Of a stretch of 64,000 nucleotides of DNA, positions 1-64,000 are shown piece after piece. A model generated the notes under the pieces. That model was not told the DNA's origin. It ran no database searches and saw nothing but the letters and a program-made list of their open reading frames with translations. The stretch comes from Verrucomicrobiia bacterium. GTDB lineage: Bacteria; Verrucomicrobiota; Verrucomicrobiia; Verrucomicrobiales; DEV007. The DNA is taken from the NCBI GenBank assembly GCA_030427505.1, contig JAUICH010000003.1:124001-188000 (forward strand), given 5' to 3'. Position 1 is the stretch's first letter. Each line of letters begins with the position of its first letter. The translations under genes and the position numbers were made by a program.

Positions 1-1
1 G

Positions 2-3000
2 ATCGGCGCGGACAAGACGTCTGGATTTCCCATCCTCCACGAATCGCACGGCATCGGATCGCTGGTCTTTGCCAAAGACCGCTCTCTTCTGGTCACCTGT
101 GGCGACTCCGCCAGTTATAATGGGGTAGACCTCTCCAACAACGACGGCGGCTCGTACGGGGAAAAGGGCTTGAGCGAAGGCATCATCACGCCGGAGCAGA
201 ACATCGGCGCTTTTCGCAGTCAGTCGCTGGATTCCCTGAACGGCAAATTACTGCGGATCGATTCCGCCACCGGCAATGGCTTGCCCACCAATCCGTACTA
301 CGATCCCGCCGCCCCGGACTCAGCGCGCTCCCGCATCTGGGCGTTGGGGCTGCGGAACCCCTATCGCTTCGCCATCAAACCCGAGTCCGGTGGCCATGAA
401 ACCGAGGAGGGCGATCCGGGAATCATCATGGTCGGAGACGTGGGCTGGAGCACTTGGGAGGAACTGAACGTGGTGACGGCGCCGGGGCAGAATTTCGGCT
501 GGCCGCTCTACGAAGGCATGGATCAACAGCCCAACTACTGGGCGGTGAAACCGGCGGAATATCCCACCGGTCCCATTTCCCGGCCGGTGTTGGATTGGCG
601 TCTCACGGCCCGCGCTACCCAGGACGGCGCCGATGTCTTCTCGCTAGGAGATGCCGCCAGCCCGGTGGTGGGGGAGAGCTTTCCCGGTAGTTCCTCAACC
701 GGTGGCGCGTGGTGCATGGAGGGCGACTATCCCGAATACTACCACGGCACCTACTTTCACGCGGACTACTCGGGCCGCTGGATCAAGAACCTGGTGTTCG
801 ACGACCAGAACCACCTCCTGGAGGTGCGGCCCTTTATTTCGAACGAGTCCGTTGCACCCATTCAATTGGCGGTACATCCGGACACCGGAGAACTGTATTT
901 CGCTTCGTATCCCGACAAAGTGTTTCGCGTGGTCTATGCCCCCGGCGGGAACCGTCCGCCGAAGGCGGTCATTCAGGCGGACGTGACCAGTGGCGCGTCT
1001 CCGCTGGTGGTCACCTTCAACGCGGGCGAGTCCATCGATCCGGAAGGAGAAGCTCTGCAATACGAATGGGACTTTGGCGATGGCAGCGCACCGGAGATCA
1101 GTTCCAATCCCGTGCACGTCTTCACCGGGCAAGAGGGCACCCCCATGGTGCGTACGGTGCGGTTGACCGTTACGGACGCGGGCGGCACGACGGACACAGC
1201 GGAACAACTGGTGGGAGTGGACAACACGCCGCCCTCGGTGAAGATCACCAGCCCGGCGCCCGGCACCCGCTATCCCCTGGCTCAGGGGGAGATCGTTTAT
1301 CCTCTAACCGCGGACGTCACCGATCTGGAACAAGGCCAGGAGACCCTGACCTACGCCTGGCAGACCGTCCTGCACCACAACGACCACACCCACGAGGAGC
1401 CCGCGGACCCGAATCCAGAGACCAGTACCGTTATCAGCCCAGCCTACAGCCAGGTGGAAACCTATTTCTTCGTGATTTCCCTGACGGTCACCGACCCGCT
1501 GGGGCTCTCGACCACGGACTCCGTCACGCTGTATCCGGACGCGGCGGGCCTGCCGGTGGAGGCCAATGACGACTACGCGAGCGTGGAGATCGGCGGCGTG
1601 GTGGAAGTCGATGTGCTGGGAAATGACCGGGGCGCGATCAGCGACGCGGACCCCGCTTCCCTGAGAATTGTGCAACCGCCCACCAACGGGGTTGCCTCCA
1701 CCAATCCGGCGAAGGGCACCATCCGATACACGCACAACGGAGGACCGGCCACCTATGACGAATTGGCCTACACCATTTCCACCACTTCCGGCGTCGTTTC
1801 CAATCCGGGAACCGTCCGGCTGAGCCTGCCTCACGGATTGCGGGGGGAATATTTTTCGACCGTGTCGCTTGAGACCCCGGTGCTCACCCAGGTAGAAGGC
1901 CCCATCGATTTTTCCTGGCGTTCGGGAGCACCAGGGCCGGGAATACCAGCGGACGGATTTTCCGCGCGCTGGACGGGATTCCTGATTTCGCCGGTTTCGG
2001 GAGACTTTCAAATTCACACCGTCAGTGACGATGGCGTGCGGCTGTGGCTGAACGATGAACTGACAGTGGATCGATGGATCGATCAAAGCCCCACGGAATA
2101 CTCCGCCGCCATCAGCCTGACCGAAGGCGACCCCACTCCCATCCGGATTGAGTATTACGAGAGCCAATGGGATGCCACGCTGCGTCTCCTGTGGACGCCG
2201 CCTGGAGGAAGCAAAGAAGTGGTTCCGGCGGAGAACCTTCTTCCAATGACCGTGACGAGCGAAGCGCCGGCCGTACAGATAACTGGGCCGCATGATGGTT
2301 CTCAGTACAAGCTGTGGGAGCCCGTGATAATAACCGCAGAGGTAAGTCCTGGTAATGTTGGAGAAATTTCCACCCTGCAACTCTTAGCGAACGGCGAAGT
2401 GATCGGCGAATTTGAAGAGCCGCCTTACCAACTGGAGTGGGACCCGACAAAGAATGGGCAATACACCCTGGTGGCGAAGGCGATTCGCTCCGACGGACAG
2501 GTGGGGGACTCCTCTCAAACCCCGGTGACCGTAACCGTGGGCGATCCCAATCGCGAGCCCGTGGCGGCGGACGATCGGGCCGAAGTCTATCCCGGCGGAG
2601 AGGTCACCATCAACATCCTGGCCAATGACCTGGATCCGGATGGTGAATTGGACCCGGCTTCCGTGATGGTCTCTACCGGCCCAGCCTACGGAACAACCAG
2701 CGTGGATCCGGAAACCGGACGTATCACCTATCGTCACGGCGGTTCCGCGGGAACCATGAGCGATCAGTTCAGCTACTCCGTGGCGGACATGCTGGGTAGC
2801 CGGGGCGATCCCGCCAGAGTAACCATTTCCCTGGCGCGTACCTGGCAGGGATGGACCGCGGAACATTCCGCGGCCGGAAGTTCGCTGGCGGGAAACGTGG
2901 ATGGCGACCCATGGAACAACCTGCTTGAGTTTGCCTTTGGGTCCGACCCCACCCAGGGAACCCTGGGCGACTCGGGGTTGCGGCTGGACACTTCAGCCGG

Positions 3001-4195
3001 AACCATCGATGCCGTGGTGAAACGCCCGGCGGGAGTCGCGGGATTGACCTATTCGCTTGAGGTAAGTCCCGATCTCAAGCAATGGGCCTCCTTGGAGAAC
3101 CCGGTTGTAACGGGTCTCGGGGATGGCACCGAAGAACTGCGGTTCAAAGCCCTGGAATCGAGCCCCGGCCTTTCAGAAGCGCGGGGATTCTGCCGCTTGC
3201 GGGTAAAACTGGCTGAGCCCGCCGGAGAAGCCGTATCCCGCGTGCTAGGCTGGTATGAGACAGCGCTGAAGGCCGGCCAGCAGACCCTGGGTCTGAGTTT
3301 GGCGCTACCCGCGGTCTGGGGCGGAACGGCAGCCTCCATTTCCGGGAACCAGGTGATCACGGGAGATACGCTGGCCGCCAGTTCGTTGCCGGCGGATCAG
3401 CCCTGCTACCTGGAGTTCACCAGTGGCCCCGCGGCGGGGCACCGCTTCGACATCGATCCCGCCGCCAGCAGCGGGGCTACGCTCGCCGTGAACACCCTCG
3501 CCCCCTGGAACACGAGGGAAGCCTTGCCCGCAAACGCGGCGGGCGCCTTTCTCGTGGTGAGACCTCACTTCACCCTCGGAGGCGTGTTTCCACCGGACAA
3601 GTTTCAGGGACACCAGCAATCGGCTCAGGCGGACCGGGTGATGCTTTTTGAAGGCGGTGGGTACGTAAACTACTTTCTCCTGAAATCAGGCGACGCATAC
3701 CATTACTGGGTGGTCGCGACCGACCGGACCGGAACAAACCAGAACCTTCGGGTCCTGGCGCCTGGCCAGGGCATGTTTGTGAACCTTCGGGATCATGAGT
3801 CCCATCTTCTGGTTACGGGAGAGGTGCGGCGGACAAGGTTTCCGCAGCCATTGCAGGAAGGGTTCAACCTCCTGGCCGAGCCGTTTCCGGTCAGTCAGTC
3901 TCCGCAAGGCCGCCATTGGCTGGCGAGCGATGGATTTCAGGCCGGGCGCCGGGCGGGTCAGGCAGCGAACCTTCATGTCTGGGGAGGGGACCTGGGCGAC
4001 GAACAGGTAGGGTTCCAGATCTACTACCTGCTGGATGCCGGGGCGCCCTATCAGTATTGGACCAGTGCCAGCGATCTACAGGCGCCCAATCTGAACGAGT
4101 CAGAACTGCTCCGGTTCGACCGGGCCGCGTTCTTGAAGGTGCTGACTCCTGGTGGGAAGCCGGATTACGTGCTGGAACCTCCGGGAATAGAATAG
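2..4195 (+). CDS. Secreted sorbosone/glucose-dehydrogenase-like propeller with PKD, PA14 and Ig-like domains (5' end outside window)
   Basis: The frame is open from base 2, so the N-terminus lies off the left edge. The first part (to about base 950) reads as a glucose/sorbosone dehydrogenase-type beta-propeller (LNGKLLRID, WALGLRNPYRFA, NFGWPLYEG). Then come a PKD domain (about 950-1215, YEWDFGDG), a cadherin-like Ig module (about 1557-1830, EANDDYASVEIGG), a PA14 domain (about 1838-2260, starting GLRGEYFS), a bacterial Ig-like domain (about 2266-2540) and a second cadherin-like module (about 2548-2840, AADDRAEVYPGG). Next is the segment DPWNNLLEFAFGSDP, common before the C-terminus of verrucomicrobial surface proteins. 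The last 300 residues resemble the TIGR02597-type region known from this phylum, from memory. The protein is presumably extracellular or on the cell surface, binding or oxidising carbohydrate. No enzyme activity can be proven from sequence, since the catalytic part of the propeller is incomplete here. Confidence 0.85.
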   Translation: MGADKTSGFPILHESHGIGSLVFAKDRSLLVTCGDSASYNGVDLSNNDGGSYGEKGLSEGIITPEQNIGAFRSQSLDSLNGKLLRIDSATGNGLPTNPYYDPAAPDSARSRIWALGLRNPYRFAIKPESGGHETEEGDPGIIMVGDVGWSTWEELNVVTAPGQNFGWPLYEGMDQQPNYWAVKPAEYPTGPISRPVLDWRLTARATQDGADVFSLGDAASPVVGESFPGSSSTGGAWCMEGDYPEYYHGTYFHADYSGRWIKNLVFDDQNHLLEVRPFISNESVAPIQLAVHPDTGELYFASYPDKVFRVVYAPGGNRPPKAVIQADVTSGASPLVVTFNAGESIDPEGEALQYEWDFGDGSAPEISSNPVHVFTGQEGTPMVRTVRLTVTDAGGTTDTAEQLVGVDNTPPSVKITSPAPGTRYPLAQGEIVYPLTADVTDLEQGQETLTYAWQTVLHHNDHTHEEPADPNPETSTVISPAYSQVETYFFVISLTVTDPLGLSTTDSVTLYPDAAGLPVEANDDYASVEIGGVVEVDVLGNDRGAISDADPASLRIVQPPTNGVASTNPAKGTIRYTHNGGPATYDELAYTISTTSGVVSNPGTVRLSLPHGLRGEYFSTVSLETPVLTQVEGPIDFSWRSGAPGPGIPADGFSARWTGFLISPVSGDFQIHTVSDDGVRLWLNDELTVDRWIDQSPTEYSAAISLTEGDPTPIRIEYYESQWDATLRLLWTPPGGSKEVVPAENLLPMTVTSEAPAVQITGPHDGSQYKLWEPVIITAEVSPGNVGEISTLQLLANGEVIGEFEEPPYQLEWDPTKNGQYTLVAKAIRSDGQVGDSSQTPVTVTVGDPNREPVAADDRAEVYPGGEVTINILANDLDPDGELDPASVMVSTGPAYGTTSVDPETGRITYRHGGSAGTMSDQFSYSVADMLGSRGDPARVTISLARTWQGWTAEHSAAGSSLAGNVDGDPWNNLLEFAFGSDPTQGTLGDSGLRLDTSAGTIDAVVKRPAGVAGLTYSLEVSPDLKQWASLENPVVTGLGDGTEELRFKALESSPGLSEARGFCRLRVKLAEPAGEAVSRVLGWYETALKAGQQTLGLSLALPAVWGGTAASISGNQVITGDTLAASSLPADQPCYLEFTSGPAAGHRFDIDPAASSGATLAVNTLAPWNTREALPANAAGAFLVVRPHFTLGGVFPPDKFQGHQQSAQADRVMLFEGGGYVNYFLLKSGDAYHYWVVATDRTGTNQNLRVLAPGQGMFVNLRDHESHLLVTGEVRRTRFPQPLQEGFNLLAEPFPVSQSPQGRHWLASDGFQAGRRAGQAANLHVWGGDLGDEQVGFQIYYLLDAGAPYQYWTSASDLQAPNLNESELLRFDRAAFLKVLTPGGKPDYVLEPPGIE

Positions 4196-4440
4196 GCGCT
4201 CGCGAAAAAGCACCCGCCAGAGCGCTTGGGTTTCGCCCGGAATCTTCTCATTTTTGAGGAAATACGGCTCCAGAGTTCCACCCGGCAATTCTGGGAAAAG
4301 ACTTCATTTCGGCTCAAAAATCCGCTCCAAGTATATTCTGGACGAAATGATGCAATTTTTCTCACCTTAGGAGCCGGATTTTACTGACTCCCAGACAGAT
4401 TCGCATAGAGTATGCTACGTCAATTGGCGTCCCGGAGAGA

Positions 4441-4842
4441 GTGCACGGTCTCTCACAGATTTTCATGGAATACCATCGAACCAACCCCTCGGAACCTGAT
4501 GACGCCCTAAGGGAGGCATTGGAAGAGAGGCAGCCTCGCTTCTTCCGGGTTGAGGAGGGTAGCGTGAAAGGGACTACCGGCGTGGAAGACGCCGAAGGCT
4601 TCGCAGACGACCTCTCCACGATGCAGCGCTCCAGTATGGAATTTGGAGAAATACTGGAAATGAGCGCAATCACTTATGTGATGGTCTATATTGGGGAGAG
4701 CATGACGGGTTATTGCCACGACCAGGAATCCGACCCTCGGGAACCCAGACTGATCGGTTCCCGGGTGAACACCCGTCTGCCCATGCGCAGCCTGTTGAAG
4801 CACATGAACGAGTTTCGAGTCCGCAATCCAGCACACGAGTAA
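4441..4842 (+). CDS. Hypothetical protein coupled to the roadblock-domain gene
   Basis: A soluble protein of about 133 residues with no signal peptide, membrane segment or recognised domain. It is mostly acidic and predicted helical, with a hydrophobic strand-like stretch (ITYVMVYIGESM) near residue 80. Its TAA overlaps the ATG of the next gene by one base, so the two are probably translated together and may act together. The start is uncertain. GTG at 4441 has GGAG three bases upstream. ATG at 4465 is a second option. The frame is open back to 4351, and a better AGGAG (4369-4373) precedes an in-frame ATT (4378) and CTG (4384), which would add about 19-21 residues. Function unknown. Confidence 0.65.
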   Translation: MHGLSQIFMEYHRTNPSEPDDALREALEERQPRFFRVEEGSVKGTTGVEDAEGFADDLSTMQRSSMEFGEILEMSAITYVMVYIGESMTGYCHDQESDPREPRLIGSRVNTRLPMRSLLKHMNEFRVRNPAHE

Positions 4843-6563
4843 TGATCAGGCACGTCGAGAGCATTGAGAGTCCCCTGGAAGCCCTGCAGAGCGCCGGTAG
4901 AGTGACCGGGGTTTGCTTCGCAAACGGGAATCAGATCCTCTACGACGGTTTTTCTTTTGCCCGCGAGAGAGTTCAGGAAATGGTGGAAGCCGCTGACCGG
5001 ATGTTCCGCGAAATGGGGGAAGAAGGACAGGAAGTCGACCAACTGGCTTTCGGTTACGACGCGGGGAATCTCCTGATCGTCCGTCAGGAGAATCTTAGAA
5101 TACTGGGCATGCACCAAAAGCCGGAGGAAATCGATTCTCTGGCAAAATCGTTTCGGGAGTTTCTAAAAGATTACGTGTCCGAGCCCGTTGAGAATGGCTA
5201 TGCCATGGAATCTCCGGAGGTGGAAAGCATCTTCGAACTTGTCGAAGACGAGGACTCGAGTCCGGCCGATCCCTCCGAACCCGTCGTTGAAGGAGTCAGC
5301 GAGCATTCAACGGCGCCTCAGTGGGAAGAACCCCAAGGCCGTGGGGCCGCGGCAGAGCCGGAGGCTAAAGAGAAGCCCGCGGATTCACACCGCGAGTCCG
5401 AAGCCGAGGTGGCCACCTATTTCATTCGCCATTCCCATGCCGCGAAGTCCTCCAGTTCGGTTGATTGGGACCGGATTGGCTTCCGCAAGGAAGCGGAAGA
5501 AGCGGGCCGCGCGGACGACCAGAGAGGTGTGTTTCGCGGTTACGAAATGCGCCGGGAACCGTTTGCGGAAACTTACGAATATACCCGGCAGGGACCTCCC
5601 GAAATTGTTCCCGAAGGATCGAAAACTGAGCCAAAGAGCATCCGGGATCTTCTATACGAATCCATCCAATCCCAGCGGGGATATGCCCTGATCCAGTTCG
5701 CGAATATCCCGTCTCTCCGGCTCCCCGAAAACCGTCAGATCCCGGAATCGCCGCTTTCCCCGGACGACTCTGGATTGTCCGCGCTGGAAGACGCCATCGC
5801 TTACGAGTATTCGAAGACGAAGACTTCATCGGAGGTTCCGCTGATTAGAGGGGACTTGGTTAAGCCTCCCCGTAGGGAATTTCGCAAAGAACCGGTAAGC
5901 CGTGAAGTTCCTGCCCCCCGGACCGCGAGTCCGGCTCTCAGGGAAGTTTCCCTGCCGAAGCGGCAGGATACTCAGCCTATCTCCGCGCCGGTCAGCACGC
6001 CGGCTCCGAAGCCTGAAGTGAAAGTCTCTCGCGTGGAGAAACCGAAGCCGGCGGTTAAGACGAAACCCGTTTTCGAAGAGAAGGAACCTTTGTCTTTTTC
6101 TGGCACGTCCGTGCTGGACCGGATCCTCAATGACGGCAAGCTGGGTGAAGTCATTGGGAAGAAAGAAGCCAATAAGGCGGCTCCGTTACCCGAGTCCTCA
6201 CCGGTATCGAAGCAAGTCCCTGACAGAACTTCGAAGAATTATTCCGGCCACACGGAGCCTGTCTCACCGGCGGCACCCCACAAACCTGTGGCAAGACCGG
6301 TTCCAGCGACGGCCCGGGTTTCCGTAAGTTCCAAGATTGCTCCCGCCCAAGCGCCCAGGCCGGAACAGCACGATACGACTCAAGTTTCCCGCCCTCCGAA
6401 AGCCATTCGCAGAGCGCCTGCCTTGGCTCAGGCTCCGCCGGTGGAAAGTCCGGACGACTCGCGGGCGGTCAAGCTAAGTCCCAATCAGCCCAGGTCTACA
6501 TTGCCGCCGCAAAAGACTCCGCGTGTCCGCGCCAGGCGTTCTCACGATGAGAGTGGCGCGTAG
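4842..6563 (+). CDS. Roadblock/LC7-like domain protein with long disordered tail
   Basis: Residues 1-110 read as a roadblock/LC7 (MglB-like) domain: a helix, then strands around VTGVCFANGNQILYDG, a long helix with ARERVQEMVEAADRM, and strands LAFGYDAGNLLIV and LRILGMH. Roadblock proteins usually dimerise and act on small Ras-like GTPases or as scaffolds. No such GTPase lies in this window. The remaining 460 residues are rich in Pro, Lys, Glu and Ser and look disordered. They contain a possible amphipathic docking helix (TSVLDRILNDGKLGEVIG) near residue 420. ATG at 4842 is preferred over a longer frame beginning at 4713, because 4713 lies inside the upstream gene and the domain begins at 4842. 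Domain call by eye; partner unknown. Confidence 0.7.
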   Translation: MIRHVESIESPLEALQSAGRVTGVCFANGNQILYDGFSFARERVQEMVEAADRMFREMGEEGQEVDQLAFGYDAGNLLIVRQENLRILGMHQKPEEIDSLAKSFREFLKDYVSEPVENGYAMESPEVESIFELVEDEDSSPADPSEPVVEGVSEHSTAPQWEEPQGRGAAAEPEAKEKPADSHRESEAEVATYFIRHSHAAKSSSSVDWDRIGFRKEAEEAGRADDQRGVFRGYEMRREPFAETYEYTRQGPPEIVPEGSKTEPKSIRDLLYESIQSQRGYALIQFANIPSLRLPENRQIPESPLSPDDSGLSALEDAIAYEYSKTKTSSEVPLIRGDLVKPPRREFRKEPVSREVPAPRTASPALREVSLPKRQDTQPISAPVSTPAPKPEVKVSRVEKPKPAVKTKPVFEEKEPLSFSGTSVLDRILNDGKLGEVIGKKEANKAAPLPESSPVSKQVPDRTSKNYSGHTEPVSPAAPHKPVARPVPATARVSVSSKIAPAQAPRPEQHDTTQVSRPPKAIRRAPALAQAPPVESPDDSRAVKLSPNQPRSTLPPQKTPRVRARRSHDESGA

Positions 6564-6590
6564 CCGTGTCTGCCGGGTTGGGGCTGTTTT

Positions 6591-7118
6591 CTATTTTTCC
6601 TTGGGAGTGATGGAAATGTCCACCATCAGGTCGCTGGCAATCGATTCGACTTCCTTTTGAAGCGTTTCCAGTGACATTCCGGCTGGTAGGCGCAGGCTGG
6701 CGGTAGCCCGAAACAAAGTCTCTCCGGACCAGGGGGCGCTTTCGCGAAGCGTGGTCAGTTCTTCCACGTTCACGGCGTGGCAGGCGAGCACATTGGAAAG
6801 CTGACTCACGATGCCGGGCCGGTCGTGTCCGACCAGTTCCAGACAGATCGTCTCCAGATCATCGCCGCTGGAGGCTTCGGTTTCTGAATGGACCGTGACG
6901 GAAAGCCCTTTTCCGGAGAGTGCCTTCAGTGACTTCGTCAGGGCTTCGGCTTCCGAGGCGTTCACTTCCACATGGAAAATACCGGCGAACTGCCCCGCCA
7001 AATGGGCCATGCGGCTTTCCAGCCAGTTTCCGCCATGATCTACCACGATGGTGGACAAGACGCCTACCAGCCCGGGTTTGTCAGGACCGATGACCGTCGC
7101 TACAAGGGAGGTTTCCAT
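6591..7118 (-). CDS. Tandem ACT-domain protein (GcvR-like)
   Basis: A cytoplasmic protein of 175 residues with two ACT domains: the first begins SLVATVIGPDKPGLVG and the second CLELVGHDRPGIVSQLSN near residue 90. The G-x-D-(K/R)-P-G turn in each is the usual ligand-binding loop of ACT domains. The arrangement and length match the GcvR-like glycine cleavage regulator family, which senses amino acids; the ligand here is not known. The start at 7118 (METSL) is chosen because the upstream in-frame extension is low-complexity and not domain-like. It is the last gene of a minus-strand run, 117 bases after the leucine-rich-repeat gene, and converges with the roadblock gene 27 bases away. Confidence 0.8.
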   Translation of the reverse strand: METSLVATVIGPDKPGLVGVLSTIVVDHGGNWLESRMAHLAGQFAGIFHVEVNASEAEALTKSLKALSGKGLSVTVHSETEASSGDDLETICLELVGHDRPGIVSQLSNVLACHAVNVEELTTLRESAPWSGETLFRATASLRLPAGMSLETLQKEVESIASDLMVDISITPKEK

Positions 7119-7235
7119 ACGGAAAAGAAGGAAGGAAAGGGGGGAGAGGGTTGAGAAAGGCGGTGAACTTTCCTCAAGACAAATACGGGGCGCAAAACAC
7201 CCGCGGTGCAAGCAGATTCGGCAGAGCCGTTGTAT

Positions 7236-8546
7236 TTATTGCGCCTCTGGATTTCCGTAAAACGGCGGTTCGATGTATGACGGCGACGGTCCGGGTGAGG
7301 TTGAGTCGCTGACGATCGTCTTCTTCAACGTCTTCTGGATCTGCTCGATCTCTTCTTTCTTCAAACTTGTGCCGCCAACTTGAAGAATCTCCAGACCGGA
7401 CAAGCTTTCAAGCGTCTTGACGTCCGAGACCGCCGAGCAATTCATGAGGTTTAACTCCCGCATTTGTTGCAGCTTCGTGAGGGCCGTCAAGTCAGTTACT
7501 TTGGAGCAGCCCGTCAGGTCCAGGGTGAAAAGCGCGGGGCACCCTTCGATACCGTTTAGAGACTCCAATACCACACAGTAGTTCAGCCCCACATAGCCCA
7601 GTGTGGGGTGAGGTCCCAGTTCTTCCAGAGAGGTCAGAACGTCGCTCCCTTCCACATGAAGTTCTTCCAGAGACTGAAGGCCTTTCAGGAATCCCAAGCC
7701 GGTCAGCTTGGGCTGCCCGCCCAGGCGCAAGACCCTTAGATTGGGAAGATCGCCAATGGCATCCAGGCTGGTCAGGGAAGTGCAGTTCCGGAGATCGAGG
7801 AGTTCCAGACTCTTCAGCTCAGTCAAGCCGGCCAACTCGGTAATCTCGTAGCAGGTGCTGAGGTCCAGGTCGCGAAGCGCCGTCAAGTCAGACAGATTCC
7901 CGAGGCGCTCCAGCACCCTGCACCCGCCCAGAAGAAGCTGTTCCAGGTGGGTCAGTGACTCAATGGTCTGGGTGCTCTTGAGGCTGCCGCAGTCGTTGAG
8001 GTAGAGAAACTGCAACGTTGCGGAACTCAGAGAAGGGAGGGACGTCAGCGAATCGCTCTCGCTCAGGTCCAGTTTCTCCAGCCTTGGCAGGGCGGAGAGG
8101 GGACCAAAGTCCGCCAGGGAATCGCAATCGGTTAGAGAAAGATGTACCAGGAGGGGCAGAGAGGCGACGTCCTGGATGTCGGTTAGTTTCCCGGAACCGT
8201 TGATGTAGACCATCTTCAGGGTTGGCGCCTGGCCGATGCCGTTCAGGGTCTCCAGATTGGGGCACCCGGAAAGGTTCAGCGCTTCCACATTGCCAATGAC
8301 CTGAAGCGCCGCGCCCAGTTCCAGCAGATCCGTGGATTCCGCGCCGGAAATGAAAACTTCCCGGAAACCGTCCAGTTCCGAGATCTCGGCGCCATACGCC
8401 TCCACCAGGTAGTTCTCGGTCTCTTTCCGCTGCTGTTGGCGAGACACTTGCATGAAAACAAGCACGATCACGATCCCGGCGGCGAAAGCCCCAAGGAGAA
8501 GCAGCAGTCCGATTGTGTTTTTTTTGCCGGAAGACAGGGAAGCCAT
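7236..8546 (-). CDS. Membrane-anchored leucine-rich-repeat protein
   Basis: 436 residues: a short basic N-terminus (SSGKKN), one transmembrane helix (about 12-33, GLLLLLGAFAAGIVIVLVF), a basic linker, then from about residue 84 fourteen regular 23-residue leucine-rich repeats of the form LxxLxLxxCxxLxxLxxLxxL, and a short Pro-rich tail. The basic N-terminus and the helix suggest the repeats face the periplasm. Nine of the fourteen units have Cys at the fixed C position (for example NLSGC, SLTDC, DLSTC, DLTGC); others have Ser, Gln or Thr. Repeats of this kind normally bind protein or glycan. It starts 38 bases after the MoxR gene and is probably cotranscribed with it. Ligand unknown. Confidence 0.85.
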   Translation of the reverse strand: MASLSSGKKNTIGLLLLLGAFAAGIVIVLVFMQVSRQQQRKETENYLVEAYGAEISELDGFREVFISGAESTDLLELGAALQVIGNVEALNLSGCPNLETLNGIGQAPTLKMVYINGSGKLTDIQDVASLPLLVHLSLTDCDSLADFGPLSALPRLEKLDLSESDSLTSLPSLSSATLQFLYLNDCGSLKSTQTIESLTHLEQLLLGGCRVLERLGNLSDLTALRDLDLSTCYEITELAGLTELKSLELLDLRNCTSLTSLDAIGDLPNLRVLRLGGQPKLTGLGFLKGLQSLEELHVEGSDVLTSLEELGPHPTLGYVGLNYCVVLESLNGIEGCPALFTLDLTGCSKVTDLTALTKLQQMRELNLMNCSAVSDVKTLESLSGLEILQVGGTSLKKEEIEQIQKTLKKTIVSDSTSPGPSPSYIEPPFYGNPEAQ

Positions 8547-8584
8547 GCCTGGTCGTTCTGAAGGTGAATTTTTCTCAAACCGGT

Positions 8585-9595
8585 TCAGGGAACCGGAGTA
8601 CGCTCGACGATTCGCGTGATGATGTCTTCCGTCGTGATTTCTTCCGCCTCAGCCTCGTAGGTTAGCAGAATCCGGTGCCGCAAGACGTCATAAATCAAAT
8701 CTTTGACGTCTTGTGGAATGACATATCCACGGCCCCGGATGAAGGCCAGCGCCCGGGAGGCGAGCGTCAGATTGATCGTGCCGCGAGGCGAGGCGCCAGC
8801 GCGAATCAGGTTCTTCATGCCGGGGTCGATGGCGTTGGGGTTCCGGGTTGTGGTCACCAGAGTCACGATGTAGTCCTTAACGGCATCGTCGATGTAGATC
8901 TGGTTCACCAAGCGGCGGGCCTCCACCACGGTCTCGGGATTCACGATGGCGCGCGTTTGCGGCGGCGGCGCGGAAGTCGCCATCATGTCCAGAATCAAAC
9001 GCTCTTCTGAGATGGTCGGGTAGTCGATCATCACCTTCAGAAGGAAGCGGTCCAACTGCGCCTCGGGTAGCTGGTAGGTGCCTTCCTGATCGATGGGATT
9101 CTGCGTTGCCAGAACGAGGAAGGGATCCGGCAACTTGTAGGTGGTGTCTCCGATGGTCACCTGACGCTCCTGCATGGCTTCCAGCAGAGCGCTTTGAACC
9201 TTGGCGGGCGCGCGGTTGATCTCATCCGCCAGGATCAGATTGGCGAAGATGGGGCCCAGCTTGGGAGAAAAGTCGTTCTTTTGCGGATTGTAGATCAGGG
9301 TGCCCACCAAGTCAGCGGGCAGAAGGTCCGGCGTAAACTGCAGGCGCTGGAACTGGGCCGACAGACAACCCGAAAGCGCTTTTACGGTTAGCGTCTTCGC
9401 CAGGCCAGGCACCCCTTCCAGCAGAATGTGCCCGTTAACCAACAAACCAATCAAGAGGCGGTCCACCAGGGCAAACTGTCCCACCACCACCTGAGACATT
9501 TCTTCTCTGATGGCCTGCACCCATGGACTCTGGCGCTGTATTTCTCGGGAAAGACTATCGGTGTCTATGGATTCGAACTCTTGGGTAATGGGCAT
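8585..9595 (-). CDS. MoxR-family AAA+ ATPase
   Basis: 336 residues, the usual length of the family. Walker A is EGVPGLAKT (about residue 60), Walker B LILADEINRAP (about 122), then the sensor/pore segment LLEAMQERQVTIG, sensor 1 LVLATQNPIDQEGTY, and a C-terminal lid domain. MoxR ATPases are cytoplasmic chaperone-like AAA+ proteins that act on membrane or metal-enzyme complexes, usually beside DUF58 and von Willebrand factor A proteins. None of these partners is present here. Instead it sits between an AI-2E-family membrane protein (51 bases upstream) and a leucine-rich-repeat membrane protein (38 bases downstream). Confidence 0.93.
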   Translation of the reverse strand: MPITQEFESIDTDSLSREIQRQSPWVQAIREEMSQVVVGQFALVDRLLIGLLVNGHILLEGVPGLAKTLTVKALSGCLSAQFQRLQFTPDLLPADLVGTLIYNPQKNDFSPKLGPIFANLILADEINRAPAKVQSALLEAMQERQVTIGDTTYKLPDPFLVLATQNPIDQEGTYQLPEAQLDRFLLKVMIDYPTISEERLILDMMATSAPPPQTRAIVNPETVVEARRLVNQIYIDDAVKDYIVTLVTTTRNPNAIDPGMKNLIRAGASPRGTINLTLASRALAFIRGRGYVIPQDVKDLIYDVLRHRILLTYEAEAEEITTEDIITRIVERTPVP

Positions 9596-9646
9596 TCGCT
9601 TGATGTGTCGGGATGACCCGACAGCATGACTGATTCTGCCGAGAGA

Positions 9647-11149
9647 TCAAGCCGGTTCCGGGGCGGGACGGTCCCCAGAGGGGGCATCTGGTTTATCTTC
9701 TCCGTCTTCCAGGTCTCGAAGGCGTCCGATGCGGCGTTCCCAAATGTAGCGGCGGAAGAGGACCTTGATGGAGGCTGTCAGGGGAACCGCCAGCAATGCG
9801 CCCAGGAGACCGCCCAAGACCAAGCTCCAGAACAGCACCGAAAAGATGACGGTCAGAGGGTGCAATCCGACGGAATCTCCCACGATCTTGGGAGCGATGA
9901 AGACCCCGTCCAAATTGTTAACTGCCAGGAAGACGGCCGTGACCACCACGGGAAGCATCCACCAGGGGGCGTCCGGCGCGATGTACCAAGCCCCATTCGC
10001 ACCCTGGACCGTGGCGATGATGACCGCCGGAACATAACAAATGATGATGCCGACAAAGGGAATGACCCCCAGGATGCCGACAAGCAGCCCAATGAGCAGC
10101 CCGAATTTCACGCCCAGGACCGTGAGGAGCAAGGCGGTAATCATTCCATCGATCAAGCTCACTAGCATCTGCCCGCGGAAGAAAGCGATCAGGTAGTCGT
10201 TGACCTCTCTGAGGGTGCCCACCACTTCGTCTTTAAATTCGGACTGCTTCAGCGGGATATACCGGCTCCAGGTTTCGGAAATGGTGGTTCCTTCCCGAAG
10301 GAAAAAGAAGAGGTAGAGAGGCACCAGGAAGAAGCCCAGCACGAAACCAAAGGCTCCCAGAAAGCCGCCGACGCTCTGTCTCACGAAGGACCAGATCTTA
10401 TTGCTGATCACGGGGAGCTGCTCCACGATCCAGTCGTCAATCCGGTCCAGATCCAGTTCCGGAATGCCTTCGTTTTCCAAGGTGGCCGGATCGCTAGGGC
10501 CGGATGGCACGGAGACATTCTCCTGAGCGGGGGGAGAATTGGGTGGCACGCTCGTCTCGTCCGGTGCGCTCGGGGCAGTGGTCTCCGGCGAGGAATCAGC
10601 AGGGGAGGGCTCTGGCGCTCGTGAGTCCGTTTCGGTTTCTGGCTCAACGTCTTCGCCTTGGTCTTCAAAAGGGATGAGCTTGAGCAAGTCGCCAATCAGC
10701 GGAGTGTCCTGGTGCTCCTCTTTCAGTTCGTAGAGCCGCCTCACGGACAGGTTTTCGTCCACGACGTTCTTGAAACTGGTGGAAATGGAATCGTACTGCT
10801 CAACCAGGTTGCGCGCCTGAAAGGTCAGTGGAATGGCGATGGCGGCGAAGAGGACGATGGCGCTGAGAAGAAAACCGAAAAAGACATAGGAGCCCGCTTT
10901 CTTGTCGGAGATGCCTCGCTCGCGCAGTTTGTGAACCAGCGGATAGAGCAGGTAGGCGATGACCGCGGCCGCGGCCAGCGGCACCAGCAGAGGCTGAAGA
11001 TACGCGATCACACGGACAGTCAACCAGATCGCGCCAACCGCGATGGCGCCGATCAGCACAATGAAAAAGGCCGTCAGACCCGTCCACACCATGCGCCGCT
11101 GAAACGGGCTGGGGTAGTTGGTCTCTTCCGGTTTGCTGTCGTCACCCAT
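9647..11149 (-). CDS. AI-2E/PerM-family transporter with acidic insert
   Basis: A 500-residue inner-membrane protein with several hydrophobic helices: two near the N-terminus (ALTAFFIVLIGAIAVGAIWL and a following helix), one at about 70-95, and five in the C-terminal half, including FGLLIGLLVGILGVIPFVG, the family's conserved glycine-rich segment. This is the AI-2E/PerM family, whose members move autoinducer-2 or small ions; the substrate here is unknown. A long acidic, Pro- and Ser-rich insert at about residues 155-225 sits in what should be the soluble loop before the C-terminal helices, and most family members lack it. It probably leads the run AI-2E, MoxR, LRR, ACT, itself 65 bases after the LolA-like gene. 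Confidence 0.88.
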   Translation of the reverse strand: MGDDSKPEETNYPSPFQRRMVWTGLTAFFIVLIGAIAVGAIWLTVRVIAYLQPLLVPLAAAAVIAYLLYPLVHKLRERGISDKKAGSYVFFGFLLSAIVLFAAIAIPLTFQARNLVEQYDSISTSFKNVVDENLSVRRLYELKEEHQDTPLIGDLLKLIPFEDQGEDVEPETETDSRAPEPSPADSSPETTAPSAPDETSVPPNSPPAQENVSVPSGPSDPATLENEGIPELDLDRIDDWIVEQLPVISNKIWSFVRQSVGGFLGAFGFVLGFFLVPLYLFFFLREGTTISETWSRYIPLKQSEFKDEVVGTLREVNDYLIAFFRGQMLVSLIDGMITALLLTVLGVKFGLLIGLLVGILGVIPFVGIIICYVPAVIIATVQGANGAWYIAPDAPWWMLPVVVTAVFLAVNNLDGVFIAPKIVGDSVGLHPLTVIFSVLFWSLVLGGLLGALLAVPLTASIKVLFRRYIWERRIGRLRDLEDGEDKPDAPSGDRPAPEPA

Positions 11150-11214
11150 TGTAGCTGCTTAGCGTGTGAAGGCACACTACCGGCGCTGCCGCGTGACGGC
11201 AAGAAGGGAAGTCT

Positions 11215-11994
11215 TCAACTTTCAGGGCGGACCCCTTCCACCTGCTCGTCGATCTCCAGATAGGTGTGGCTGATGGTGCGGGTGGTCTCCGGATCGATGG
11301 TGTCGATACGCATTTCATCCACCATCCAGACATCGTCCATCTTCTTTCCGTGGAGCACTTCGAACCTTTTGACGGGGAGCCCCTGCCGGTTGTAGCCCAT
11401 CATCTTTGCCAGGGCGCCGCTGCCTTTGTCCACCCACATGTCCACGGTGGCGTAGTTGCCTTTTCCGTCCGGATTCACCACCCGGACCTGCCAGGTTTCC
11501 ATTTTCATGCCCAGGGATGGCCGGAGCTTCTCTTCATTCACGATCTTGGCGTTCTTCCAGTAGAGGAAGCGCATGGACAGATCTTCGTAGGTGACGTCCG
11601 TCCCGCGGATAGCCTCCCCATAGCGGGAAGGAGCGATCGCTTCATCGCTGCCTTTGACCACCTCCCGGAGGATCAACTCGTCCGAACCCGTGGACAGGTG
11701 GATAATCTGGTCGGGATCGAAGAAGCGAAACCGGATGGCGTTGGGTTGGAGAGAAAGCCGGAAGGGAATTTTTTGCCGGTCGTCCGTGCGGAGTTGGCCG
11801 GTGAAGTCGTGATCGTACAATGTGTAGCTGTAGCGGACCAGCTTGAGAATGTCGTTGGCCGTCAGCGTATCGATCGTTTTGCCTTCGAAGGGCTGGTCAG
11901 GGGCCGGTTCCTGGGCCCTGACAAAGCCGCCCGTGGCGAGCAGGGCTGCGGCGGTTGGCAGAAAAAGGGGTCTGAAGAAACGGTGGAAGTTCAT
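11215..11994 (-). CDS. Periplasmic LolA-like outer-membrane lipoprotein-sorting protein
   Basis: 259 residues from the ATG at 11994, which begins a signal peptide (NFHRFFRPLFLPTAAALLA, cleavage near VRAQ). The mature part has the LolA/LolB-like beta fold: a tyrosine-rich stretch (YSYTLYDHDFTGQL), RFRFFDPDQIIHL, a middle part with KMETWQVRVVNPDG, and a C-terminal MVDEMRIDTIDP. Proteins of this outer-membrane lipoprotein-sorting type carry lipid or lipoprotein through the periplasm; this longer version is distinct from classical LolA. A longer frame to 12090 lacks signal-peptide character and is rejected. It is divergent from the glycosyltransferase, with 158 bases between them. Confidence 0.72.
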   Translation of the reverse strand: MNFHRFFRPLFLPTAAALLATGGFVRAQEPAPDQPFEGKTIDTLTANDILKLVRYSYTLYDHDFTGQLRTDDRQKIPFRLSLQPNAIRFRFFDPDQIIHLSTGSDELILREVVKGSDEAIAPSRYGEAIRGTDVTYEDLSMRFLYWKNAKIVNEEKLRPSLGMKMETWQVRVVNPDGKGNYATVDMWVDKGSGALAKMMGYNRQGLPVKRFEVLHGKKMDDVWMVDEMRIDTIDPETTRTISHTYLEIDEQVEGVRPES

Positions 11995-12152
11995 GATGAG
12001 CCAGGGAGTCCCGAGATGTTTTACTTTACTAAAGAATGGGGTGAGCGAAAGATGGTTCTGCTGGCGCCGCCGTGGAGGGCGGACTGGCATCCGGTCGAGC
12101 CAAAGATAGGACGGTAGCGGCTCGTTCAGTATTCAGGTGGGCCGCCCTTCCT

Positions 12153-13736
12153 ATGCCGGGCTTTCGTATCTTTCTTTCGGGTTTGTTGGCACTCACATTG
12201 GTGAGATTGTTGATCGCCGCCCACCTGGAAATCCAGCCGGATGAAGCTCTCAGCTATGTCTACGGTCAAGAGCTGGACTTCGGCTACTTCGATCAAGGAC
12301 CCGGGCCCGCTCTGGCGGCCTGGATCGGGACCAGTGGTTTGGGAAAAAGTGCCTGGGCACTGCGGGCCTTGTCGAGTCTGGCTATCCTGAGTGCCAGCAT
12401 CGTCCTTTTTCGCCTGGTCGCCAGCGCTTACGATAGCCGCACCGCCGGGTGGTGCGCCGCGCTCTTCAACTTTCTGCCCTCGGTGAATTTGGCGGCGGTG
12501 ACGCTTTCCCCCATGGCACTGGCCTTGCCCTTCTGGGCCGTGTGTTTATTGTTCCTCTGGCGGGGGTTGCATCGCTCTCATCCCTACAATCTTGCCTGGC
12601 CGATAGCCGGGATCTGTGCGGGCTTGGCTTTCTGTTGTCATGTCATGGGAGGTCTGCTCGTGGTGGGCTTGCTGGTCCTGCTGACCTGTTTCCGCCGTTG
12701 GCGTTCGCGGCTCAGGCAGCCAGGAGTGCTTCTCTTTCTCGTGGCCTTTCTGGCGGCGGCTTCACCCGTCATTTACTGGGAAGCCCGCCAGAACTGGCTC
12801 CCGTGGAGCATCGAGTTGACCCGGCTTTGGCCCCCCTCCAGTGAGGAGAAACTGACGGACGTTTGGCTGCGAGAATTTTTCGGCTGGCTGTGGGCGGGTT
12901 CTCCGCTGGTGGTGGGAGTGGTCGCCTGGATCGGCGGTCTGCGGCTTTTCCGCGTCACGGCGGTGCGAGATTCGGACGTGTTCTTTCTCTCATTTGCGCT
13001 CCCGGTCGTGGGAGCGCTTCTAGTGACAGGGCTGGTGAGCCGTGACGCCACGCTTACGCTTCCAATCTGGTTTGGGGGAATCGCCGTGGTGTGTCACGAG
13101 TGGCGGGTGCGGCCGGCGGGAAATCTGCTCCGTTGGGCTGCCATGCCGGTGGCCACGGGCACGGCGCTGATTGCCAGTCTTCTGTCCTTTGGCACGGGAC
13201 TGGTGAATCTGCCCGGCAGTCCCGCCGGACTCATTGCTTCGCCCATGGGGCGTCAAGAAATCGCGGACGTGGTCGGCTATACCAACTACGTTGCCACGGG
13301 AGTCAACGGAAAGGAGACTAGCCTGTTTATCCTGACAGACACACCAGAGACCGCGGGACTGCTCGACTGGTACCTTGGCGAAGAAACGCCCGTAGCGCCC
13401 GCAGGAGGAAGATCAGTCCGCCGCGCGATCTTTCCGCTGGAGGCACGATCCTTTCTTCACCAGTGGGTGCTGTGGCCGACTCATGTGTCCAATCCCGCCG
13501 CTTTTACCGGAGCCACCGCTATCTATTGCGGGCAAACGTCCGCGGAAGAACCGGTGCCCTCCGCGCTGACGGCTTGCTTCGGTTCCATCGAATCTCTCGG
13601 CGCCTACAAAAAGGGGAGCAGCGAATCACCTGTTTCATTCCAGCTTTTTCTGTGTATCGATTACCAGCCCGAAGTCAGGGACCGGCCGGCTCTAGAGAGA
13701 CCCGGAGAGCCGGAAGATCGGGAGGAAAGTCCATAA
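12153..13736 (+). CDS. Membrane glycosyltransferase, family GT39/PMT-like
   Basis: About 527 residues from ATG 12153, with around ten hydrophobic segments. The loop after the first helix has HLEIQPDEALSYVYGQELDFG, matching the acidic catalytic loop (here PDEA) of ArnT/PMT-like enzymes that use polyprenyl-phosphate sugars, followed by YFDQGPGPALAAW. The C-terminal part is a soluble domain with a FIL-T-D-T-P-E-T segment. It probably transfers a sugar from a lipid carrier to an envelope acceptor on the periplasmic side. The longer frame from 12072 lies in the divergent promoter region and is not preferred. Confidence 0.85.
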   Translation: MPGFRIFLSGLLALTLVRLLIAAHLEIQPDEALSYVYGQELDFGYFDQGPGPALAAWIGTSGLGKSAWALRALSSLAILSASIVLFRLVASAYDSRTAGWCAALFNFLPSVNLAAVTLSPMALALPFWAVCLLFLWRGLHRSHPYNLAWPIAGICAGLAFCCHVMGGLLVVGLLVLLTCFRRWRSRLRQPGVLLFLVAFLAAASPVIYWEARQNWLPWSIELTRLWPPSSEEKLTDVWLREFFGWLWAGSPLVVGVVAWIGGLRLFRVTAVRDSDVFFLSFALPVVGALLVTGLVSRDATLTLPIWFGGIAVVCHEWRVRPAGNLLRWAAMPVATGTALIASLLSFGTGLVNLPGSPAGLIASPMGRQEIADVVGYTNYVATGVNGKETSLFILTDTPETAGLLDWYLGEETPVAPAGGRSVRRAIFPLEARSFLHQWVLWPTHVSNPAAFTGATAIYCGQTSAEEPVPSALTACFGSIESLGAYKKGSSESPVSFQLFLCIDYQPEVRDRPALERPGEPEDREESP

Positions 13737-13846
13737 GGCGCTCAGGTATCGGCTCTGGAACCGCTGTCGCCGTGCCGGAACATTTCCTCCTTCCCTCTTG
13801 ACCATGGCGCGGAACATCACCCATTCTAACTTTCTCAATTCTTAAG

Positions 13847-14878
13847 ATGAACCTGCGCGATCAGCTGAAAGAGATTCTTCCGGAAATCCTGCCTCGCAAT
13901 CCTGCTGAAGCCGTCAAGGGCACCGAATTGATCGAGCTGGTCAAGTACCGCCTGCACCAGGACTACAGCGACGCGACGCTGCGTTATCACTTTTCCATCA
14001 TGTCGTGCGACCCGTCGTCGCCCATCGCAAAGGTGGAACAAGGGCAGGGGTATTACCTGCGGACGACCACTATTCATTCGCTGAACAGCGCGAGAAATTT
14101 GATCTCCCCCAGCCAGGCCTACCTGGGGGGTGAATTGTCAATGACTTCTGGGGACGTGGATCAGGCGATCAGCCGGGCCAGCAAGTTCCGGGCGGTCTTT
14201 CAGCGGTATTGCGAAGTCAGTCACGTGTTTCCCTTTACCTTCGAGCGGTCTTTCTCCGACGCGGAAGCCTCGCATAACCGTTGGCGCTATCCCGACGCGG
14301 CTATTGTGGAATGGCAGGTGGGGGCATTGACGGAAGACGGCTACACTTTGGACAAGGAACAGATCGAGCTGCAACGGCGGCTCGGGAACGCTCCGTTACG
14401 CGTGACCGCCGTGAAGCTGAAGCTGGAGGTCACGCACCAGAGCCTGCGGGAAAGTTTTTTCCAGTGTCTCAGCACTTCCTCCTGGGCGAACGCGGGGGAA
14501 CTGGTGCTCGCCGCGCCAGCCATCGACGAACAACTCGTCGAAGAAATCCGGGTTCTGGCGGGAGACTACGGAATTGGAGTGACGACCTTTGGCCTGGACG
14601 CGGACATCCTGGACGACATGCCCGAACCCGCGGCGGTCGAAAATCTGATGCCGCGGGAGTTTGAAGCCATCCAATCGCTCTTTACCCGCCGCCGCATTGC
14701 TTCTCCCCGTGAAGTGCGTTCTCACCTCAACTGGGCAGCCGTCCGGGAACTGGCGGAAGACAACGCGGATTTCGGCCTTTTCGAGCAGTGGATCTCCAGT
14801 TGCCTGATGGAGGAGCACGCCTGGCCGATCAACGAATTCTCCGCCCGGGAAAAGCTTCCCAAGGAAAACGTGGCTTAA
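13847..14878 (+). CDS. Winged-helix plus HrgA/COG2958-like nuclease-fold protein
   Basis: 343 residues, cytoplasmic. Residues 1-72 look like a winged-helix DNA-binding domain (GTELIELVKYRLHQDYSDATLRYH, ending with the wing GQGYYLR). The C-terminal half matches what I recall of the COG2958/HrgA type: WRYPDAAIVEW (about 146-156), then VTAVKLKLEV (187-195), SLRESFFQCLSTSSWANAG (199-217) and DYGIGVTTFGLD. The proline-aspartate and the lysine-bearing strand suggest a PD-(D/E)xK restriction-endonuclease fold. The acidic residue expected two before the catalytic lysine appears to be lysine here (K190-L-K192). No methyltransferase is nearby, so a restriction role is unsupported. It could be a DNA-binding regulator. 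It ends 8 bases from the convergent sulfatase. Confidence 0.7.
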   Translation: MNLRDQLKEILPEILPRNPAEAVKGTELIELVKYRLHQDYSDATLRYHFSIMSCDPSSPIAKVEQGQGYYLRTTTIHSLNSARNLISPSQAYLGGELSMTSGDVDQAISRASKFRAVFQRYCEVSHVFPFTFERSFSDAEASHNRWRYPDAAIVEWQVGALTEDGYTLDKEQIELQRRLGNAPLRVTAVKLKLEVTHQSLRESFFQCLSTSSWANAGELVLAAPAIDEQLVEEIRVLAGDYGIGVTTFGLDADILDDMPEPAAVENLMPREFEAIQSLFTRRRIASPREVRSHLNWAAVRELAEDNADFGLFEQWISSCLMEEHAWPINEFSAREKLPKENVA

Positions 14879-14886
14879 CGAGCGCC

Positions 14887-16290
14887 TTACATCGGCGCGA
14901 TGCGATCGCTTCCCACATCCGTGGTCAGGTTGACGTGAGCGTCGAACGATTCGTGGATGAGCCGGTGTTTGATCTCCTGGTGCCCGGCGGAATTCCAAAG
15001 GTCTTCGAACTCCCAGGGATCCTCCTCCATGTCGTAAAGTTCGCCCTGTCCGGTGCTGTGGTAGAGACTCAGTTTGTATCTCCCCGTGCGGTGCATGGTG
15101 GCGAAAGTGCCGGTGCCGCCCGTGAAGTGGGAGTCGAGCGCGTCGAAATATTCGCAACGGACAAAGTCCCGGCCATGATCCGCCGCCGCTTGACCGGTGA
15201 GGATGGGCATCAGGCTCTGGCCCTGATGATAGGCGGGGACTTCCAGTCCCGCGAGTTCCAGCAAGGTCGCGGAAAGGTCCAGAAGCTCCACCAGCCCTGA
15301 AGCCTGTAGATTCTGCGCGATGCGGCCCGGCCAGGAAAAGATCAATGGCACGCGGGTCAGGCCTTCGTAGAAACGGCATCCCTTATACATCAAACCATGG
15401 TCGCCGAGGGATTCGCCGTGGTCGCTGGTAAAGATGACCACCGTGTTATCCCGCTGGCCTGTTTCGTCCAGGTAAGCCAGTAGGCGGCCAAACTGCTCGT
15501 CAATGAGCGCGATCATCGCGTAGTAGCGGGCCTGGGCCTCCCGTGCGGCATGTTGTTCGGGAGTGCGGATCTCGTCCTGAAAATCCACGCGGCTGAGGTT
15601 CTGCTGGTGAGCCAGATCGCTTTCCTGGAAGTAGGGTCCCGGCATGGCTTCCGGGTCGAAGCGGTCCGCATAAGCCTTGGGCGGAATGAACGGCGGGTGA
15701 GGATCGTAAATATTCAAGTTTAACAACCAGGGCTGTCCCTCCGGGCGGTCCCGTCCAATGAACTCGATGCCTCTCTCCGTGGCCCAAGTGGTCTGGTGAA
15801 GCTCCGCGGGCACGCGTTCCTCACTTTCGCGCAGGGCATTCAGGTCACCGCCCTGATCGCGCACCCAGTCCGCGTAGTCGTGTTCGCCCAGGGGCCAATC
15901 GTCCCGCGGGGCATGGCTGAAGTGCCAGGTGTCAAACCCGTCATCCAAGCGCGGCTCAGTGCGGCGCCCGGAACTTTGCAGGTGAAACTTGCCCACCATG
16001 CCGCAGTCATAGCCACTGTCCGCGATCAACTTGGAGATCAAGGGGGGAGCCGAGGCCGGAAAGGTGCCATTGCCGTTGCGCGTGCTGTGCAGACGGCTTG
16101 GGTACAGCCCCGTCATGAAACTGGAACGGCTGGGGGTACAGATGGGGCTCTGACAATAGGCCCGCGTAAAGGCCGTGCCAGTACCCACTAACAGATCCAG
16201 AACCGGAGTCTGAACGTGGGGATTTCCCAGGCTGAAAATCGTATCGAATCGCTGCTGATCGGTGCAGTACCAGAGAATGTTCGGACGCAT
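14887..16290 (-). CDS. Sulfatase (formylglycine type)
   Basis: 467 residues. The sulfatase signature C-x-P-S-R is present (CTPSRSSFMTGLYPSR), whose Cys becomes formylglycine. Metal-site segments are ILWYCTDQQR at the N-terminus and FTSDHGESLGDHGLMYKG near residue 330. NLNIYDPHPPF is the family's middle motif. The usual second N-terminal Asp is Gln in the DQQR form seen in several bacterial sulfatases. No signal peptide is visible from ATG 16290, and the frame extending to 16341 runs into a repeat element, so the chosen start is safer. It may be cytoplasmic and act on imported sulfated sugars or on small sulfate esters. Its whole upstream region is repeat copy 1, 8 bases from the start codon. 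Substrate unknown. Confidence 0.9.
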   Translation of the reverse strand: MRPNILWYCTDQQRFDTIFSLGNPHVQTPVLDLLVGTGTAFTRAYCQSPICTPSRSSFMTGLYPSRLHSTRNGNGTFPASAPPLISKLIADSGYDCGMVGKFHLQSSGRRTEPRLDDGFDTWHFSHAPRDDWPLGEHDYADWVRDQGGDLNALRESEERVPAELHQTTWATERGIEFIGRDRPEGQPWLLNLNIYDPHPPFIPPKAYADRFDPEAMPGPYFQESDLAHQQNLSRVDFQDEIRTPEQHAAREAQARYYAMIALIDEQFGRLLAYLDETGQRDNTVVIFTSDHGESLGDHGLMYKGCRFYEGLTRVPLIFSWPGRIAQNLQASGLVELLDLSATLLELAGLEVPAYHQGQSLMPILTGQAAADHGRDFVRCEYFDALDSHFTGGTGTFATMHRTGRYKLSLYHSTGQGELYDMEEDPWEFEDLWNSAGHQEIKHRLIHESFDAHVNLTTDVGSDRIAPM

Positions 16291-16297
16291 GAGGAGA

Positions 16298-16516
16298 CTA
16301 GGCAGTGTGGACAAATTGGGGGCGGAGCGGCGCGAGGCCATTTTTTGTCTGGCAAGGCGCCGCGAACGGCATTGGGCCTATCCCCAATAGAGTGAGCGGG
16401 AACGAAGCCAGGCAAAAAATGGGCCGCGTCCCCAGGTATTCGCTGCTTCGCGGCGCTGAGTTCTCTTTCCCATTCCTCATATCCGGTCCGTTCTCTAATT
16501 TTTCCACACTGCCTAA
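16298..16516. repeat. CTAG-bounded palindromic element, copy 1 (full length)
   Basis: 219 bases. The left end is CTAGGCAGTGTGGACAAATT and the right end is the inverted form of TTAGGCAGTGTGGAAAAATT, giving terminal inverted repeats of about 20 bases with few mismatches. Inside, 16338-16353 and 16407-16422 are inverted copies with one mismatch (CCATTTTTTG.CTGGC), and ATTGGG (16371-16376) pairs with CCCAAT (16383-16388) at the tip, so the left two-thirds can fold as one long imperfect hairpin. The terminal CTAG at the left and CTAA at the right may be a target duplication. It has no coding potential. It fills most of the gap between the pseudokinase gene and the sulfatase start. Confidence 0.85.
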
Positions 16517-16622
16517 ACCTCTTAGACGAAGGTCCGGAGCTTCGCAAGAGAACCCGGCCCGGCGCTTTGATCGTGGGGGTCGTTGACCCTGTCTGGCCAT
16601 CCCGAAAACCGGCGAGACGCCG

Positions 16623-18761
16623 TTACCAGAAGAGGCGTCCGCGCCGCTTTTTCTTTGGAGCCACAGCCGCCGTGCGCCGCTCCTCCAGGGGCGCAAACTC
16701 TTCGTCATCTATCACGCCCAGCACGACACGCTTGGGAGTCTTGGACATGGAATGTCCGTTGCCGTTTCCATTGCCGTTGCTGTAGCCATTGTGGTTCCCG
16801 CCATTGACGGGCGCCGGCTCGGACTCGGACACACTGGCCGGAACGTCCTGGCAATACTCGCCGTCGTCGATCACGCCAATGGACTCTTCCGGTTCGGCGG
16901 CTTCTTCCAAGCCGGGCTCGTGGGGACCGTGCCCGTTGGAGCCATTCGAACCATTCGCTTCCGTTTTCCGCCACTCGCTCAAGCTATGTCGCTTAACGGA
17001 ATGAGAACTACCATTGAGGGCGGCGCCATTCGAAGCCGGTTGGAACCCGCCGTCGGCAATGACACCCATGCTTTCGACCCGGCTGTAAACCGTCTGTCCC
17101 AGCAGGTCCTCCAATTCGTCCAGAAACTCGCGGCGGCTGAAGCTGTGAACGCAGTTGTCGATGCTCTCGTAGGTCTCCTTAAAGAAAGCGCGCAGGGCCG
17201 TCATTTCGCTGTCTTCGCTTTCGACTGAATCCGCGTCGGGAGCTGGAAGGGGACCGACCGCCAGGAACTCCGCGATGGCCACAAAGCTTTTGGCCAGCAT
17301 CTGGAGGGGGGAGGGAATCTCTTTACTCAGGCGGCCCGCTTCCAGGCGGCCGCTGGGCGGCGGGGTAATCACGCTTTCCAACCCAGCATGGCAGCGCAGC
17401 TTCAAAACGTGCTCCGGCCAGCAGTCCGCGTGACGCTTTTTCAGTTCCCGGATGCGGAACCGGGTCATTCCGGGAAAGTCGATCTGGATGCTGGCGATGG
17501 AGAGATTGCCGACCTGAATCTGGGCGTCTTCCGCCTGGTTCAGCGCGTCCTCTATCTGGTTCAGAATCAGAATCACCTCATGCGCTTCGAGCGACTGATT
17601 CCGGTTCGTCAACATCTCCTGAAAAGAGAACCCATTGACGGGCTCTTCGGCGATGAAGGTGACCCGGTCCGTGTCCCAGAAACCGCGGGGTTTCAGCAGG
17701 TTCGGGTGGTCGTCTTCGCGAATGCGGGACATGGCCGCCATGACCAGCTGCATGTGGTTGACAGGAAACGCGCTCGCCCCTGGCAGACACTGGATGATGC
17801 ACTGACGATCCTTTTCAAAGTCGTGAGCCGCTTTCTCATACGGTCCGAGGCTCTGATCCACCATTTCCTCGGCACGGTAGCGGCCGCCGAGAAGATCCTG
17901 GAGATCCACGTCCTGGAACAGGAACTTGCTCAGTGCGGACCGGGGGAAAAGCTTCGGCAAAACCGGAGTGGTCTGCTGCGGACTGGCACTGGTAATGCGG
18001 GCCGTAACGGCGCCAAGACTGTCCTTCAGTTCCCACCGGAACCCGTCCAGGTTCTTGGGCGCTCCGGTGGAGTGAGTCTCCAGCAAGGCACGAAGCAGAG
18101 ACTTCAGGTTGGCGGGCAGTCCCGGAAGCGCATCCAGCTGCCGTGCCTGTCCGACAACGTAGGGTTGTCCACCCAGTACGAGATAAAGGATCTTGGCAAA
18201 CTCCGCGAGGAGGGAACGCTCCACCGCCCGCATGGAAATATCCGCATCCGGATCCTGACGCTGGGCGAGCCCAAGGTCGACAATCCGCAAACTCAGGAAG
18301 GCTCTTTCAGTGAGCAGCGCCAACAGGCTAGACACACGCAAGCCCCTGAGCAGGGAGGGATACCGCACCAGCTGCCTTACTGAGTCCATCAGTTGCAGCA
18401 TGATTCCCAGGCCCACGGGCATGTCCAGGGGGCCTTTGCAGTCGATGTATTCTTTCAGCGGCTCTCCGTCATTGACCTCCGTGACGTAGTAGAGCATTCC
18501 GTCGAATTCACCCAGATCCACAATCTTGGGGAAACAGGGGCCGCTCAACTGCGACACCATGGAAACCCGCTCGAAAAAGTGTTGGCGATCCCTTTCGGAA
18601 TAGCCGCCCGCATTGGAAATCACATGCAGTTCCACCAAGCCGCTCGTGGCGGTGTCATAGGCCAGACACACCAGTTCCTCAGGCGACCGGTCGAACGACA
18701 ATGGGCTCCCGTCCGGCTTCTGAGAGATGAGGAAGCGATCAAATTTTTCTAGATCGTACAT
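16623..18761 (-). CDS. Tandem pseudokinase-like protein with repeated GVIxD motif tail
   Basis: 712 residues. Residues 25-250 follow the protein-kinase plan without catalytic residues: VELHVI (His46 where VAIK has Lys), FPKIVDLGEFDGMLYYVTEV as the hinge, SLLRGLRVSSLL in place of the HRD loop, and IVDLGLAQ (162-164 DLG in place of DFG). Residues 315-430 repeat the plan (HPNLLKPRGFWDTDRVTFI, then a hinge EEPVNGFS) with no active-site residues. The tail (about 540-712) is disordered, with an Asn-Gly tract and three copies of a motif: MGVIADGGF (565-573), IGVIDDGEY (628-636) and LGVIDDEEF (681-689). It ends with basic KKKRRGRLFW. There is no signal peptide. It is likely a scaffold. ATG 18761 is preferred over TTG 18806. 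Confidence 0.75.
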   Translation of the reverse strand: MYDLEKFDRFLISQKPDGSPLSFDRSPEELVCLAYDTATSGLVELHVISNAGGYSERDRQHFFERVSMVSQLSGPCFPKIVDLGEFDGMLYYVTEVNDGEPLKEYIDCKGPLDMPVGLGIMLQLMDSVRQLVRYPSLLRGLRVSSLLALLTERAFLSLRIVDLGLAQRQDPDADISMRAVERSLLAEFAKILYLVLGGQPYVVGQARQLDALPGLPANLKSLLRALLETHSTGAPKNLDGFRWELKDSLGAVTARITSASPQQTTPVLPKLFPRSALSKFLFQDVDLQDLLGGRYRAEEMVDQSLGPYEKAAHDFEKDRQCIIQCLPGASAFPVNHMQLVMAAMSRIREDDHPNLLKPRGFWDTDRVTFIAEEPVNGFSFQEMLTNRNQSLEAHEVILILNQIEDALNQAEDAQIQVGNLSIASIQIDFPGMTRFRIRELKKRHADCWPEHVLKLRCHAGLESVITPPPSGRLEAGRLSKEIPSPLQMLAKSFVAIAEFLAVGPLPAPDADSVESEDSEMTALRAFFKETYESIDNCVHSFSRREFLDELEDLLGQTVYSRVESMGVIADGGFQPASNGAALNGSSHSVKRHSLSEWRKTEANGSNGSNGHGPHEPGLEEAAEPEESIGVIDDGEYCQDVPASVSESEPAPVNGGNHNGYSNGNGNGNGHSMSKTPKRVVLGVIDDEEFAPLEERRTAAVAPKKKRRGRLFW

Positions 18762-19137
18762 TCCTTGGCAGGATTGATGCGTGGGAAATTTTAGACAAAG
18801 GTGCAAGAAACGCGAGCCTAGAGTCTAATAATTGCTAAAAATGAAGGTTCCTGTGGGCCGGAGTCGAGAAAATTTTCAAGTACTGATAAAAAAGGTTTTC
18901 TACCGTATCCACTATAATTCTCATTTGTGATCTTTCCAAGTAAACTTTTCTGCGAATCTCTCATTTCGGAAACCGGACGAAAAGACCGTTTCTAAAATCG
19001 ACATTTCCGACCGGAATAGGGGAGCGGTATCCACACGAATACCGGAAGTTTGCCTGGGCCATCTCGGCTCTGAAATCCAGCATGGCACTAAAACGGTTGC
19101 GGAACTTTCAAGGTCGGCTATTTGACTGACTCAGACC
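18762..19137. other. Intergenic region between divergent pseudokinase and queD genes
   Basis: 376 bases with no supported gene and visibly more A/T than its surroundings. It must hold the promoters of both divergent genes. TATAAT occurs at 18913-18918 reading toward queD, without a good -35 box at the right distance. A six-pair hairpin (CGGTAT/ATACCG) spans 19025-19044. No preQ1 riboswitch core was found before queD. Confidence 0.5.
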
Positions 19138-19500
19138 GTGCGAGCCCAACTTACCAAAGAATTCTTCTTCGAAGCGGCCCAGACCCTTCCCAATGTACCT
19201 GAAGGTCACAAGTGCAGCCGGATGCATGGGCATAGCTTCAAGGTGGAAATCTCCGTCGAAGGCGAAGTGGATCCCGAAAGCGGATGGGTCTACGACCACG
19301 CCACCATTTCCCGGGCCATGGACCCACTCTTGGACAGGCTGGACCACTCTTACCTGAACGAAATCGAAGGGCTGGAAAACCCCACCATCGAAAACATGGC
19401 GGCCTGGTTTTGGAGAAAGCTGGAGAAGGATTGTCCCGGCCTCTGCGAAATCGTCATTCACGAGACCCCCACGGCCCGCTGCGTGTTTAGAGGATTTTAG
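19138..19500 (+). CDS. queD: 6-carboxytetrahydropterin synthase (QueD)
   Basis: 120 residues, the usual length. QueD turns 7,8-dihydroneopterin triphosphate into 6-carboxy-tetrahydropterin in queuosine and preQ1 synthesis. The zinc and catalytic signature CSRMHGHSF is present (Cys and HxH). Other family segments are WVYDHATISRAM, LDHSYLNEIEGL, NPTIENMAAWFW and the terminal ETPTARCVFRG, where Glu binds the pterin. It starts with GTG at 19138; no Shine-Dalgarno sequence is evident. The His-rich lipoprotein gene follows, and its longest frame overlaps the queD stop by one base (TAGTG). Confidence 0.93.
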   Translation: MRAQLTKEFFFEAAQTLPNVPEGHKCSRMHGHSFKVEISVEGEVDPESGWVYDHATISRAMDPLLDRLDHSYLNEIEGLENPTIENMAAWFWRKLEKDCPGLCEIVIHETPTARCVFRGF

Positions 19501-19547
19501 TGCCTTTTAGTTGCGCGGCGGCGTTATCCTTGCTACGGAGATCGCCG

Positions 19548-19805
19548 ATGATGAAGCAATGGTTTCTTCGAGTCTTTTGTGGAGTGGCCGGTATGGCCCT
19601 CATTACTTTTTTTGCCTCCTGTGACGGGCATTCCTGGGAGAAAACCCACGTCTTGTTTGAAGAGCATGGCAGTCACGGAGGGGAAGAAGGCGGACACGAC
19701 GAACATTCGGACCACTCCGGCCATGAGGAACACGCGGACCATGCCGAGCATGGCGGCGAAGCGCATGGCGAAGAGGCTCACGGCGAAAAAGCGCCCGCCC
19801 ACTAA
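19548..19805 (+). CDS. Small histidine-rich lipoprotein
   Basis: 85 residues. The N-terminus is a lipoprotein signal (MMKQWFLRVFCGVAGMALITF) with FFASC as lipobox-like cleavage site, which would leave a lipidated Cys. The mature peptide is almost only His, Glu, Gly and Ala (EEHGSHGGEEGGHDEHSD and similar), a composition that binds zinc, nickel or copper weakly at many sites. ATG 19548 is chosen because GGAG lies 7 bases upstream and the signal starts there; GTG at 19500 would add 16 unlikely residues. It lies directly after queD, a zinc enzyme gene, and may be cotranscribed with it. Probably an envelope metal buffer, by inference. Confidence 0.72.
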   Translation: MMKQWFLRVFCGVAGMALITFFASCDGHSWEKTHVLFEEHGSHGGEEGGHDEHSDHSGHEEHADHAEHGGEAHGEEAHGEKAPAH

Positions 19806-19815
19806 AACGACAGAT

Positions 19816-19846
19816 AGCCGCCTCTGGCGGTTCGGGAATTTTCCCG
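19816..19846. terminator. Two adjacent short hairpins after the His-rich lipoprotein
   Basis: AGCCGCC-TCT-GGCGGTT (19816-19832) is followed directly by the palindrome CGGGAATTTTCCCG (19833-19846). There is no following T-run, so factor-independent termination is doubtful. They sit between the lipoprotein stop and repeat copy 2, where the two strands' genes converge. Confidence 0.3.
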
Positions 19847-19870
19847 GTCAGTTCGTGTGAGCGGTTTCGC

Positions 19871-20089
19871 CTAGGGTTTGTAGACAAATTGGCGGACTGC
19901 CTGGCGCGAGACCATTTTTCGGCTGGCAAGGCGCGCCGAACGCCGTTGGGTGGTCCCAACAGAGTGAGGCGGAACGCAGCCAGGCGTAAAATGGGCCGCG
20001 CTCTTGCAAAAATCGCCGCTCGCGGCGCTGATTCGATCCCCTTTTTTCATTCAAACCAGGCCGTTCGGGAATTTGTGCATACACCCTAG
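19871..20089. repeat. CTAG-bounded palindromic element, copy 2 (full length, diverged)
   Basis: 219 bases, the same length as copy 1. It begins CTAGGGTTTGTAGACAAATT and ends with the inverse of CTAGGGTGTATGCACAAATT. It shares with copy 1 the segments GACAAATTGG, GGCGCGAG, CCATTTTT, CTGGCAAGGCGC, AGAGTGAG, GCCAGGC and AAAATGGGCCGCG in the same order and spacing. The inner stem is GTTGGG/CCCAAC, a compensated change from ATTGGG/CCCAAT in copy 1, which suggests the fold is kept. It lies between convergent genes, and its right CTAG carries the TAG stop of fabF (20086-20088 read on the minus strand). Confidence 0.82.
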
Positions 20090-21330
20090 ATCTGGCGAAA
20101 CAATAGGGCGGAATTGATACCGCCAAACCCGAAGGCGTGGTTCAGGACAACCCGGATGGGGTGCTCCACGCACGATTCGGGAACCAGGTCCAGATTCAGC
20201 TCCGGGTCCGGTTCCTTCAGGTTCAGAGTAGCGGGAGCGATACCGTGCCGCATGGCCAGCAGGCAGATGGCTGCCTCCACCGCGCCGGCGGCTCCCAGTC
20301 CGTGACCGGTATAGGGTTTGATGCCCGACACTTTGAGGCGGGGATTGGCTTGCCGGTCTCCGAAGATCTTCTGGATGGCCTGGCCTTCATTGCGGTCGTT
20401 GTAGGGCGTGCCACTGGCGTGCGCGCAAATGTAGTCCACCTCCTCGGGGCGCACCCCGGTGCGGGTCAGGGCCTCCTGAATGGTAATCATCAGCGGCTTT
20501 CCCGAGGGATCGGGAGAGGTCATGTGGTACGCCTCCGTGGTGACGCCGCCTCCGAGGACTTCCGCGTAAATGGAAGCGCCCCGTTTCCGCGCGGCTTCCC
20601 ATTCCTCCACCACCATGACGGCGCCGCCCTCTCCCATGACGAAGCCGTCGCGCTTGACGTCAAAGGAGCAATACGCCGCCGAGGAGGGATCCGTCTCCAG
20701 GCGGCTCATGGAGTTTAGGTTGTCGAATGCGGCGAAGGTCAGGGGCGCCAGGGGAGCCTCCGCGCCTCCGGCCAGGACCGCGTCTGCCAGACCCTCGCGA
20801 ATCATCCGGCAGGCATTCAGCAGGGCTACGTTTCCGGCCGCGCAGGAATCTGAATTCGTGGTTCCCGGACCGCGCAGCCCCAGGTGTAGGGCGACATTGG
20901 TGTGCGCGGTGGCGCCGAAAACGCGGTAGGCCAGGGATCGCGATACCGCCCGGGGGCCTTTTTCCAGAAAAGCGGCATGGTCCGCCTCGGCTTGGGAGAA
21001 TCCCCCCAATGCGGTGCCAAAGGCGGTACCGATTCGGGTATTGTCTGCTTCGCGATCGATCTCCAGCCCACTGTCCTCCAGGGCCATCTCAGACGCGGCC
21101 AAGGCAAACTGCGCCATCCGGTCCATCCGCCGGCTGGTCACCTTGTCCAGCCATTTCAGCGGATCGAAGTCCCGGACTTCGGCAGCCAGCTTCGACCGGA
21201 ATGGAGTGCTGTCGAACGCCGTGATTGGCCCAATCCCGCTCCGGTGGTTCAGGATGTTTTGCCACACCGCACTGGTTCCGATCCCGATGGGGGTGACGAG
21301 ACCGATTCCAGTAACAACAGCGCGTCTCAT
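20086..21330 (-). CDS. fabF: 3-oxoacyl-ACP synthase II (FabF type)
   Basis: 414 residues, the usual length. It condenses malonyl-ACP with acyl-ACP in fatty-acid elongation. The active-site Cys is in TNSDSCAAGNVAL, the two His in ICAHASGTPYND and KPYTGHGLGAAGAVE, and the C-terminal FGFGGINSALLF loop is intact. The N-terminus MRRAVVTGIGLVTPIG is standard. The TAG stop is formed by the terminal CTAG of repeat copy 2, but the protein ends where the family ends, so nothing seems lost. It follows the GtrA-like gene by 64 bases. No acyl carrier protein gene is nearby, so a role in secondary or lipid metabolism beside another FabF cannot be excluded. Confidence 0.92.
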   Translation of the reverse strand: MRRAVVTGIGLVTPIGIGTSAVWQNILNHRSGIGPITAFDSTPFRSKLAAEVRDFDPLKWLDKVTSRRMDRMAQFALAASEMALEDSGLEIDREADNTRIGTAFGTALGGFSQAEADHAAFLEKGPRAVSRSLAYRVFGATAHTNVALHLGLRGPGTTNSDSCAAGNVALLNACRMIREGLADAVLAGGAEAPLAPLTFAAFDNLNSMSRLETDPSSAAYCSFDVKRDGFVMGEGGAVMVVEEWEAARKRGASIYAEVLGGGVTTEAYHMTSPDPSGKPLMITIQEALTRTGVRPEEVDYICAHASGTPYNDRNEGQAIQKIFGDRQANPRLKVSGIKPYTGHGLGAAGAVEAAICLLAMRHGIAPATLNLKEPDPELNLDLVPESCVEHPIRVVLNHAFGFGGINSALLFRQI

Positions 21331-21394
21331 TCAGGGGGGAGCAACGGCGGCCGCCCATTTCCCGTGGGAGGCCCCTAGGTGTCTGCAATAGATG

Positions 21395-21928
21395 TTACTT
21401 CGCGAAAATGAACAGCTTCCGGCACACGTAGTTCACCAGAACCGAGGTAATCAGGAAACCTCCCTGGGCAAAATAGGTGGAAATTCCCAGCCACCGGATC
21501 AGCAACGGACCGCCGAACAAGCCTGCCGCGAAACTGATGGCGGCAACAGCGGTGAAAAGCCAGAACTCTTTCCAGCGGGAGTGCCGCCCGCCCGTAAAGA
21601 CCCACATGGCGTTCAGCACATAGGCCGTGATGTTCGCAAAGGGAAAGGCGATGGCGTTATTGATGATCAAATGGCTGGTACGGATTTCGTCCGTGATTGG
21701 CAGGCCATTCACCATCATGCCTTCCATGGCCGGAATCAGCGTGTAAGAGAGCAGGAAGACGATGCCGTGGTGCACAATGGTCGCGGCCGCGCCACAGATG
21801 GAATATTTCACAAACTGGGCCGTGCCCGGGGCTTCGCGGGAGTGCAGCAGCCCTACCGTGCTTTGGAAACCCTTTTCGCGGAAGTGGTTCCAGATGTGTC
21901 CGATATCTTTGACGATGATGCCGATCAT
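21395..21928 (-). CDS. GtrA-like membrane protein
   Basis: 177 residues from ATG 21928, with four hydrophobic helices: VKYSICGAAATIVHHGIVFLL, one in the centre (IAFPFANITAYVLNAMWVF), LFTAVAAISFAAGLFGGPLL and LITSVLVNYVCRKLFIF. The FVKYxxxG start and the NYVCRKLFIF end are typical of the GtrA family, which helps move lipid-linked sugars across the membrane. Its ATG overlaps the stop of the upstream TIM-barrel gene as ATGA, so the two are translationally coupled. The link to a sugar isomerase fits a role in surface glycan supply. Confidence 0.87.
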   Translation of the reverse strand: MIGIIVKDIGHIWNHFREKGFQSTVGLLHSREAPGTAQFVKYSICGAAATIVHHGIVFLLSYTLIPAMEGMMVNGLPITDEIRTSHLIINNAIAFPFANITAYVLNAMWVFTGGRHSRWKEFWLFTAVAAISFAAGLFGGPLLIRWLGISTYFAQGGFLITSVLVNYVCRKLFIFAK

Positions 21929-22848
21929 TTTGAGTCTTCGTTTCCAAACCTTTCGCGCCAATTCTGGAGAGATTTCTTAATATCTCTGGATCGCCGGCGG
22001 GGGTTCATTTCCCATACCAGGGGCAGGTCAGACGGGACCATCTCCAACAATCGCTCATAGTCAATCGATCCGTGAAAGGGCGGGTGGTGATCCTGGTCAG
22101 GCCAGACGACATCGTGCAGATGGCAGCCCACCAAACGGTGGCGCACCCGGCTCAGCCATTCTGTGTGATCCAGCAGGGCCAGGTTTGCCTTTCTCTGGAC
22201 GTGCCCGAAGTCGTGCCAGTAGCCGACGAAGGGGGAGGGGAACTCCTCCAGGAGCGCTTCCAGTTCGCGTTCGCTGGGCACCTCTTCGTAGTGGCTGCGG
22301 CTCTCGATCGCCAGGGAGACGCGCTTCTCTTCGGCATACGGAACCAGGATGCGGAGGATCTCGCGGGCACGCTCCAGGTAGGCCGTGGCGATGGCTTCGC
22401 GCTCCTCCACGAACTTCAGTTTCTCCTTCACATACCGCCGGGTGTGAATCTGACCATCCCGCGCCATCTGCTCCAGCTTGGCGGTGCGGCGGCGCACGGG
22501 GACGCTGCCCAGGTGGAGCACCACGTAGTCCGCATCGAACTCCATGGCGGTGTCGATAGACTTCAGCGTAAGCTTCAGAGCCCGCTCGCGTTCGGACGGC
22601 TTTCCGGACGTGAACTCATAGGCGTCCGGCGCATCCATGATCACTTCCACCGGCGAGGGGCAGAAATTGTGGACCCCGCTCACCCGGATACGGCCTTTCT
22701 CGAATGCGTCCTTGAACCCCGGAAGCAGGGTGATCTTCATCCCGTGGCTGAGCTCCATCCATTCGAACCCGAGCAAGAGCACCTCATTGACCAGCTCTTC
22801 GCCATTCGTGTGCCGGTGACCATTCCAGCATGTCGAAAATGAGAGCAT
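21925..22848 (-). CDS. Sugar phosphate isomerase/epimerase-like TIM barrel
   Basis: 307 residues from ATG 22848. It reads as an AP-endonuclease-2/xylose-isomerase-like TIM barrel. Metal-ligand segments can be seen: ADYVVLHLGSV, LAIESRSHYEE (Glu), YWHDFGHVQ (Asp/His), VGCHLHDVVWPDQDHHP (His-x-His-Asp) and LVWEMNPR (Glu near the C-terminus). The family isomerises or epimerises sugars or cleaves related rings with a divalent metal. The exact substrate cannot be told. It is the first of the pair with the GtrA-like gene (ATGA overlap). Repeat copy 3 lies 150 bases upstream of its start. Confidence 0.85.
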   Translation of the reverse strand: MLSFSTCWNGHRHTNGEELVNEVLLLGFEWMELSHGMKITLLPGFKDAFEKGRIRVSGVHNFCPSPVEVIMDAPDAYEFTSGKPSERERALKLTLKSIDTAMEFDADYVVLHLGSVPVRRRTAKLEQMARDGQIHTRRYVKEKLKFVEEREAIATAYLERAREILRILVPYAEEKRVSLAIESRSHYEEVPSERELEALLEEFPSPFVGYWHDFGHVQRKANLALLDHTEWLSRVRHRLVGCHLHDVVWPDQDHHPPFHGSIDYERLLEMVPSDLPLVWEMNPRRRSRDIKKSLQNWRERFGNEDSK

Positions 22849-22997
22849 AAACGAAGGGATCTGCCGCTCCGAACGCGGCGGGATGCGAAAGACCGCCAAG
22901 GAATCTTACCTGAAGCGGATTTCAAGAGATTTTGGAAACCACGAAGTGGCCTTGTGAAATCCAAAGTTCGATTTCGGCGTCCAGCGGATAGCCAACT

Positions 22998-23095
22998 CTA
23001 GGCAGTGTGGACAAATTGGGGGCGGACCGGCGCGAGAGCCTTTCTTGTCTGGCAAGGCGCCGTGAGAACGGCATTGGGCCTACCACGCTGCCTAG
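22998..23095. repeat. CTAG-bounded palindromic element, copy 3 (internally deleted)
   Basis: 98 bases. The first 84 or so match copy 1 nearly base for base (CTAGGCAGTGTGGACAAATT through CGGCATTGGGCCTA) and then jump to CCACGCTGCCTAG, the last 13 bases of the element. The terminal inverted repeat is perfect over CTAGGCAG. Both ends carry CTAG. The right CTAG supplies the TAG stop of rsmI (23092-23094, minus strand). Loss of the middle with both ends kept is what is expected of a miniature element. Confidence 0.85.
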
Positions 23096-23850
23096 GCATC
23101 CGGGGGAACATACAGCCACTTCGGCAGCTTGGTGCCCGCCACGATGAGGGTGATTTCGCCCTTTACGGAGGGTTTGGCGGCAAACTCCGCTTGAACCGTG
23201 GCGGCCGTGCCCCGGTGGAAGGTTTCAAACTTCTTGGAAAGCTCCCGAGCCACGCAAAGAAGCCGCCCGGGAGCCAGTTCCGCCATCATGCCCAGGGTGG
23301 TCAGGATGCGGTGGGGAGATTCGAAAAAGACACTGCTGTACTCCCGCTCCAGGGCCGCGGTCAGTTCCCGGGTCTTCTGCCCTTTCTTATGAGGCAGGAA
23401 ACCGCCATAATAGAACTGATCCGCTGGCAATCCCGAACCGATGAGGCCGGTCAGGACGGCGGAAGCGCCGGGCAAGACCTCATGGGGAACGCCCTGTGCC
23501 AGGCAACGCTGGATGAGCCGTTGCCCGGGATCTGATATTCCCGGCATTCCGGCATCGGACAGGCAGGCCACCAGTTCACCTTCCGCGGCCCGGTTGGCCA
23601 GCTCTTCCGAGCGGGAGGCCTCGTTATGCTCGTGAAAGCTCACCAGCGGCTTGTGAATGCCGTAGTGGTGCAGGAGCCGGCTGGAGTGCCGGGTGTCCTC
23701 ACAGGCGACTACGTCCGCCTCCTTGAGCGTTTCCAGGGCCCGTAGCGTGATGTCCGCCAAATTGCCGATCGGGCTCGGGACCAGCACCACGCGGCCGCGA
23801 AAGCTGGCGCCAGCCGGTTGGGGCTCTCCTGATTGCTCGTCTCCTCCCAT
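23092..23850 (-). CDS. rsmI: 16S rRNA (cytidine-2'-O)-methyltransferase RsmI
   Basis: 252 residues. RsmI methylates the ribose of C1402 in 16S rRNA using S-adenosylmethionine. Family motifs: VPSPIGNLADITLRALE at the N-terminus, VVACEDTRHSSRLLHHYGI, SFHEHNEASRSEE, LVACLSDAGMPGISDPG and LPGASAVLTGLIGSGLP. The C-terminus is a little shorter than in E. coli. Its stop codon TAG is part of the terminal CTAG of repeat copy 3, so the element inserted at the very end of the gene or the end was trimmed. The LptE-like gene lies 132 bases upstream on the same strand. Confidence 0.94.
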   Translation of the reverse strand: MGGDEQSGEPQPAGASFRGRVVLVPSPIGNLADITLRALETLKEADVVACEDTRHSSRLLHHYGIHKPLVSFHEHNEASRSEELANRAAEGELVACLSDAGMPGISDPGQRLIQRCLAQGVPHEVLPGASAVLTGLIGSGLPADQFYYGGFLPHKKGQKTRELTAALEREYSSVFFESPHRILTTLGMMAELAPGRLLCVARELSKKFETFHRGTAATVQAEFAAKPSVKGEITLIVAGTKLPKWLYVPPDA

Positions 23851-23982
23851 GTCGTGGTGGGAAGGAGGCTCCGCGCGGGTGGAATCGCCGTCAAGTCTTG
23901 CTTAGTCCGCCGTAAGGGATACGGCGGAAGCGAAACGAAAACGGACGGGGAAGAAAGGAGGGGGGTCCCCAAAAAAAGGTGC

Positions 23983-24570
23983 TTAGAAGCCTTCGCTGAT
24001 CCGGCTGACCAGCTTCTCGGCCAAGTCCTGTGCCGCGGCGGGCAGGGCGCCACGCTCGGAAATCTGGAAGTTGGGATCCAGGAAAACAATGGTCTGACCC
24101 ACGATGCGGCCCGGAACAATGCGCAGTCCGCTGGTGTCGTCGTAGTTCGTTTCATCCAAATCCCGCTTCTCGGAATAGTCCAGCTTCTTGCCGGTCGCCG
24201 GATCGTGCAGGGACCACTTCACAACGATGTAGAGCAGCAATTCCGTGGAACGCAGCGTGTCCGTGCGGACGGCACGCAACTGACGGCGCTCGATGCGCTC
24301 GATGGTGCCCCGCAGCTCGGCGTCAGCATTGGCTTTGCTGGTCACGGCATAGGTGCCGTCCATCTGAAGCTGTTTGATGACCGCGTTGGTCACCAGAACC
24401 GAGGCCCGGGGTTCCAACGTGTCGTTGCCGAAGGTCGGGACATACAGGTTGTTGATGCCCTGATAGAGAGTGGGCTTCACCGAGCCGACTTGGTAACCAG
24501 CGCAGCCTGACAGGACAAGGACAGTCAATCCGGCAAGAAGCACGGCGGTAAAGCGGAGACCGAATTTCAT
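23983..24570 (-). CDS. lptE: LptE-like LPS-assembly lipoprotein
   Basis: 195 residues. The signal peptide GLRFTAVLLAGLTVLVLSGC ends in a clear lipobox (LSGC). The mature part begins AGYQVGSVKPTLYQGINNLYV and NDTLEPRASVLVTNAVIKQL, the layout of LptE, the lipoprotein that plugs LptD in the outer membrane for LPS assembly. It lies 167 bases after a BamD-like TPR gene on the same strand. The pair fits an outer-membrane-biogenesis cluster. Assignment rests on fold-level similarity, so it is moderately sure. Confidence 0.75.
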   Translation of the reverse strand: MKFGLRFTAVLLAGLTVLVLSGCAGYQVGSVKPTLYQGINNLYVPTFGNDTLEPRASVLVTNAVIKQLQMDGTYAVTSKANADAELRGTIERIERRQLRAVRTDTLRSTELLLYIVVKWSLHDPATGKKLDYSEKRDLDETNYDDTSGLRIVPGRIVGQTIVFLDPNFQISERGALPAAAQDLAEKLVSRISEGF

Positions 24571-24737
24571 GGTTTGGCGTTCGCGAATCGAGGAGAGTTC
24601 AGATGGAGAAGAATTGCTGCGAAAGAATGGATTTCTAACCGTCCTTCGCGGTCAAGACAAGCCGAACCTGCAAAGAATGCTGAAAATGTCGAGAAAGATC
24701 GTCTGAAGGGTAAACAATGTCACCGGCTTCCGGTGGC

Positions 24738-25901
24738 TCAGCGGGACGCCGTCGGCACTTCCTCCGCTGGAATGGGTCTGACGTCTTCTGGCGAAGTCCT
24801 CATCCGTGGCTTGTCAGATTCCAGATCCGGCGGCGGCGGTCCCAGGAACTTGGCTTCGTCCACGGTGGGGAAGGACGGCGCGGGCGCTGCCTCGGCTACT
24901 GGCTTCTCCTTACGTGGTCCTTCGGCCAGAGACGGATCCTGGGCCACAATGGCGTCCAAGCGGGCCTTGGCATCCGCGTAATGCGCGTTGCCGGGAAACT
25001 TCAGGACTTCCCGGTAGTAAACGGACGCGGCTTGCAGTTTGCCCTTGTTCTCGTAAAAACGGGCGATGTCGAAATTCTTCTCGGTCCGCTGATCTTCCAG
25101 GGAGCCCAGCTCGGCCTTGATGTCGTCGGAACGTTCGTCGTTGGCAAACTGGTTTTCGAAGTCCATTGCGGTCTCTTCGAGTTCCCGCTGAATGCTGGGA
25201 TCGTTCGACCGGCCGGCTTCATACTTCAGCAGTTGAATCTTTTGGTACTGAGCATCCACCGCGGTCTTGGAATTCGGGAAATCGATCACCACGGACTCGA
25301 AGGCTTCCACCGCTTCGTCGCGGCTGCCCCGCTTCGCGTTGATGACACCGACATTGTAGAGACAGAGGGGGGCATACTCGCCGTAGGGCGCGCTGTCCTT
25401 GATCTGCTGAAACATCTCGATCAACTCGGACGGCTGAATGTTGGCGCCGATCCCCATGAAGCCGGGCTTCAGGTTCTCCATGTAATAGGTCGCGATGCTG
25501 TACTGCTGCTTCAGCGCGTCAGCGAAATGATCGCTGTCCTTATAATCTTGGAGGAGCTTCTGATACTGCTTGAACGCTTTCTTCGCGTTTCCCTGCAACT
25601 GATGGATCTGGGCCAGGCGGTACTGACTCTCCGCGGCGGCCTTGGTGCGGGGGTAGTCGTCGACCACATCGTCGTACCAATCGATCGCCTTCTTCGGATT
25701 GGAAGTCTCGGCGTCTTTGGCACGCTGCATCATCTGGACGGCGGCAGCTTCGTTGCTGGAGGCTTCCTCAGGGGAAACCACCCGGTCTTTGTTGCCACCG
25801 AAGAGCCCCGCGTGGGTGGTGCCCATCAGAGTCAGAGAGAGCGCGGCACTACCCGCAACCCCGGTCCAGCCGTTCAGGCGGCGAAAAAATTTCAGGTCCA
25901 T
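24738..25901 (-). CDS. Exported TPR protein, BamD-like
   Basis: 387 residues with an N-terminal signal (RRLNGWTGVAGSAALSLTLM, then THAG). It carries tetratricopeptide-like helical repeats: KKAIDWYDDVVDDYPRTKAA, AKKAFKQYQKLLQDYKDS, RDEAVEAFESVVIDFPNS and KLQAASVYYREVLKFPGN. The Y-x-x-V/L-x-x-(F/Y)-P endings are those of BamD/YfiO-type TPRs. A Pro-rich tail follows. There is no lipobox Cys, which classical BamD has, so it may be periplasmic. Its position before the LptE-like gene suggests a part in outer-membrane assembly. Confidence 0.8.
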   Translation of the reverse strand: MDLKFFRRLNGWTGVAGSAALSLTLMGTTHAGLFGGNKDRVVSPEEASSNEAAAVQMMQRAKDAETSNPKKAIDWYDDVVDDYPRTKAAAESQYRLAQIHQLQGNAKKAFKQYQKLLQDYKDSDHFADALKQQYSIATYYMENLKPGFMGIGANIQPSELIEMFQQIKDSAPYGEYAPLCLYNVGVINAKRGSRDEAVEAFESVVIDFPNSKTAVDAQYQKIQLLKYEAGRSNDPSIQRELEETAMDFENQFANDERSDDIKAELGSLEDQRTEKNFDIARFYENKGKLQAASVYYREVLKFPGNAHYADAKARLDAIVAQDPSLAEGPRKEKPVAEAAPAPSFPTVDEAKFLGPPPPDLESDKPRMRTSPEDVRPIPAEEVPTASR

Positions 25902-26204
25902 AAGAATTAAGGGTCGTTACAATCAGTCTTTCTTTCAGGCGATCAATCTTTCTTGGTAACCAGGATGGACGCGGGTGGTGCGCCCCTAATAGTTAAAGAT
26001 TATTAGCTTTTCAAGCGCAAAAGCAGAGTATCGATGCGCCGGCGGAAGAGTGACCTTGCTTCAGGCTCCGCGATCCAACCGTGCCAATCAAGCTGTCGTG
26101 AAGGTTCACTCAATCTGCCCTTTACCTGGGAATAATCCACTCGTATTTCAGAACTCCTTTTCAAACCAGCCCTTCGATGGCATGCAAAGCGTCTCTAGTC
26201 TGAT
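25902..26204. other. Intergenic region between divergent TPR and helicase genes
   Basis: 303 bases without a supported gene; expected to hold both promoters. CTAATA (25986-25991) and TATTAG (26001-26006) form a short inverted repeat in an A/T-rich patch that could be an operator or a weak hairpin. Nothing else was recognised. Confidence 0.45.
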
Positions 26205-29200
26205 ATGGAAATAACGGAGCGGTGGCTAATGGACACCGCCGGATGGCAGGCGGTGAAGGAGGCAAGGAGCTTGGTGCGAGCCGGGGCGGTCATTGAGTGC
26301 GCCTTCGATGGGAAACTGCTCAAAGGCGCGGTGATCCGCCGGGGAAAGCCCGCGCTGGCCGGGCTGATGATCGCGTCCAAGACGGACGTCACGAATCTCT
26401 GCCGCTGCCCTCACGCGCGGCGGGAGGGCGCCATGTGCGCCTGCTCGGTGGCCGTGGGCCTGCAGTACCTGGTAAGCGGAGAGAAAAAGGCCGCCGCCGG
26501 AACTCCGGCAGAGGCCTCCACGGGACGGGCCGCCGGCGAAGCCGGTAAGCCGGAACGAAGCCGTTCGGAGGCTGGTCAGACCGGTGGAGCCGCCAACGAG
26601 AGCCAATCCTTTCCCGGAAAACCCTTTATCCGCGTGGAATTTCCACGAGATTTCATGGAAAAATGGGAAAAAGGAAGACTGCCCGTCAGGCTCGGACTTC
26701 TGGAGGAGGATCAAGCATCCGGAAGCCCGGACTCGATCGGCGAAAATGGCGAAGACAGTAGCGCCAAGGCCTCCCTCGAAGGCTCTCGCCGCCTTCGCGC
26801 CTGGTTGGCGGAGATGGGGCAAAAGGGAGGCGCCGTGCCGCCCTTTATCGTCCTGACCCAGGCCCAGGCCACCGCCTTCCTGAAAGCCCTCAAGGGTCAT
26901 CCGCATGTCTGGCTGGGCGGCCGGGAAGTGGACGTTATCGACCAACCGGTCCGCCTGAAACTGGACCTCGCGGAAACAGGAGAGCCTGGTGAAAGTGACG
27001 CCTCCTCATCCTCCAACTCTTTCGCAAACGCCACCATTCAGCTGAATCTCGCCGGAACCCTCCAGAGGGCGGATTCCGGAAAGGTGCTACTCTGGGCCGC
27101 CGGAGAGGGGGGGCGAAAGGGGACTCTCGCCGGGTGCCCCTGGCTGCTGGACATCGAGCGCGGCGCTTTTCTTCCTGTCTTAACACCGGTCTCCGGAGTG
27201 ATGGACGAGAACGAAGTTCGCGCGCTCTACACGCCCGGAAAAGAATTGCGGCGCGACTGGCGGTGGCTGGCGGCTCACCTGCATGTCCTGAATGAATGCT
27301 TCGAGCTGAATACGGAAAACCTCCGCCATCTGCCGCGCATTCTGCCTGGCAAGCCGGAGTTCGAACTGAGCATGGAAGGCTCGCTGAACCATGTTGCGGC
27401 CCAGCTCACCATCGTGTATCCCGGCTGCCGATTTCAGGCGGGCTCGCGCGATACACCGGAACGCGCCGCTGCTTTTCCTTATCAGGACCCAGAGGATCCC
27501 GCCCGCTTCCTGCAGCGTAACCTTTCCGCTGAGAAAACGGCCCTCAACGCCCTGACCTCCGCCGGCTTCCGGCCACCCAATGAAGAGGGGACCTTGAGTT
27601 TGAACGGCGAAGCCCAGGTGCTCCGCTTTTACGTCAGCCTACTGCCAAAGCTGCGCGCTGAATGGAAACGCGTGACCCTGGGTGAACGTTTCCAGCACGT
27701 TACGGCCAGGGTGGAGCCCATCCGCCCGGAAATGACCGGCGTGGCCGCGCCAGGAACCCTGGGTTCGGGTGAAGATTGGTTCTCCTGCCAGTTCGACTAC
27801 CGCAGCGAGGCCGGGGACAATCTTTCTCAGGACGAGGTGCGCCGCATGCTGGCCACCGGCCGCAGCCGCGTGCCACTCCGGGATGGCCGCATCGGCGTGC
27901 TGGACCTGGATGCCTGTCAGGACCTGGATGAAGTGCTGCGGGACTGCGATCCCGTGCAGGAAGGCCAGGGGGCTTACCGCATCCGGGCTGCTCAAAAGGG
28001 ATACCTGGACCTGACGCTCGGCGCCTCAGAGCCGGAGGGCTTCGCCGGACTGAAAGAAGGGAAAGGAGCGGTAGGGGGCATCACTTCGGAAGAACTGGAC
28101 GCCGCGCTGGGCGAACTGGGGAAACTTCTGCGTCCGTATCAGCGGGACGGCATCCAGTGGCTCTACCGGCACGCGGCGGACATCAGCTACCGGGGTGGCA
28201 TCCTGGCGGACGAAATGGGTTTGGGAAAAACTCTACAGAGTTTGGCGACTCTGAAATGTCTCTGGGCACGGCAACCGAAGGATCAGCGGAAACCAGCCCT
28301 TATCGTTTGCCCGACCTCGCTCACGGATAACTGGCAGGCCGAGGCGCGAAAATTCGTTCCGGAGTTCAAAGTGCTCATCATGCGCGGCCCGCACCGGCAC
28401 GGCCATTTTCAGAACCTGCGCTTTGCCGACCTGGTCATCACGTCCTACGCGCTGCTCATCCGGGACATCGACGATTACCGCGAACAGGAATTCTCCGCCG
28501 TCTTCCTAGACGAAGCCAGCTACATCAAGAATCCGGACACCCAGAATTCCAAGTCGGTTCGCAAGCTGCACGCCGGTGCGCGCTTCGCCCTGACCGGCAC
28601 GCCCATTGAAAACTCCGTGCGCGATCTCTGGTCCATCATGGAATTCGTCTCGCCCGGCTACATGGGCGGAAAAGAAGAGTTCCGCGTGCGCTATGAGCTG
28701 CCAATCCGCTCCGAAAACGCCGCTCCCGAGGTTCACGAACGGCTTCGCCGCCGGCTCGCGCCTTTCCTGTTGCGCCGTACCAAGCGCATCGTCACCAAGG
28801 ACCTTCCAGACAAGCTGGAGGAGATTATCTATTGCGAGCTTAGCGACACACAGAAAACGCTTTATAACCGCTTATTAAGCGCATCGCGTAAAAAAATTCT
28901 CGAGTCTGTATCTCAAGGAAACGACACCCAGGCCCGGGCCAACATGCTTACGGCGCTGCTGCGCCTGCGCCAAGTCTGCTGCGATCCGCGTCTGGTGCGC
29001 GAGGACGAACCGCAAGACGGCAATTCCGGCGCCAAGAAACCGGCCAGTCAGTCTAGTAAGCTGGAATTGCTCCAGGAAAGCCTCCAGGAAGCCATTGAGG
29101 GCGGCCACCGTGTGCTCGTCTTCAGCCAGTTCGTCGGCATGCTGAAATACATCCGCCAGCTCCTCGAAGCTCAGGGCTGGGATTATTGCTATCTGGACGG

Positions 29201-29561
29201 CTCCAGCACGGATCGCGCGGATCAGGTAAAAACCTTCCAGACCCGCTCGGACATTCCGGTCTTCCTGATCAGCCTCAAAGCCGGCGGCTATGGCCTCACG
29301 CTCACGAAGGCCGACACGGTCATTCATTTCGATCCCTGGTGGAATCCCGCCGTCGAAGCCCAGGCCACCGACCGCGCGCACCGTATCGGCCAGGAGAACG
29401 TCGTCACGAGCTACAAGCTCATCGCGCGCGACACGGTGGAAGAAAAGATCCTGAACCTCCAGCAAAAGAAACGAGACGTCTTCGACGCCGCGATCGACGA
29501 CCAGCGTCCCATGATGAACGGCCTGACCACGGACGACCTGAAAGCCGTCTTGGAGGTGTAA
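26205..29561 (+). CDS. SWIM/SNF2-family DNA helicase-like ATPase
   Basis: 1118 residues. The N-terminus has a SWIM-type zinc finger (CRCPHARREGAMCACSVAVG, about 65-85) with Cys where the last His usually is. Residues 100-600 form a long variable region. The SNF2 ATPase follows from about 620: motif I ILADEMGLGKTLQS, motif Ia CPTSLTDNW, motif II VFLDEAS (not DEAH), motif III ALTGTPIENS. The helicase C-lobe has VLVFSQFVGM, LDGSSTDRADQV, LKAGGYGLTLTKAD and motif VI QATDRAHRIGQ. The family uses ATP to translocate on DNA and remodel protein-DNA complexes. It stands alone, with no methyltransferase or defence genes around it, so it is likely a housekeeping or repair factor of RapA type. Confidence 0.93.
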   Translation: MEITERWLMDTAGWQAVKEARSLVRAGAVIECAFDGKLLKGAVIRRGKPALAGLMIASKTDVTNLCRCPHARREGAMCACSVAVGLQYLVSGEKKAAAGTPAEASTGRAAGEAGKPERSRSEAGQTGGAANESQSFPGKPFIRVEFPRDFMEKWEKGRLPVRLGLLEEDQASGSPDSIGENGEDSSAKASLEGSRRLRAWLAEMGQKGGAVPPFIVLTQAQATAFLKALKGHPHVWLGGREVDVIDQPVRLKLDLAETGEPGESDASSSSNSFANATIQLNLAGTLQRADSGKVLLWAAGEGGRKGTLAGCPWLLDIERGAFLPVLTPVSGVMDENEVRALYTPGKELRRDWRWLAAHLHVLNECFELNTENLRHLPRILPGKPEFELSMEGSLNHVAAQLTIVYPGCRFQAGSRDTPERAAAFPYQDPEDPARFLQRNLSAEKTALNALTSAGFRPPNEEGTLSLNGEAQVLRFYVSLLPKLRAEWKRVTLGERFQHVTARVEPIRPEMTGVAAPGTLGSGEDWFSCQFDYRSEAGDNLSQDEVRRMLATGRSRVPLRDGRIGVLDLDACQDLDEVLRDCDPVQEGQGAYRIRAAQKGYLDLTLGASEPEGFAGLKEGKGAVGGITSEELDAALGELGKLLRPYQRDGIQWLYRHAADISYRGGILADEMGLGKTLQSLATLKCLWARQPKDQRKPALIVCPTSLTDNWQAEARKFVPEFKVLIMRGPHRHGHFQNLRFADLVITSYALLIRDIDDYREQEFSAVFLDEASYIKNPDTQNSKSVRKLHAGARFALTGTPIENSVRDLWSIMEFVSPGYMGGKEEFRVRYELPIRSENAAPEVHERLRRRLAPFLLRRTKRIVTKDLPDKLEEIIYCELSDTQKTLYNRLLSASRKKILESVSQGNDTQARANMLTALLRLRQVCCDPRLVREDEPQDGNSGAKKPASQSSKLELLQESLQEAIEGGHRVLVFSQFVGMLKYIRQLLEAQGWDYCYLDGSSTDRADQVKTFQTRSDIPVFLISLKAGGYGLTLTKADTVIHFDPWWNPAVEAQATDRAHRIGQENVVTSYKLIARDTVEEKILNLQQKKRDVFDAAIDDQRPMMNGLTTDDLKAVLEV

Positions 29562-29844
29562 ATTCCTCCCATCAGCGGCACCCTCGGCCGTATAAAGAGC
29601 CTAGAGCCGAGAAACAAGGCTCAAACCGGCCGGAAGCCTGATATTTCGTATTTCCGAAGCATCTTCCCGTCACGGGAGAATAACATCATACAATATATGT
29701 AATATAAAATCGTATAAGCCAATTCTGCTTCCCTTTGGGATTTCAAGGCGGCCACGGTCTGTCTCCATGAATGAAACTCTGGCGGACTCCAGAGTTGCCT
29801 CCCTCAGCCTTTGGCGGATCGGCCCGGCTTTGCGAAAATTGAAT

Positions 29845-30259
<415 letters not shown>

Positions 30260-30970
30260 TCAGCCCACGTTGGTGTAAACCGCCTGCACGTCGTCGTCGT
30301 CCTCGATCTTGTCGATGAGAATATCCAGGTCTTCCATCTGCTCGTCGGTCAGCTCGATGGGAGATGTGGGCGTGCGCTGCAGGCTGGCTTTCTTGATCTC
30401 GATGCCGAGATTTTCCACCGCGTCAGACAGAGACCGGAAACTCGTGAAGTCGCCGTAGGCATACACGGTGTTGTCACTGACCTCCAGCTCTTCCAGGCCG
30501 GCGTCGATCAATTCCAGTTCCACCATGTCCAGATCGATCTCATCCGTTTTTTCGAACTCGATGACGGCCTGGCGGGCAAAGAGAAAGTCCATGGACCCTC
30601 CAGTCATGATCTGGCCGCCATTCTTGTTAAAGATGGTCTTCAGGTTGGAGATGGTCCGGTTCGTGTTATCGGTGGCGCATTCCACCAGGATCAACACCCC
30701 GTGCGGGCCCTTTCCTTCGTAAGTGATTTCCGTGAAATCCTGAGCGTCTTTGCCGGAGGCCCGCTTGATGGCGGACTCGATGTTGTCCTTCGGCATGTTC
30801 TCCGCCTTCGCGTTGATGATGGCGGTGCGGAGCTTGGAGTTGGTCTCGGGATCGGGTCCCGCTTCCTTGGTTGCCAGCGTGATGGCCTTGGCCAGTTTCG
30901 GAAACACCTTGGACATGGTGTCCCAGCGTTTTTCCTTGCTCTTGCGGCGGTATTCGAAAGCGCGTCCCAT
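30260..30970 (-). CDS. YebC/PmpR-family regulatory protein
   Basis: 236 residues, a near-standard length. Family segments are the N-terminal [76 protein letters not shown] and the C-terminal [17 protein letters not shown]. YebC proteins bind DNA or act on the ribosome, where they ease translation of proline runs; both roles have been reported for the family. Here the N-terminus MGRAFEYRR matches the subgroup found in non-proteobacterial phyla. It lies beside the CGG tRNA-Pro gene, which is probably chance. Confidence 0.93.
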
Positions 30971-31113
30971 GGAGAGAAAAAAGGGTTCAGAATCGGGTCA
31001 GGGGGAAATGTGTAGGACGGAAGCGGGAATCTGCAACCGCTTTGTAAAGAGCCGGCTGGAACCCCGGGCCAAACCCGCGCCGGTTCCCACGTCGAGGTGT
31101 ATTGAAACACCCC

Positions 31114-31731
31114 CTATTTCGCCTTCACCCGTCCCAGGGCCGGACTGTAGGAAACGTACCCCATGCGGATCAGCCGGCTCAGCTCCCGTTCCTGGCCCGC
31201 GTATTCCTCCACGCCATGCCAGGTTTGCCGGGCGATCAAGCGGTCCAGCGTTTCCCGCAGACGCGGTTCCGCTCCGTGTTCCTCGGGAATGAGATTGCGA
31301 AAACGCTCCCAGGCATTGGCTAATTGATAGGGGCCGCTGAGAAACAGATGGGTCAACAGGTGTGAGCTGACGGAGACCTCTGCCCATTGCCACTCTCCCC
31401 AGGATTTTGGAAAGCGATCCATTTCAAAGTCGGGCAGCGCATCTCCGAGAGACGAGTAGGAGATCTGGTCCGGTGTCCAGGTTTGGAAGCCCGAGACAAT
31501 CACGGCCAGGATCCCGGCCCCGGCGGTCCACCAGAACACCGTTTCCGGCCAGTGGAATCCACACGTCTCGCTGATCAACGCCGGCCCCCAGTAGAAAAAG
31601 GCCAGGCAGGCGGCGAACCCCAGCACACTGAACAGGAGGTGCACCGGTATCATCAGGATCTGCTGTTGATTGTACCGCCGGATCATCAGCCCCATAGCTA
31701 ACGAATGGAAGCTAGCAAGAAAAGCAGTCAT
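31114..31731 (-). CDS. Membrane protein of unknown function
   Basis: About 205 residues from ATG 31731; ATG 31695 and 31686 are also possible, and an ATG in frame at 31770 seems too early. It has two hydrophobic helices (ILMIPVHLLFSVLGFAACLAF and a following ETVFWWTAGAGILAVIVSGF) and a soluble, charged C-terminal domain (about 115 residues) with no motif that I recognise. The basic MGLMIRRYNQQQ before the first helix suggests the N-terminus lies in the cytoplasm. It is not close to any gene that explains it; the next gene, on the other strand, encodes an exported amidohydrolase. Function unknown. Confidence 0.6.
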   Translation of the reverse strand: MTAFLASFHSLAMGLMIRRYNQQQILMIPVHLLFSVLGFAACLAFFYWGPALISETCGFHWPETVFWWTAGAGILAVIVSGFQTWTPDQISYSSLGDALPDFEMDRFPKSWGEWQWAEVSVSSHLLTHLFLSGPYQLANAWERFRNLIPEEHGAEPRLRETLDRLIARQTWHGVEEYAGQERELSRLIRMGYVSYSPALGRVKAK

Positions 31732-31795
31732 TGACCAGTTCCGCTTCCTTTCAGTAGAAGGGAACGCCAATTAACCCCCCACCCAAGGAAACCCC

Positions 31796-32884
31796 ATGTG
31801 CCGCCCAGGCCAATCTAACCGCGGGGACGCCTCCCCCTTTCCATTGCCATTTTCCAAGGCAACCGCCATCCGTGGTCTGGTGGCTGCGTCGCTTTTGACC
31901 GCTTTGCTGTCTCTGGCATGCGCTCACGCGGAGCCCACCGCTCCACCCGCGCCCAACCCGGACGGAGACATCATCTACGAACCGGGAAACATGCCGGTGA
32001 TTCTGCTGGCCCCACATGACGGCACCCTGATACCGGATGGATCTCCGCTGCGGCCCACCAATGCCGGCCGGGACGTAAATACCTCCAAGCTGGCCCGGGA
32101 ACTGGCGGAGGCTCTGGAGTACCGGGACGCTACAGGCGCCAAGCGCCGGCCCTATGTGGTCATCAATCAGCTGCACCGGAAAGTCATGGAGCCGAACCGT
32201 TCCTGGGAAGACAATCTGGACAGCGAATGGCTGAATGACGACGGCGGCAAGGCCGGCGGTCCCGTGCCCCGGGCCACCCGCGCTTTCGAGGACTATCATG
32301 CCTGCGCCGATCACGCGGTCAAGGAAGTGCAGGCCGCCTTCGGCACGGGTTTCCTGGTGGACCTGCACGGCTTGGGCTCCAGCCGTTCCGCGGACATGTA
32401 TGGCTACCTGCTGCGCCCTTCCCACCTGGCTGATCCGAAAGATCATGACGCCGCCACCAGCGATGATGCGCTGGCCGAAGCGATCCGGCAAAGAAGTACC
32501 CTGAAGACCGCCGCCGCCCGGAAGGGAGACGCCGCCGCGGCCATCGCCGGGCTGGTGCGTGGGCCTGAAAGCCTGGCCAGCCTGATGAACGCCGCCCTGG
32601 AAGCGAATCGCGAAGCCCCCCGCCCCGCCGTGCCCAGCGCTCAGTTTCCCAACCCCAAGGCCAGCTCCACCCCGGATCACGACCAGATCTATTTCAATGG
32701 AGCCTACGACATTGCCGCGCACAGTTCCTATCGCGTGGGCACGGCGGTGGATGCCGTCCAGATCGAAACCCTGGCCACGGCCCGGAATACGGAGAAACAA
32801 CGCCAAGTCTTTGCCGAAGCCATGGCGGAAGCGCTCCGGAACTTTCTGGAACTCCACTACGGTCTCGACATTCGCGGCAAGTGA
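31796..32884 (+). CDS. Exported N-formylglutamate-amidohydrolase-like protein
   Basis: 362 residues with an N-terminal export signal (AIRGLVAASLLTALLSLACA). LACA could be a lipobox. The mature part has the N-formylglutamate amidohydrolase (FGase) plan: LLAPHDGTLIP, GRDVNTSKLARELAEAL, VVINQLHRKVMEPNRS (His-Arg and Asn-Arg), FEDYHACADHA and FLVDLHGLG (Asp-x-His). The family hydrolyses N-formyl or related amides with zinc. An exported form is unusual because the usual role is in histidine breakdown in the cytoplasm, so the true substrate may be a cell-wall or peptide amide. Substrate inferred only. Confidence 0.75.
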   Translation: MCRPGQSNRGDASPFPLPFSKATAIRGLVAASLLTALLSLACAHAEPTAPPAPNPDGDIIYEPGNMPVILLAPHDGTLIPDGSPLRPTNAGRDVNTSKLARELAEALEYRDATGAKRRPYVVINQLHRKVMEPNRSWEDNLDSEWLNDDGGKAGGPVPRATRAFEDYHACADHAVKEVQAAFGTGFLVDLHGLGSSRSADMYGYLLRPSHLADPKDHDAATSDDALAEAIRQRSTLKTAAARKGDAAAAIAGLVRGPESLASLMNAALEANREAPRPAVPSAQFPNPKASSTPDHDQIYFNGAYDIAAHSSYRVGTAVDAVQIETLATARNTEKQRQVFAEAMAEALRNFLELHYGLDIRGK

Positions 32885-32996
32885 ATGTCGCCACCGCGTT
32901 TCTCGTCAGACGAGTTGACCGGATGCTCTCTCGCCTCCATTTTCCTGACGACTATCGTCAAAACATCCCTATTCATTGATTCACCCCTGAAAACCC

Positions 32997-33581
32997 ATGA
33001 TGACTCGTAAATCATTCTTCTCTCTGGTTCTCGGCGCCGCCCTGCTCGGTGGCACGGGAATTTTCATTGCCCAGGCCCAAGATTCCAAACTTCCCAAGGT
33101 CTATTTTGACATGACGGCCGACGGCCAAGATTTGGGCCGCATTGTGATGGAACTGCGTTCCGACGTGGTGCCGAAAACGGCGGAAAACTTCCGGGCTCTG
33201 TGCACCGGCGAAAAAGGATTCGGCTACAAGGGCAGCATCTTTCACCGCGTCATTCCGGGCTTCATGTGCCAGGGAGGTGACTTCACGAACTTCAACGGCA
33301 CGGGCGGAAAGTCCATCTACGGCGAGAAGTTCGCGGACGAGAATTTCCAACTGAAGCACACCGGACCCGGCATTCTCAGCATGGCCAATGCTGGGCCGAA
33401 CACCAACGGTTCTCAGTTCTTCATCTGCACGGCCACGACCGACTGGCTGGACGGGCGCCACGTTGTCTTCGGTAAAGTGGTCGAGGGCATGGACGTGGTG
33501 CAGAAAATCGAAAGCTACGGTTCCCGGAGCGGCCAGACCAGCGCCAAGATCGAAGTCAAGGACTGCGGCGAGTTGAAATAA
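32997..33581 (+). CDS. Exported eukaryote-type cyclophilin (peptidyl-prolyl isomerase)
   Basis: 194 residues. An N-terminal signal ([20 protein letters not shown], cleavage near AQAQ) precedes a cyclophilin domain. It keeps the active-site segments of human CypA almost intact: [15 protein letters not shown] (catalytic Arg, Phe, Gln), [38 protein letters not shown] and [14 protein letters not shown] with the Trp that binds cyclosporin. It should isomerise peptidyl-proline bonds of exported proteins in the periplasm. Start ATG 32997; a strong terminator follows. Family certain; the close match to eukaryotic forms is judged by eye. Confidence 0.95.
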
Positions 33582-33619
33582 CCGCGTTCCTGGATTCGGA
33601 AATTATCCAAGCTTCAGAA

Positions 33620-33652
33620 AAGGCTGGCCACCACCCGTGGCCGGCCTTTTTT
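33620..33652. terminator. Bidirectional intrinsic terminator
   Basis: AAGGCTGGCCAC (33620-33631), loop CACCC, and GTGGCCGGCCTT (33637-33648) make a twelve-pair stem with one G-T pair. TTTTTT follows (33647-33652), ending the cyclophilin transcript. Read on the other strand the stem is followed by TTTTCTG and ends the DUF2721 gene, whose stop lies in the T-run. Confidence 0.93.
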
Positions 33653-34079
33653 ATGCCGCTTTCGTGCCCGGTTCGGAAGTTCCGGTGCATTCGGAATCCA
33701 TCGTTTCCAGGTCCAACTCTATGGCCTGAGTGGAGATGGAAACTTCGATGAGCGAGATGAGGAGTGAGATGGACAAACCTACCAGGCTTAGCCCGAACAG
33801 CCAGCGTCCCACCATCCCCTGCCCGAGGAACAGGGCCCCCATCGAAACCGAACACAGCAGGAAACTTCCCACCGCGAAGGTCTGCATTCTCCGGATCAGG
33901 TGAATCCGTTTCCGCAGGTTGGCGATCTGCAACAGCGTGGCCTCCGGGTGATTGCTCAGGTCCAGGCGGCGCAGCTCCCGGATCAGCCGGGCCAGGGCCA
34001 GGAAGCGGTTGGTGTAGGCCAGCATGAGAAGGGAGATGGCCGGGAAGAGTAGCGCGGGCGTGGTCAGCGTCATGTCCAT
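33651..34079 (-). CDS. DUF2721-family membrane protein
   Basis: 142 residues from ATG 34079 (34073 is an alternative). The segment PALLFPAISLLMLAYTNRF, with LARLIRELR after it, is the signature of the DUF2721 family. Two further hydrophobic helices follow (TFAVGSFLLCSVSMGALFLG and WLFGLSLVGLSISLLISL). Likely an inner-membrane protein of unknown role. The longer frame to 34178 overlaps a terminator hairpin and is rejected. The stop codon lies within the T-run of the bidirectional terminator. Confidence 0.8.
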   Translation of the reverse strand: MDMTLTTPALLFPAISLLMLAYTNRFLALARLIRELRRLDLSNHPEATLLQIANLRKRIHLIRRMQTFAVGSFLLCSVSMGALFLGQGMVGRWLFGLSLVGLSISLLISLIEVSISTQAIELDLETMDSECTGTSEPGTKAA

Positions 34080-34145
34080 ATTCGTCCGGACGATACCATA
34101 AGGAATTCCCCTCCCCGCAGCGCTTCTTCGGTTCATGACACAAAG

Positions 34146-34171
34146 AAAGGCGCCCTGGATGGGGCGCCTTT
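34146..34171. terminator. Hairpin terminator downstream of the Gfo/Idh oxidoreductase
   Basis: AAAGGCGCCC (34146-34155), loop TGGATG, GGGCGCCTTT (34162-34171): a ten-pair stem. On the minus strand it is followed by TTTCTTTG, so it ends the oxidoreductase transcript before the DUF2721 gene. Confidence 0.85.
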
Positions 34172-34215
34172 CCGTCATTCGTGAACTGCTTGGCTTAGAA
34201 TGCCAATGGCCTGAA

Positions 34216-35670
34216 TCAGGCGTCGAGCGACCAGCCGTCGCGGTAGGCGGGCTGGATCAGAGCGTCCGCTTCGGGGGCGTTGGTCACTTTCATGTTCGCG
34301 CCGTCCCATTCCAGCTTCTTGCCGAGGCGGGTGGCCAAGACGCCCAACAGCACCATTTCGGTGTAGGGGCCGGAGTGGTGGAAGTTGGACAGCGCACCCA
34401 GCGGGTCGCCGGCCTTGATGGCGTCGTAGAACTCGTTGTGCGGGTTGCCGCCGCGAGCCCGCGGGATGGTCGGCTCGGGGAAGTCGAAGCCGTCCAAGTG
34501 CGAACTGGGCTTGACGAACCAGTTGTCTTTGCTGCGGTTGAAGAAGAGCTTGCCGCGCGTGCCGATCATGCAGGTGCCGAAGCCCTTGGACTCGTCCGGC
34601 TGTTGGCCTTCCATGATGTCGTCCGGCGGCAGGTTGCGGATGTATGGCTTGCTGCCCGGCTTCTTGGAACTTTCCAGCGCCCAGGTTTCGGGATTGAACA
34701 CCGCGTCTTTGTAACCGTCGTACCAGACGTATTTGACCGGAGGCATTTCGCCGCGTTTCGGGAATTCGTAGGTGATGGTTTCCCAAGTCGGCGGAGAGAT
34801 GTCGCTCTTGCTGGCCATGCCGTCTCCCCACACGGACTCCACGCTGGTGGGCGAGCCCAGGTCCAGAGACCAGTAGCTCATGTCCATGATGTGGCAGGCC
34901 ATGTCGCCCAGGGCGCCCGTGCCGAAGTCCCAGTAACCGCGCCAGTTGAACGGCAGAATCTTCGTGCTGAAATCCGTGAACGGCGCGGGTCCGATCCAGA
35001 GGTCCCAATCGATGTGGTTCGGCACTTCTTCTTTCTCCGGCCATTTCGGGATGCCCTGCGGCCAGATGGGGCGGTTCGTCCAGACGTGAACTTCCTTCAC
35101 GTCGCCAATGATGCCGGCTTTCACCAGTTCCACCATGCGGCGCATGGAGTCCAGCGCGTGGGCCTGGTTCCCCATCTGGGTGACCACGCCAGTTTCCTTG
35201 GCCACCTTGGCCATCAGGCGCGCTTCGCGAATGTCGTGCGCCATGGGCTTCTGCGTGTAACAGGCGATGCCCTTTTTCATGGCGGCGATGGACGCGATGG
35301 CGTGCACGTGGTCCGGCGTGGAGACCGTGACGGCGTCGATCTTGTCGCCTTCTTTTTCCAGCATCTCGCGCCAGTCCATGTAAAAGCTGGCGTTCGGATG
35401 CTCGCGGCGGGAACCGATGAGATTCTTCATCCGGCCCTCCACGTTCGGGTACTTCGCCACGTCCACGACGTCGCAAAGCGAAATGACTTCGAATCCAGCT
35501 TCGACGGAGCCCTTGATATCGCTGGCCCCTTTGCCCCCAGTACCGATTGCCGCCAGAGTGATCCGGTCATTCGCGCCAAACACCCGGCTGGGCACCACTT
35601 GGAAGGCAAAGGCCGAAGCGGAAGCCGCGGCGGCGCCTTTGACAAAATTACGTCGTGTTAGTTTATCCAT
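34216..35670 (-). CDS. Tat-exported Gfo/Idh/MocA-family oxidoreductase
   Basis: 484 residues from ATG 35670. The start KLTRRNFVKGAAAASASAFA is a twin-arginine signal. The Rossmann fold begins ITLAAIGTGGKGASDI, followed by IDAVTVSTPDHVHAIASIAA, the family's catalytic-region CYTQKPMAHDIREA (Lys-Pro) and VVTQMGNQAHA. The C-terminal domain has FGTGALGDMACHIMDMSYW. NAD(P)-dependent sugar oxidoreductases of this exported type are very common in Verrucomicrobiota and Planctomycetota. Export through Tat with a bound cofactor fits the two tatA-like genes at 42527 and 42779. Substrate unknown. Confidence 0.92.
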   Translation of the reverse strand: MDKLTRRNFVKGAAAASASAFAFQVVPSRVFGANDRITLAAIGTGGKGASDIKGSVEAGFEVISLCDVVDVAKYPNVEGRMKNLIGSRREHPNASFYMDWREMLEKEGDKIDAVTVSTPDHVHAIASIAAMKKGIACYTQKPMAHDIREARLMAKVAKETGVVTQMGNQAHALDSMRRMVELVKAGIIGDVKEVHVWTNRPIWPQGIPKWPEKEEVPNHIDWDLWIGPAPFTDFSTKILPFNWRGYWDFGTGALGDMACHIMDMSYWSLDLGSPTSVESVWGDGMASKSDISPPTWETITYEFPKRGEMPPVKYVWYDGYKDAVFNPETWALESSKKPGSKPYIRNLPPDDIMEGQQPDESKGFGTCMIGTRGKLFFNRSKDNWFVKPSSHLDGFDFPEPTIPRARGGNPHNEFYDAIKAGDPLGALSNFHHSGPYTEMVLLGVLATRLGKKLEWDGANMKVTNAPEADALIQPAYRDGWSLDA

Positions 35671-35803
35671 GTAGAATCTGGGAGGTTTAGAGTTTTTGAT
35701 AGAAAGTACGAGTAAAGGACATGGCCAGGGTCGAATCAATGGCGTTTTCACGTATTCGCGCCATGACCTCCTTTGTCATTGCACGGAATTCTCCGCTTTG
35801 TCT

Positions 35804-37090
35804 ATGGTTTGCCCCGTGAAACCGCTCTTCCGTCCTCTCCCGCTATTGCTGTCCCCTCTTTTCGCTGTGTTTTCCCTGAACGCCCAGGCGGCGGAAAACT
35901 GGCCGGAATTCCGTGGCCCCGACCGGATGGGGCACTCCGGCGCCGCGAACGTACCGGTGGAGTGGGGCCCCACTCAAAACATCGCTTGGAAAACCGCCCT
36001 GCCGGGTGTCGGCTGGTCGTCCCCCATTCTGGTGGACGGAAAGCTCTATGTCACCACCGCCGTGGCGGAAAAGGCTGACGATCCTGACAGCGGCCATTCG
36101 CTCCGCGCCCTCTGTGTCGATGCGGCCAGCGGAGACATCCTGTGGGACGTGGAGGTCTTTCATCAGACTTCCAAGGACGCAACCAAGGTTCACAAGAAAA
36201 ACAGTCACGCCAGCCCCACGCCGCTCTATGAAGACGGCAAGGTTTACGTCCATTTCGGACACGACGGCACCGCTTGCCTGGACGCAAAGGACGGAAAGAT
36301 CCTCTGGACCCAAGACCGGCTGCGCTACACCCCCGTGCATGGCAATGGCGGCAGTCCCGCCCTCGCCGGAGACAAGCTGATCTTCTCCTGTGACGGCGCC
36401 GAGAAGCCCTTCGTCGTCGCGCTGGACAAGAAGACCGGAAAAGTAGCCTGGAAAACGGACCGGGACGTGGAAGTGGCGCGCACCTTTTCCTTTTCCACGC
36501 CCCTGGCTATCGAAGTGAATGGAAAGACTCAGGTGATCGCCCCGGGCTCGGGCGCCGTGATCGCTTACGATCCTGACAACGGCAAAGAGATCTGGCGCTG
36601 CGGCTATGGTGAAGGCTATTCGGTGGTCCCCCGCCCCGTCTATGCTGAAGGACTGATCTACGTTTGCACCGGTTTCAACCAAGCCAAGCTCATGGCCATC
36701 CGCCCCGACGGCAAAGGAGACGTGACGGACAGTCACGTGGCCTGGGTGCATGACAAGGCGGTGCCGAAAGAGTCCTCCGTCATCGTGGTGGATGGTCTCG
36801 TTTACTTTAACGACGACAAAGGCGTGGCCTCTTGCCTGGACGCTAAGACCGGAGAAGTCATGTGGCAGGAACGCATCGCCGCGGGAAGCTATTCCGCCTC
36901 CCCTATTTACGCGGACGGCCGCATTTACTTTCAGAATGGCGAGGGTGTCGCCACCGTGATCGAGCCAGGTAAAGAGTTGAAAAAGATTGCCGAAAACGAC
37001 ATCGGCGAATTCGGCCTCTCCTCCTACGCGGTGACGGATGGCGCCATCTTCATCCGCACGGAATCCGCCCTCTTCCGCATCGGTTCCTGA
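35804..37090 (+). CDS. Exported PQQ-type beta-propeller protein
   Basis: 428 residues from ATG 35804. The signal peptide (PLFRPLPLLLSPLFAVFSLN, AQAAEN) leads into a PQQ-like propeller with WPEFRGPDRMGHS at its start and repeated blades: VDAASGDILWDVEVF, LDAKDGKILW, LDKKTGKVAWK, YDPDNGKEIWRC and LDAKTGEVMWQ. The x-x-x-G-x-x-x-W pattern is shared with BamB and quinoprotein dehydrogenases, but no quinone-binding residues can be proven, so a structural role is as likely. Common in this phylum next to oxidoreductase genes; here it is divergent from one (133 bases between starts). Confidence 0.88.
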   Translation: MVCPVKPLFRPLPLLLSPLFAVFSLNAQAAENWPEFRGPDRMGHSGAANVPVEWGPTQNIAWKTALPGVGWSSPILVDGKLYVTTAVAEKADDPDSGHSLRALCVDAASGDILWDVEVFHQTSKDATKVHKKNSHASPTPLYEDGKVYVHFGHDGTACLDAKDGKILWTQDRLRYTPVHGNGGSPALAGDKLIFSCDGAEKPFVVALDKKTGKVAWKTDRDVEVARTFSFSTPLAIEVNGKTQVIAPGSGAVIAYDPDNGKEIWRCGYGEGYSVVPRPVYAEGLIYVCTGFNQAKLMAIRPDGKGDVTDSHVAWVHDKAVPKESSVIVVDGLVYFNDDKGVASCLDAKTGEVMWQERIAAGSYSASPIYADGRIYFQNGEGVATVIEPGKELKKIAENDIGEFGLSSYAVTDGAIFIRTESALFRIGS

Positions 37091-37189
37091 TCCGGGAATG
37101 ACAGCAATTTTTAGATCCCCTAATACCGGGTGAATAGATCCGTCATACTTAAGCTTGATTAATTATTGGGATTACGGTATTTATTACAG

Positions 37190-38236
37190 ATGCCGTTCAT
37201 TTTGCCCAACAATACGACGCGGCAGGTTGCTCAGGTGCTGTCTCTAGGACTGTCCGTGGCCTCTTGCCTTATGCCCTCTCTTCTGACTGCCGACATCCTC
37301 TATGGAGGTGCCCGCACCGGCAGCAATGGCAACGCCATTTGGGAGATCAATACGAACACAATGACCGCCACCCCCTTGGTCACCGGGTTGGCTGCGGCGC
37401 CCAACTCCTTGGCTACGCACCACACCCAGGACCTGCTCTACTTCGGCAGCAATACGGGTCTGGACGTGTATTACCTGGATCTTTCGGACAATACCGTCAC
37501 CCATCTCTACGACATCGCGACGTCAAATCCCGGCCTGGTGACCGGGCTGACCAGCCCTTCCCTCAGCGAAGGCGGCGCTTTCTACAACGGGAACTACTAC
37601 ACCATGATCAGCCGCAGCCAGGACGGCGGCGCGGGCGCTGGAAACAGCATTCTCCGGTTCAACCTGAGCGCCGACGGCAAGTCGGTCACCAGCGTGGACA
37701 ACCTGACGATCGGTCCGCTGTTCGACCCGAGCCCCAGTCCCGGAGGCACGGCGGATGACATTGGCGACCTGGGTGACTTTGTCATTTTCAAAGACACCGG
37801 CCAGGTCTTTGGAAGCTCAAAGGATGCCGAAGACAGCAGCATGGGAACCGGCGCGGTACGACAGATCGGTGGCTACTGGAGTTTCAACCTTTCGGACACC
37901 GAGAATACCTTCAACGTGGTGTCGGACACCAGCGAGCTGGGAAGCAGTCAGCCCATTTATCAACTCGCCATCGGAGCCGATGGCAGCACGCTCTATGGCC
38001 TGAACCTGGCAACCCCTACCCGTCTGGACACCATCGATCCTGACACGGCGGCGGTGACCGCCGGCAGCGACATTACCGGCTTCGACGGCACGCAGTTCAC
38101 GGATCTTTCCGATGCCGTGCCGGTTTCCGCGCCCGAGCCCGGTACCCTGAGCTTCCTGGCTATCGGAGGACTGCTCTGGTTCCGGAAGCGGCTGCGGGGG
38201 GCGGCGAGCTGGATGCTCCGCCGATGTACGGCCTGA
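37190..38236 (+). CDS. PEP-CTERM-sorted exported protein
   Basis: 348 residues from ATG 37190. An N-terminal signal (QVLSLGLSVASCLMPSLLTA) and a C-terminal PEP-CTERM signal (APEPGTLSFLAIGGLLWF, then basic RKRLR) frame a Gly-, Asp- and Thr-rich body. The body resembles a beta-propeller, with repeated segments such as LYFGSNTGLDVYYLDLS and IGADGSTLYGLNL. The PEP-CTERM signal is recognised by an exosortase, which cuts and releases or anchors the protein; no exosortase gene is in this window. Probable extracellular matrix or adhesin; partner unknown. Confidence 0.83.
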   Translation: MPFILPNNTTRQVAQVLSLGLSVASCLMPSLLTADILYGGARTGSNGNAIWEINTNTMTATPLVTGLAAAPNSLATHHTQDLLYFGSNTGLDVYYLDLSDNTVTHLYDIATSNPGLVTGLTSPSLSEGGAFYNGNYYTMISRSQDGGAGAGNSILRFNLSADGKSVTSVDNLTIGPLFDPSPSPGGTADDIGDLGDFVIFKDTGQVFGSSKDAEDSSMGTGAVRQIGGYWSFNLSDTENTFNVVSDTSELGSSQPIYQLAIGADGSTLYGLNLATPTRLDTIDPDTAAVTAGSDITGFDGTQFTDLSDAVPVSAPEPGTLSFLAIGGLLWFRKRLRGAASWMLRRCTA

Positions 38237-38277
38237 GCACTTGAAGCGGCGCCCTTCCCGCCAAGCCCGGCCTCCTC

Positions 38278-38601
38278 TTAGAAGGTCATCTCAATATCCA
38301 ATGGCGACCAGTAGCCGGGCTTGTCCGGCGGGTCCTTCCGCAACTCGGTTCGCATCTGCGCGTCAAACCGCCGCTCCGCTTCCTTTTTGGCGACGGCCCG
38401 GCTGTCATACCAACCCGTTTCCATCAGTTGCACGGTCAGCCGCTCGATCTCCGCGTCGCGTTGTTCGGCGGTAAACCGGTAGCTGTTCCCGCGAAAGTCC
38501 CAGTCGTTCAGTTCGTCATCCACCACGGAACACTGCGTCAGGGGCAGAAGGAGCGGGATGGCGAGAACCGGAAAAAGAATGCGGCGTGCTGAGAAATTCA
38601 T
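38278..38601 (-). CDS. Small lipoprotein of unknown function
   Basis: 107 residues from ATG 38601. The signal RRILFPVLAIPLLLPLTQC ends in a good lipobox (LTQC). The mature part is charged and helical, with YRFTAEQRDAEIERLTVQL, AKKEAERRFDAQMRTELRK and a Pro-rich end. There is no recognised domain. Its leader begins within 34 bases of repeat element 4. A longer frame to 38694 would run through that element and is rejected. Confidence 0.65.
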   Translation of the reverse strand: MNFSARRILFPVLAIPLLLPLTQCSVVDDELNDWDFRGNSYRFTAEQRDAEIERLTVQLMETGWYDSRAVAKKEAERRFDAQMRTELRKDPPDKPGYWSPLDIEMTF

Positions 38602-38634
38602 GAGCCGCAATGCTTTCAAAGTTTGTTGCGTGCC

Positions 38635-38852
38635 CAAGTGTGGTGTTTGCGAAATAGGTGGACGAAATTCGCGAGGAATCTTTTTCAAATTCAAGGAGCG
38701 AGGAGGGAGTTGAGCAAGCTCAACGACTGATCGAGCAACGCGGAAGATGGAAAAGAAGACCGCGATAATAAAAATATCCGAGCGAAGCGAGCCAATTTCC
38801 GGCTCTAGAACTCAATTGATTTCGTCTAGATATTTCGCAAACACCACACTAG
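38635..38852. repeat. CTAG-type palindromic element 4 (diverged relative)
   Basis: 218 bases. The left end CAAG-TGTGGTGTTTGCGAAATA and the right end, the inverse of CTAG-TGTGGTGTTTGCGAAATA, give an 18-base perfect inverted repeat next to CAAG/CTAG; a weaker match continues inward (GACGAAAT). The length, the C(T/A)AG ends and internal order (GCGAGG, T-run, a central GTTGAGC/GCTCAAC hairpin, then GGAAG and ACCGCG) resemble copies 1-3, but the sequence is far from theirs. It could be a second family member or an unrelated element. It lies 8 bases past the lipA stop and 34 bases before the lipoprotein start. Confidence 0.72.
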
Positions 38853-38859
38853 CCGCCGG

Positions 38860-39765
38860 CTACTCCAGGTCCAACTCCGGCTTGAAGTCGGCGGCGTGGT
38901 AAGAACTGCGCACCAAAGGCCCCGAGGCCACATGGCGGAAACCCTTCTCCAATGCGATCTCCTTCAGCCGGTCGAACGTTTCCGGCAGGATGTATTCCAC
39001 CACCGGCAGATGCCGTTCCGAAGGACGGAGGTATTGCCCCAGGGTCAGCACCGTCACATCATGTTCGCGCAAGTCGTCCATGGATTGCAGGATCTCCGGC
39101 TCTGACTCGCCCAGGCCTAGCATCATGCCGCTTTTCGTGGCCACTTTGCCGCCCGCTTCCGCCGCCATTTCCTTGGCCCGCTTCAACACTTCCAGAGAGC
39201 GCAAATACTGCGCCCGGCTGCGCACCAGGGGGGTGAGGCGTTCCACTGTCTCGATGTTGTGATTGAAGATGTGCGGCCTGGCATCCATCACCACCTTCAA
39301 CGCATCATTCTTTCCGTTGAAATCCGGTACCAGGATTTCGATGACCATTTCCGGTTTCGCTTCGCGCACGGCTTCAATGGTGCGGGCAAAGTGCTCCGCG
39401 CCGCCGTCCGGAATGTCGTCCCGCGCCACGGCCGTGATGACGATGTGGTTGAGACACATCCGTTTCACCGCCTCGGCCACCCGTTGCGGCTCATCTACTT
39501 CCAAGGGAAAAGGCTTGGCCGTGGAGACCGCGCAGAACCCACAGGCCCGCGTGCAGCGCTCCCCGGCAATCATGAAGGTAGCCGTCCCCTGTCCCCAGCA
39601 TTCCCAGCGGTTTGGACACTGCGCCTCTTCACACACCGTGTGGAGACGGAGGTCGGAAATCAGTGCCTTCGTGGACCAGAACACCGGGTTGTTCGGCAGC
39701 CGCACTCGAATCCACGGCGGCTTTTTCTCCTTGTGCAGGTCGGGATCGATCTTGGGAGGACGCAT
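38860..39765 (-). CDS. lipA: Lipoyl synthase
   Basis: 301 residues from ATG 39765. It inserts two sulfurs into octanoyl-lipoyl domains. The radical-SAM CxxxCxxC is RCTRACGFCAVS. The auxiliary cluster CxxxxCxxxxxC is VCEEAQCPNRWECWG. The family segments ATFMIAGERC, HIVITAVARDDIPDGGA, NHNIETVERLTPLVRS, KSGMMLGLGE and TLGQYLRPSERHLPV are all present. The longer frame to 39798 is not needed. The helicase gene hrpB lies 97 bases upstream. No lipB is in the window. Confidence 0.96.
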   Translation of the reverse strand: MRPPKIDPDLHKEKKPPWIRVRLPNNPVFWSTKALISDLRLHTVCEEAQCPNRWECWGQGTATFMIAGERCTRACGFCAVSTAKPFPLEVDEPQRVAEAVKRMCLNHIVITAVARDDIPDGGAEHFARTIEAVREAKPEMVIEILVPDFNGKNDALKVVMDARPHIFNHNIETVERLTPLVRSRAQYLRSLEVLKRAKEMAAEAGGKVATKSGMMLGLGESEPEILQSMDDLREHDVTVLTLGQYLRPSERHLPVVEYILPETFDRLKEIALEKGFRHVASGPLVRSSYHAADFKPELDLE

Positions 39766-39862
39766 CTTGAGGCAATTTACGGCAAGAACCGCGCCCAAAG
39801 GCCCGGTAAACGCAGAATAGGGTCAGCTTTCCCGCTTCGCAACGGGGAATGGCGGAAGTCCC

Positions 39863-42430
39863 TCACACCGCCTCCGGCCAGTCGTGCTTGGGATAACGGC
39901 CCCGGAGCTGCGCGCGCACGGCGGCATAGCTGTTTTTCCAGAATCCCGCGAGATCCGCGGTGACTTGGGCGGGGCGATGATTGGGGGCCAGGATTTCGAT
40001 GACCAGGGGAATTTTGCCCTCCGCGATGGTGGGCGTTTCTTTCACGCCGAAGAGATTCTGAATAAGGACGGAAATCTTCGGCTTCTCCCCGCTGGAACTG
40101 TAGGTGATCTTGGCTTGGCGGCCGTTGGACAGAGTAACGCGTTCGGGCACGTAGGCGTCCATCAGCCCTTTCTGGTGGGGCGAGAGCCAGTCTTTTAGCA
40201 CGGGCCAGACTTGGCGGTCTTTGATCTCCTTGTAGCTTTTCGCGCCCAGGCAAATTTCCTCCAGCACGGTCTGGCGTTCTTCGTCGCCGAAGCGGGGCAG
40301 ATCGTATTCCGGCATGGCTTCGGCCAGCGTGTTGAGACGGGCGATCCACTGTTCCACCGCGTGATCCCAATGCTTCATCGCCAGCCGGCCTTCGCGAACT
40401 TCCGTGGCCAGAATACGGGCGGCCGCGTCTTCTGGTGGCGCGGCTCCAGCCCGGTCTTCAATGACGAGATCCCGGAACATGCGCCGGACGCGAGCTTCCA
40501 CGCGGCGGGACACGGGGTCCCATTTCGCTCCGGCGGATTCGCTGAACTCCCGGGGAAAACTTTCCCGCAGCCAGCCTTCGTCAATCTGGGTGGCCAAGCC
40601 AAGCCGCACGGTCACGTCCCTGCCCTCCACCTCCGTCATTTCACAGGCGATGAAAAGCTGACTCTTCGCGGCCACGCTGTTCTTGTCCAGCAGCCCCCGG
40701 CGGTGATCGACCACGGCACAGGCCAGGGTCGCGTCGCTGAGACGCCGGGCCACCCGGTCGGGGAACCCGAGCAACAGGATGCGCCCCACTTCTTCGCCGT
40801 CCGGCTCGCGGTCTTGTGGTTTGCCGCCGGTGAGATCGCCCACAATCCTCAGGAACTGGCGCACGGTCCGGTCAATTTCCCTGGCCACCCCCACACGCAG
40901 GCCGAGGGGCTCGCACTGGCGATGGTCAAAGTTCCGTTCCTTAGCCGCTTCCCAGGCGCGGTAAAGGGGCTGGAAATCCGAAACATCTCCAGGATGAGCG
41001 TAGTCCCCCAGGGTCAGATTTGGGCCGCCCCTCCCGCGGTTCGTGGGAAAGAGGGGCCGCGTCTGCGTGGCGGCAATGGCCACGGCGAAAAATTCCGCGC
41101 AGCCTTTCTCCGCGGCTTCCAGCAAAATACGCCCGTAGCGGGGATTCACCGGCAGCTTGCTCAGTTGCTCGCCCTTCCGGGTCAGAACCTCCGTTTCCGG
41201 GTCCAAGGCATCCAGCTCGATCAACCAGGCGATGGCCTGCTCCAGGGCCTTACTTTCCGGAGCTTCAAACCAGCGAAAGCCTCGCACGTCTTCGATGCCG
41301 GTCGCTTTCAGCGTCAGCACCGCTTCGCTGAGGTCCATGCGATGGATCTCCGGCGGAGTGGCCGCCGGCCGCCGGGCATGATCTTCCTCGCTCCACAGCC
41401 GCAGGCAGGTTCCCGGTCCGGTCCGGCCCGCCCGGCCCGCCCGCTGATCGGCGGAAGCGCGAGATATTTTCTGGATGGTCAGGGTGTCGATTCCCCTCCG
41501 CACGTCGAAATCCGACATTCGGGCCAGACCCGCGTCCACGACGAGCCGGACGCCATCGATGGTCAGGGAGGTCTCCGCCACGTTGGTCGATACCACTATC
41601 TTTGGCGTATCACTGGGCTCCACCGCTTCGTCCTGCGCGGTTGGTGGCAGTTCCCCAAAGAGGGGCAACACCTTGAACGCCCGGGTCCAGGAGGCGCTTT
41701 CCAGGGCACGGATCGTGTTCCGAATTTCATACGAACCCGGCATAAAAATCAGCGTATGTCCGCTGATATCGTGCGACTTAAAGTGCTCTTGAATGAGTCG
41801 TGGAATGTGATCCCACAGCTGGCTGCCGTGCCGTTCCCGGGGCGGGCAGTATTCGATCTCCACTGGAAAGGTCCGGCCTTCGGACTTCAGATGCACGCAC
41901 TCGTCACCCAGGTAGGCCTTCAAGCCCTCCGTCTGAAGGGTGGCCGACATGACCAGCAACTTCAGGTCCGGCCGTTCCGCTTCCTGGAGATCGAGGCAAC
42001 GCGCCAGCGTGACGTCACCAAAGAAATGGCGCTCGTGAAACTCGTCAAAAATGACCGCCCCCACCTTCGGCAGCGTGGGCGCTGTCAGAAACTGCCGGAG
42101 CAGCACTCCTTCCGTGACGTAGCGGATGCGGGTCTTCGGACCGGCGGCGGACTCGAAGCGGACCTGGTAGCCGACCTCGTCTCCCAGCCGCGCGTTTCGC
42201 TCCTGAGCCACCCGGCGAGCCAGCATGCGGGCGGCGAGACGGCGCGGCTGCAGCACCACGATTTCCTTGCCGTCTTCGACCAAACCATCATCCAGCAAAA
42301 ACTGCGGGATCTGAGTGGACTTTCCCGATCCCGTGGGCGCCTCCACGACAATCCGGGTGGTCGAAGAAGCAAGGGCCTTGCGAAGAGGTTCCCGGATTTC
42401 GTTGATCGGGAGAGAAATGCCAAAATCCAT
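39863..42430 (-). CDS. hrpB: ATP-dependent helicase HrpB
   Basis: 855 residues from ATG 42430 (GTG 42433 also possible). A DEAH/RHA-type helicase: motif I EAPTGSGKSTQIP, motif Ia LQPRRLAARMLARRV, motif II IFDEFHERHFFGD (the DEFHER form typical of HrpB), motif III VMSATLQT, motif V VVSTNVAETSLTIDGV and motif VI SADQRAGRAGRTGPG. The HrpB-specific C-terminal region follows, ending RYPKHDWPE. RNA or nucleic-acid remodelling is the presumed role. A long frame on the opposite strand (40211-42493) is a codon-bias artefact. Confidence 0.95.
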   Translation of the reverse strand: MDFGISLPINEIREPLRKALASSTTRIVVEAPTGSGKSTQIPQFLLDDGLVEDGKEIVVLQPRRLAARMLARRVAQERNARLGDEVGYQVRFESAAGPKTRIRYVTEGVLLRQFLTAPTLPKVGAVIFDEFHERHFFGDVTLARCLDLQEAERPDLKLLVMSATLQTEGLKAYLGDECVHLKSEGRTFPVEIEYCPPRERHGSQLWDHIPRLIQEHFKSHDISGHTLIFMPGSYEIRNTIRALESASWTRAFKVLPLFGELPPTAQDEAVEPSDTPKIVVSTNVAETSLTIDGVRLVVDAGLARMSDFDVRRGIDTLTIQKISRASADQRAGRAGRTGPGTCLRLWSEEDHARRPAATPPEIHRMDLSEAVLTLKATGIEDVRGFRWFEAPESKALEQAIAWLIELDALDPETEVLTRKGEQLSKLPVNPRYGRILLEAAEKGCAEFFAVAIAATQTRPLFPTNRGRGGPNLTLGDYAHPGDVSDFQPLYRAWEAAKERNFDHRQCEPLGLRVGVAREIDRTVRQFLRIVGDLTGGKPQDREPDGEEVGRILLLGFPDRVARRLSDATLACAVVDHRRGLLDKNSVAAKSQLFIACEMTEVEGRDVTVRLGLATQIDEGWLRESFPREFSESAGAKWDPVSRRVEARVRRMFRDLVIEDRAGAAPPEDAAARILATEVREGRLAMKHWDHAVEQWIARLNTLAEAMPEYDLPRFGDEERQTVLEEICLGAKSYKEIKDRQVWPVLKDWLSPHQKGLMDAYVPERVTLSNGRQAKITYSSSGEKPKISVLIQNLFGVKETPTIAEGKIPLVIEILAPNHRPAQVTADLAGFWKNSYAAVRAQLRGRYPKHDWPEAV

Positions 42431-42526
42431 CACGTAAAGGCGTTACCTTTCGCGTCCGAAGTTTCCTTTGCAATGAAGATTCCGTCCCCGTAGGCTTTCC
42501 TCACACAACCCCTAACTGCAATTGTC

Positions 42527-42736
42527 ATGATTCCTCACCTAGCCATGGTTGTCCCCGGAATCCCGGAGATGGCGATTATCCTGGTAGCCGTCCTGCTCTT
42601 GTTCGGTGGAAAGTTGATTCCGGTTTTGGCTCGCAGTCTGGGTCGCGCTCTGGGCGAGTTCAAACATGCCCGCCACACCTACGAAGCTGAAGTCACCCAG
42701 GAACCCTCCGATCCCTCGACGCCTAGCAACGCTTGA
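42527..42736 (+). CDS. tatA: TatA/TatE-like translocase subunit 1
   Basis: 69 residues. TatA family plan: GIPEMAIILVAVLLLFGGK as the single membrane helix, then the amphipathic LIPVLARSLGRALGEFKHA and a short acidic tail. TatA subunits form the pore of the twin-arginine export system with TatC, which is not in this window. The second tatA-like gene starts 42 bases later. Confidence 0.9.
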   Translation: MIPHLAMVVPGIPEMAIILVAVLLLFGGKLIPVLARSLGRALGEFKHARHTYEAEVTQEPSDPSTPSNA

Positions 42737-42778
42737 ATTTTCCTCCGTACGGCCCGATAATTTAATCAACCCAATACA

Positions 42779-43084
42779 ATGAACGAGATTCTGTCATTCG
42801 CCTTCCCCACCCTAGCCTTCGGATTGCCCGGCGGTCCTGAGTGGGTGATTATCTTCATCGCCATTCTACTCCTTTTTGGCGCCAAGAAGCTTCCCGAACT
42901 CGCCCGCAGCATCGGACGCAGCATGGGTGAATTCAAGCAGGCCAAGAAAGAGTTCGAAGACGAAATCATGCATGGCGAGGACGAGGGCAAGAAAGAGTGG
43001 GAAAAGAAACCCGCCACCAAGCCCGCCGCCCCGGCCAGCAAGTCTGAAGAATCGAAGAGCGAGGAAGAGGAAACCGTGGCCTGA
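42779..43084 (+). CDS. tatA: TatA-like translocase subunit 2
   Basis: 101 residues. Same plan as its neighbour: GGPEWVIIFIAILLLFGAKK helix, KLPELARSIGRSMGEFKQA amphipathic helix, and a longer charged tail of Lys, Glu and Pro. The conserved FGxKxxPxLARSxGRxxGEFK core shows that the two genes are close paralogues, likely from duplication. One may be a TatB-like form. A substrate candidate is the Tat-exported oxidoreductase at 34216. Confidence 0.93.
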   Translation: MNEILSFAFPTLAFGLPGGPEWVIIFIAILLLFGAKKLPELARSIGRSMGEFKQAKKEFEDEIMHGEDEGKKEWEKKPATKPAAPASKSEESKSEEEETVA

Positions 43085-43108
43085 GGCCTCAGCAGCCTAT
43101 GCTTTCCC

Positions 43109-44164
43109 ATGCTGGAAGGTCCGGCTGAGAATCATCCTGACTCGACTTTTCCCGCTTCTTTCCGAAAGCGGGACGTAGATAGAGCGACGGTGTTTTCCAC
43201 CGCCGCTCTTTTTGTTTTCCTGCTTCTCGGTGGGCCTCTCCCCAATGCTTCGGGGCAGAGCAATAGCGAGCCTTTCGACGAAGAGGTTACTTTCGTTGCT
43301 TACAACTTGGAGAACTATTTCGTTTCCGCAGGATCACCGGAATCGAACGCGAAGCCAAAGCCGGAAGCGAGTATCCGGATCCAGATCGATCTGATTGCCG
43401 GTGCAAAACCTGACATTCTGGGAGTCTGCGAGATAGGCGGGCGGGCCGCGTTGACCGATTTGCAGGCTCGCCTCAAGAAAGCCGGTGTGAACCTGCCCCA
43501 CGCGGAGCTGGTGGTGGCGGCGGACGCGGAACGCAATCTGGCCCTGCTGAGCCGTTTCCCCGTGGCGGAGCGGCGCCATCAGGATTCCCTAACCTACGTT
43601 TTGGGAGATGCCCGGCTGCCCATGCAACGTGGCATCCTGGATGCCACCGTCAGCTTGGACAATGGACGGACCCTGCGCTTCATCGGCCTGCATCTGAAGT
43701 CCAAACGCGAAGTTCCAGAAGCGGATCAGGACCTGATGCGCCGGAATGAAGCGCACTTGGTGCGGCAGCATGTCGACGGAATCATGGCTTCCACACCGAA
43801 GGTTCCCATTCTCGTGTATGGCGATTTGAATGCTCTGAAGAACGAAATTTCCGTCAAAAGCATTCAGGGAAAATTCCGTGGCCCCACTTACCTAAAAGCG
43901 CTGCTTCTAGACGACTCTCATGGGGAGCGGTGGACACATCACTGGGCTGACGCGGATGTGTATTCTCGCTTTGACTACGTCTTTTCCAACTCAGTCCTTT
44001 CCCCGCTGATCGACACGCGCCGGAGCCATGTTCTGGATCATCCGCAATGGAAAAAATCCAGCGATCACCGGGCCCTGGTGGTGAAACTCCAGATTCCACC
44101 CCCTGAGCCAGACGTCAGTCCCCTTCCGTCCGGGCCGTCGCCTCCGCCGGGTTCAAATCCTTGA
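43109..44164 (+). CDS. Exported endonuclease/exonuclease/phosphatase-family protein
   Basis: 351 residues. A hydrophobic N-terminal segment (VFSTAALFVFLLLGGPLPNA) after about 27 residues suggests export. The EEP fold follows: TFVAYNLENYFV, PDILGVCEIGG (metal-binding Glu), LRFIGLHLKSKRE (His), PILVYGDLNAL (Asp-x-Asn), FDYVFSN and SSDHRALVVKL (terminal Asp-His). All catalytic positions of the family are seen, so it may hydrolyse DNA, phospho-sugars or lipids outside the cytoplasm. It starts 24 bases after the second tatA gene. Its last 50 bases overlap argA on the opposite strand. Confidence 0.85.
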   Translation: MLEGPAENHPDSTFPASFRKRDVDRATVFSTAALFVFLLLGGPLPNASGQSNSEPFDEEVTFVAYNLENYFVSAGSPESNAKPKPEASIRIQIDLIAGAKPDILGVCEIGGRAALTDLQARLKKAGVNLPHAELVVAADAERNLALLSRFPVAERRHQDSLTYVLGDARLPMQRGILDATVSLDNGRTLRFIGLHLKSKREVPEADQDLMRRNEAHLVRQHVDGIMASTPKVPILVYGDLNALKNEISVKSIQGKFRGPTYLKALLLDDSHGERWTHHWADADVYSRFDYVFSNSVLSPLIDTRRSHVLDHPQWKKSSDHRALVVKLQIPPPEPDVSPLPSGPSPPPGSNP

Positions 44165-45491
44165 CCAGGAAGGAGCCTTTTCGGCGGGCGGTCTGGTAGG
44201 CCTCCCGGCGGGATTCCGGCATGACTTCCAGGTCGCTCTCCGCGCGGTAGCCCGCCTTTTCGGAGAAGTAGTATGCCTTCTGCGTGGAGATGGCGAAAAT
44301 CATGGCGGCTCCGGCCTCGCGGGCACGGTTTTCGGCAAACTCCACCAGCTTCCGGCCATAGCCTTGGTTCTCGTGGTTCTTTTTGATGTACAGGCAGGCC
44401 AGTTCCGCGGTCAGTTCGCCCGGCTCGTCTTCAGCCGCGCCGCCAAAATTTGCCGGATACATCACCGGTTTACCATCCCGGTAAAAGTGGACCGCCACGC
44501 TGCCGACGACGTTTTCGTCAATTTCCATGACGAAGAAGTCGCCGATTCGGGAAATAATCTCGTCTCGCGTGCGGCTGATCAATTTGTCCTCCTCCACGGC
44601 GCGGCGCATCATGAGTAGCATTTCGCTAACGTCCGAGGTCCGGGCCGCGCGGATGCGCTGGTAGTTGTCGGCGAAAATCATGGTGCCGATTCCTTCGTTG
44701 CTGAACAGCTCCGCCAGGAGGGCGTCTTCCCGTTCTCCATTGATTAAGTGCACCCGGGGCACGCCGTCTTGACAGGCGCGGATGGCGTGGCGCAGCTTGG
44801 AAACCAAGCCATCCTCGGCGGATTCTTTTACGTCCTTCAAGAGGGTGCCAGCGACGTCCTCGGACAACTGCCGGGCACTCTGCGGCACCAGACCGAAGTC
44901 CGGCTCGCCGGCCATCAGGAAAATGACCTTGGCCGCCTGCAACGCCCGGCCCACTTCCGCCGCCACGGTATCCGAATTCACCCTCAGGGTACGGCCACTG
45001 CTGTCGTAGCCGATCGGTGGAATGACGGGCAGAATCTCCCCGTCCAGAAACCCACGCAGCACGGTGGTATCCACCCGGTCCACGGAACCCGTGCCCCCCA
45101 TGTCCGTGCCTTTCAAGACACCGGCGGGATGCGCGATGATGGCATTGGCCGTGGCGGCCCGGATCTGGGTGACCGTCAGGCTCTGCATGATGAAGCTGCT
45201 GAGCCGGGTGATGGCGTCCAGACTGACTTCCAGAGTGCGCTCGTCCGTGACGCCCGTGCCGTCCGCGTTGGTCAGGTCCACTCCCCGGCTGGCCGCCAGG
45301 GCCCGGATCTGAAAGGCCGCCCCATGCACCAGAACGACGCGGATGTTCAGAGAACGCAAAACCGCCAGATCGAGCAGGATGTTAGAGAAATTTGGCGAGG
45401 CCACCACCTCGCCATCCAGGGCAATCACAAAGGTTCGCCCCCGGAACTGGGGGACGTACTGCAGGATGCCTCTAAGGTCGCCAAAATTCAT
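44115..45491 (-). CDS. argA: N-acetylglutamate synthase (ArgA type)
   Basis: 458 residues: an N-terminal amino-acid-kinase domain (VRVVLVHGAAFQIRALAASRG, GEILPVIPPIGYD, LRVNSDTVAAEVGRALQAAK) and a C-terminal GNAT acetyltransferase (ENVVGSVAVHF, LACLYIKKNHENQGYGRKL with the CoA-binding QGYGRK loop, FAENRAREAG). This two-domain form makes N-acetylglutamate, the first step of arginine synthesis, and is normally feedback-inhibited by arginine through the kinase domain. The stop overlaps the tail-to-tail EEP gene by 50 bases. No other arg genes are near. Confidence 0.94.
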   Translation of the reverse strand: MNFGDLRGILQYVPQFRGRTFVIALDGEVVASPNFSNILLDLAVLRSLNIRVVLVHGAAFQIRALAASRGVDLTNADGTGVTDERTLEVSLDAITRLSSFIMQSLTVTQIRAATANAIIAHPAGVLKGTDMGGTGSVDRVDTTVLRGFLDGEILPVIPPIGYDSSGRTLRVNSDTVAAEVGRALQAAKVIFLMAGEPDFGLVPQSARQLSEDVAGTLLKDVKESAEDGLVSKLRHAIRACQDGVPRVHLINGEREDALLAELFSNEGIGTMIFADNYQRIRAARTSDVSEMLLMMRRAVEEDKLISRTRDEIISRIGDFFVMEIDENVVGSVAVHFYRDGKPVMYPANFGGAAEDEPGELTAELACLYIKKNHENQGYGRKLVEFAENRAREAGAAMIFAISTQKAYYFSEKAGYRAESDLEVMPESRREAYQTARRKGSFLVKDLNPAEATARTEGD

Positions 45492-45602
45492 CGATTGAGG
45501 GGGACGAAAAACGCGGTGTTTTCTGACGGTAATATACGCGTCCAGAACCCGTTATTGCAACGGACGGGCTCCAATTTCCCGACGCGAAGACTGCGCCGGA
45601 AA

Positions 45603-45989
45603 TCAGGCTCGGATGGCCAGCCAGGCCCAGCCGGCCAGGAAAGCAAGGCCTCCGAAGGGCGTGATGGCCGCCAGAGAGGTATTTCCGGTCAAGCTCAAGG
45701 CATAAAGGCTACCCGAGAACAAAAGAATCCCGGCAAAAAGGCACCACCAGGCGCCTATGCGAAACACTGCCCTCTGTGCAATCAGCATCAAGGCCAAGCC
45801 GTGGATGAGATGATAGAGCACTGCGGTATGGTAGTTGTCCGCCCGGCCAGTCTCCGCCAAAATGTCCTTTAACGCATGCGCCCCGATCGCCCCCAAAGAT
45901 ACGCCAAGAAACAGGACCACCGCCGCGGCGCGGTAGTAGCCCTTCGAGAGGCCGCTTCCTGAGGAAGGATGGGGTGAGGATTCCGTCAT
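45603..45989 (-). CDS. DUF423-family membrane protein
   Basis: 128 residues from ATG 45989. Four hydrophobic helices with the DUF423 signature: AAAVVLFLGVSLGAIGAHALK, YHTAVLYHLIHGLALMLI, FAGILLFSGSLYALSLTG and ITPFGGLAFLAGWAWLAI. The helices carry the GAxGAHALK, YHxxHxxAL and GGxxFLxGW features of the family. Function unknown. The CNNM-like gene ends 34 bases upstream and may share its transcript. Confidence 0.9.
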   Translation of the reverse strand: MTESSPHPSSGSGLSKGYYRAAAVVLFLGVSLGAIGAHALKDILAETGRADNYHTAVLYHLIHGLALMLIAQRAVFRIGAWWCLFAGILLFSGSLYALSLTGNTSLAAITPFGGLAFLAGWAWLAIRA

Positions 45990-46023
45990 TGCGCTAACCA
46001 ATACGCCGGCAAGCCGCCGGTCC

Positions 46024-47478
46024 TTATGCCGGCATCCGGCTTTTCTCGTCTTTCGATCCGTTCATTTCGGCCTCCTCGGGGGCCTCGCCATCCGCCTTGG
46101 TCCGCACGCGATGAAACCGCACTTCCCGGACGCTGCGGCCGTCTGCCTTGGTGATGAGAACCTCATAGTCTTCCACCAAAACCGTGTCGCCCACCCGTGG
46201 GAGTTGTCCCTTGAGGTGAGTGACGTATCCGCCCACGGTGCTGACGTCCGGGCTTTCCAATTCCAGATCCGAGTGATCGGACAGCTCGTGCAGTCCCATG
46301 GACCCGGCCACGACAAACTCGTCTTCGCTGACGCGCCGGAACTCCGTGCCTTCCTCGTCGAATTCGTCTTGAATCTTGCCGACCAGTTCCTCCAGCACGT
46401 CGTCCAGCATGACGATCCCCAGGGCGCCGCCAAACTCGTCCACCACCAGAGCCAGGTGCGCGTGCCGCTCCAGGAATGTCTTTAACAGGACGTCCAAAGG
46501 CATGAGTTCCGGCACGGGCAGAAGCTCTCGTTTCACAGTCATCAGGTCCGGAGTCTCCTGCTTCACCAGGGGGATAACGTCCTTGATGTGCACCAGACCC
46601 ACGGTGTTGTCGAGGTGGCCTTCCACCAGCGGAAATCGGGTGTGCTTGGACTCGACCGCTGTCTTAAGGTTCTCTTCGAAGGTCATTTCCACGTCCAGAG
46701 AAACCACGTCATTCCGCGGCGTCATGATGTCCCGGACCGTGAGGTCATTCAGCTCCAGGGCGTTCACCACGATCTCGCGCTCTGTCTCCGTGACCTCGGA
46801 AGACTTTTCGCTGGCTTCCACCAGCAGGCGCAGTTCGTCAGCGCTGTGAATCAACTCGCTCTCCGAGACGGGATCGATCCGGAAGAACCACTTGAGCAAG
46901 GCATTGGCGGATCCGTTGAACAACCAGATGGCCGGCTTAAACAGAATGTAGAACCAGTGCAGCGGTTTGGCCACCCACAGGGTTGTGCCCAAGGCCTTGC
47001 GAATGGCGAGGGACTTGGGCAACAGCTCCCCAATCACGATGTGCAGAAACGTCACGACCGTGTAGGCGATGACGAAAGAGACGGTACCAATGACAGCCGT
47101 GGAGGACACGCCCACCATGAAGAAGAAAGGCGTGATCATTGCCATCAGGTAGGGCTGGGCCACGGAACCCAGGGCGATACTGGCCAGAGTGATGCCTAAC
47201 TGCGTGGCCGAAAGGTAGGAATCCAGCTTGGACGCCACCTGCCGGGCCATCATGGTCTTCTTGTCGCCCTCCTCTTCTTCCAGGGCGTCCAACTGGCTGA
47301 GCCGGACCTTGACGATGGCGAACTCCGCCGCCACGAAAAAGGCGTTCAGAAATACCAGGAAAAGGAAGATGATCAGGCGCCAGACATTGGTGCCAAGAGA
47401 TTCCCACTCCTGTGCCAGCTCATGCGGCGCGCTCCCCATGCCGGTGGCGAGCCCTTGAAATAGATAGGCCGCTTCCAT
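46024..47478 (-). CDS. CNNM/CorC-type membrane protein (hemolysin family)
   Basis: 484 residues from ATG 47478 (TTG 47490 is an alternative). DUF21 transmembrane domain (VWRLIIFLFLVFLNAFFVAAEFAIVK, YLSATQLGITLASIALG, VIGELLPKSLAIRK), then two CBS domains (VRDIMTPRNDVVSLD; LALVVDEFGGALGIVMLDDV) and a C-terminal CorC/HlyC domain (SMGLHELSDHSDLEL, VGGYVTHLKGQLPRVGD). Family members are linked to magnesium or cobalt transport and to metal homeostasis; the old haemolysin label is a misnomer. Substrate inferred. Confidence 0.93.
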   Translation of the reverse strand: MEAAYLFQGLATGMGSAPHELAQEWESLGTNVWRLIIFLFLVFLNAFFVAAEFAIVKVRLSQLDALEEEEGDKKTMMARQVASKLDSYLSATQLGITLASIALGSVAQPYLMAMITPFFFMVGVSSTAVIGTVSFVIAYTVVTFLHIVIGELLPKSLAIRKALGTTLWVAKPLHWFYILFKPAIWLFNGSANALLKWFFRIDPVSESELIHSADELRLLVEASEKSSEVTETEREIVVNALELNDLTVRDIMTPRNDVVSLDVEMTFEENLKTAVESKHTRFPLVEGHLDNTVGLVHIKDVIPLVKQETPDLMTVKRELLPVPELMPLDVLLKTFLERHAHLALVVDEFGGALGIVMLDDVLEELVGKIQDEFDEEGTEFRRVSEDEFVVAGSMGLHELSDHSDLELESPDVSTVGGYVTHLKGQLPRVGDTVLVEDYEVLITKADGRSVREVRFHRVRTKADGEAPEEAEMNGSKDEKSRMPA

Positions 47479-47583
47479 GAGATCAGTCAAGGTGGCCCAT
47501 CTGGAAAAGGCGCTGTGATTTCACGCCCGCAGGCGCTCTGTCAGGACTTCCAGGGTCAGCTTCGTCAGGGGAGGATTCCGCCT

Positions 47584-47835
47584 TCATTGTTTTTCATAGA
47601 CCCCCTTGTCGCGCCGCTCCAGCACGGTAAACCCGGCGTTCTTGGCATCATAAACCGACAAAGGCTTTAGGATCTTGGGAGAATTGACTTTAGAAACCAG
47701 CTTTTTAACCCGGTTCTGGCAAAGAGGGCATTTCTCCAGGGGGGGCCTGGATACAGGACGCCGCAATTCGAACCCGCGGCAGCACACGCGGCAGCCTTTG
47801 TCTGGTTCGGCGGAAATGTATTCGTAGATCGGCAT
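47584..47835 (-). CDS. FmdB-type zinc-ribbon protein
   Basis: 83 residues. The start MPIYEYISAEPDKGCRVCC and the later KCPLCQNRVKKLVSKV give the two CxxC knuckles of the FmdB regulatory-protein family, which binds zinc and is often near ribosomal genes. It ends with an unstructured basic stretch. It starts 70 bases after rpsN on the same strand, so an operon is likely. Target unknown. Confidence 0.87.
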   Translation of the reverse strand: MPIYEYISAEPDKGCRVCCRGFELRRPVSRPPLEKCPLCQNRVKKLVSKVNSPKILKPLSVYDAKNAGFTVLERRDKGVYEKQ

Positions 47836-47905
47836 TGTCCGGCCGCCTCGAACGGCGGTCCGTAAATAGAATCGATTTTCCGCCGTATGGCAAACCCGAA
47901 CGGGC

Positions 47906-48175
47906 CTACCAGCTGGACTTCGTCACGCCTGGAATCAGGCCTTGCGAAGCCAGTTCGCGGAAAGTAATACGGGACATTCTAAACCGGCGCAGGAACGCAC
48001 GGCGGCGGCCCGATACTTCACAACGATTGACCAGACGAGTCGGACTCGCATCACGCGGCAACAGAGACAGACCAACGTAATCGCCTTGTGCCTTCAACTC
48101 CGCACGGAGCTTGGCATACTTATCCACCGTCTTCTGCTTGCGCTTGTTGCGCTCTATCCAACTCTTCTTAGCCAT
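47906..48175 (-). CDS. rpsN: Ribosomal protein uS14
   Basis: 89 residues. Typical S14: [21 protein letters not shown] at the N-terminus, [39 protein letters not shown] and [11 protein letters not shown] at the end. It lacks the CxxC pairs of the zinc-binding form, so it is the zinc-independent (C-minus) type. It binds 16S rRNA in the small-subunit head. It stands outside the large ribosomal operons, which is usual for this form in bacteria with separate copies. Confidence 0.97.
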
Positions 48176-48267
48176 GAGGGCGGCAATTTCTACTCACTTC
48201 CGGCCTTCGCGCAAGTGAAATATTTAGGATTTCGATAGCTTTTTGTGGTTTGGAATTGGGGGTGAAA

Positions 48268-48306
48268 ACTCTACACTTGCAGTGTAGAGTAATCTACAAT
48301 GTAAAT
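48268..48306 (+). promoter_or_regulatory. Palindromic operator-like site upstream of 48313
   Basis: ACTCTACAC-TTGCA-GTGTAGAGT (48268-48290) is a perfect inverted repeat with nine-base arms and a five-base centre. A second, smaller palindrome, TCTACAATGTAAA (48293-48305), follows and reuses the CTACA/TGTA half-site. Together they end 7 bases before the ATG at 48313. A TTGCAG at 48278 and TGTAAA at 48300 would place a promoter across them. Such paired half-sites bind dimeric repressors of BlaI/TetR/GntR kinds. No candidate regulator is adjacent. Confidence 0.6.
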
Positions 48307-48312
48307 ACGCCC

Positions 48313-49167
48313 ATGAAACCCCATCTCCCCCGCCCCTTTTGTCGTCTGGCTCTGTCCGGGTTCATCGCTTCCTCTCTCTTAGTGGCTTCCGGCGGCGCCG
48401 GCTTGGGACAGGAAGAGGTTGAAGCCAGCTACCCTCCTTCCCCGAAGGGTCACGACTGGCTGGAATTCTACTACAAGGAACCCACTCCCGAGTTTTTTGT
48501 CGGCCAGGTCAGAAACTGGGACGCGGCCGGAATTCTTGGCGAAGAAGACGCCCGAGGGGCTTTGATCGGCTTTCTAAGCAGCGTCATCCGGGACAATCCG
48601 GAGAAAACGGTCGAGTGGCATGATGCCTTGCGAAACCTCTCCACCGATGGCCAGAACACCCTGCGGCTTTCCATGTGGTTCGCCAATACCGGGGAGACCA
48701 AGGCGGTTCTGAACGAATACTACGGTGGAGACTTCGACGCGGATAAGGAGCCCCCCAAGGTCCTGGAAATGCAGCTGACCCTTCCCCCCGCGCTGAACCT
48801 GTTGTGGGGCACCTACTACGCCACGGGAGACGACAAAGTCATCCGGCGCATCATGACCGCGTTCGATTACGCCGGGAAGCAGCAGAGCTATTCGTCCATT
48901 CCGGAGGACGAGACCCCCTTCTACACCGTGTTGCCTTCCGCGGCCAGATGGTCGCTGGCGAGCAATGCCAAGAAACACCCCAAGGTGGCCGAGCAATTGG
49001 AAACCGTTTACGCCCAAGAGGATTCCGGCCTTTCGAGCACCCAGCAGCAGTGGCTCTACGATACCCTCTCCGACATCAATCCGGAAAAGTACCCGCCGAA
49101 AGAGGACCCCGAAGAAGAGGGCGATACGGGAACGGGCGGCGCGGATGTCGAGCCCGCGGCCGAATGA
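48313..49167 (+). CDS. Exported protein of unknown function
   Basis: 284 residues from ATG 48313. A signal peptide (RLALSGFIASSLLVASGGAG) precedes a helical, acidic protein: YPPSPKGHDWLEFYYKEPTP, ARGALIGFLSSVIRDNPEK, ALNLLWGTYYATGDDKVIRR and a glutamate-rich tail. No domain was recognised. Some segments resemble helical repeats, and the protein may bind a partner in the periplasm. It is regulated, if the site at 48268-48306 is real, by an unknown repressor. The longer frame from 48250 covers that site and is not preferred. Confidence 0.65.
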   Translation: MKPHLPRPFCRLALSGFIASSLLVASGGAGLGQEEVEASYPPSPKGHDWLEFYYKEPTPEFFVGQVRNWDAAGILGEEDARGALIGFLSSVIRDNPEKTVEWHDALRNLSTDGQNTLRLSMWFANTGETKAVLNEYYGGDFDADKEPPKVLEMQLTLPPALNLLWGTYYATGDDKVIRRIMTAFDYAGKQQSYSSIPEDETPFYTVLPSAARWSLASNAKKHPKVAEQLETVYAQEDSGLSSTQQQWLYDTLSDINPEKYPPKEDPEEEGDTGTGGADVEPAAE

Positions 49168-49213
49168 TTCTCTCTAATGCTTCCCTCTCTTCAATTTGAA
49201 GGGAGGCGGAACC

Positions 49214-50086
49214 TCAGCCGAAAATTCCCTCCAAGGCCCGCCGCATAACGCCCGCGTCAGGTGTTTGCCCGGTCCAGAATTCGATGCCGATCACGCCTTG
49301 GGCCACCAGCATGTCCAAGCCGTCGATGACTTTGCAGCCCGCCGCGGTGGCGTCCTGAACCAGCCGGGTCTTCGGAGGATTAGGGATCACGTCCGCCACC
49401 ACGAGTTCCGGGCGCAGCGTGCCGGTATCCAGAGATATCCGGGCATCCACGTCCGGGAACAGACCGATGGAGGTGGCATTCACCACAATGTCCGCGTCCT
49501 GCGGAATGGCGTAGTCGCCATCCCAGTGAACAAACTCTACGTCCAGGGCTCCCCCGAGCTTGAGATTCACTTTCCCCCGCAGCAGTCCGTCCAGTTCTTT
49601 CCCCCGCTCCAAGCTCCGGTTTACGAGGATGATCTTCTTCACTCCAGCCAGCGCCATTTCAACACTGATGGCACGCGCCGCTCCCCCGGCGCCAAACAGG
49701 ACCATGGTTTTTCCTTTCGGGTCGTCCAGTTCGTTGAAAGAAGACACAAAGCCCTTTCCGTCGGTGTTTTCGCCGATGAGCTTTTCGCCGCGCCGGACCA
49801 CGCAGTTCACCGCGCCCATCAGTTCGGCGGATTCCCCGAGGCCGTCCAGGTGTTCGATGACGGCAACTTTATGCGGGATGGTGCAGTTGAAGCCCTGAAA
49901 GCCGAAAGCCCGCGCTCCGGCCACCGCCATGGGCAGGTCTTCCGGTTTTACTTCCAGGGTCAGGTAGCGCCAATCCAGGCCCAAGGCCCGGAAAGCGGGC
50001 TCGATCATCGCCTGGGTGGGATTCTCCGCGACCGGATACCCGAAGCAACCGACCAGTTCTTGTTTAAAATTCAACTCCTGCGCCAT
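49214..50086 (-). CDS. aroE: Shikimate dehydrogenase
   Basis: 290 residues from ATG 50086 (GTG 50116 also possible). It reduces 3-dehydroshikimate with NADPH. Family segments: GCFGYPVAENPTQAMIEPAF, FNCTIPHKVAVIEHLD (catalytic Lys), LMGAVNCVVRRGEKLIGENTDG (Asn-Thr-Asp), the NADP-binding VLFGAGGAARAISVEMA, ILVNRSLERGKEL and NATSIGLFPD. The usual S-x-S near the N-terminus is replaced by AENPTQAM, a feature of some AroE relatives that take quinate or other substrates, so the substrate is slightly uncertain. It is divergent from the next oxidoreductase. Confidence 0.88.
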   Translation of the reverse strand: MAQELNFKQELVGCFGYPVAENPTQAMIEPAFRALGLDWRYLTLEVKPEDLPMAVAGARAFGFQGFNCTIPHKVAVIEHLDGLGESAELMGAVNCVVRRGEKLIGENTDGKGFVSSFNELDDPKGKTMVLFGAGGAARAISVEMALAGVKKIILVNRSLERGKELDGLLRGKVNLKLGGALDVEFVHWDGDYAIPQDADIVVNATSIGLFPDVDARISLDTGTLRPELVVADVIPNPPKTRLVQDATAAGCKVIDGLDMLVAQGVIGIEFWTGQTPDAGVMRRALEGIFG

Positions 50087-50164
50087 GGCGGGGTCTATTA
50101 AGCATGACTCGTTCACGATGACAAGGTTGACTTCCCCTCAATCAAACCCACAGAATCCCCACGC

Positions 50165-51307
50165 ATGAGTAATACCGGAATTGGATTTGTCGGCGCCGGC
50201 TGGATGGGCGCCACCTTAATGAAACGTTTGGCCGACCGGAGCGACACCCGGGTTGTGGCCCTGCATCAGCGCAGCCGCGACAAGGCGGAAGAAGTGCTGA
50301 AGGGCCTGGGCCTTTCTCCTGATTTCTACACCCCCAACTATGAGGACCTGCTCTCCAACCCGGAAGTGGACGCGGTCTTTGTTTGCAGCACCAACGAAGC
50401 GCACGGACCGCAGTCCATCGCCGCTCTGGAGGCCGGGAAACACGTTTTCTGCGAAAAGCCCTCCGCCACCCGGTTTCCGGATTTTGTTCGCGAGATAGAA
50501 CTGGAGAAGGCCAATCCTGGCCTGATTACCATGGTGGACTACCTCATGAACTTCGACACCCTGGAAAATCACATCCGGGACATGGCGGCGCGGGGCGACT
50601 TTGGGAGCATCACTCAGATTCAGGTGAACTACCGGCACCCCATCAACATCGCCGGGGACAAGGTGTGGAAACTGGCCGCCGACCGCATGGGCGACGCCAT
50701 CGGGATGGGCATCATCCATTCCCTTTCCGTCATGGTGAACATCATGGCCGCCCAGGGGGCCAAACCGGTGCGCGTCTATGCCAACAGCAGTTCCGTCCAC
50801 GCCCGGCCCTTTGAGATTCCCGCCATCTGGAATCTTCACATCGAGTTCAGCAACGGCGGCACGGGCCTCTGCTTCGGCAACGTGGATCAGGCCAACGGCT
50901 ACGATGCCTATCACAACATTCACGGCACCGATGGCGGGCTGATTTTCGATTCCTACCTGGACCGCCCTCAGAAAATCCGCTTCTGGTCTAACAAGGTCAC
51001 CAACGGAAAATGGATCTATCCCCTGGATCCGGAACGCGCCAAACGCGACGGCACGGAAAGCTACCTGTGGCCGGAAACCACCACCACGCCGGACAGCGGC
51101 GACGTGGTGCACCACCAGACCGGGGCCTGCACGGACCACTTCATGGACTGCGTGAACTCCGGTACGCAGTCTTTCCTCAGTTTCGTGAATTCCGCCCCGG
51201 TGGCTGAATTGGGCTGGGCCGCTCAGATGTCGGCGGCCTGGAAGAAACCCATCGACCTGCCGCTGGACTACGCGGCGGCGGGTGAGTTCTTTGCTTCCGC
51301 GGGCTAA
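50165..51307 (+). CDS. Cytoplasmic Gfo/Idh/MocA-family oxidoreductase
   Basis: 380 residues, no signal peptide. The N-terminal Rossmann fold begins GIGFVGAGWMGATLMKRLAD. It has VDAVFVCSTNEAHGPQSIAA and the family's CEKPSATRFPDF (Glu-Lys-Pro). The C-terminal domain follows with GDAIGMGIIHSLSVMVN. It likely oxidises or reduces a sugar or inositol derivative with NAD(P). The next gene is nagA, 52 bases on, and the Nramp-like gene follows 55 bases after that, so the three may form an operon and the substrate may be an amino sugar. Substrate inferred. Confidence 0.9.
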   Translation: MSNTGIGFVGAGWMGATLMKRLADRSDTRVVALHQRSRDKAEEVLKGLGLSPDFYTPNYEDLLSNPEVDAVFVCSTNEAHGPQSIAALEAGKHVFCEKPSATRFPDFVREIELEKANPGLITMVDYLMNFDTLENHIRDMAARGDFGSITQIQVNYRHPINIAGDKVWKLAADRMGDAIGMGIIHSLSVMVNIMAAQGAKPVRVYANSSSVHARPFEIPAIWNLHIEFSNGGTGLCFGNVDQANGYDAYHNIHGTDGGLIFDSYLDRPQKIRFWSNKVTNGKWIYPLDPERAKRDGTESYLWPETTTTPDSGDVVHHQTGACTDHFMDCVNSGTQSFLSFVNSAPVAELGWAAQMSAAWKKPIDLPLDYAAAGEFFASAG

Positions 51308-51359
51308 GCCCTGAGTAGCTGCGTCTTCATTCCCCCAATAGATCCCCCGCCCCCATTCA

Positions 51360-52280
51360 ATGCTGCCTTTCGATCTCCAGGTAAACGGCTATGACGGCGC
51401 GGATTTCTGCGACCCGAAACTGACTCCGGAAGCCCTTCACAAAGCCTGCCAGTCTCTCGAAGAGGATGGCGTGGGCGGCATCTTGGCCACGGTCATCACC
51501 GACCACATGGACGCGCTCTGCGCCAAGCTTGAGAACCTGGTAAAGCTGCGCGAAGCGGACGGCCTGGCCAAGCGGATCATCCAGGGATTCCACATCGAGG
51601 GGCCCTTCCTGAATGCGGAACCCGGCTACATTGGCGCTCATCCTCCAGAAGCGGTCAAACCCGCCAACGTGGAAGACGCCAAGCGCCTGCTGGAGGCCGC
51701 TGGCGGCCTGGCGAAGCTGGTCACCCTGGCTCCGGAGAACGATCCCGGCTACGAAACGACACGCTTTCTGGCGGATCGGGGCGTGGTGGTGTCCGCCGGG
51801 CACTGCAATCCCGATCTGCACCATTTGGAGAGAGCGGTGGACGCTGGGCTGAGTATGTTCACTCACCTGGGGAACGGCTGTCCCGTCGTGCTGCCGCGGC
51901 ACGACAACATCATTCAACGCGTTCTCAGCCTGTCAGACCGCATCTGGGTCTGCTTCATTCCCGACGGGGCGCATGTGGATTTCTTTGCCTTGGCCAACTA
52001 CCTGAAAGTCGCCGGGCTGGAGCGGAGCATCATGGTTACCGACGCCATCATGGCGGCAAAGCTCGGGCCGGGTTTTTACACCCTTTCCGGAATGCGGGTG
52101 GTGATTGACGAAAAAGGCGTGGCCCGGAAACCGGGATCTCCCAATCTGGCGGGATCCACCGTTACCATGCCGGAAGTCCGCACAAAGCTGGCCTCAAATT
52201 TGGGGCTCACGGAAAGAGAGATCGATAAACTGATCTGCGAAAATCCTCGGAAAGCGCTTGGCGTTCCACTATCCCCTTAG
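51360..52280 (+). CDS. nagA: N-acetylglucosamine-6-phosphate deacetylase (short form)
   Basis: 306 residues, against about 380 in E. coli. It removes acetate from GlcNAc-6-phosphate. The metal-binding and catalytic positions of NagA are seen: FHIEGPFLN (Glu), VSAGHCNPD (His), MFTHLGNG (His) and MVTDAIMA (catalytic Asp). The start FDLQVNGYDGADF corresponds to the barrel entry, so the small N-terminal sandwich domain is missing. C-terminal NLAGSTVTM is also family-like. It sits between an oxidoreductase and a metal transporter and probably feeds the NagB-like protein at 59491. Confidence 0.85.
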   Translation: MLPFDLQVNGYDGADFCDPKLTPEALHKACQSLEEDGVGGILATVITDHMDALCAKLENLVKLREADGLAKRIIQGFHIEGPFLNAEPGYIGAHPPEAVKPANVEDAKRLLEAAGGLAKLVTLAPENDPGYETTRFLADRGVVVSAGHCNPDLHHLERAVDAGLSMFTHLGNGCPVVLPRHDNIIQRVLSLSDRIWVCFIPDGAHVDFFALANYLKVAGLERSIMVTDAIMAAKLGPGFYTLSGMRVVIDEKGVARKPGSPNLAGSTVTMPEVRTKLASNLGLTEREIDKLICENPRKALGVPLSP

Positions 52281-52335
52281 TCTCCGAGCGGAACGTCTCC
52301 CCCCAAATCACACCTCTCTAAAACCTCCCTGACAC

Positions 52336-53652
52336 ATGCCCGAAGCCAAACCTCGTGGAATCCTCAAGTCAATCGGTCCCGCCATCATCGTGGCGGCGGT
52401 AGTGTTAGGGCCGGGTAGTATTCTGACCAGTTCGCGGGTCGGCGCCGAGTTTGGCTTTCTGGGGTTGCCCGTGGTATTTGGCGCGGCCATTCTCATGATC
52501 GCCATGGTGGCGCTGGCCGCCCGGTTGGGCGCGGTGTATGACAACAGTCCCTGCGAGGAACTCGCCGACCGGCTGGGCAGGCCAGTAGCCATTATCGTGG
52601 GTCTTATCCTGTTCCTGGTGGTCGCCTTCTTTCAGTCCAGCAACAACCTCGCCGTCATTGCCGGAGTGGAACCGCTCTTTGAGAAAGAAGGCCAGGCGGC
52701 CACCCCCATCAGTCCGATATTGCGCATCGGTATCTTGGTGGCGATCAACCTCTTTGTGATCTTCTGCCTCTACGGCATGCGGAATCTCTACGGCAGCATC
52801 GAAAAGCTGATGAAGCTGCTCATCTTCCTGATGGTGGGGGCGTTCCTCTTCAATTTCGTGGTCGTGCTCATTTCCACCAGGAAGTTCGAACCCGCGCCTT
52901 CCGGAGAGAGTCCCCGTGATTGGATCTCCCTGATCGGGATGATTGGCACGACCTTCTCGGTGGGCGGCGCTTTCTATCAGGCTTACTTGGTGAAGGAAAA
53001 AGGCTGGGGCATCAACGACGTGCGGCGGGGACTGATCGATTCGATCGCGAGTATTTCCGTGCTGGGGCTGATTACGGCGGTCATTCTCTCCACGTCCGTT
53101 CTGGTTTTCCATGGCAACCCAGATGCGCCCAAACTGGGCAGCGTGGCGGATGTGGCACGGCAACTGGAGCCCCTGTTCGGGACCTCCGCCAAGGTCATCT
53201 TTTGCATCGGTATTTTCGCGGGCGCGTTCAGTTCATTCATGGTGAACGCGCTTATTGGTGGCACGATCCTTTCGGACTCCATTGGACGGGGCAGCCGGCT
53301 GGAAGACAGATGGCCGCTCCACCTGACCACCCTGGCCCTCCTGGTCGGCATGGGTATCGCCATCATGCAGTTGCTCAAGGAAGGCAGCACCGTGGATCTG
53401 ATTACCTTTGCCCAGGCATTGACCGTGCTGGGCCTTCCCGCTCTGGCTTTGACCCTGGTTTATCTGGGGACCCGGAAAGAACTGACGGGAGCCAGAAAGA
53501 TCCCCACACCGATTCTCGCCCTCAGCGTCTTGGGTCTCCTGGTGGCGTGCGGGTTGGCCGCCTTGACGGTGAAGAAGCTGGCCGACAAATTCCAGAAAGA
53601 GTCCCAAGCCGCCAAGACGGCTTGGGTGGCGCCTCCTTCGGCCGGAGATTGA
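52336..53652 (+). CDS. Nramp-like divalent metal transporter (variant motifs)
   Basis: 438 residues with about eleven hydrophobic helices. The start IGPAIIVAAVVLGPGSILTS is the Nramp first helix, but the canonical Asp-Pro-Gly-Asn is Gly-Pro-Gly-Ser. Helix 6 reads GTTFSVGGAFYQAYLVKEKG, where the family's Met-Pro-His is lost. ARLGAVYDNSPCEELADRLG follows the first helices as in Nramp. The fold is that of Nramp/SLC11, but the manganese/iron ligands are not conserved, so the ion could be magnesium or something else. It may be the last gene of the oxidoreductase-nagA cluster. It converges with the AsmA-like gene with one base between stops. Confidence 0.82.
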   Translation: MPEAKPRGILKSIGPAIIVAAVVLGPGSILTSSRVGAEFGFLGLPVVFGAAILMIAMVALAARLGAVYDNSPCEELADRLGRPVAIIVGLILFLVVAFFQSSNNLAVIAGVEPLFEKEGQAATPISPILRIGILVAINLFVIFCLYGMRNLYGSIEKLMKLLIFLMVGAFLFNFVVVLISTRKFEPAPSGESPRDWISLIGMIGTTFSVGGAFYQAYLVKEKGWGINDVRRGLIDSIASISVLGLITAVILSTSVLVFHGNPDAPKLGSVADVARQLEPLFGTSAKVIFCIGIFAGAFSSFMVNALIGGTILSDSIGRGSRLEDRWPLHLTTLALLVGMGIAIMQLLKEGSTVDLITFAQALTVLGLPALALTLVYLGTRKELTGARKIPTPILALSVLGLLVACGLAALTVKKLADKFQKESQAAKTAWVAPPSAGD

Positions 53653-53653
53653 G

Positions 53654-55615
53654 CTACTTCTTCTTACCCGGCACCAGGTTCTCGAGTCCCTGACCCAGGC
53701 GTTCCAGGCCTTTGCCCACCTTTTCGGCTCCGGCTTCGCCTACTTTCGCGGCTCCACCACTGGCCTTTTTGAGCCCTTCAGTGCCAGTCTTGAGCGTTTG
53801 ACCCGCGGCTCCGGTAGCGGTCCGGCTCAATTCCGACGCGGTCTCACCCGCCACGTCCACCGCTCCGGTAGCGGACAGGTTTTTCATGTTCCATTTCACA
53901 CCGCCGGGAATCTTCCCGCCGCCTTCCACCTCCAGGAGTCTGCTGACGACATTGGTGGCGAGGCCGACCGCCCCTTTTACGCGAGCCTGTGCATTGAACT
54001 CGGTCGTGTTGTCACTCAGATCAAAGCTTCCGGCGGCCTCCACCACGGTAAACTGACTGCTCACTTTCAAGTCGTCCGTGTGAATCACGCCTTGTTTGAT
54101 GACGTAGTTCGCCGTGAGTTCCTGCTCCTTGGGCTCGCCGAAAATGGGCACCACCGAAGACAGCAGACTGAATAGCGATTTAAAAACCGGAATAGAATAG
54201 AAGTTAGCGCCGGTCACTCGCACATTTCCGTCTCCACGCAGGCTCTTGATTGAATCTGCTACTTCGTAGTTCAGGTTTCCGTGAAGACGTCCCTCCGTCC
54301 GGGTGTCGGGCGTTCCGCCCATGGCTACGACTTCCGCGAGCGACAGGCCGTTTAGGCGAAGATTTCCCGAGTAGCTCGGAGTCTTGGCGAGGGCATGCGC
54401 TTCGCCGGAAAGAAAGACCTCGCCGTCCATGACTTTTGCCTCCAGACCCGTGGTGCTGATGACCTGTTTCTCCATCAATACGGGTCCCTTCAACGACTCC
54501 AGGCGGAAGGTGTTCCCGTCTCCCAGGCGAAAAGACACTGCGCGATCTCCTTTGAAGTCGATCGACAGCGAACTGTCCGGAAAGTTGTCCGTAAGCAGCC
54601 GCCCTTTCAGACCGAAGGCCGGCGGCTCGGTGAACGTGATTCCGCCCGGAACCTCCGCCGGCGTGAAGTCGAACGCGGCATAGAGAGCCAGTGGGTCCAC
54701 GCTGGACGTCACATCCCTGAGTTCGATGCGTCCTTCTTGACCGTAGTAGTCCAGCGTGCCGCTCAGCGGTTTTCCCTGAAAGACGAGGAGGAAGTCTTCA
54801 GCTTCCACCATCGCCAGTTCCGCGTCGTAGGAAAACGGGATCTTCACCTCGTCCAGGCGGGCCCCTCTCCAAGTCACATTCTTACCGCTCAGGCCTCCTC
54901 CCGCTTTCACCACGGCGCCTTCACCACTTTCGTCGATCAGGAACGTCACCTTCAATTCCGGCGGCTCCTCTTCGGATGCGAAAGTTCCCCATTCGGCCAA
55001 TCCCTGAAAAAAGGAAAAGTCCAGGTCCAGATCCTTTGGGCCTTCGGAAGCGGGTTCCTCTTCTTTGGACTTTGGGGTCTCCTTACTTTTTGCGAAGAGG
55101 TATTCTCCGTCCACATTCAGCGAAATACCGTTAACCAGCGTCGTTAAGCTGTCGATGGTGAGGCCGTATTTCTCGTTTTCGTAGTGGGCTTTCAGATCCA
55201 GATCTTCAAATTCCGCCACCGGATCTCCGTGAAAAAGCACGAGCGTCCCGGAATCGACCGTGATCTTGGCGTCCACCAGTTTCTCCGAGATCAGCTTTCT
55301 CAAGCCCACGGCAATGCCCACGTTGTCCAACTCGATGACCGGCTCCTTGCGTTCGGCGGTCCGATAGAGGGTCACGCCTTTCAATACCGCGCCTCGCAGG
55401 GGTGAGTAGTCCAGAGACGCATAGCTCAAATGGATGCCGGAATTTTCCAACTGAGCGTTGACGAACTCCCGGGCCTCCTTTTTCAGCCAGTCCCGGGACA
55501 GGTAAATACCGATGGCCAGGAGAATCAGAAACACTCCGGCTCCGATGAGGAGGCGGCGGAAAAGAGTCAACAGCCCAAGCCATTTCGGCCGTGGCTTCGC
55601 TTCAGAAGGGTTCAT
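53654..55615 (-). CDS. AsmA-like membrane-anchored protein 1
   Basis: 653 residues. A single N-terminal helix (FRRLLIGAGVFLILLAIGIYL) anchors a periplasmic beta-rich body of AsmA type: VNAQLENSGIHLSYASLDYS and SPLRGAVLKGVTLYRTAERK at the start, and a C-terminal AsmA-like repeat (GNLRLNGLSLAEVVAMGG, LHGNLNYEVADSIKSLRGDG). A low-complexity Gly-, Ala- and Lys-rich tail ends KKASGGAAKVGEAG. AsmA/TamB-like proteins bridge lipid transport between membranes. The second AsmA-like gene at 61667 is not adjacent. Function by family only. Confidence 0.78.
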   Translation of the reverse strand: MNPSEAKPRPKWLGLLTLFRRLLIGAGVFLILLAIGIYLSRDWLKKEAREFVNAQLENSGIHLSYASLDYSPLRGAVLKGVTLYRTAERKEPVIELDNVGIAVGLRKLISEKLVDAKITVDSGTLVLFHGDPVAEFEDLDLKAHYENEKYGLTIDSLTTLVNGISLNVDGEYLFAKSKETPKSKEEEPASEGPKDLDLDFSFFQGLAEWGTFASEEEPPELKVTFLIDESGEGAVVKAGGGLSGKNVTWRGARLDEVKIPFSYDAELAMVEAEDFLLVFQGKPLSGTLDYYGQEGRIELRDVTSSVDPLALYAAFDFTPAEVPGGITFTEPPAFGLKGRLLTDNFPDSSLSIDFKGDRAVSFRLGDGNTFRLESLKGPVLMEKQVISTTGLEAKVMDGEVFLSGEAHALAKTPSYSGNLRLNGLSLAEVVAMGGTPDTRTEGRLHGNLNYEVADSIKSLRGDGNVRVTGANFYSIPVFKSLFSLLSSVVPIFGEPKEQELTANYVIKQGVIHTDDLKVSSQFTVVEAAGSFDLSDNTTEFNAQARVKGAVGLATNVVSRLLEVEGGGKIPGGVKWNMKNLSATGAVDVAGETASELSRTATGAAGQTLKTGTEGLKKASGGAAKVGEAGAEKVGKGLERLGQGLENLVPGKKK

Positions 55616-55758
55616 ATAGAGGGAGAATAGGTCTTTGGGGTTCAGAAAAAAGAAGACTCCCCCGCAAGTTGTTCGCGAAGGAGACTTGAGCCGGGCTACT
55701 GAATTCTGTTACGTATCACAGCCTTCAGAGAGTCAACCTCTAAGCAAACTATCAGACC

Positions 55759-56811
55759 ATGCACATTACCCCCTTCCCCACAAAAATCCCCCATCTTCTC
55801 GGCCTGTGCGCCCTGCTGTCCGCGCTTCCGGCGCAGGCTCAGGACACCACGAATTTTCCCACCATTGGAACCATCGAGCGGATGTCGGAGGAACTGGATG
55901 CTCTGGTACCGAAAGACGCGGTCATTCAGGTGCTGGCCGGGGGCTTCGAATGGACGGAGGGCCCGGTCTGGGTCCCGGAAGCAGAGCATCCGAACGGTGG
56001 GTTCCTGCTGTTTTCGGAGATTCCCTCCAATACCGTCCGCCGCTGGGACGAAGGAAAAGGCGTTGCAGTCTATCTTTCGCCTTCTGGCTACACCGGACAG
56101 GTGGACTATGGGGCGGAACCGGGCAGCAACGGCCTGCTCCTGGATGCCGAGGGACGCCTGGTGTCCTGCGAACATGGGGATCGCCGCCTGTCCGTCCTGA
56201 CCAAGGACGGCGGAAAGCGCACCCTTGCCGACAACTACGAAGGCAAGCGCTTCAACAGTCCGAACGATGCCTGCATGCACGAAAACGGAGATCTCTATTT
56301 CACCGATCCGCCCTACGGTTTGCCGAAGCGCTGGGAAGACCCGCGCCGGGAGCTCGACTATTGCGGGGTGTTCCGGATTGGAAAAGAAGGGGCGGTCACG
56401 CTGCTGACAGACGAAATGACGCGGCCCAATGGCATCGCCTTTTCACCGGACTTCAGCACACTCTACGTGGCCCAGTCCGACCCCGAAGCGGCCATCTGGA
56501 AAGCCTTTCCGGTCAAAGAGGACGGCGCCCTGGGCGAGAGCAAAGTCTTCTACGATGCCACGGAAAATTCCAAAGCCGGAGAACCCGGCGGTTGCGATGG
56601 CATGAAGGCGGACATTCACGGTAACCTCTGGGCCACGGGACCGGGTGGCGTGTGGGTGTTCTCACCGGAAGGAAAAGCCCTGGGGCGCGTCCGCACCTTC
56701 GAGCGCATTTCCAACTGCGCCTGGGGAAATGACGGCACGGTCCTCTACATGACTTCCGACACCTACATCTGCCGCATTCAGACCACGACCAAAGGGGCAG
56801 GCTGGGAGTAG
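55759..56811 (+). CDS. Exported SMP-30/gluconolactonase-family protein
   Basis: 350 residues. The signal peptide (IPHLLGLCALLSALPAQAQ) precedes a six-bladed propeller of the SMP-30/gluconolactonase family: FEWTEGPVWVPE (metal Glu), FLLFSEIPSNTVRRWD, RFNSPNDACMHENGDLYFTD (Asn-Asp), TRPNGIAFSPDFSTLYVAQS and CDGMKADIHGNLWATG (Asp). All usual metal ligands appear to be present, so lactone hydrolysis in the periplasm or outside is plausible. It lies beside, and converges with, the malectin/propeller gene, a common neighbourhood in glycan-using Verrucomicrobiota. Confidence 0.9.
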   Translation: MHITPFPTKIPHLLGLCALLSALPAQAQDTTNFPTIGTIERMSEELDALVPKDAVIQVLAGGFEWTEGPVWVPEAEHPNGGFLLFSEIPSNTVRRWDEGKGVAVYLSPSGYTGQVDYGAEPGSNGLLLDAEGRLVSCEHGDRRLSVLTKDGGKRTLADNYEGKRFNSPNDACMHENGDLYFTDPPYGLPKRWEDPRRELDYCGVFRIGKEGAVTLLTDEMTRPNGIAFSPDFSTLYVAQSDPEAAIWKAFPVKEDGALGESKVFYDATENSKAGEPGGCDGMKADIHGNLWATGPGGVWVFSPEGKALGRVRTFERISNCAWGNDGTVLYMTSDTYICRIQTTTKGAGWE

Positions 56812-56830
56812 GAAAAAGGGAGTACGGTTC

Positions 56831-59383
56831 TCAATTTTCCCATCGTCCCGGAACGGCGATGTCATGCCAGACGGGAAGATCGAATACCGTGAGATCCGAA
56901 ACGCGGCGTTCCCCGGCCAGTTCCGGGCGCGTCGCGAAGGGCTGGAGGGTCAGCGAGTAGGTCTCTCCCAGCTTCGGTAATTTCTTGAGAACCCGTCCGT
57001 CGAGAATGGCCCACTGGGTGACGACAATTCTCTGATTGTCCAGGTCTCCCGATTCTACCTTTTGGATTTCGTAAAGATTCTCCACCATGCAGCGCCGGTA
57101 GGGAGCGATCGCTTTGGGAGATGGCGTAACGGTTTGCTCGACCAGCTTGGCTTCCACCTTTACGGCAGGCACCGGTTTCCTCTCCTTCACCTGCTCTTTG
57201 TAAATCTGGGCATGTTTCTCTAGCTCGCTTGAATCCATCCGGCGGGCATAGGCGGCAATCCGCTCCACGTGGGCTTGTAATTTTCCGTCGCCAAAGCGGA
57301 TGTCACGGGAAGAAGGAAAATTCTTGCTGGGGATAAATTTCTGTTCTCCCGCGAGGTCGCCGTTCCACCACCACCGGAGCTTGTCGTCGGTGAATTCCAT
57401 CGCGAGGTGAACGGGGCGATCGATCTCCAGCCGGCCGAGTTCGTATGGGCCCACCTCTTTCTTGCCCAGCGTGCGGATGGTCAGTGTCCGTCCGTCATCC
57501 ACATCCACGATCACTTTAGTCCTTTCCGTCGGACCGAACGCGATGAGGCGTCCATACTTGGACTCCGCCGTCAGTTCCAGACCCAGTTCCAGGGAGAAGG
57601 AGTCGCTTTGGCGAAAGCGCCGCTCCCACTCCTTGCGGTCAGCCGCGATGTCGAATCCCCCACCACCGAGATCCACCCCCAGGTGCCGTGTGAAGCGGGC
57701 TCTCCCCGTCATCTCCCCCAGGCAGGTGAAGAAGGTACCGTCGGGACGCTCGATCAGATTGTTCGCCACCGCATCTCCCCAGAGTACGACCATGTCTCTC
57801 GTGCTGATGGGCCATTCGAGGCCTTGTTTCTGCAACGCGCCCTGGGGCGAAACAGCCAGGACAGGAGGCATTCCTTTCGTCATCTGCGCGGACTCAGGTT
57901 CGATCCACGCGTCCCCAAAAAAATCATACTGTTCATTGTCAGATACCTGGACCCATCCGGAAACGCTGTTGAAGTCTTCGGCGAACTTGCCGAGATAGAC
58001 TTCCGACTCTTCCAATTGAAAGGGCGCCGTGACGGTCAGATAGCGTGGGTGGTTCGACCAGCGGGGGTGGTAGACCTTTTGATTGTGGTTCACGAGCATC
58101 TGGTTCAAGCGGACGGAACGCGGGTTCTTCCCGTCCGCGTCGAACATGGTCGCTTCCTTGTGATCGCCCTTAAAGATGAAGAACCGGTAACTGTTGTCCG
58201 GGGACATGGACGGCCAGCACCCGTTTTGGTGCACCTGCCACTTTCCATTGGGAAACGCGATGACCCCGCACTTGGGCCAGGGAAAGGCCTCCGTGGCCCG
58301 GCGGCCGTCCTGGGAAAGCTGTAGCCAGGGGGCGCCCTTCGCACCGATATCCACGACGCTGGCGATGACGTTTTCCCTGATCGAGGGGTTGTCCAGGCGG
58401 ACCCGGAAGAGGGTGGCTTTGGTATGAAGAAACGAGGTGCGGGCATACACCCAGTCCAGGTTTGTCTCGGGGTCCCTCCACACCTCCGCGCCGAAACCCT
58501 CCGTGATCTCCACGGGCGCGCCGCCCTCGAACGGAATGGCATAGACCCGGTGTGCCAGTTGGTCGGTAAAGATCACTTGCTCCCCATCCGGAGTGATCAT
58601 GGGCTTCGACGCCCCGCCTGAGTTTTCGAAGAGCAGCCGCTCTCCCTCGCCATCCGCGGTATCCAGAACCATGACGCTTCCCTGCCCCATTACGCCGTAC
58701 CAATCCGTGTGGTGCGGGGTCTGCATCCAGGCCACTTTTGTTCTTCTGCCGGTGAAGGCTTGGATTCGTTCCGACCGGGTGAGGTCCTCTATCGGGGTGG
58801 AAAGTTGGACGACTTCCAGGGCGGATTCGTAAACGTCATCGCCAGTTCCCCGGCGGCAGTCGATTCTCAAGCCGTTTCCATCCGTGACTTCCACCTCCAC
58901 TTCCCGGACAACCGCCTTCTTCTTCTCCCCTCCAGCGGCCTGCTTGGGCGAAAAGTCTTTGATGGCGGTTTCTCCCTCCAGCTCAAATTCCATATGGCGG
59001 TCGTCACTCCGTATCGCCCCTTCGGAAAAGTGAAACCGCACCAGAAAGTGTCCGTTCGGCAGGTTAGGAAAGAGGAAGGAGTGGTCGGAATGACGAACGG
59101 TGTGGTAAACGCTTTCCGGCGGTGAATCCTGAACCCCTGAAAGGTCGTGCCCGCCGGGAAATTTGAACACATTGCCGCCCCGGGCGTAGACTTTGTCCGA
59201 TACCCATCCATCCACGGTGGGTCCACCCACATTGATGCGAATGTGGACTTTCTCCTGACTTTGGGCATGGACCTGATTCGCGGAGACCGTTCCCCACGCC
59301 ACCCACATCACCACCAGGATCAGCCACATGGCTGAAATGCTCGCCCCGCACCTGGGGCTTCCAATTCCGGGTTCCCCTCCCAT
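56831..59383 (-). CDS. Exported malectin-domain plus propeller glycan-binding protein
   Basis: 850 residues. A hydrophobic export segment (AMWLILVVMWVAWGTVSANQ) precedes a malectin-like domain (VHIRINVGGPTVDGWVSD, about residues 45-200), a TolB-like beta-propeller (SKPMITPDGEQVIFTDQLA, SMSPDNSYRFFIFKGD, HPRWSNHPRYLTVTAPF), and a C-terminal lectin-like region (about 580-720, FSLELGLELTAESKYGRLIA; DKLRWWWNGDLAG). Malectin and lectin-like folds bind carbohydrate. The product may sit on the cell surface and bind polysaccharide before it is cut. ATG 59383 is the first start; ATG 59329, at the hydrophobic segment, is also possible. Its partners are unknown. Confidence 0.8.
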   Translation of the reverse strand: MGGEPGIGSPRCGASISAMWLILVVMWVAWGTVSANQVHAQSQEKVHIRINVGGPTVDGWVSDKVYARGGNVFKFPGGHDLSGVQDSPPESVYHTVRHSDHSFLFPNLPNGHFLVRFHFSEGAIRSDDRHMEFELEGETAIKDFSPKQAAGGEKKKAVVREVEVEVTDGNGLRIDCRRGTGDDVYESALEVVQLSTPIEDLTRSERIQAFTGRRTKVAWMQTPHHTDWYGVMGQGSVMVLDTADGEGERLLFENSGGASKPMITPDGEQVIFTDQLAHRVYAIPFEGGAPVEITEGFGAEVWRDPETNLDWVYARTSFLHTKATLFRVRLDNPSIRENVIASVVDIGAKGAPWLQLSQDGRRATEAFPWPKCGVIAFPNGKWQVHQNGCWPSMSPDNSYRFFIFKGDHKEATMFDADGKNPRSVRLNQMLVNHNQKVYHPRWSNHPRYLTVTAPFQLEESEVYLGKFAEDFNSVSGWVQVSDNEQYDFFGDAWIEPESAQMTKGMPPVLAVSPQGALQKQGLEWPISTRDMVVLWGDAVANNLIERPDGTFFTCLGEMTGRARFTRHLGVDLGGGGFDIAADRKEWERRFRQSDSFSLELGLELTAESKYGRLIAFGPTERTKVIVDVDDGRTLTIRTLGKKEVGPYELGRLEIDRPVHLAMEFTDDKLRWWWNGDLAGEQKFIPSKNFPSSRDIRFGDGKLQAHVERIAAYARRMDSSELEKHAQIYKEQVKERKPVPAVKVEAKLVEQTVTPSPKAIAPYRRCMVENLYEIQKVESGDLDNQRIVVTQWAILDGRVLKKLPKLGETYSLTLQPFATRPELAGERRVSDLTVFDLPVWHDIAVPGRWEN

Positions 59384-59490
59384 TGGGGAAGCCTAGTCAT
59401 TATTTTTCCCAACATCAAATCTTTCTCCGGGAACGGGATCGCGTCCCCCGGAGAATGACGATGCGGCTCGCAGGGCTCTTTGCGGGGGGA

Positions 59491-60420
59491 TCAGTGCATC
59501 TCCACCGCGCAGGTGCCGAGACCGCCCCGGTAGTAGTTGAACTGCACGTTGGGATGATCGCTGAGCAACGACATGGGTACGGCGGAGTCGGCCAGCCCCT
59601 TGGAAATCATGAAGGCGGTCAGGCGCTGGCCCAGGGGATTGTCGTGGGTACCGGCCTGCCAGATGGAGACTTTCTCCGCCTGCCAGGTTTCCTTCGGCCC
59701 GACCGTGATGGCCTGGGCCGGAACCATGGTGATGTTTCCGCCGCCAGAGGTGCGGGCGTTCTGCGCCAGGGTGATGGGGTGAAGTTCGACGACACGGGTG
59801 CCGAGTTCCCGGTATTCCTCCGGGCTGGGCGGTGCATCAGCGTATTTGCCTTCACGCTTCAGTGGGTCGTTGAAAGCCCAGTGCTTGATGTCTCCCTGAC
59901 CGCCCTGCATGACGGCACAGCGGGCGTCTTTCCAACTGTCGATGTAGGGCTGCACATCCGCCGCGGGAAAGTGGAGGTTCTCTTCCGGCATGACGAGGTC
60001 CTTGGAAATTCGGTTGAAGCACAGCTCCCGGTCGGCTCTTTCGAAAGAGAGAGGATGATCGGTGGAAACTTCTTTGCCATCCACATACCACTCGTCCATG
60101 CCCCAGAAGTGGGCGTGCTTCAGGCTCAGTCCCAACTCATTCACCAGCCGGGATACCAGGGGAAGTTGCTCGGTGGGGCCGATGGGACCGCAGATGCCCA
60201 CCGGATTGTCGGCCGTGGCCTGTTTCCAGGCGGATATGTATTCCAGCGCCTCCGCCAGGTAAAAATCTTCCAGGGTGTCGTAGAACACCACTTTGAACCC
60301 CGGCCGGGAAAGCTGCTCCATGTCGCTCAGGGAAAGCCTGGCGGCATCGTTGATCAAATCATTGTCCAGGGTGGTGTAATCCCACCAGTCAGGGGCGATG
60401 TGGCTTAGTTTTCTGGGCAT
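59491..60420 (-). CDS. NagB-like glucosamine-6-phosphate isomerase-family protein
   Basis: 309 residues. The NagB/6-phosphogluconolactonase fold is seen: AGVFYDT-like start ([17 protein letters not shown]), [30 protein letters not shown] (Asp of the MDEW/MDEY loop), [15 protein letters not shown] and [14 protein letters not shown]. In NagB the motif is GxGxDGHIAFNEP. Here Asp is moved one place, His stays and Glu is Asp, so the active site is altered. It could be a deaminase with changed chemistry or an isomerase for another sugar phosphate. It is divergent from hemW, 114 bases apart, and matches nagA in pathway. Confidence 0.8.
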
Positions 60421-60534
60421 AATAGGGTTGGGGTTTTTCCGCTGGGCGCATTCTGCCGCCCGCCGTCATTTCGCGCAAGTTGAACTTGGGGCGCTTGCGC
60501 GCCGCCCGCCATCGCCGACACTGAGAGACCGGCT

Positions 60535-61641
60535 TTGAACACCATTCGCCATCTCTACTTTCACGTCCCCTTCTGCGCGCACATTTGCCCGTACTGCAGC
60601 TTCTACAAGCATCAGCCGGGGAATCTGGCGAACGCCGCCTTTGTGAAGGCCCTCTTGGCGGAAGTCCGGAACCGGAGCGGAAACTTCCCCATCCGCCCCG
60701 AAACCATCTACTTCGGCGGCGGCACGCCCACGTTGCTCAGCCGCGCCCATCTCGATACCCTGCTCTCGGGTCTCTGGGATCTTCTGGACCTCTCGGCTCT
60801 GCGCGAATGGACTTTTGAGGCGAACCCCTCCACCTTCGGCGCCCCCAAGGCCACGCTTCTCAAAGATGCCGGTGTGAACCGAGTAAGCCTGGGCACGCAG
60901 TCCTGGACGCCCCGCACCCTGGCGATGCTGGGTCGCGACCATACCCCTGAAGCCGCCCGCGAGGGCTTTGAGGTGCTGCGCTCCGTGGGCTTCGGCAGTC
61001 TGAACATCGACCTCATGTTCTCCGTCCCGGGCCAGACTCTGACGGATTGGGAGCAGGACCTGGAAATCACCGCCGGACTGCGGCCCGACCATGTCTCCGC
61101 CTACAATCTGACTTACGAAGAAGACACGGCGTTTTTCGAACGTTTCGTGGCGGGAGAGTTTGAGTCTGATGAGAACGCGGACGCGGATCATTTCCACGCC
61201 ACGGTAGACCGCCTGGCCGCCGCCGGGTTGGAGCAGTATGAGATTTCCAATTACGCCCGGCCCGGTCACGAGTCGCTTCACAACCAGGCCTATTGGCGGG
61301 GCGGGGACTACCTGGGTTTCGGGCCCGGAGCCGTCAGCACGCGGGAGTTTCAGCGTTGGAAAAACGTGGAAGACACCGCCCGCTATGTGGCGGGGTGGCT
61401 GGAGGAGAAAGAGATCCTGACGGAACAGGAAACCCTGACCGAAGCTCAAAAACGGATGGAGGCCATCGCCCTGCGGCTGCGGACCCGTCAGGGTGCGCCT
61501 CTCAGTCTGTTCGCCGACTATCCTTCAAGCACCTGGGAGCCGCTCGTGGAAGAAGGCATGCTCGTCCAGTCCGGCGACTCCCTGTTCCTGACCCGCAGAG
61601 GGAAAGCCTTGGCCGATTCCGTGACCGCGGCGCTCGTGTAG
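60535..61641 (+). CDS. hemW: Radical-SAM haem chaperone HemW
   Basis: 368 residues, starting with TTG at 60535, since no ATG precedes the conserved start. The radical-SAM CxxxCxxC is FCAHICPYCSFYKH, without the fourth Cys that marks true HemN, which fits HemW. Other segments: TIYFGGGTPTLLS, FEANPSTFGAPKATLLKDAG, VNRVSLGTQSWTPRTL, NIDLMFSVPGQTLTDWEQD and EQYEISNYARPGHESLHN. HemW binds haem and hands it to proteins; earlier it was annotated as coproporphyrinogen III oxidase. It converges with the second AsmA-like gene, 25 bases apart. Confidence 0.92.
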   Translation: MNTIRHLYFHVPFCAHICPYCSFYKHQPGNLANAAFVKALLAEVRNRSGNFPIRPETIYFGGGTPTLLSRAHLDTLLSGLWDLLDLSALREWTFEANPSTFGAPKATLLKDAGVNRVSLGTQSWTPRTLAMLGRDHTPEAAREGFEVLRSVGFGSLNIDLMFSVPGQTLTDWEQDLEITAGLRPDHVSAYNLTYEEDTAFFERFVAGEFESDENADADHFHATVDRLAAAGLEQYEISNYARPGHESLHNQAYWRGGDYLGFGPGAVSTREFQRWKNVEDTARYVAGWLEEKEILTEQETLTEAQKRMEAIALRLRTRQGAPLSLFADYPSSTWEPLVEEGMLVQSGDSLFLTRRGKALADSVTAALV

Positions 61642-61666
61642 CGGATGGCGATTGTTGAAAGCGCCC

Positions 61667-63085
61667 TTACTTGAAGAGCCCCTTCAATGCGTCCTTGATG
61701 TCATTGATCGCCCGCTTTCCTTCCTCGATCACGGTGGAAAGATTGCCGAAGGGCGTCATGATGTCCGCCTTGGGATTGCCCATGTCTCCCTGGGAGACGA
61801 AGTGGAGGGAAATGCGGCCGTCCTCCATGGCTGGGGACAAGATCATGGCCCGGACCTCCGGGCTGGCGATGGCCTTGGCTTTCTTTTTCAGGTAAGCATC
61901 CACCTTTTCCTCGATCTTGTGGGTGAGTTCCTCGGAGGCTTTCACGACGCCTTCCAGCTGATGTTGATTGCTGCCCGACTCCAGCCAACTGCCATTCAGA
62001 AAGACCAAGTCCGTGTCAGGTAGCGCGAGGGGTAAGTCTTTGTCCAGGCGCAGGCGCCCGTCTTCGCGAACGAGCCGGGTTTCGGCGTCCTTGAGCAGGG
62101 TCCCCCGCAGAGTGATGCCGCTGAGATCCACGCCTTCCGTGTCCAGTTTGTCCAAGGCCGCCTGGAGTTTTTCCAGAATCGGGAAGGTGTTCAGCTCCGA
62201 ATCCTTGGCGATGATGAGATCGCACACCCAGGACGGGTCGGCATTTCCGGTGTGGACGTCGAAGGGGTTCAGCGTGCCGCTGCCTTTAACCGCCATGTTA
62301 ATGTAGCGGGTCGCGGCGTCCCGGGAGTCGAGGAAGAGGTTACCGTCGAAAATGAAGTTCGCCTGATTGTGACCGGCCAGTTTCTTCGGATCGACGTCGA
62401 TGTCAGTGAGTTTCAGATTCAGGTTTTCGATCTGAAGCAGAGACCCGCTGCTTTCCAGCTTAGCTTTCAGGTTTCCGTTCCGGATTTCCACGATTCCCGC
62501 CATCAGGGACATGGCCAGGTCATCGGCGGAGACGGTGTCCACCTCTTCCAATTCCGCCGCGATTGCCGCGGGCTCTTCCTTCACGGCGGGCTCCGGCGTT
62601 TCGGCCAGGTTTACTTCCACTTCCGGATCCGTGGCCTTGTCCGGCGCGGGATTGGCCGGCGGATCGAACAGGCGCTCCATGGTGGAAGTGCCGTCCGTGA
62701 GGATGCGGGTATCGACCGTCAAGTCCTCCACGATGAGCTGGCTGATATTGAGCCGGCGCTTCAGCAAGTCCCCTGGCGCCACTTCCAAGACCACTTTACT
62801 GCTGGAAAGTTCCGTGGATTCGAGGCGTGGGCGTTCTCCCAGGGGTGTGCCCTTGTCCGCGTACTCATCCCGCTGCGCCAAGGCGACGCCTTGAAGCTCC
62901 ACGCCGGTGTTTCCAAAGAGACGCACCTCGATGGAATCCACCTGAGCCCGGCAGTTCCAAGTCTGCTCCATTTGCCGCACCAGGAAATCCGGATTGGCAT
63001 AACCAATCAGAACATAGCGGGCGACGAACACGCCCGCCACGGCCAAAATTATCAATACAAGAAGGATCGCGAGAAGTTTCTTCAC
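61667..63085 (-). CDS. AsmA-like membrane-anchored protein 2
   Basis: 472 residues, GTG start at 63085 (KKLLAILLVLIILAVAGVFV is the membrane anchor). The body begins ANPDFLVRQMEQTWNCRAQV and VRLFGNTGVELQGVALAQRD, as in AsmA-like proteins, and includes a central Pro/Glu-rich linker (about 145-190) and a C-terminal helical end (VIEEGKRAINDIKDALKGLF). Likely periplasmic, tied to outer-membrane lipid trafficking. It shares only its general plan with the AsmA-like protein at 53654. It is preceded 54 bases upstream by the NHL-repeat gene on the same strand. Confidence 0.72.
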   Translation of the reverse strand: MKKLLAILLVLIILAVAGVFVARYVLIGYANPDFLVRQMEQTWNCRAQVDSIEVRLFGNTGVELQGVALAQRDEYADKGTPLGERPRLESTELSSSKVVLEVAPGDLLKRRLNISQLIVEDLTVDTRILTDGTSTMERLFDPPANPAPDKATDPEVEVNLAETPEPAVKEEPAAIAAELEEVDTVSADDLAMSLMAGIVEIRNGNLKAKLESSGSLLQIENLNLKLTDIDVDPKKLAGHNQANFIFDGNLFLDSRDAATRYINMAVKGSGTLNPFDVHTGNADPSWVCDLIIAKDSELNTFPILEKLQAALDKLDTEGVDLSGITLRGTLLKDAETRLVREDGRLRLDKDLPLALPDTDLVFLNGSWLESGSNQHQLEGVVKASEELTHKIEEKVDAYLKKKAKAIASPEVRAMILSPAMEDGRISLHFVSQGDMGNPKADIMTPFGNLSTVIEEGKRAINDIKDALKGLFK

Positions 63086-63139
63086 GTCCCTACCTTAGAC
63101 AGGCTTTCTCCGGGAGAAAAAGGATTTCTCGCGACAACC

Positions 63140-64000
63140 TCAATCCGTCAGGCGGAAACGCAGCACCCGGTTGTTGTAGCTGTCGGACACGTAAAGGAGG
63201 CCATCAGGACCGATACGGACCCCATGGGGCCGGTTCAGTTGCACCTCCGACGGTGGTCCGCCAATGCCTGCGGTGCCCTTCTTCTCCGGCACTCCGGCTA
63301 CGTGGTAGATCTTCCCCTCTCCTGGCACGTAGCGCCGGATCAGATGGTTCTCCGCGTCGGCGATAATGACATCTCCATTCGGCGCCATGCAGAGGTGCTT
63401 GGGTCCGTTCATGGTGGCCAGCAGGGCATCGCCCCCGTCTCCGGTGGCGCCTTTCGCTCCGCTGGCGTTGACGACGGTTTTGATCTTACCCGTCTTGGCC
63501 TCCACGACCCGCAGGGCGTGTCCGTTCCGGCTCAGAATGTAGATATTCTCGTCATCGTCCACCGTCACGGCGCGCGGATTGATCAGCGGCGCTTCCAGCG
63601 CCGGGGTGCCGTCTTCCGGCAGGCCTTTCTCTCCGCTGCCCACCACCGTTTCAATGATGCCCGTGGAGAGGTCGATAACGCGGATGCGGAGATTCGGCAG
63701 GTCCGCCAGGTAGAGCCGGGTGGCGTCTTTGTTCAGAGCGCAGGAGTAAATGCCGCCCAGTTTCGCCTCCGTGGCGGGTCCGCCATCTCCGGAAAACCCG
63801 GCCACTCCGGTCCCGGCAAAGGTAGTGATGATGCCGGTCTTGCCATCCACCTTGCGGATCCGGTTGTTCCAGGTATCCGCCAGATAGACATCGCCTTCCG
63901 GGGTAACGGCAATGTCGTGCACGCCGTTGAAAACCGCGCCGCTGACCGGTCCGCCGTCTCCTTCCGAGATATCGCCATCCTTACCGGAGGTCTGGCTCAG
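63140..64000 (-). CDS. NHL-repeat protein (5' end outside window)
   Basis: The frame stays open to base 64000 on the minus strand, so the start is off the right edge. The visible 286 residues carry NHL repeats, a propeller unit: GDVYLADTWNNRIRKVDG, TTFAGTGVAGFSGDGGPA, RLYLADLPNLRIRVIDL, NGDVIIADAENHLIRRY and GLLYVSDSYNNRVLRFRL. The pattern of Asp-x-x-N-N/H-R-(V/I)-R is typical. NHL propellers bind protein or sugar, and some are exported in this phylum. Function unknown. Confidence 0.88.
   Translation of the reverse strand: MSQTSGKDGDISEGDGGPVSGAVFNGVHDIAVTPEGDVYLADTWNNRIRKVDGKTGIITTFAGTGVAGFSGDGGPATEAKLGGIYSCALNKDATRLYLADLPNLRIRVIDLSTGIIETVVGSGEKGLPEDGTPALEAPLINPRAVTVDDDENIYILSRNGHALRVVEAKTGKIKTVVNASGAKGATGDGGDALLATMNGPKHLCMAPNGDVIIADAENHLIRRYVPGEGKIYHVAGVPEKKGTAGIGGPPSEVQLNRPHGVRIGPDGLLYVSDSYNNRVLRFRLTD

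Follow-up and report, generated by a model that had tools for sequence, protein, structure and literature searches.

The analysed window, a 64,000-nucleotide stretch from a Verrucomicrobiia bacterium (contig JAUICH010000003.1, positions 124,001 to 188,000), harbors three related palindromic repeats, designated c1 to c3, and a fourth element which shares their core (Table 1). Upstream of a minus-strand sulfatase gene (Sulfatase PF00884, Pfam), the left end of c1 is found 8 nt from the presumed start codon (16290-16288), and the right-end TAG of c2 and of c3, read on the minus strand, serves as stop codon to a ketoacyl-synthase ORF (20086-21330, Pfam) and to an rsmI-like ORF (TP_methylase, Pfam; 23092-23850), respectively. 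A preliminary description of this DNA had reported copies of 219, 219, and 98 bases; these coordinates and lengths agree with our re-measurement, and the segments common to both full copies, the CTAG or CTAA termini, the third copy without its middle, and a compensated inner-stem change (ATTGGG/CCCAAT to GTTGGG/CCCAAC) were likewise confirmed in the sequence. Measured from TA to TA, c1 and c2 are each 217 bp in length, comprising a 213-bp element and two TA dinucleotides. Folded as single strands, the three copies returned z scores of -7.1, -3.9, and -4.2, respectively, against dinucleotide shuffles (0 of 200 shuffles as stable in each case). The type C element, whose core (38667-38764) scored 63.5 bits with model R2 despite not forming part of that model, has retained its right TA (38850-38851), and its left TA has become AA.

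Table 1. Positions of the repeats and their core hairpins within the window
Feature	Position	Strand	Remarks
Copy c1 (A1 type)	16299..16515, TA to TA	+	Element proper 16301-16513; target C-TA-A
Copy c2 (A2 type)	19872..20088, TA to TA	+	Target C-TA-G
Copy c3	22999..23094	+	Internal deletion; left half and right terminal repeat retained; target C-TA-G
c1 core hairpin	16328..16428	+	Model R2, 87.5 bits; c1 among the sequences used to build R2
c2 core hairpin	19902..20000	+	Model R2, 93.3 bits; c2 among the sequences used to build R2
Fourth element, type C	38638..38849	+	Same core; ends GTGTGGTGTTTGCGAAATA

The repeats belong to a family dispersed throughout the genome, as had been anticipated for a palindromic miniature element: allowing up to three mismatches, its ends occur 99 and 101 times, compared to 0 and 0 for a reversed-pattern control, and 64 paired copies were identified, of which 38 measure 217 bp from TA to TA (range, 113 to 297). 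Among the 48 copies in which both TA dinucleotides are intact, the target reads CTAG in 24, TTAG in 10, CTAA in 8, TTAA in 4, and TTAC in 2, such that 46 of 48 conform to YTAR with TA on either side; TA is altered at one or both ends of the 16 further copies. A four-base CTAG duplication, as produced by the IS5 subgroup with 4-bp YTAR duplications, was rejected, since the flanking 4-mers are identical in just 23 of 64 copies. The earlier proposal that CTAG represents a target duplication thus holds for the TA of YTAR and not for all four bases, and its alternative, that CTAG belongs in part to the element end, is correct insofar as the inner G/C is element sequence. Scanning against Rfam yielded a tRNA only for the window, no match over the gathering cut-off for 20 element loci, and, under permissive settings, a single match (E 2.9) for c1; no description of the family was found there or among the papers listed by literature searches, in agreement with the suggestion that it is undescribed.

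Relatives of the partner transposase described below, to which this search was limited, were not detected in the window, consistent with the reported absence of a transposase. The autonomous insertion sequence sought by means of its ends was found elsewhere in the genome: an IS5-family element of 860 bp (including both TA), the ends of which are the same as those of the repeats, is located at a CTAG site with C and G outside its two TA. The sequence it shares with A1 copies is confined to the terminal 18 to 19 bp. One full copy is present, with 5' ends at four contig ends and 3' ends at two more. Its two ORFs lie in different frames, its transposase matches NF033580 (IS5_3) with 225 bits (cut-off, 110), and DDE_Tnp_1 and DUF4096 also score above cut-off, which bears out the suspected IS5 affinity. 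Relatives of this IS in genome G016 and in an Opitutales metagenome-assembled genome (MAG) likewise occupy CTAG sites and possess similar ends. IS427-group elements are described as 832 to 865 bp in length, with 13- to 21-bp ends, mostly 2-bp duplications, and, in members of the group, two overlapping ORFs (PMC3281130, available part). The partner IS, judged on its one full copy, fits this size (about 830 to 865 bp) and the 2-bp duplication, here TA, and has two ORFs in different frames, which a programmed frameshift, as in IS427-type elements, may join; the repeats differ in carrying no gene and having only their ends in common with the IS. The repeats seem to be non-autonomous miniature transposons (MITEs), movable by the enzyme of another element, and from the shared ends we infer mobilization in trans by the partner transposase.

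Inside these ends resides a core of approximately 95 nt, to which most representatives add a small 3' hairpin. Because the best 10 to 40 candidates per genome were scored, the following counts of genomes and copies are lower bounds: core relatives were detected in at least 36 of 386 genomes of the order (17 of 50 genera) with the core hairpin model and, with a broadened model, in at least 26 of 387 genomes of the phylum (19 of 198 genera), the bacterium's own genome included in both instances. Exact-pattern searches of viral contigs and blastn searches of plasmids and Escherichia coli, all weak tests, returned no match. The preliminary description had read the compensated stem change as a sign that folding is selected; such a change is weak on its own, and it is the covariation across many related elements that lends support. 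With 15 representatives and 23 aligned cores chosen by hand, and models derived from a hand-chosen phylum alignment, double changes affect 16 of 19 core pairs (9.6 in shuffles), double-changed cells in the core alignment number 76 (17.3 in shuffles), and in all 15 representatives the core strand is the more stably folded of the two complementary strands. A coding role was considered and rejected. In 33 of 40 A1 copies, one minus-strand frame stays open over the full length and reaches a stop made by TA plus R; two other frames are about equally open (35 of 40 and 28 of 40), the open minus frame shifts in the A2 and G063 copies, and 32 copies of 217 bp show a neutral substitution pattern (synonymous share 0.284, expected 0.288).

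Within the order, to which the claim of differing ends applies since ends were not reliably delimited beyond it, a wide variety of terminal repeats flanks the core, in most cases at TA. Boundary finding covered 30 of 40 loci, 19 of which yielded ends matching at 12 or more of 16 positions (the one at L194 being spurious), and in another set of 11 loci five had credible ends (all within the order), one a spurious pair, and five none; other ends were read by eye. The recurrence of the core between different ends in related bacteria suggests that the fold itself is kept and that different IS5-type transposases could move it. It might be argued that no exchange took place: ends and transposases would have diverged gradually side by side, and the families would form one vertically inherited lineage. 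Several ends do have wording in common (GGGTGTGTTC, CTGTTGAAAAA), and A1 and A2, including their mixed copies, are separated by 2 to 3 end bases, which could be mutation; however, the same core is bounded in this one genome by no fewer than three unlike end types (A, B, and C), and ends match two different transposase groups, leaving gradual divergence rather unlikely. In comparisons of IS and element ends in other genomes, the only clear fit, which spans two genomes, is that between a core-bearing element of G235 and a different IS (IS5_4 type) in G287. An IS5_3-type match at E 1e-10 was absent from 7 of 15 core-bearing genomes searched, including G235, G063, and G067, and in seven others (G016, G161, G089, G137, G004, G006, and G287) the IS5-type elements which could be delimited have ends which differ from those of the core-bearing elements in the same genome; G063 likewise had no match to P0001 at 1e-10. 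A2-type ends were not found in the 2.5 kb around the IS5-like fragment of C28. Partners for most end types were missing among the genomes searched, which weighs against the reading favored here. By eye, the ends of L124 loosely resemble those of an IS in G006. Joining the flanks of an IS inside a DNA-methylase-like ORF of L076 restored no convincing frame.

The hairpin body may alternatively be passive filler inherited from an ancestral palindrome, its fold reflecting that origin and templated repair between the arms, as palindromes can be homogenized in this manner. Pairing is indeed lost in individual copies: among pair cells of 40 A1 copies, 71 were broken by substitution, 79 kept, and 13 compensated, and the near equality of broken pairs with kept plus compensated ones indicates that single copies decay. 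Templated repair would, however, erase mismatches, yet tandem GA/GA on one strand is conserved in 23 of 36 2x2 loops, compared to 7 of 296 in mononucleotide shuffles, and the body persists from one genus and family to the next even though its ends differ. Plain MITEs of this kind are thus considered improbable.

Alternatively, the core may be a regulatory RNA or 3'-end element useful to the host (an mRNA stabilizer, RNase III site, or terminator) and spread by transposons, a reading which could draw on the one-strand folding preference and on the placement of copies. Of 50 classifiable copies, 48 are intergenic, compared to 36 to 40% of control YTAR sites; the nearest 3' end falls exactly at the stop codon in 13 of 63, convergent ORFs flank 19 of the 48 intergenic copies, and among 18 copies located at the end of an ORF, 13 share one orientation. 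Yet the opposite orientation accounts for the other 5 of 18, and a 3'-end bias can arise through purifying selection against disruption of promoters and genes. At least 100 open codons end at the boundary TAG in 23 of 108 boundaries, compared to 13 and 7 in the other frames; at control CTAG sites, long frames terminate with similar frequency (17%, 18%, and 16%). Stop-codon targeting as a site preference was rejected on these grounds, the placement resembling survival rather than choice. Joining the flanks of all 64 copies and of the IS, 65 elements in total, created many junction frames, none of which was, by eye, convincing as a gene. Relatives without the element at the orthologous locus were also encountered: among 66 relatives with a match, the rsmI loci of 29 contained no A-type or end match (29 of 29), and c3 was absent from all 13 loci keeping its gene pair, a comparison at gene-pair level across other genera, the genus of this bacterium consisting of one genome. 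A host-useful core is accordingly viewed as quite unlikely. An IS630/Tc1-type element is highly improbable, given that, although a TA duplication with CTAG preference is compatible with IS630, the genome has no DDE_3 (PF13358) match at E 0.01 and does contain an IS5-type element whose ends are those of the repeats. These readings are not mutually exclusive, and their likelihoods need not total one.

Among known repeats, MITEPsy1 of Pseudomonas syringae, a 100-bp MITE tentatively related to IS5, inserts at CTAG or YTAA and was trapped in transposition tests; it makes a 4-bp duplication, and the available part of the report describes no conserved core (PMC3189936), whereas the present repeats duplicate TA, measure 213 bp, and contain a structured core. 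RUP, Correia/NEMIS, ERIC, and CIR are short palindromic intergenic mobile repeats, some of which fold in mRNA; RUP resembles our family in its TA targets and IS partner, and no core common to different terminal repeats is described for any of the four in the part of the source available (PMC2229807). GTAG/CGTC REP sequences, of which the GTAG kind is reported to abound in the verrucomicrobial O. terrae, are palindromic repeats of 20 to 40 bp with a tag at one end, as far as the available text of PMC3733652 goes, and differ from the present family, which has long terminal inverted repeats and TA.

MITEs moved by an IS5-type partner, with a conserved core on differing ends, probably provide the explanation as a whole. 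The IS427-like (by size, ends, and TA repeat) transposase of the 860-bp IS would recognize the MITE ends of approximately 18 bp and insert the repeats into YTAR sites with duplication of TA. Surviving insertions are found mainly in intergenic positions, many of them precisely at a stop codon, with TAG restored by the first G of the element. The core, folding as a single strand with tandem G.A mismatches, is one conserved module, which recurs within the order between differing terminal repeats and, as the core itself, throughout the phylum. The sequence itself documents the ends and their target, the partner IS, loci of relatives lacking c3, the covariation, and the strand bias. We infer that the elements move in trans, that ends are exchanged, and that the core, a conserved single-strand fold to which exchangeable ends are joined, acts as RNA or single-stranded DNA, most likely aiding the spread or tolerance of the element rather than serving a host gene. 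A stronger form, in which the phylum-wide one-strand core with its stacked tandem G.A is a selfish unit, acting as RNA or single-stranded DNA and acquiring the ends of whichever IS5-type transposase is present, is put forward tentatively, its likelihood falling just short of even.

The usual view treats bacterial MITEs as short-lived products of deletion in a single IS. In the present family, the interior is conserved and structurally constrained across genera and the ends differ, and the MITE body may therefore be the lasting unit. Selection on that body, the role of its fold, and the gain of new ends become testable questions, and the covariance model offers a means of finding such elements where terminal repeats cannot. 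The elements may also be the source of small intergenic palindromes that lack annotation in these genomes, and of breaks between contigs.

The positions reported for the three copies in the window (c1, c2 and the internally deleted c3) were found to be correct, and their single-strand folding is far above that of shuffles (z of -7.1, -3.9 and -4.2, respectively). The genome carrying the window (6.41 Mb in 56 contigs, 96.5% complete), the sole representative of its genus among the genomes compared, contains at least 40 near-full-length matches to c1, namely c1 itself and 39 others at 88 to 94% identity, the best 40 of 155 first-look candidates having been scored. With up to three mismatches allowed, the end pattern was counted 99+101 times in this genome and its reversed control 0+0 times. 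Pairing of ends across 1.353 Mb of this genome (69 merged segments, selected partly for carrying copies) yielded 64 copies and one 860-bp insertion sequence (the partner IS). Exactly 217 bp separates TA from TA in 38 of the 64, with shorter (113-115, 137 and 197 bp) and longer (294-297 bp) copies also present; the 115-bp copies lack the core hairpin. Copies at the end of contig C22 and at both ends of C39 are identical over all 125 bp available, which suggests that they are recent. Genome G063, of another genus in the same family, harbors copies of 206-217 bp (7 of 8 at 215-217 bp) with the same interior.

CTAG had been considered as a possible target duplication; the repeated part is instead TA, because the 4-mers on the two sides agree in no more than 23 of the 64 copies. 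The base outside an intact left TA is C or T in 57/58 copies and that outside an intact right TA is G or A in 52/54, the inner base being G (left) and C (right) in 63/64 each. A YTAR site is present in 46 of the 48 copies with both TA intact, and CTAG is the commonest target (24/48). Site counts in the 1.353 Mb (613 CTAG, 952 TTAG, 869 CTAA and 880 TTAA) make CTAG the rarest of these four forms and place it far under the roughly 4,900 occurrences that base composition would predict by our own arithmetic, yet it holds half of the copies with both TA intact. Tandem copies have one TA in common, as if one end offered a CTAG target to the next insertion.

An insertion sequence with the same ends was sought outside the window and found: contigs C40, C11, C12 and C51 start within a different sequence having the end of the copies, and the full element, 860 bp flanked by C...G, lies on C48. 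Its 231-aa frame matches NF033580 (IS5_3) at 225 bits (cut-off, 110), as well as DDE_Tnp_1 and DUF4096, assigning it to the IS5 family, and it agrees with the IS427 group as tabulated in PMC3281130 in size, in its ends, in the 2-bp duplication and in having two frames. No IS630-type DDE_3 is present in this genome. Likeness between the partner IS and A1, the type of c1, is confined to the terminal 18-19 bp; from these common ends, we infer that the copies may be mobilized in trans by the partner IS. Its relatives in G016 (69%) and a named Opitutales MAG (58%) have similar ends and CTAG sites.

R1, a model built on the ~100-nt core, matched (E 1e-4) 36/386 genomes and 17/50 genera of the order, own genome counted. 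The layout around these cores is unchanged but the terminal sequences differ, most of them adjoining TA; end types beyond those tabulated were also seen. A broader model from 23 cores (R2; E 1e-5) matched 26/387 genomes and 19/198 genera of the phylum, again counting the own genome. Among 11 R2 loci whose flanks were inspected, new credible ends were evident in G161, G139, G137 and G151, all within the order, and A2-type ends (those of c2) in the own genome. At the six of these 11 loci that lie outside the order, automatic detection returned one spurious pair (G569, where ends are legible by eye) and no terminal ends at the G418, G671, G470, G637 and G638 loci. As read from these sequences, the comparison shows different ends on the core within the order and, beyond it, the core alone, the former claim being limited to the order because loci outside it gave no reliable automatic ends. 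In G671 (L240) and G470 (L241), outside the class, the core hairpin apparently stands alone, without recognizable terminal repeats, which might represent an older or independent form. R2 detected 31 cores (E 0.01) in 1.168 Mb of the own genome; their ends are of A-type, B or C, plus a few further kinds recognized by eye. Three weaker matches in the window, c3 among them, were at chance level (E 0.09-0.14). The window also contains a fourth element with the core, which the preliminary description lacked.

Core-bearing elements, their ends and related features
Feature	Location	Ends or remarks
c1	window 16299..16515	A1
c2	window 19872..20088	A2
c3	window 22999..23094	between rsmI-like (TP_methylase) and AP_endonuc_2 genes (Pfam)
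Fourth element	window 38638-38849	type C; left TA decayed
294-295-bp form	C17:99189, C56:71900, C9:165589, C52:4768, C45:116736	extra ~78-bp segment, apparently inside core hairpin
Partner IS	C48	TAGGCAGTGTGGACAAATA / TAGGCAGAGTGGACAAATT
A2, B and 860-bp IS in a row	C48 (L060), reverse strand 1087-2360	single common TA at each joint
Tandem copies	L045 242-277; L058 5435-5470	one common TA
Related IS interrupting or ending a short frame	L076 (Opitutales MAG) 1641-1835 and 1807-2677	frame matches C-5 DNA methylase start (PF00145)
Core adjoining 866-bp IS5-type element	L289 (G161)	transposase present seven times; one-contig genome
Type B ends	own genome	GTGCTCTGACCGCCTTAA
Type C ends	own genome	GTGTGGTGTTTGCGAAATA
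Core-bearing element ends	G067, G015	GGGTGTGTTCGAAAA
Core-bearing element ends	G004, G016	GGAGACYGTTGAAAAA
Core-bearing element ends	G331	GCAGCCTGTTGAAAAA
Core-bearing element ends	G089	AGAACCTGTTTGGATAAAAA
Core-bearing element ends	G006	GACCTTTTGCCAGAAA
Core-bearing element ends	G235	GGGAAGCGCTGATTAA

Two matches between ends and transposases were apparent. The single match in the own genome joins A1 ends to the IS5_3 type, and the G235 ends match an insertion sequence in G287 whose 324-aa protein matches the IS5_4 profile (327 bits; cut-off, 140). Both transposases are of the IS5 family by profile, and BLASTP between them gave no significant match. Against a general rule, no IS5_3-type transposase was detected (E 1e-10) in 7 of 15 core-bearing genomes searched, and the delimited IS5-type elements of G016, G161, G089, G137, G004, G006 and G287 have ends unlike those of core-bearing elements in the same genome; fragmentary assemblies may explain part of the missing matches. 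Copies with mixed A1/A2 ends and bodies exist, and would be weak evidence of end exchange because the ends differ by only 2-3 bases; the dissimilar A, B and C ends on one core in one genome argue more strongly for it.

Pairing holds in 94.3% of cells across the 23 cores, versus 72.8 in shuffles; double changes occur in 16/19 pairs (shuffles, 9.6 +/- 1.5) and double-changed cells number 76 (shuffles, 17.3). The covariation score is 0.584 versus 0.168 for shuffles, falling to about 0.2 when the partner is slid by one column, and among 22 near relatives both sides changed in 7/31 pairs (shuffles, 3.9). In predicted folds of 15 whole-element representatives, GA/GA accounts for 23/36 two-by-two internal loops versus 7/296 in mononucleotide shuffles, at least one being present in 12 of the 15; a palindrome kept only by arm-to-arm repair would lose these mismatches. 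The core strand is predicted to fold more stably than its complement in 15/15 representatives, a strand specificity suggesting that the core may act as RNA or as single-stranded DNA. The many broken pairs among 40 A1 copies (71, versus 92 kept or compensated) count against that step, although change is less frequent at paired sites (4.3%) than at unpaired sites (7.4%). Since broken pairs are nearly as many as those kept or compensated, selection on the fold, if any, would act on spreading copies rather than on every resident copy.

With a simple ORF caller (at least 100 codons), 50 copies could be classified, 14 of the 64 lying too close to a segment edge. Forty-eight are intergenic (19 convergent, 25 tandem and 4 divergent) and two lie inside an ORF, compared with 60-64% of control YTAR sites. 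The boundary TAG is the exact stop codon of an ORF in 13 cases; in the window, it ends a ketoacyl-synthase ORF at c2 and an rsmI-like ORF at c3. Copies at an ORF end are oriented one way in 13/18 and the other way in 5/18. Because control CTAG sites terminate long frames about as often, the most fitting reading of this placement is that insertion is tolerated there, since the first G of the element rebuilds TAG.

The proposed mobility was examined at the c3 locus. An rsmI match was present in 66 relatives, and at the 29 loci compared, 13 of which keep the gene pair, neither an A-type or end match nor a core (E 0.1) was found, in agreement with mobility. This comparison shows absence of the element rather than a base-exact empty site, because the relatives belong to other genera.

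Rfam holds no family describing this element or its core, and a literature search, mostly without subscription papers, retrieved no description of either. MITEPsy1, presented in PMC3189936 as an active miniature element at CTAG/YTAA, resembles the window copies in being a miniature element at CTAG-type sites, and the kind of element is therefore already known; the new part is the conserved core with many ends.
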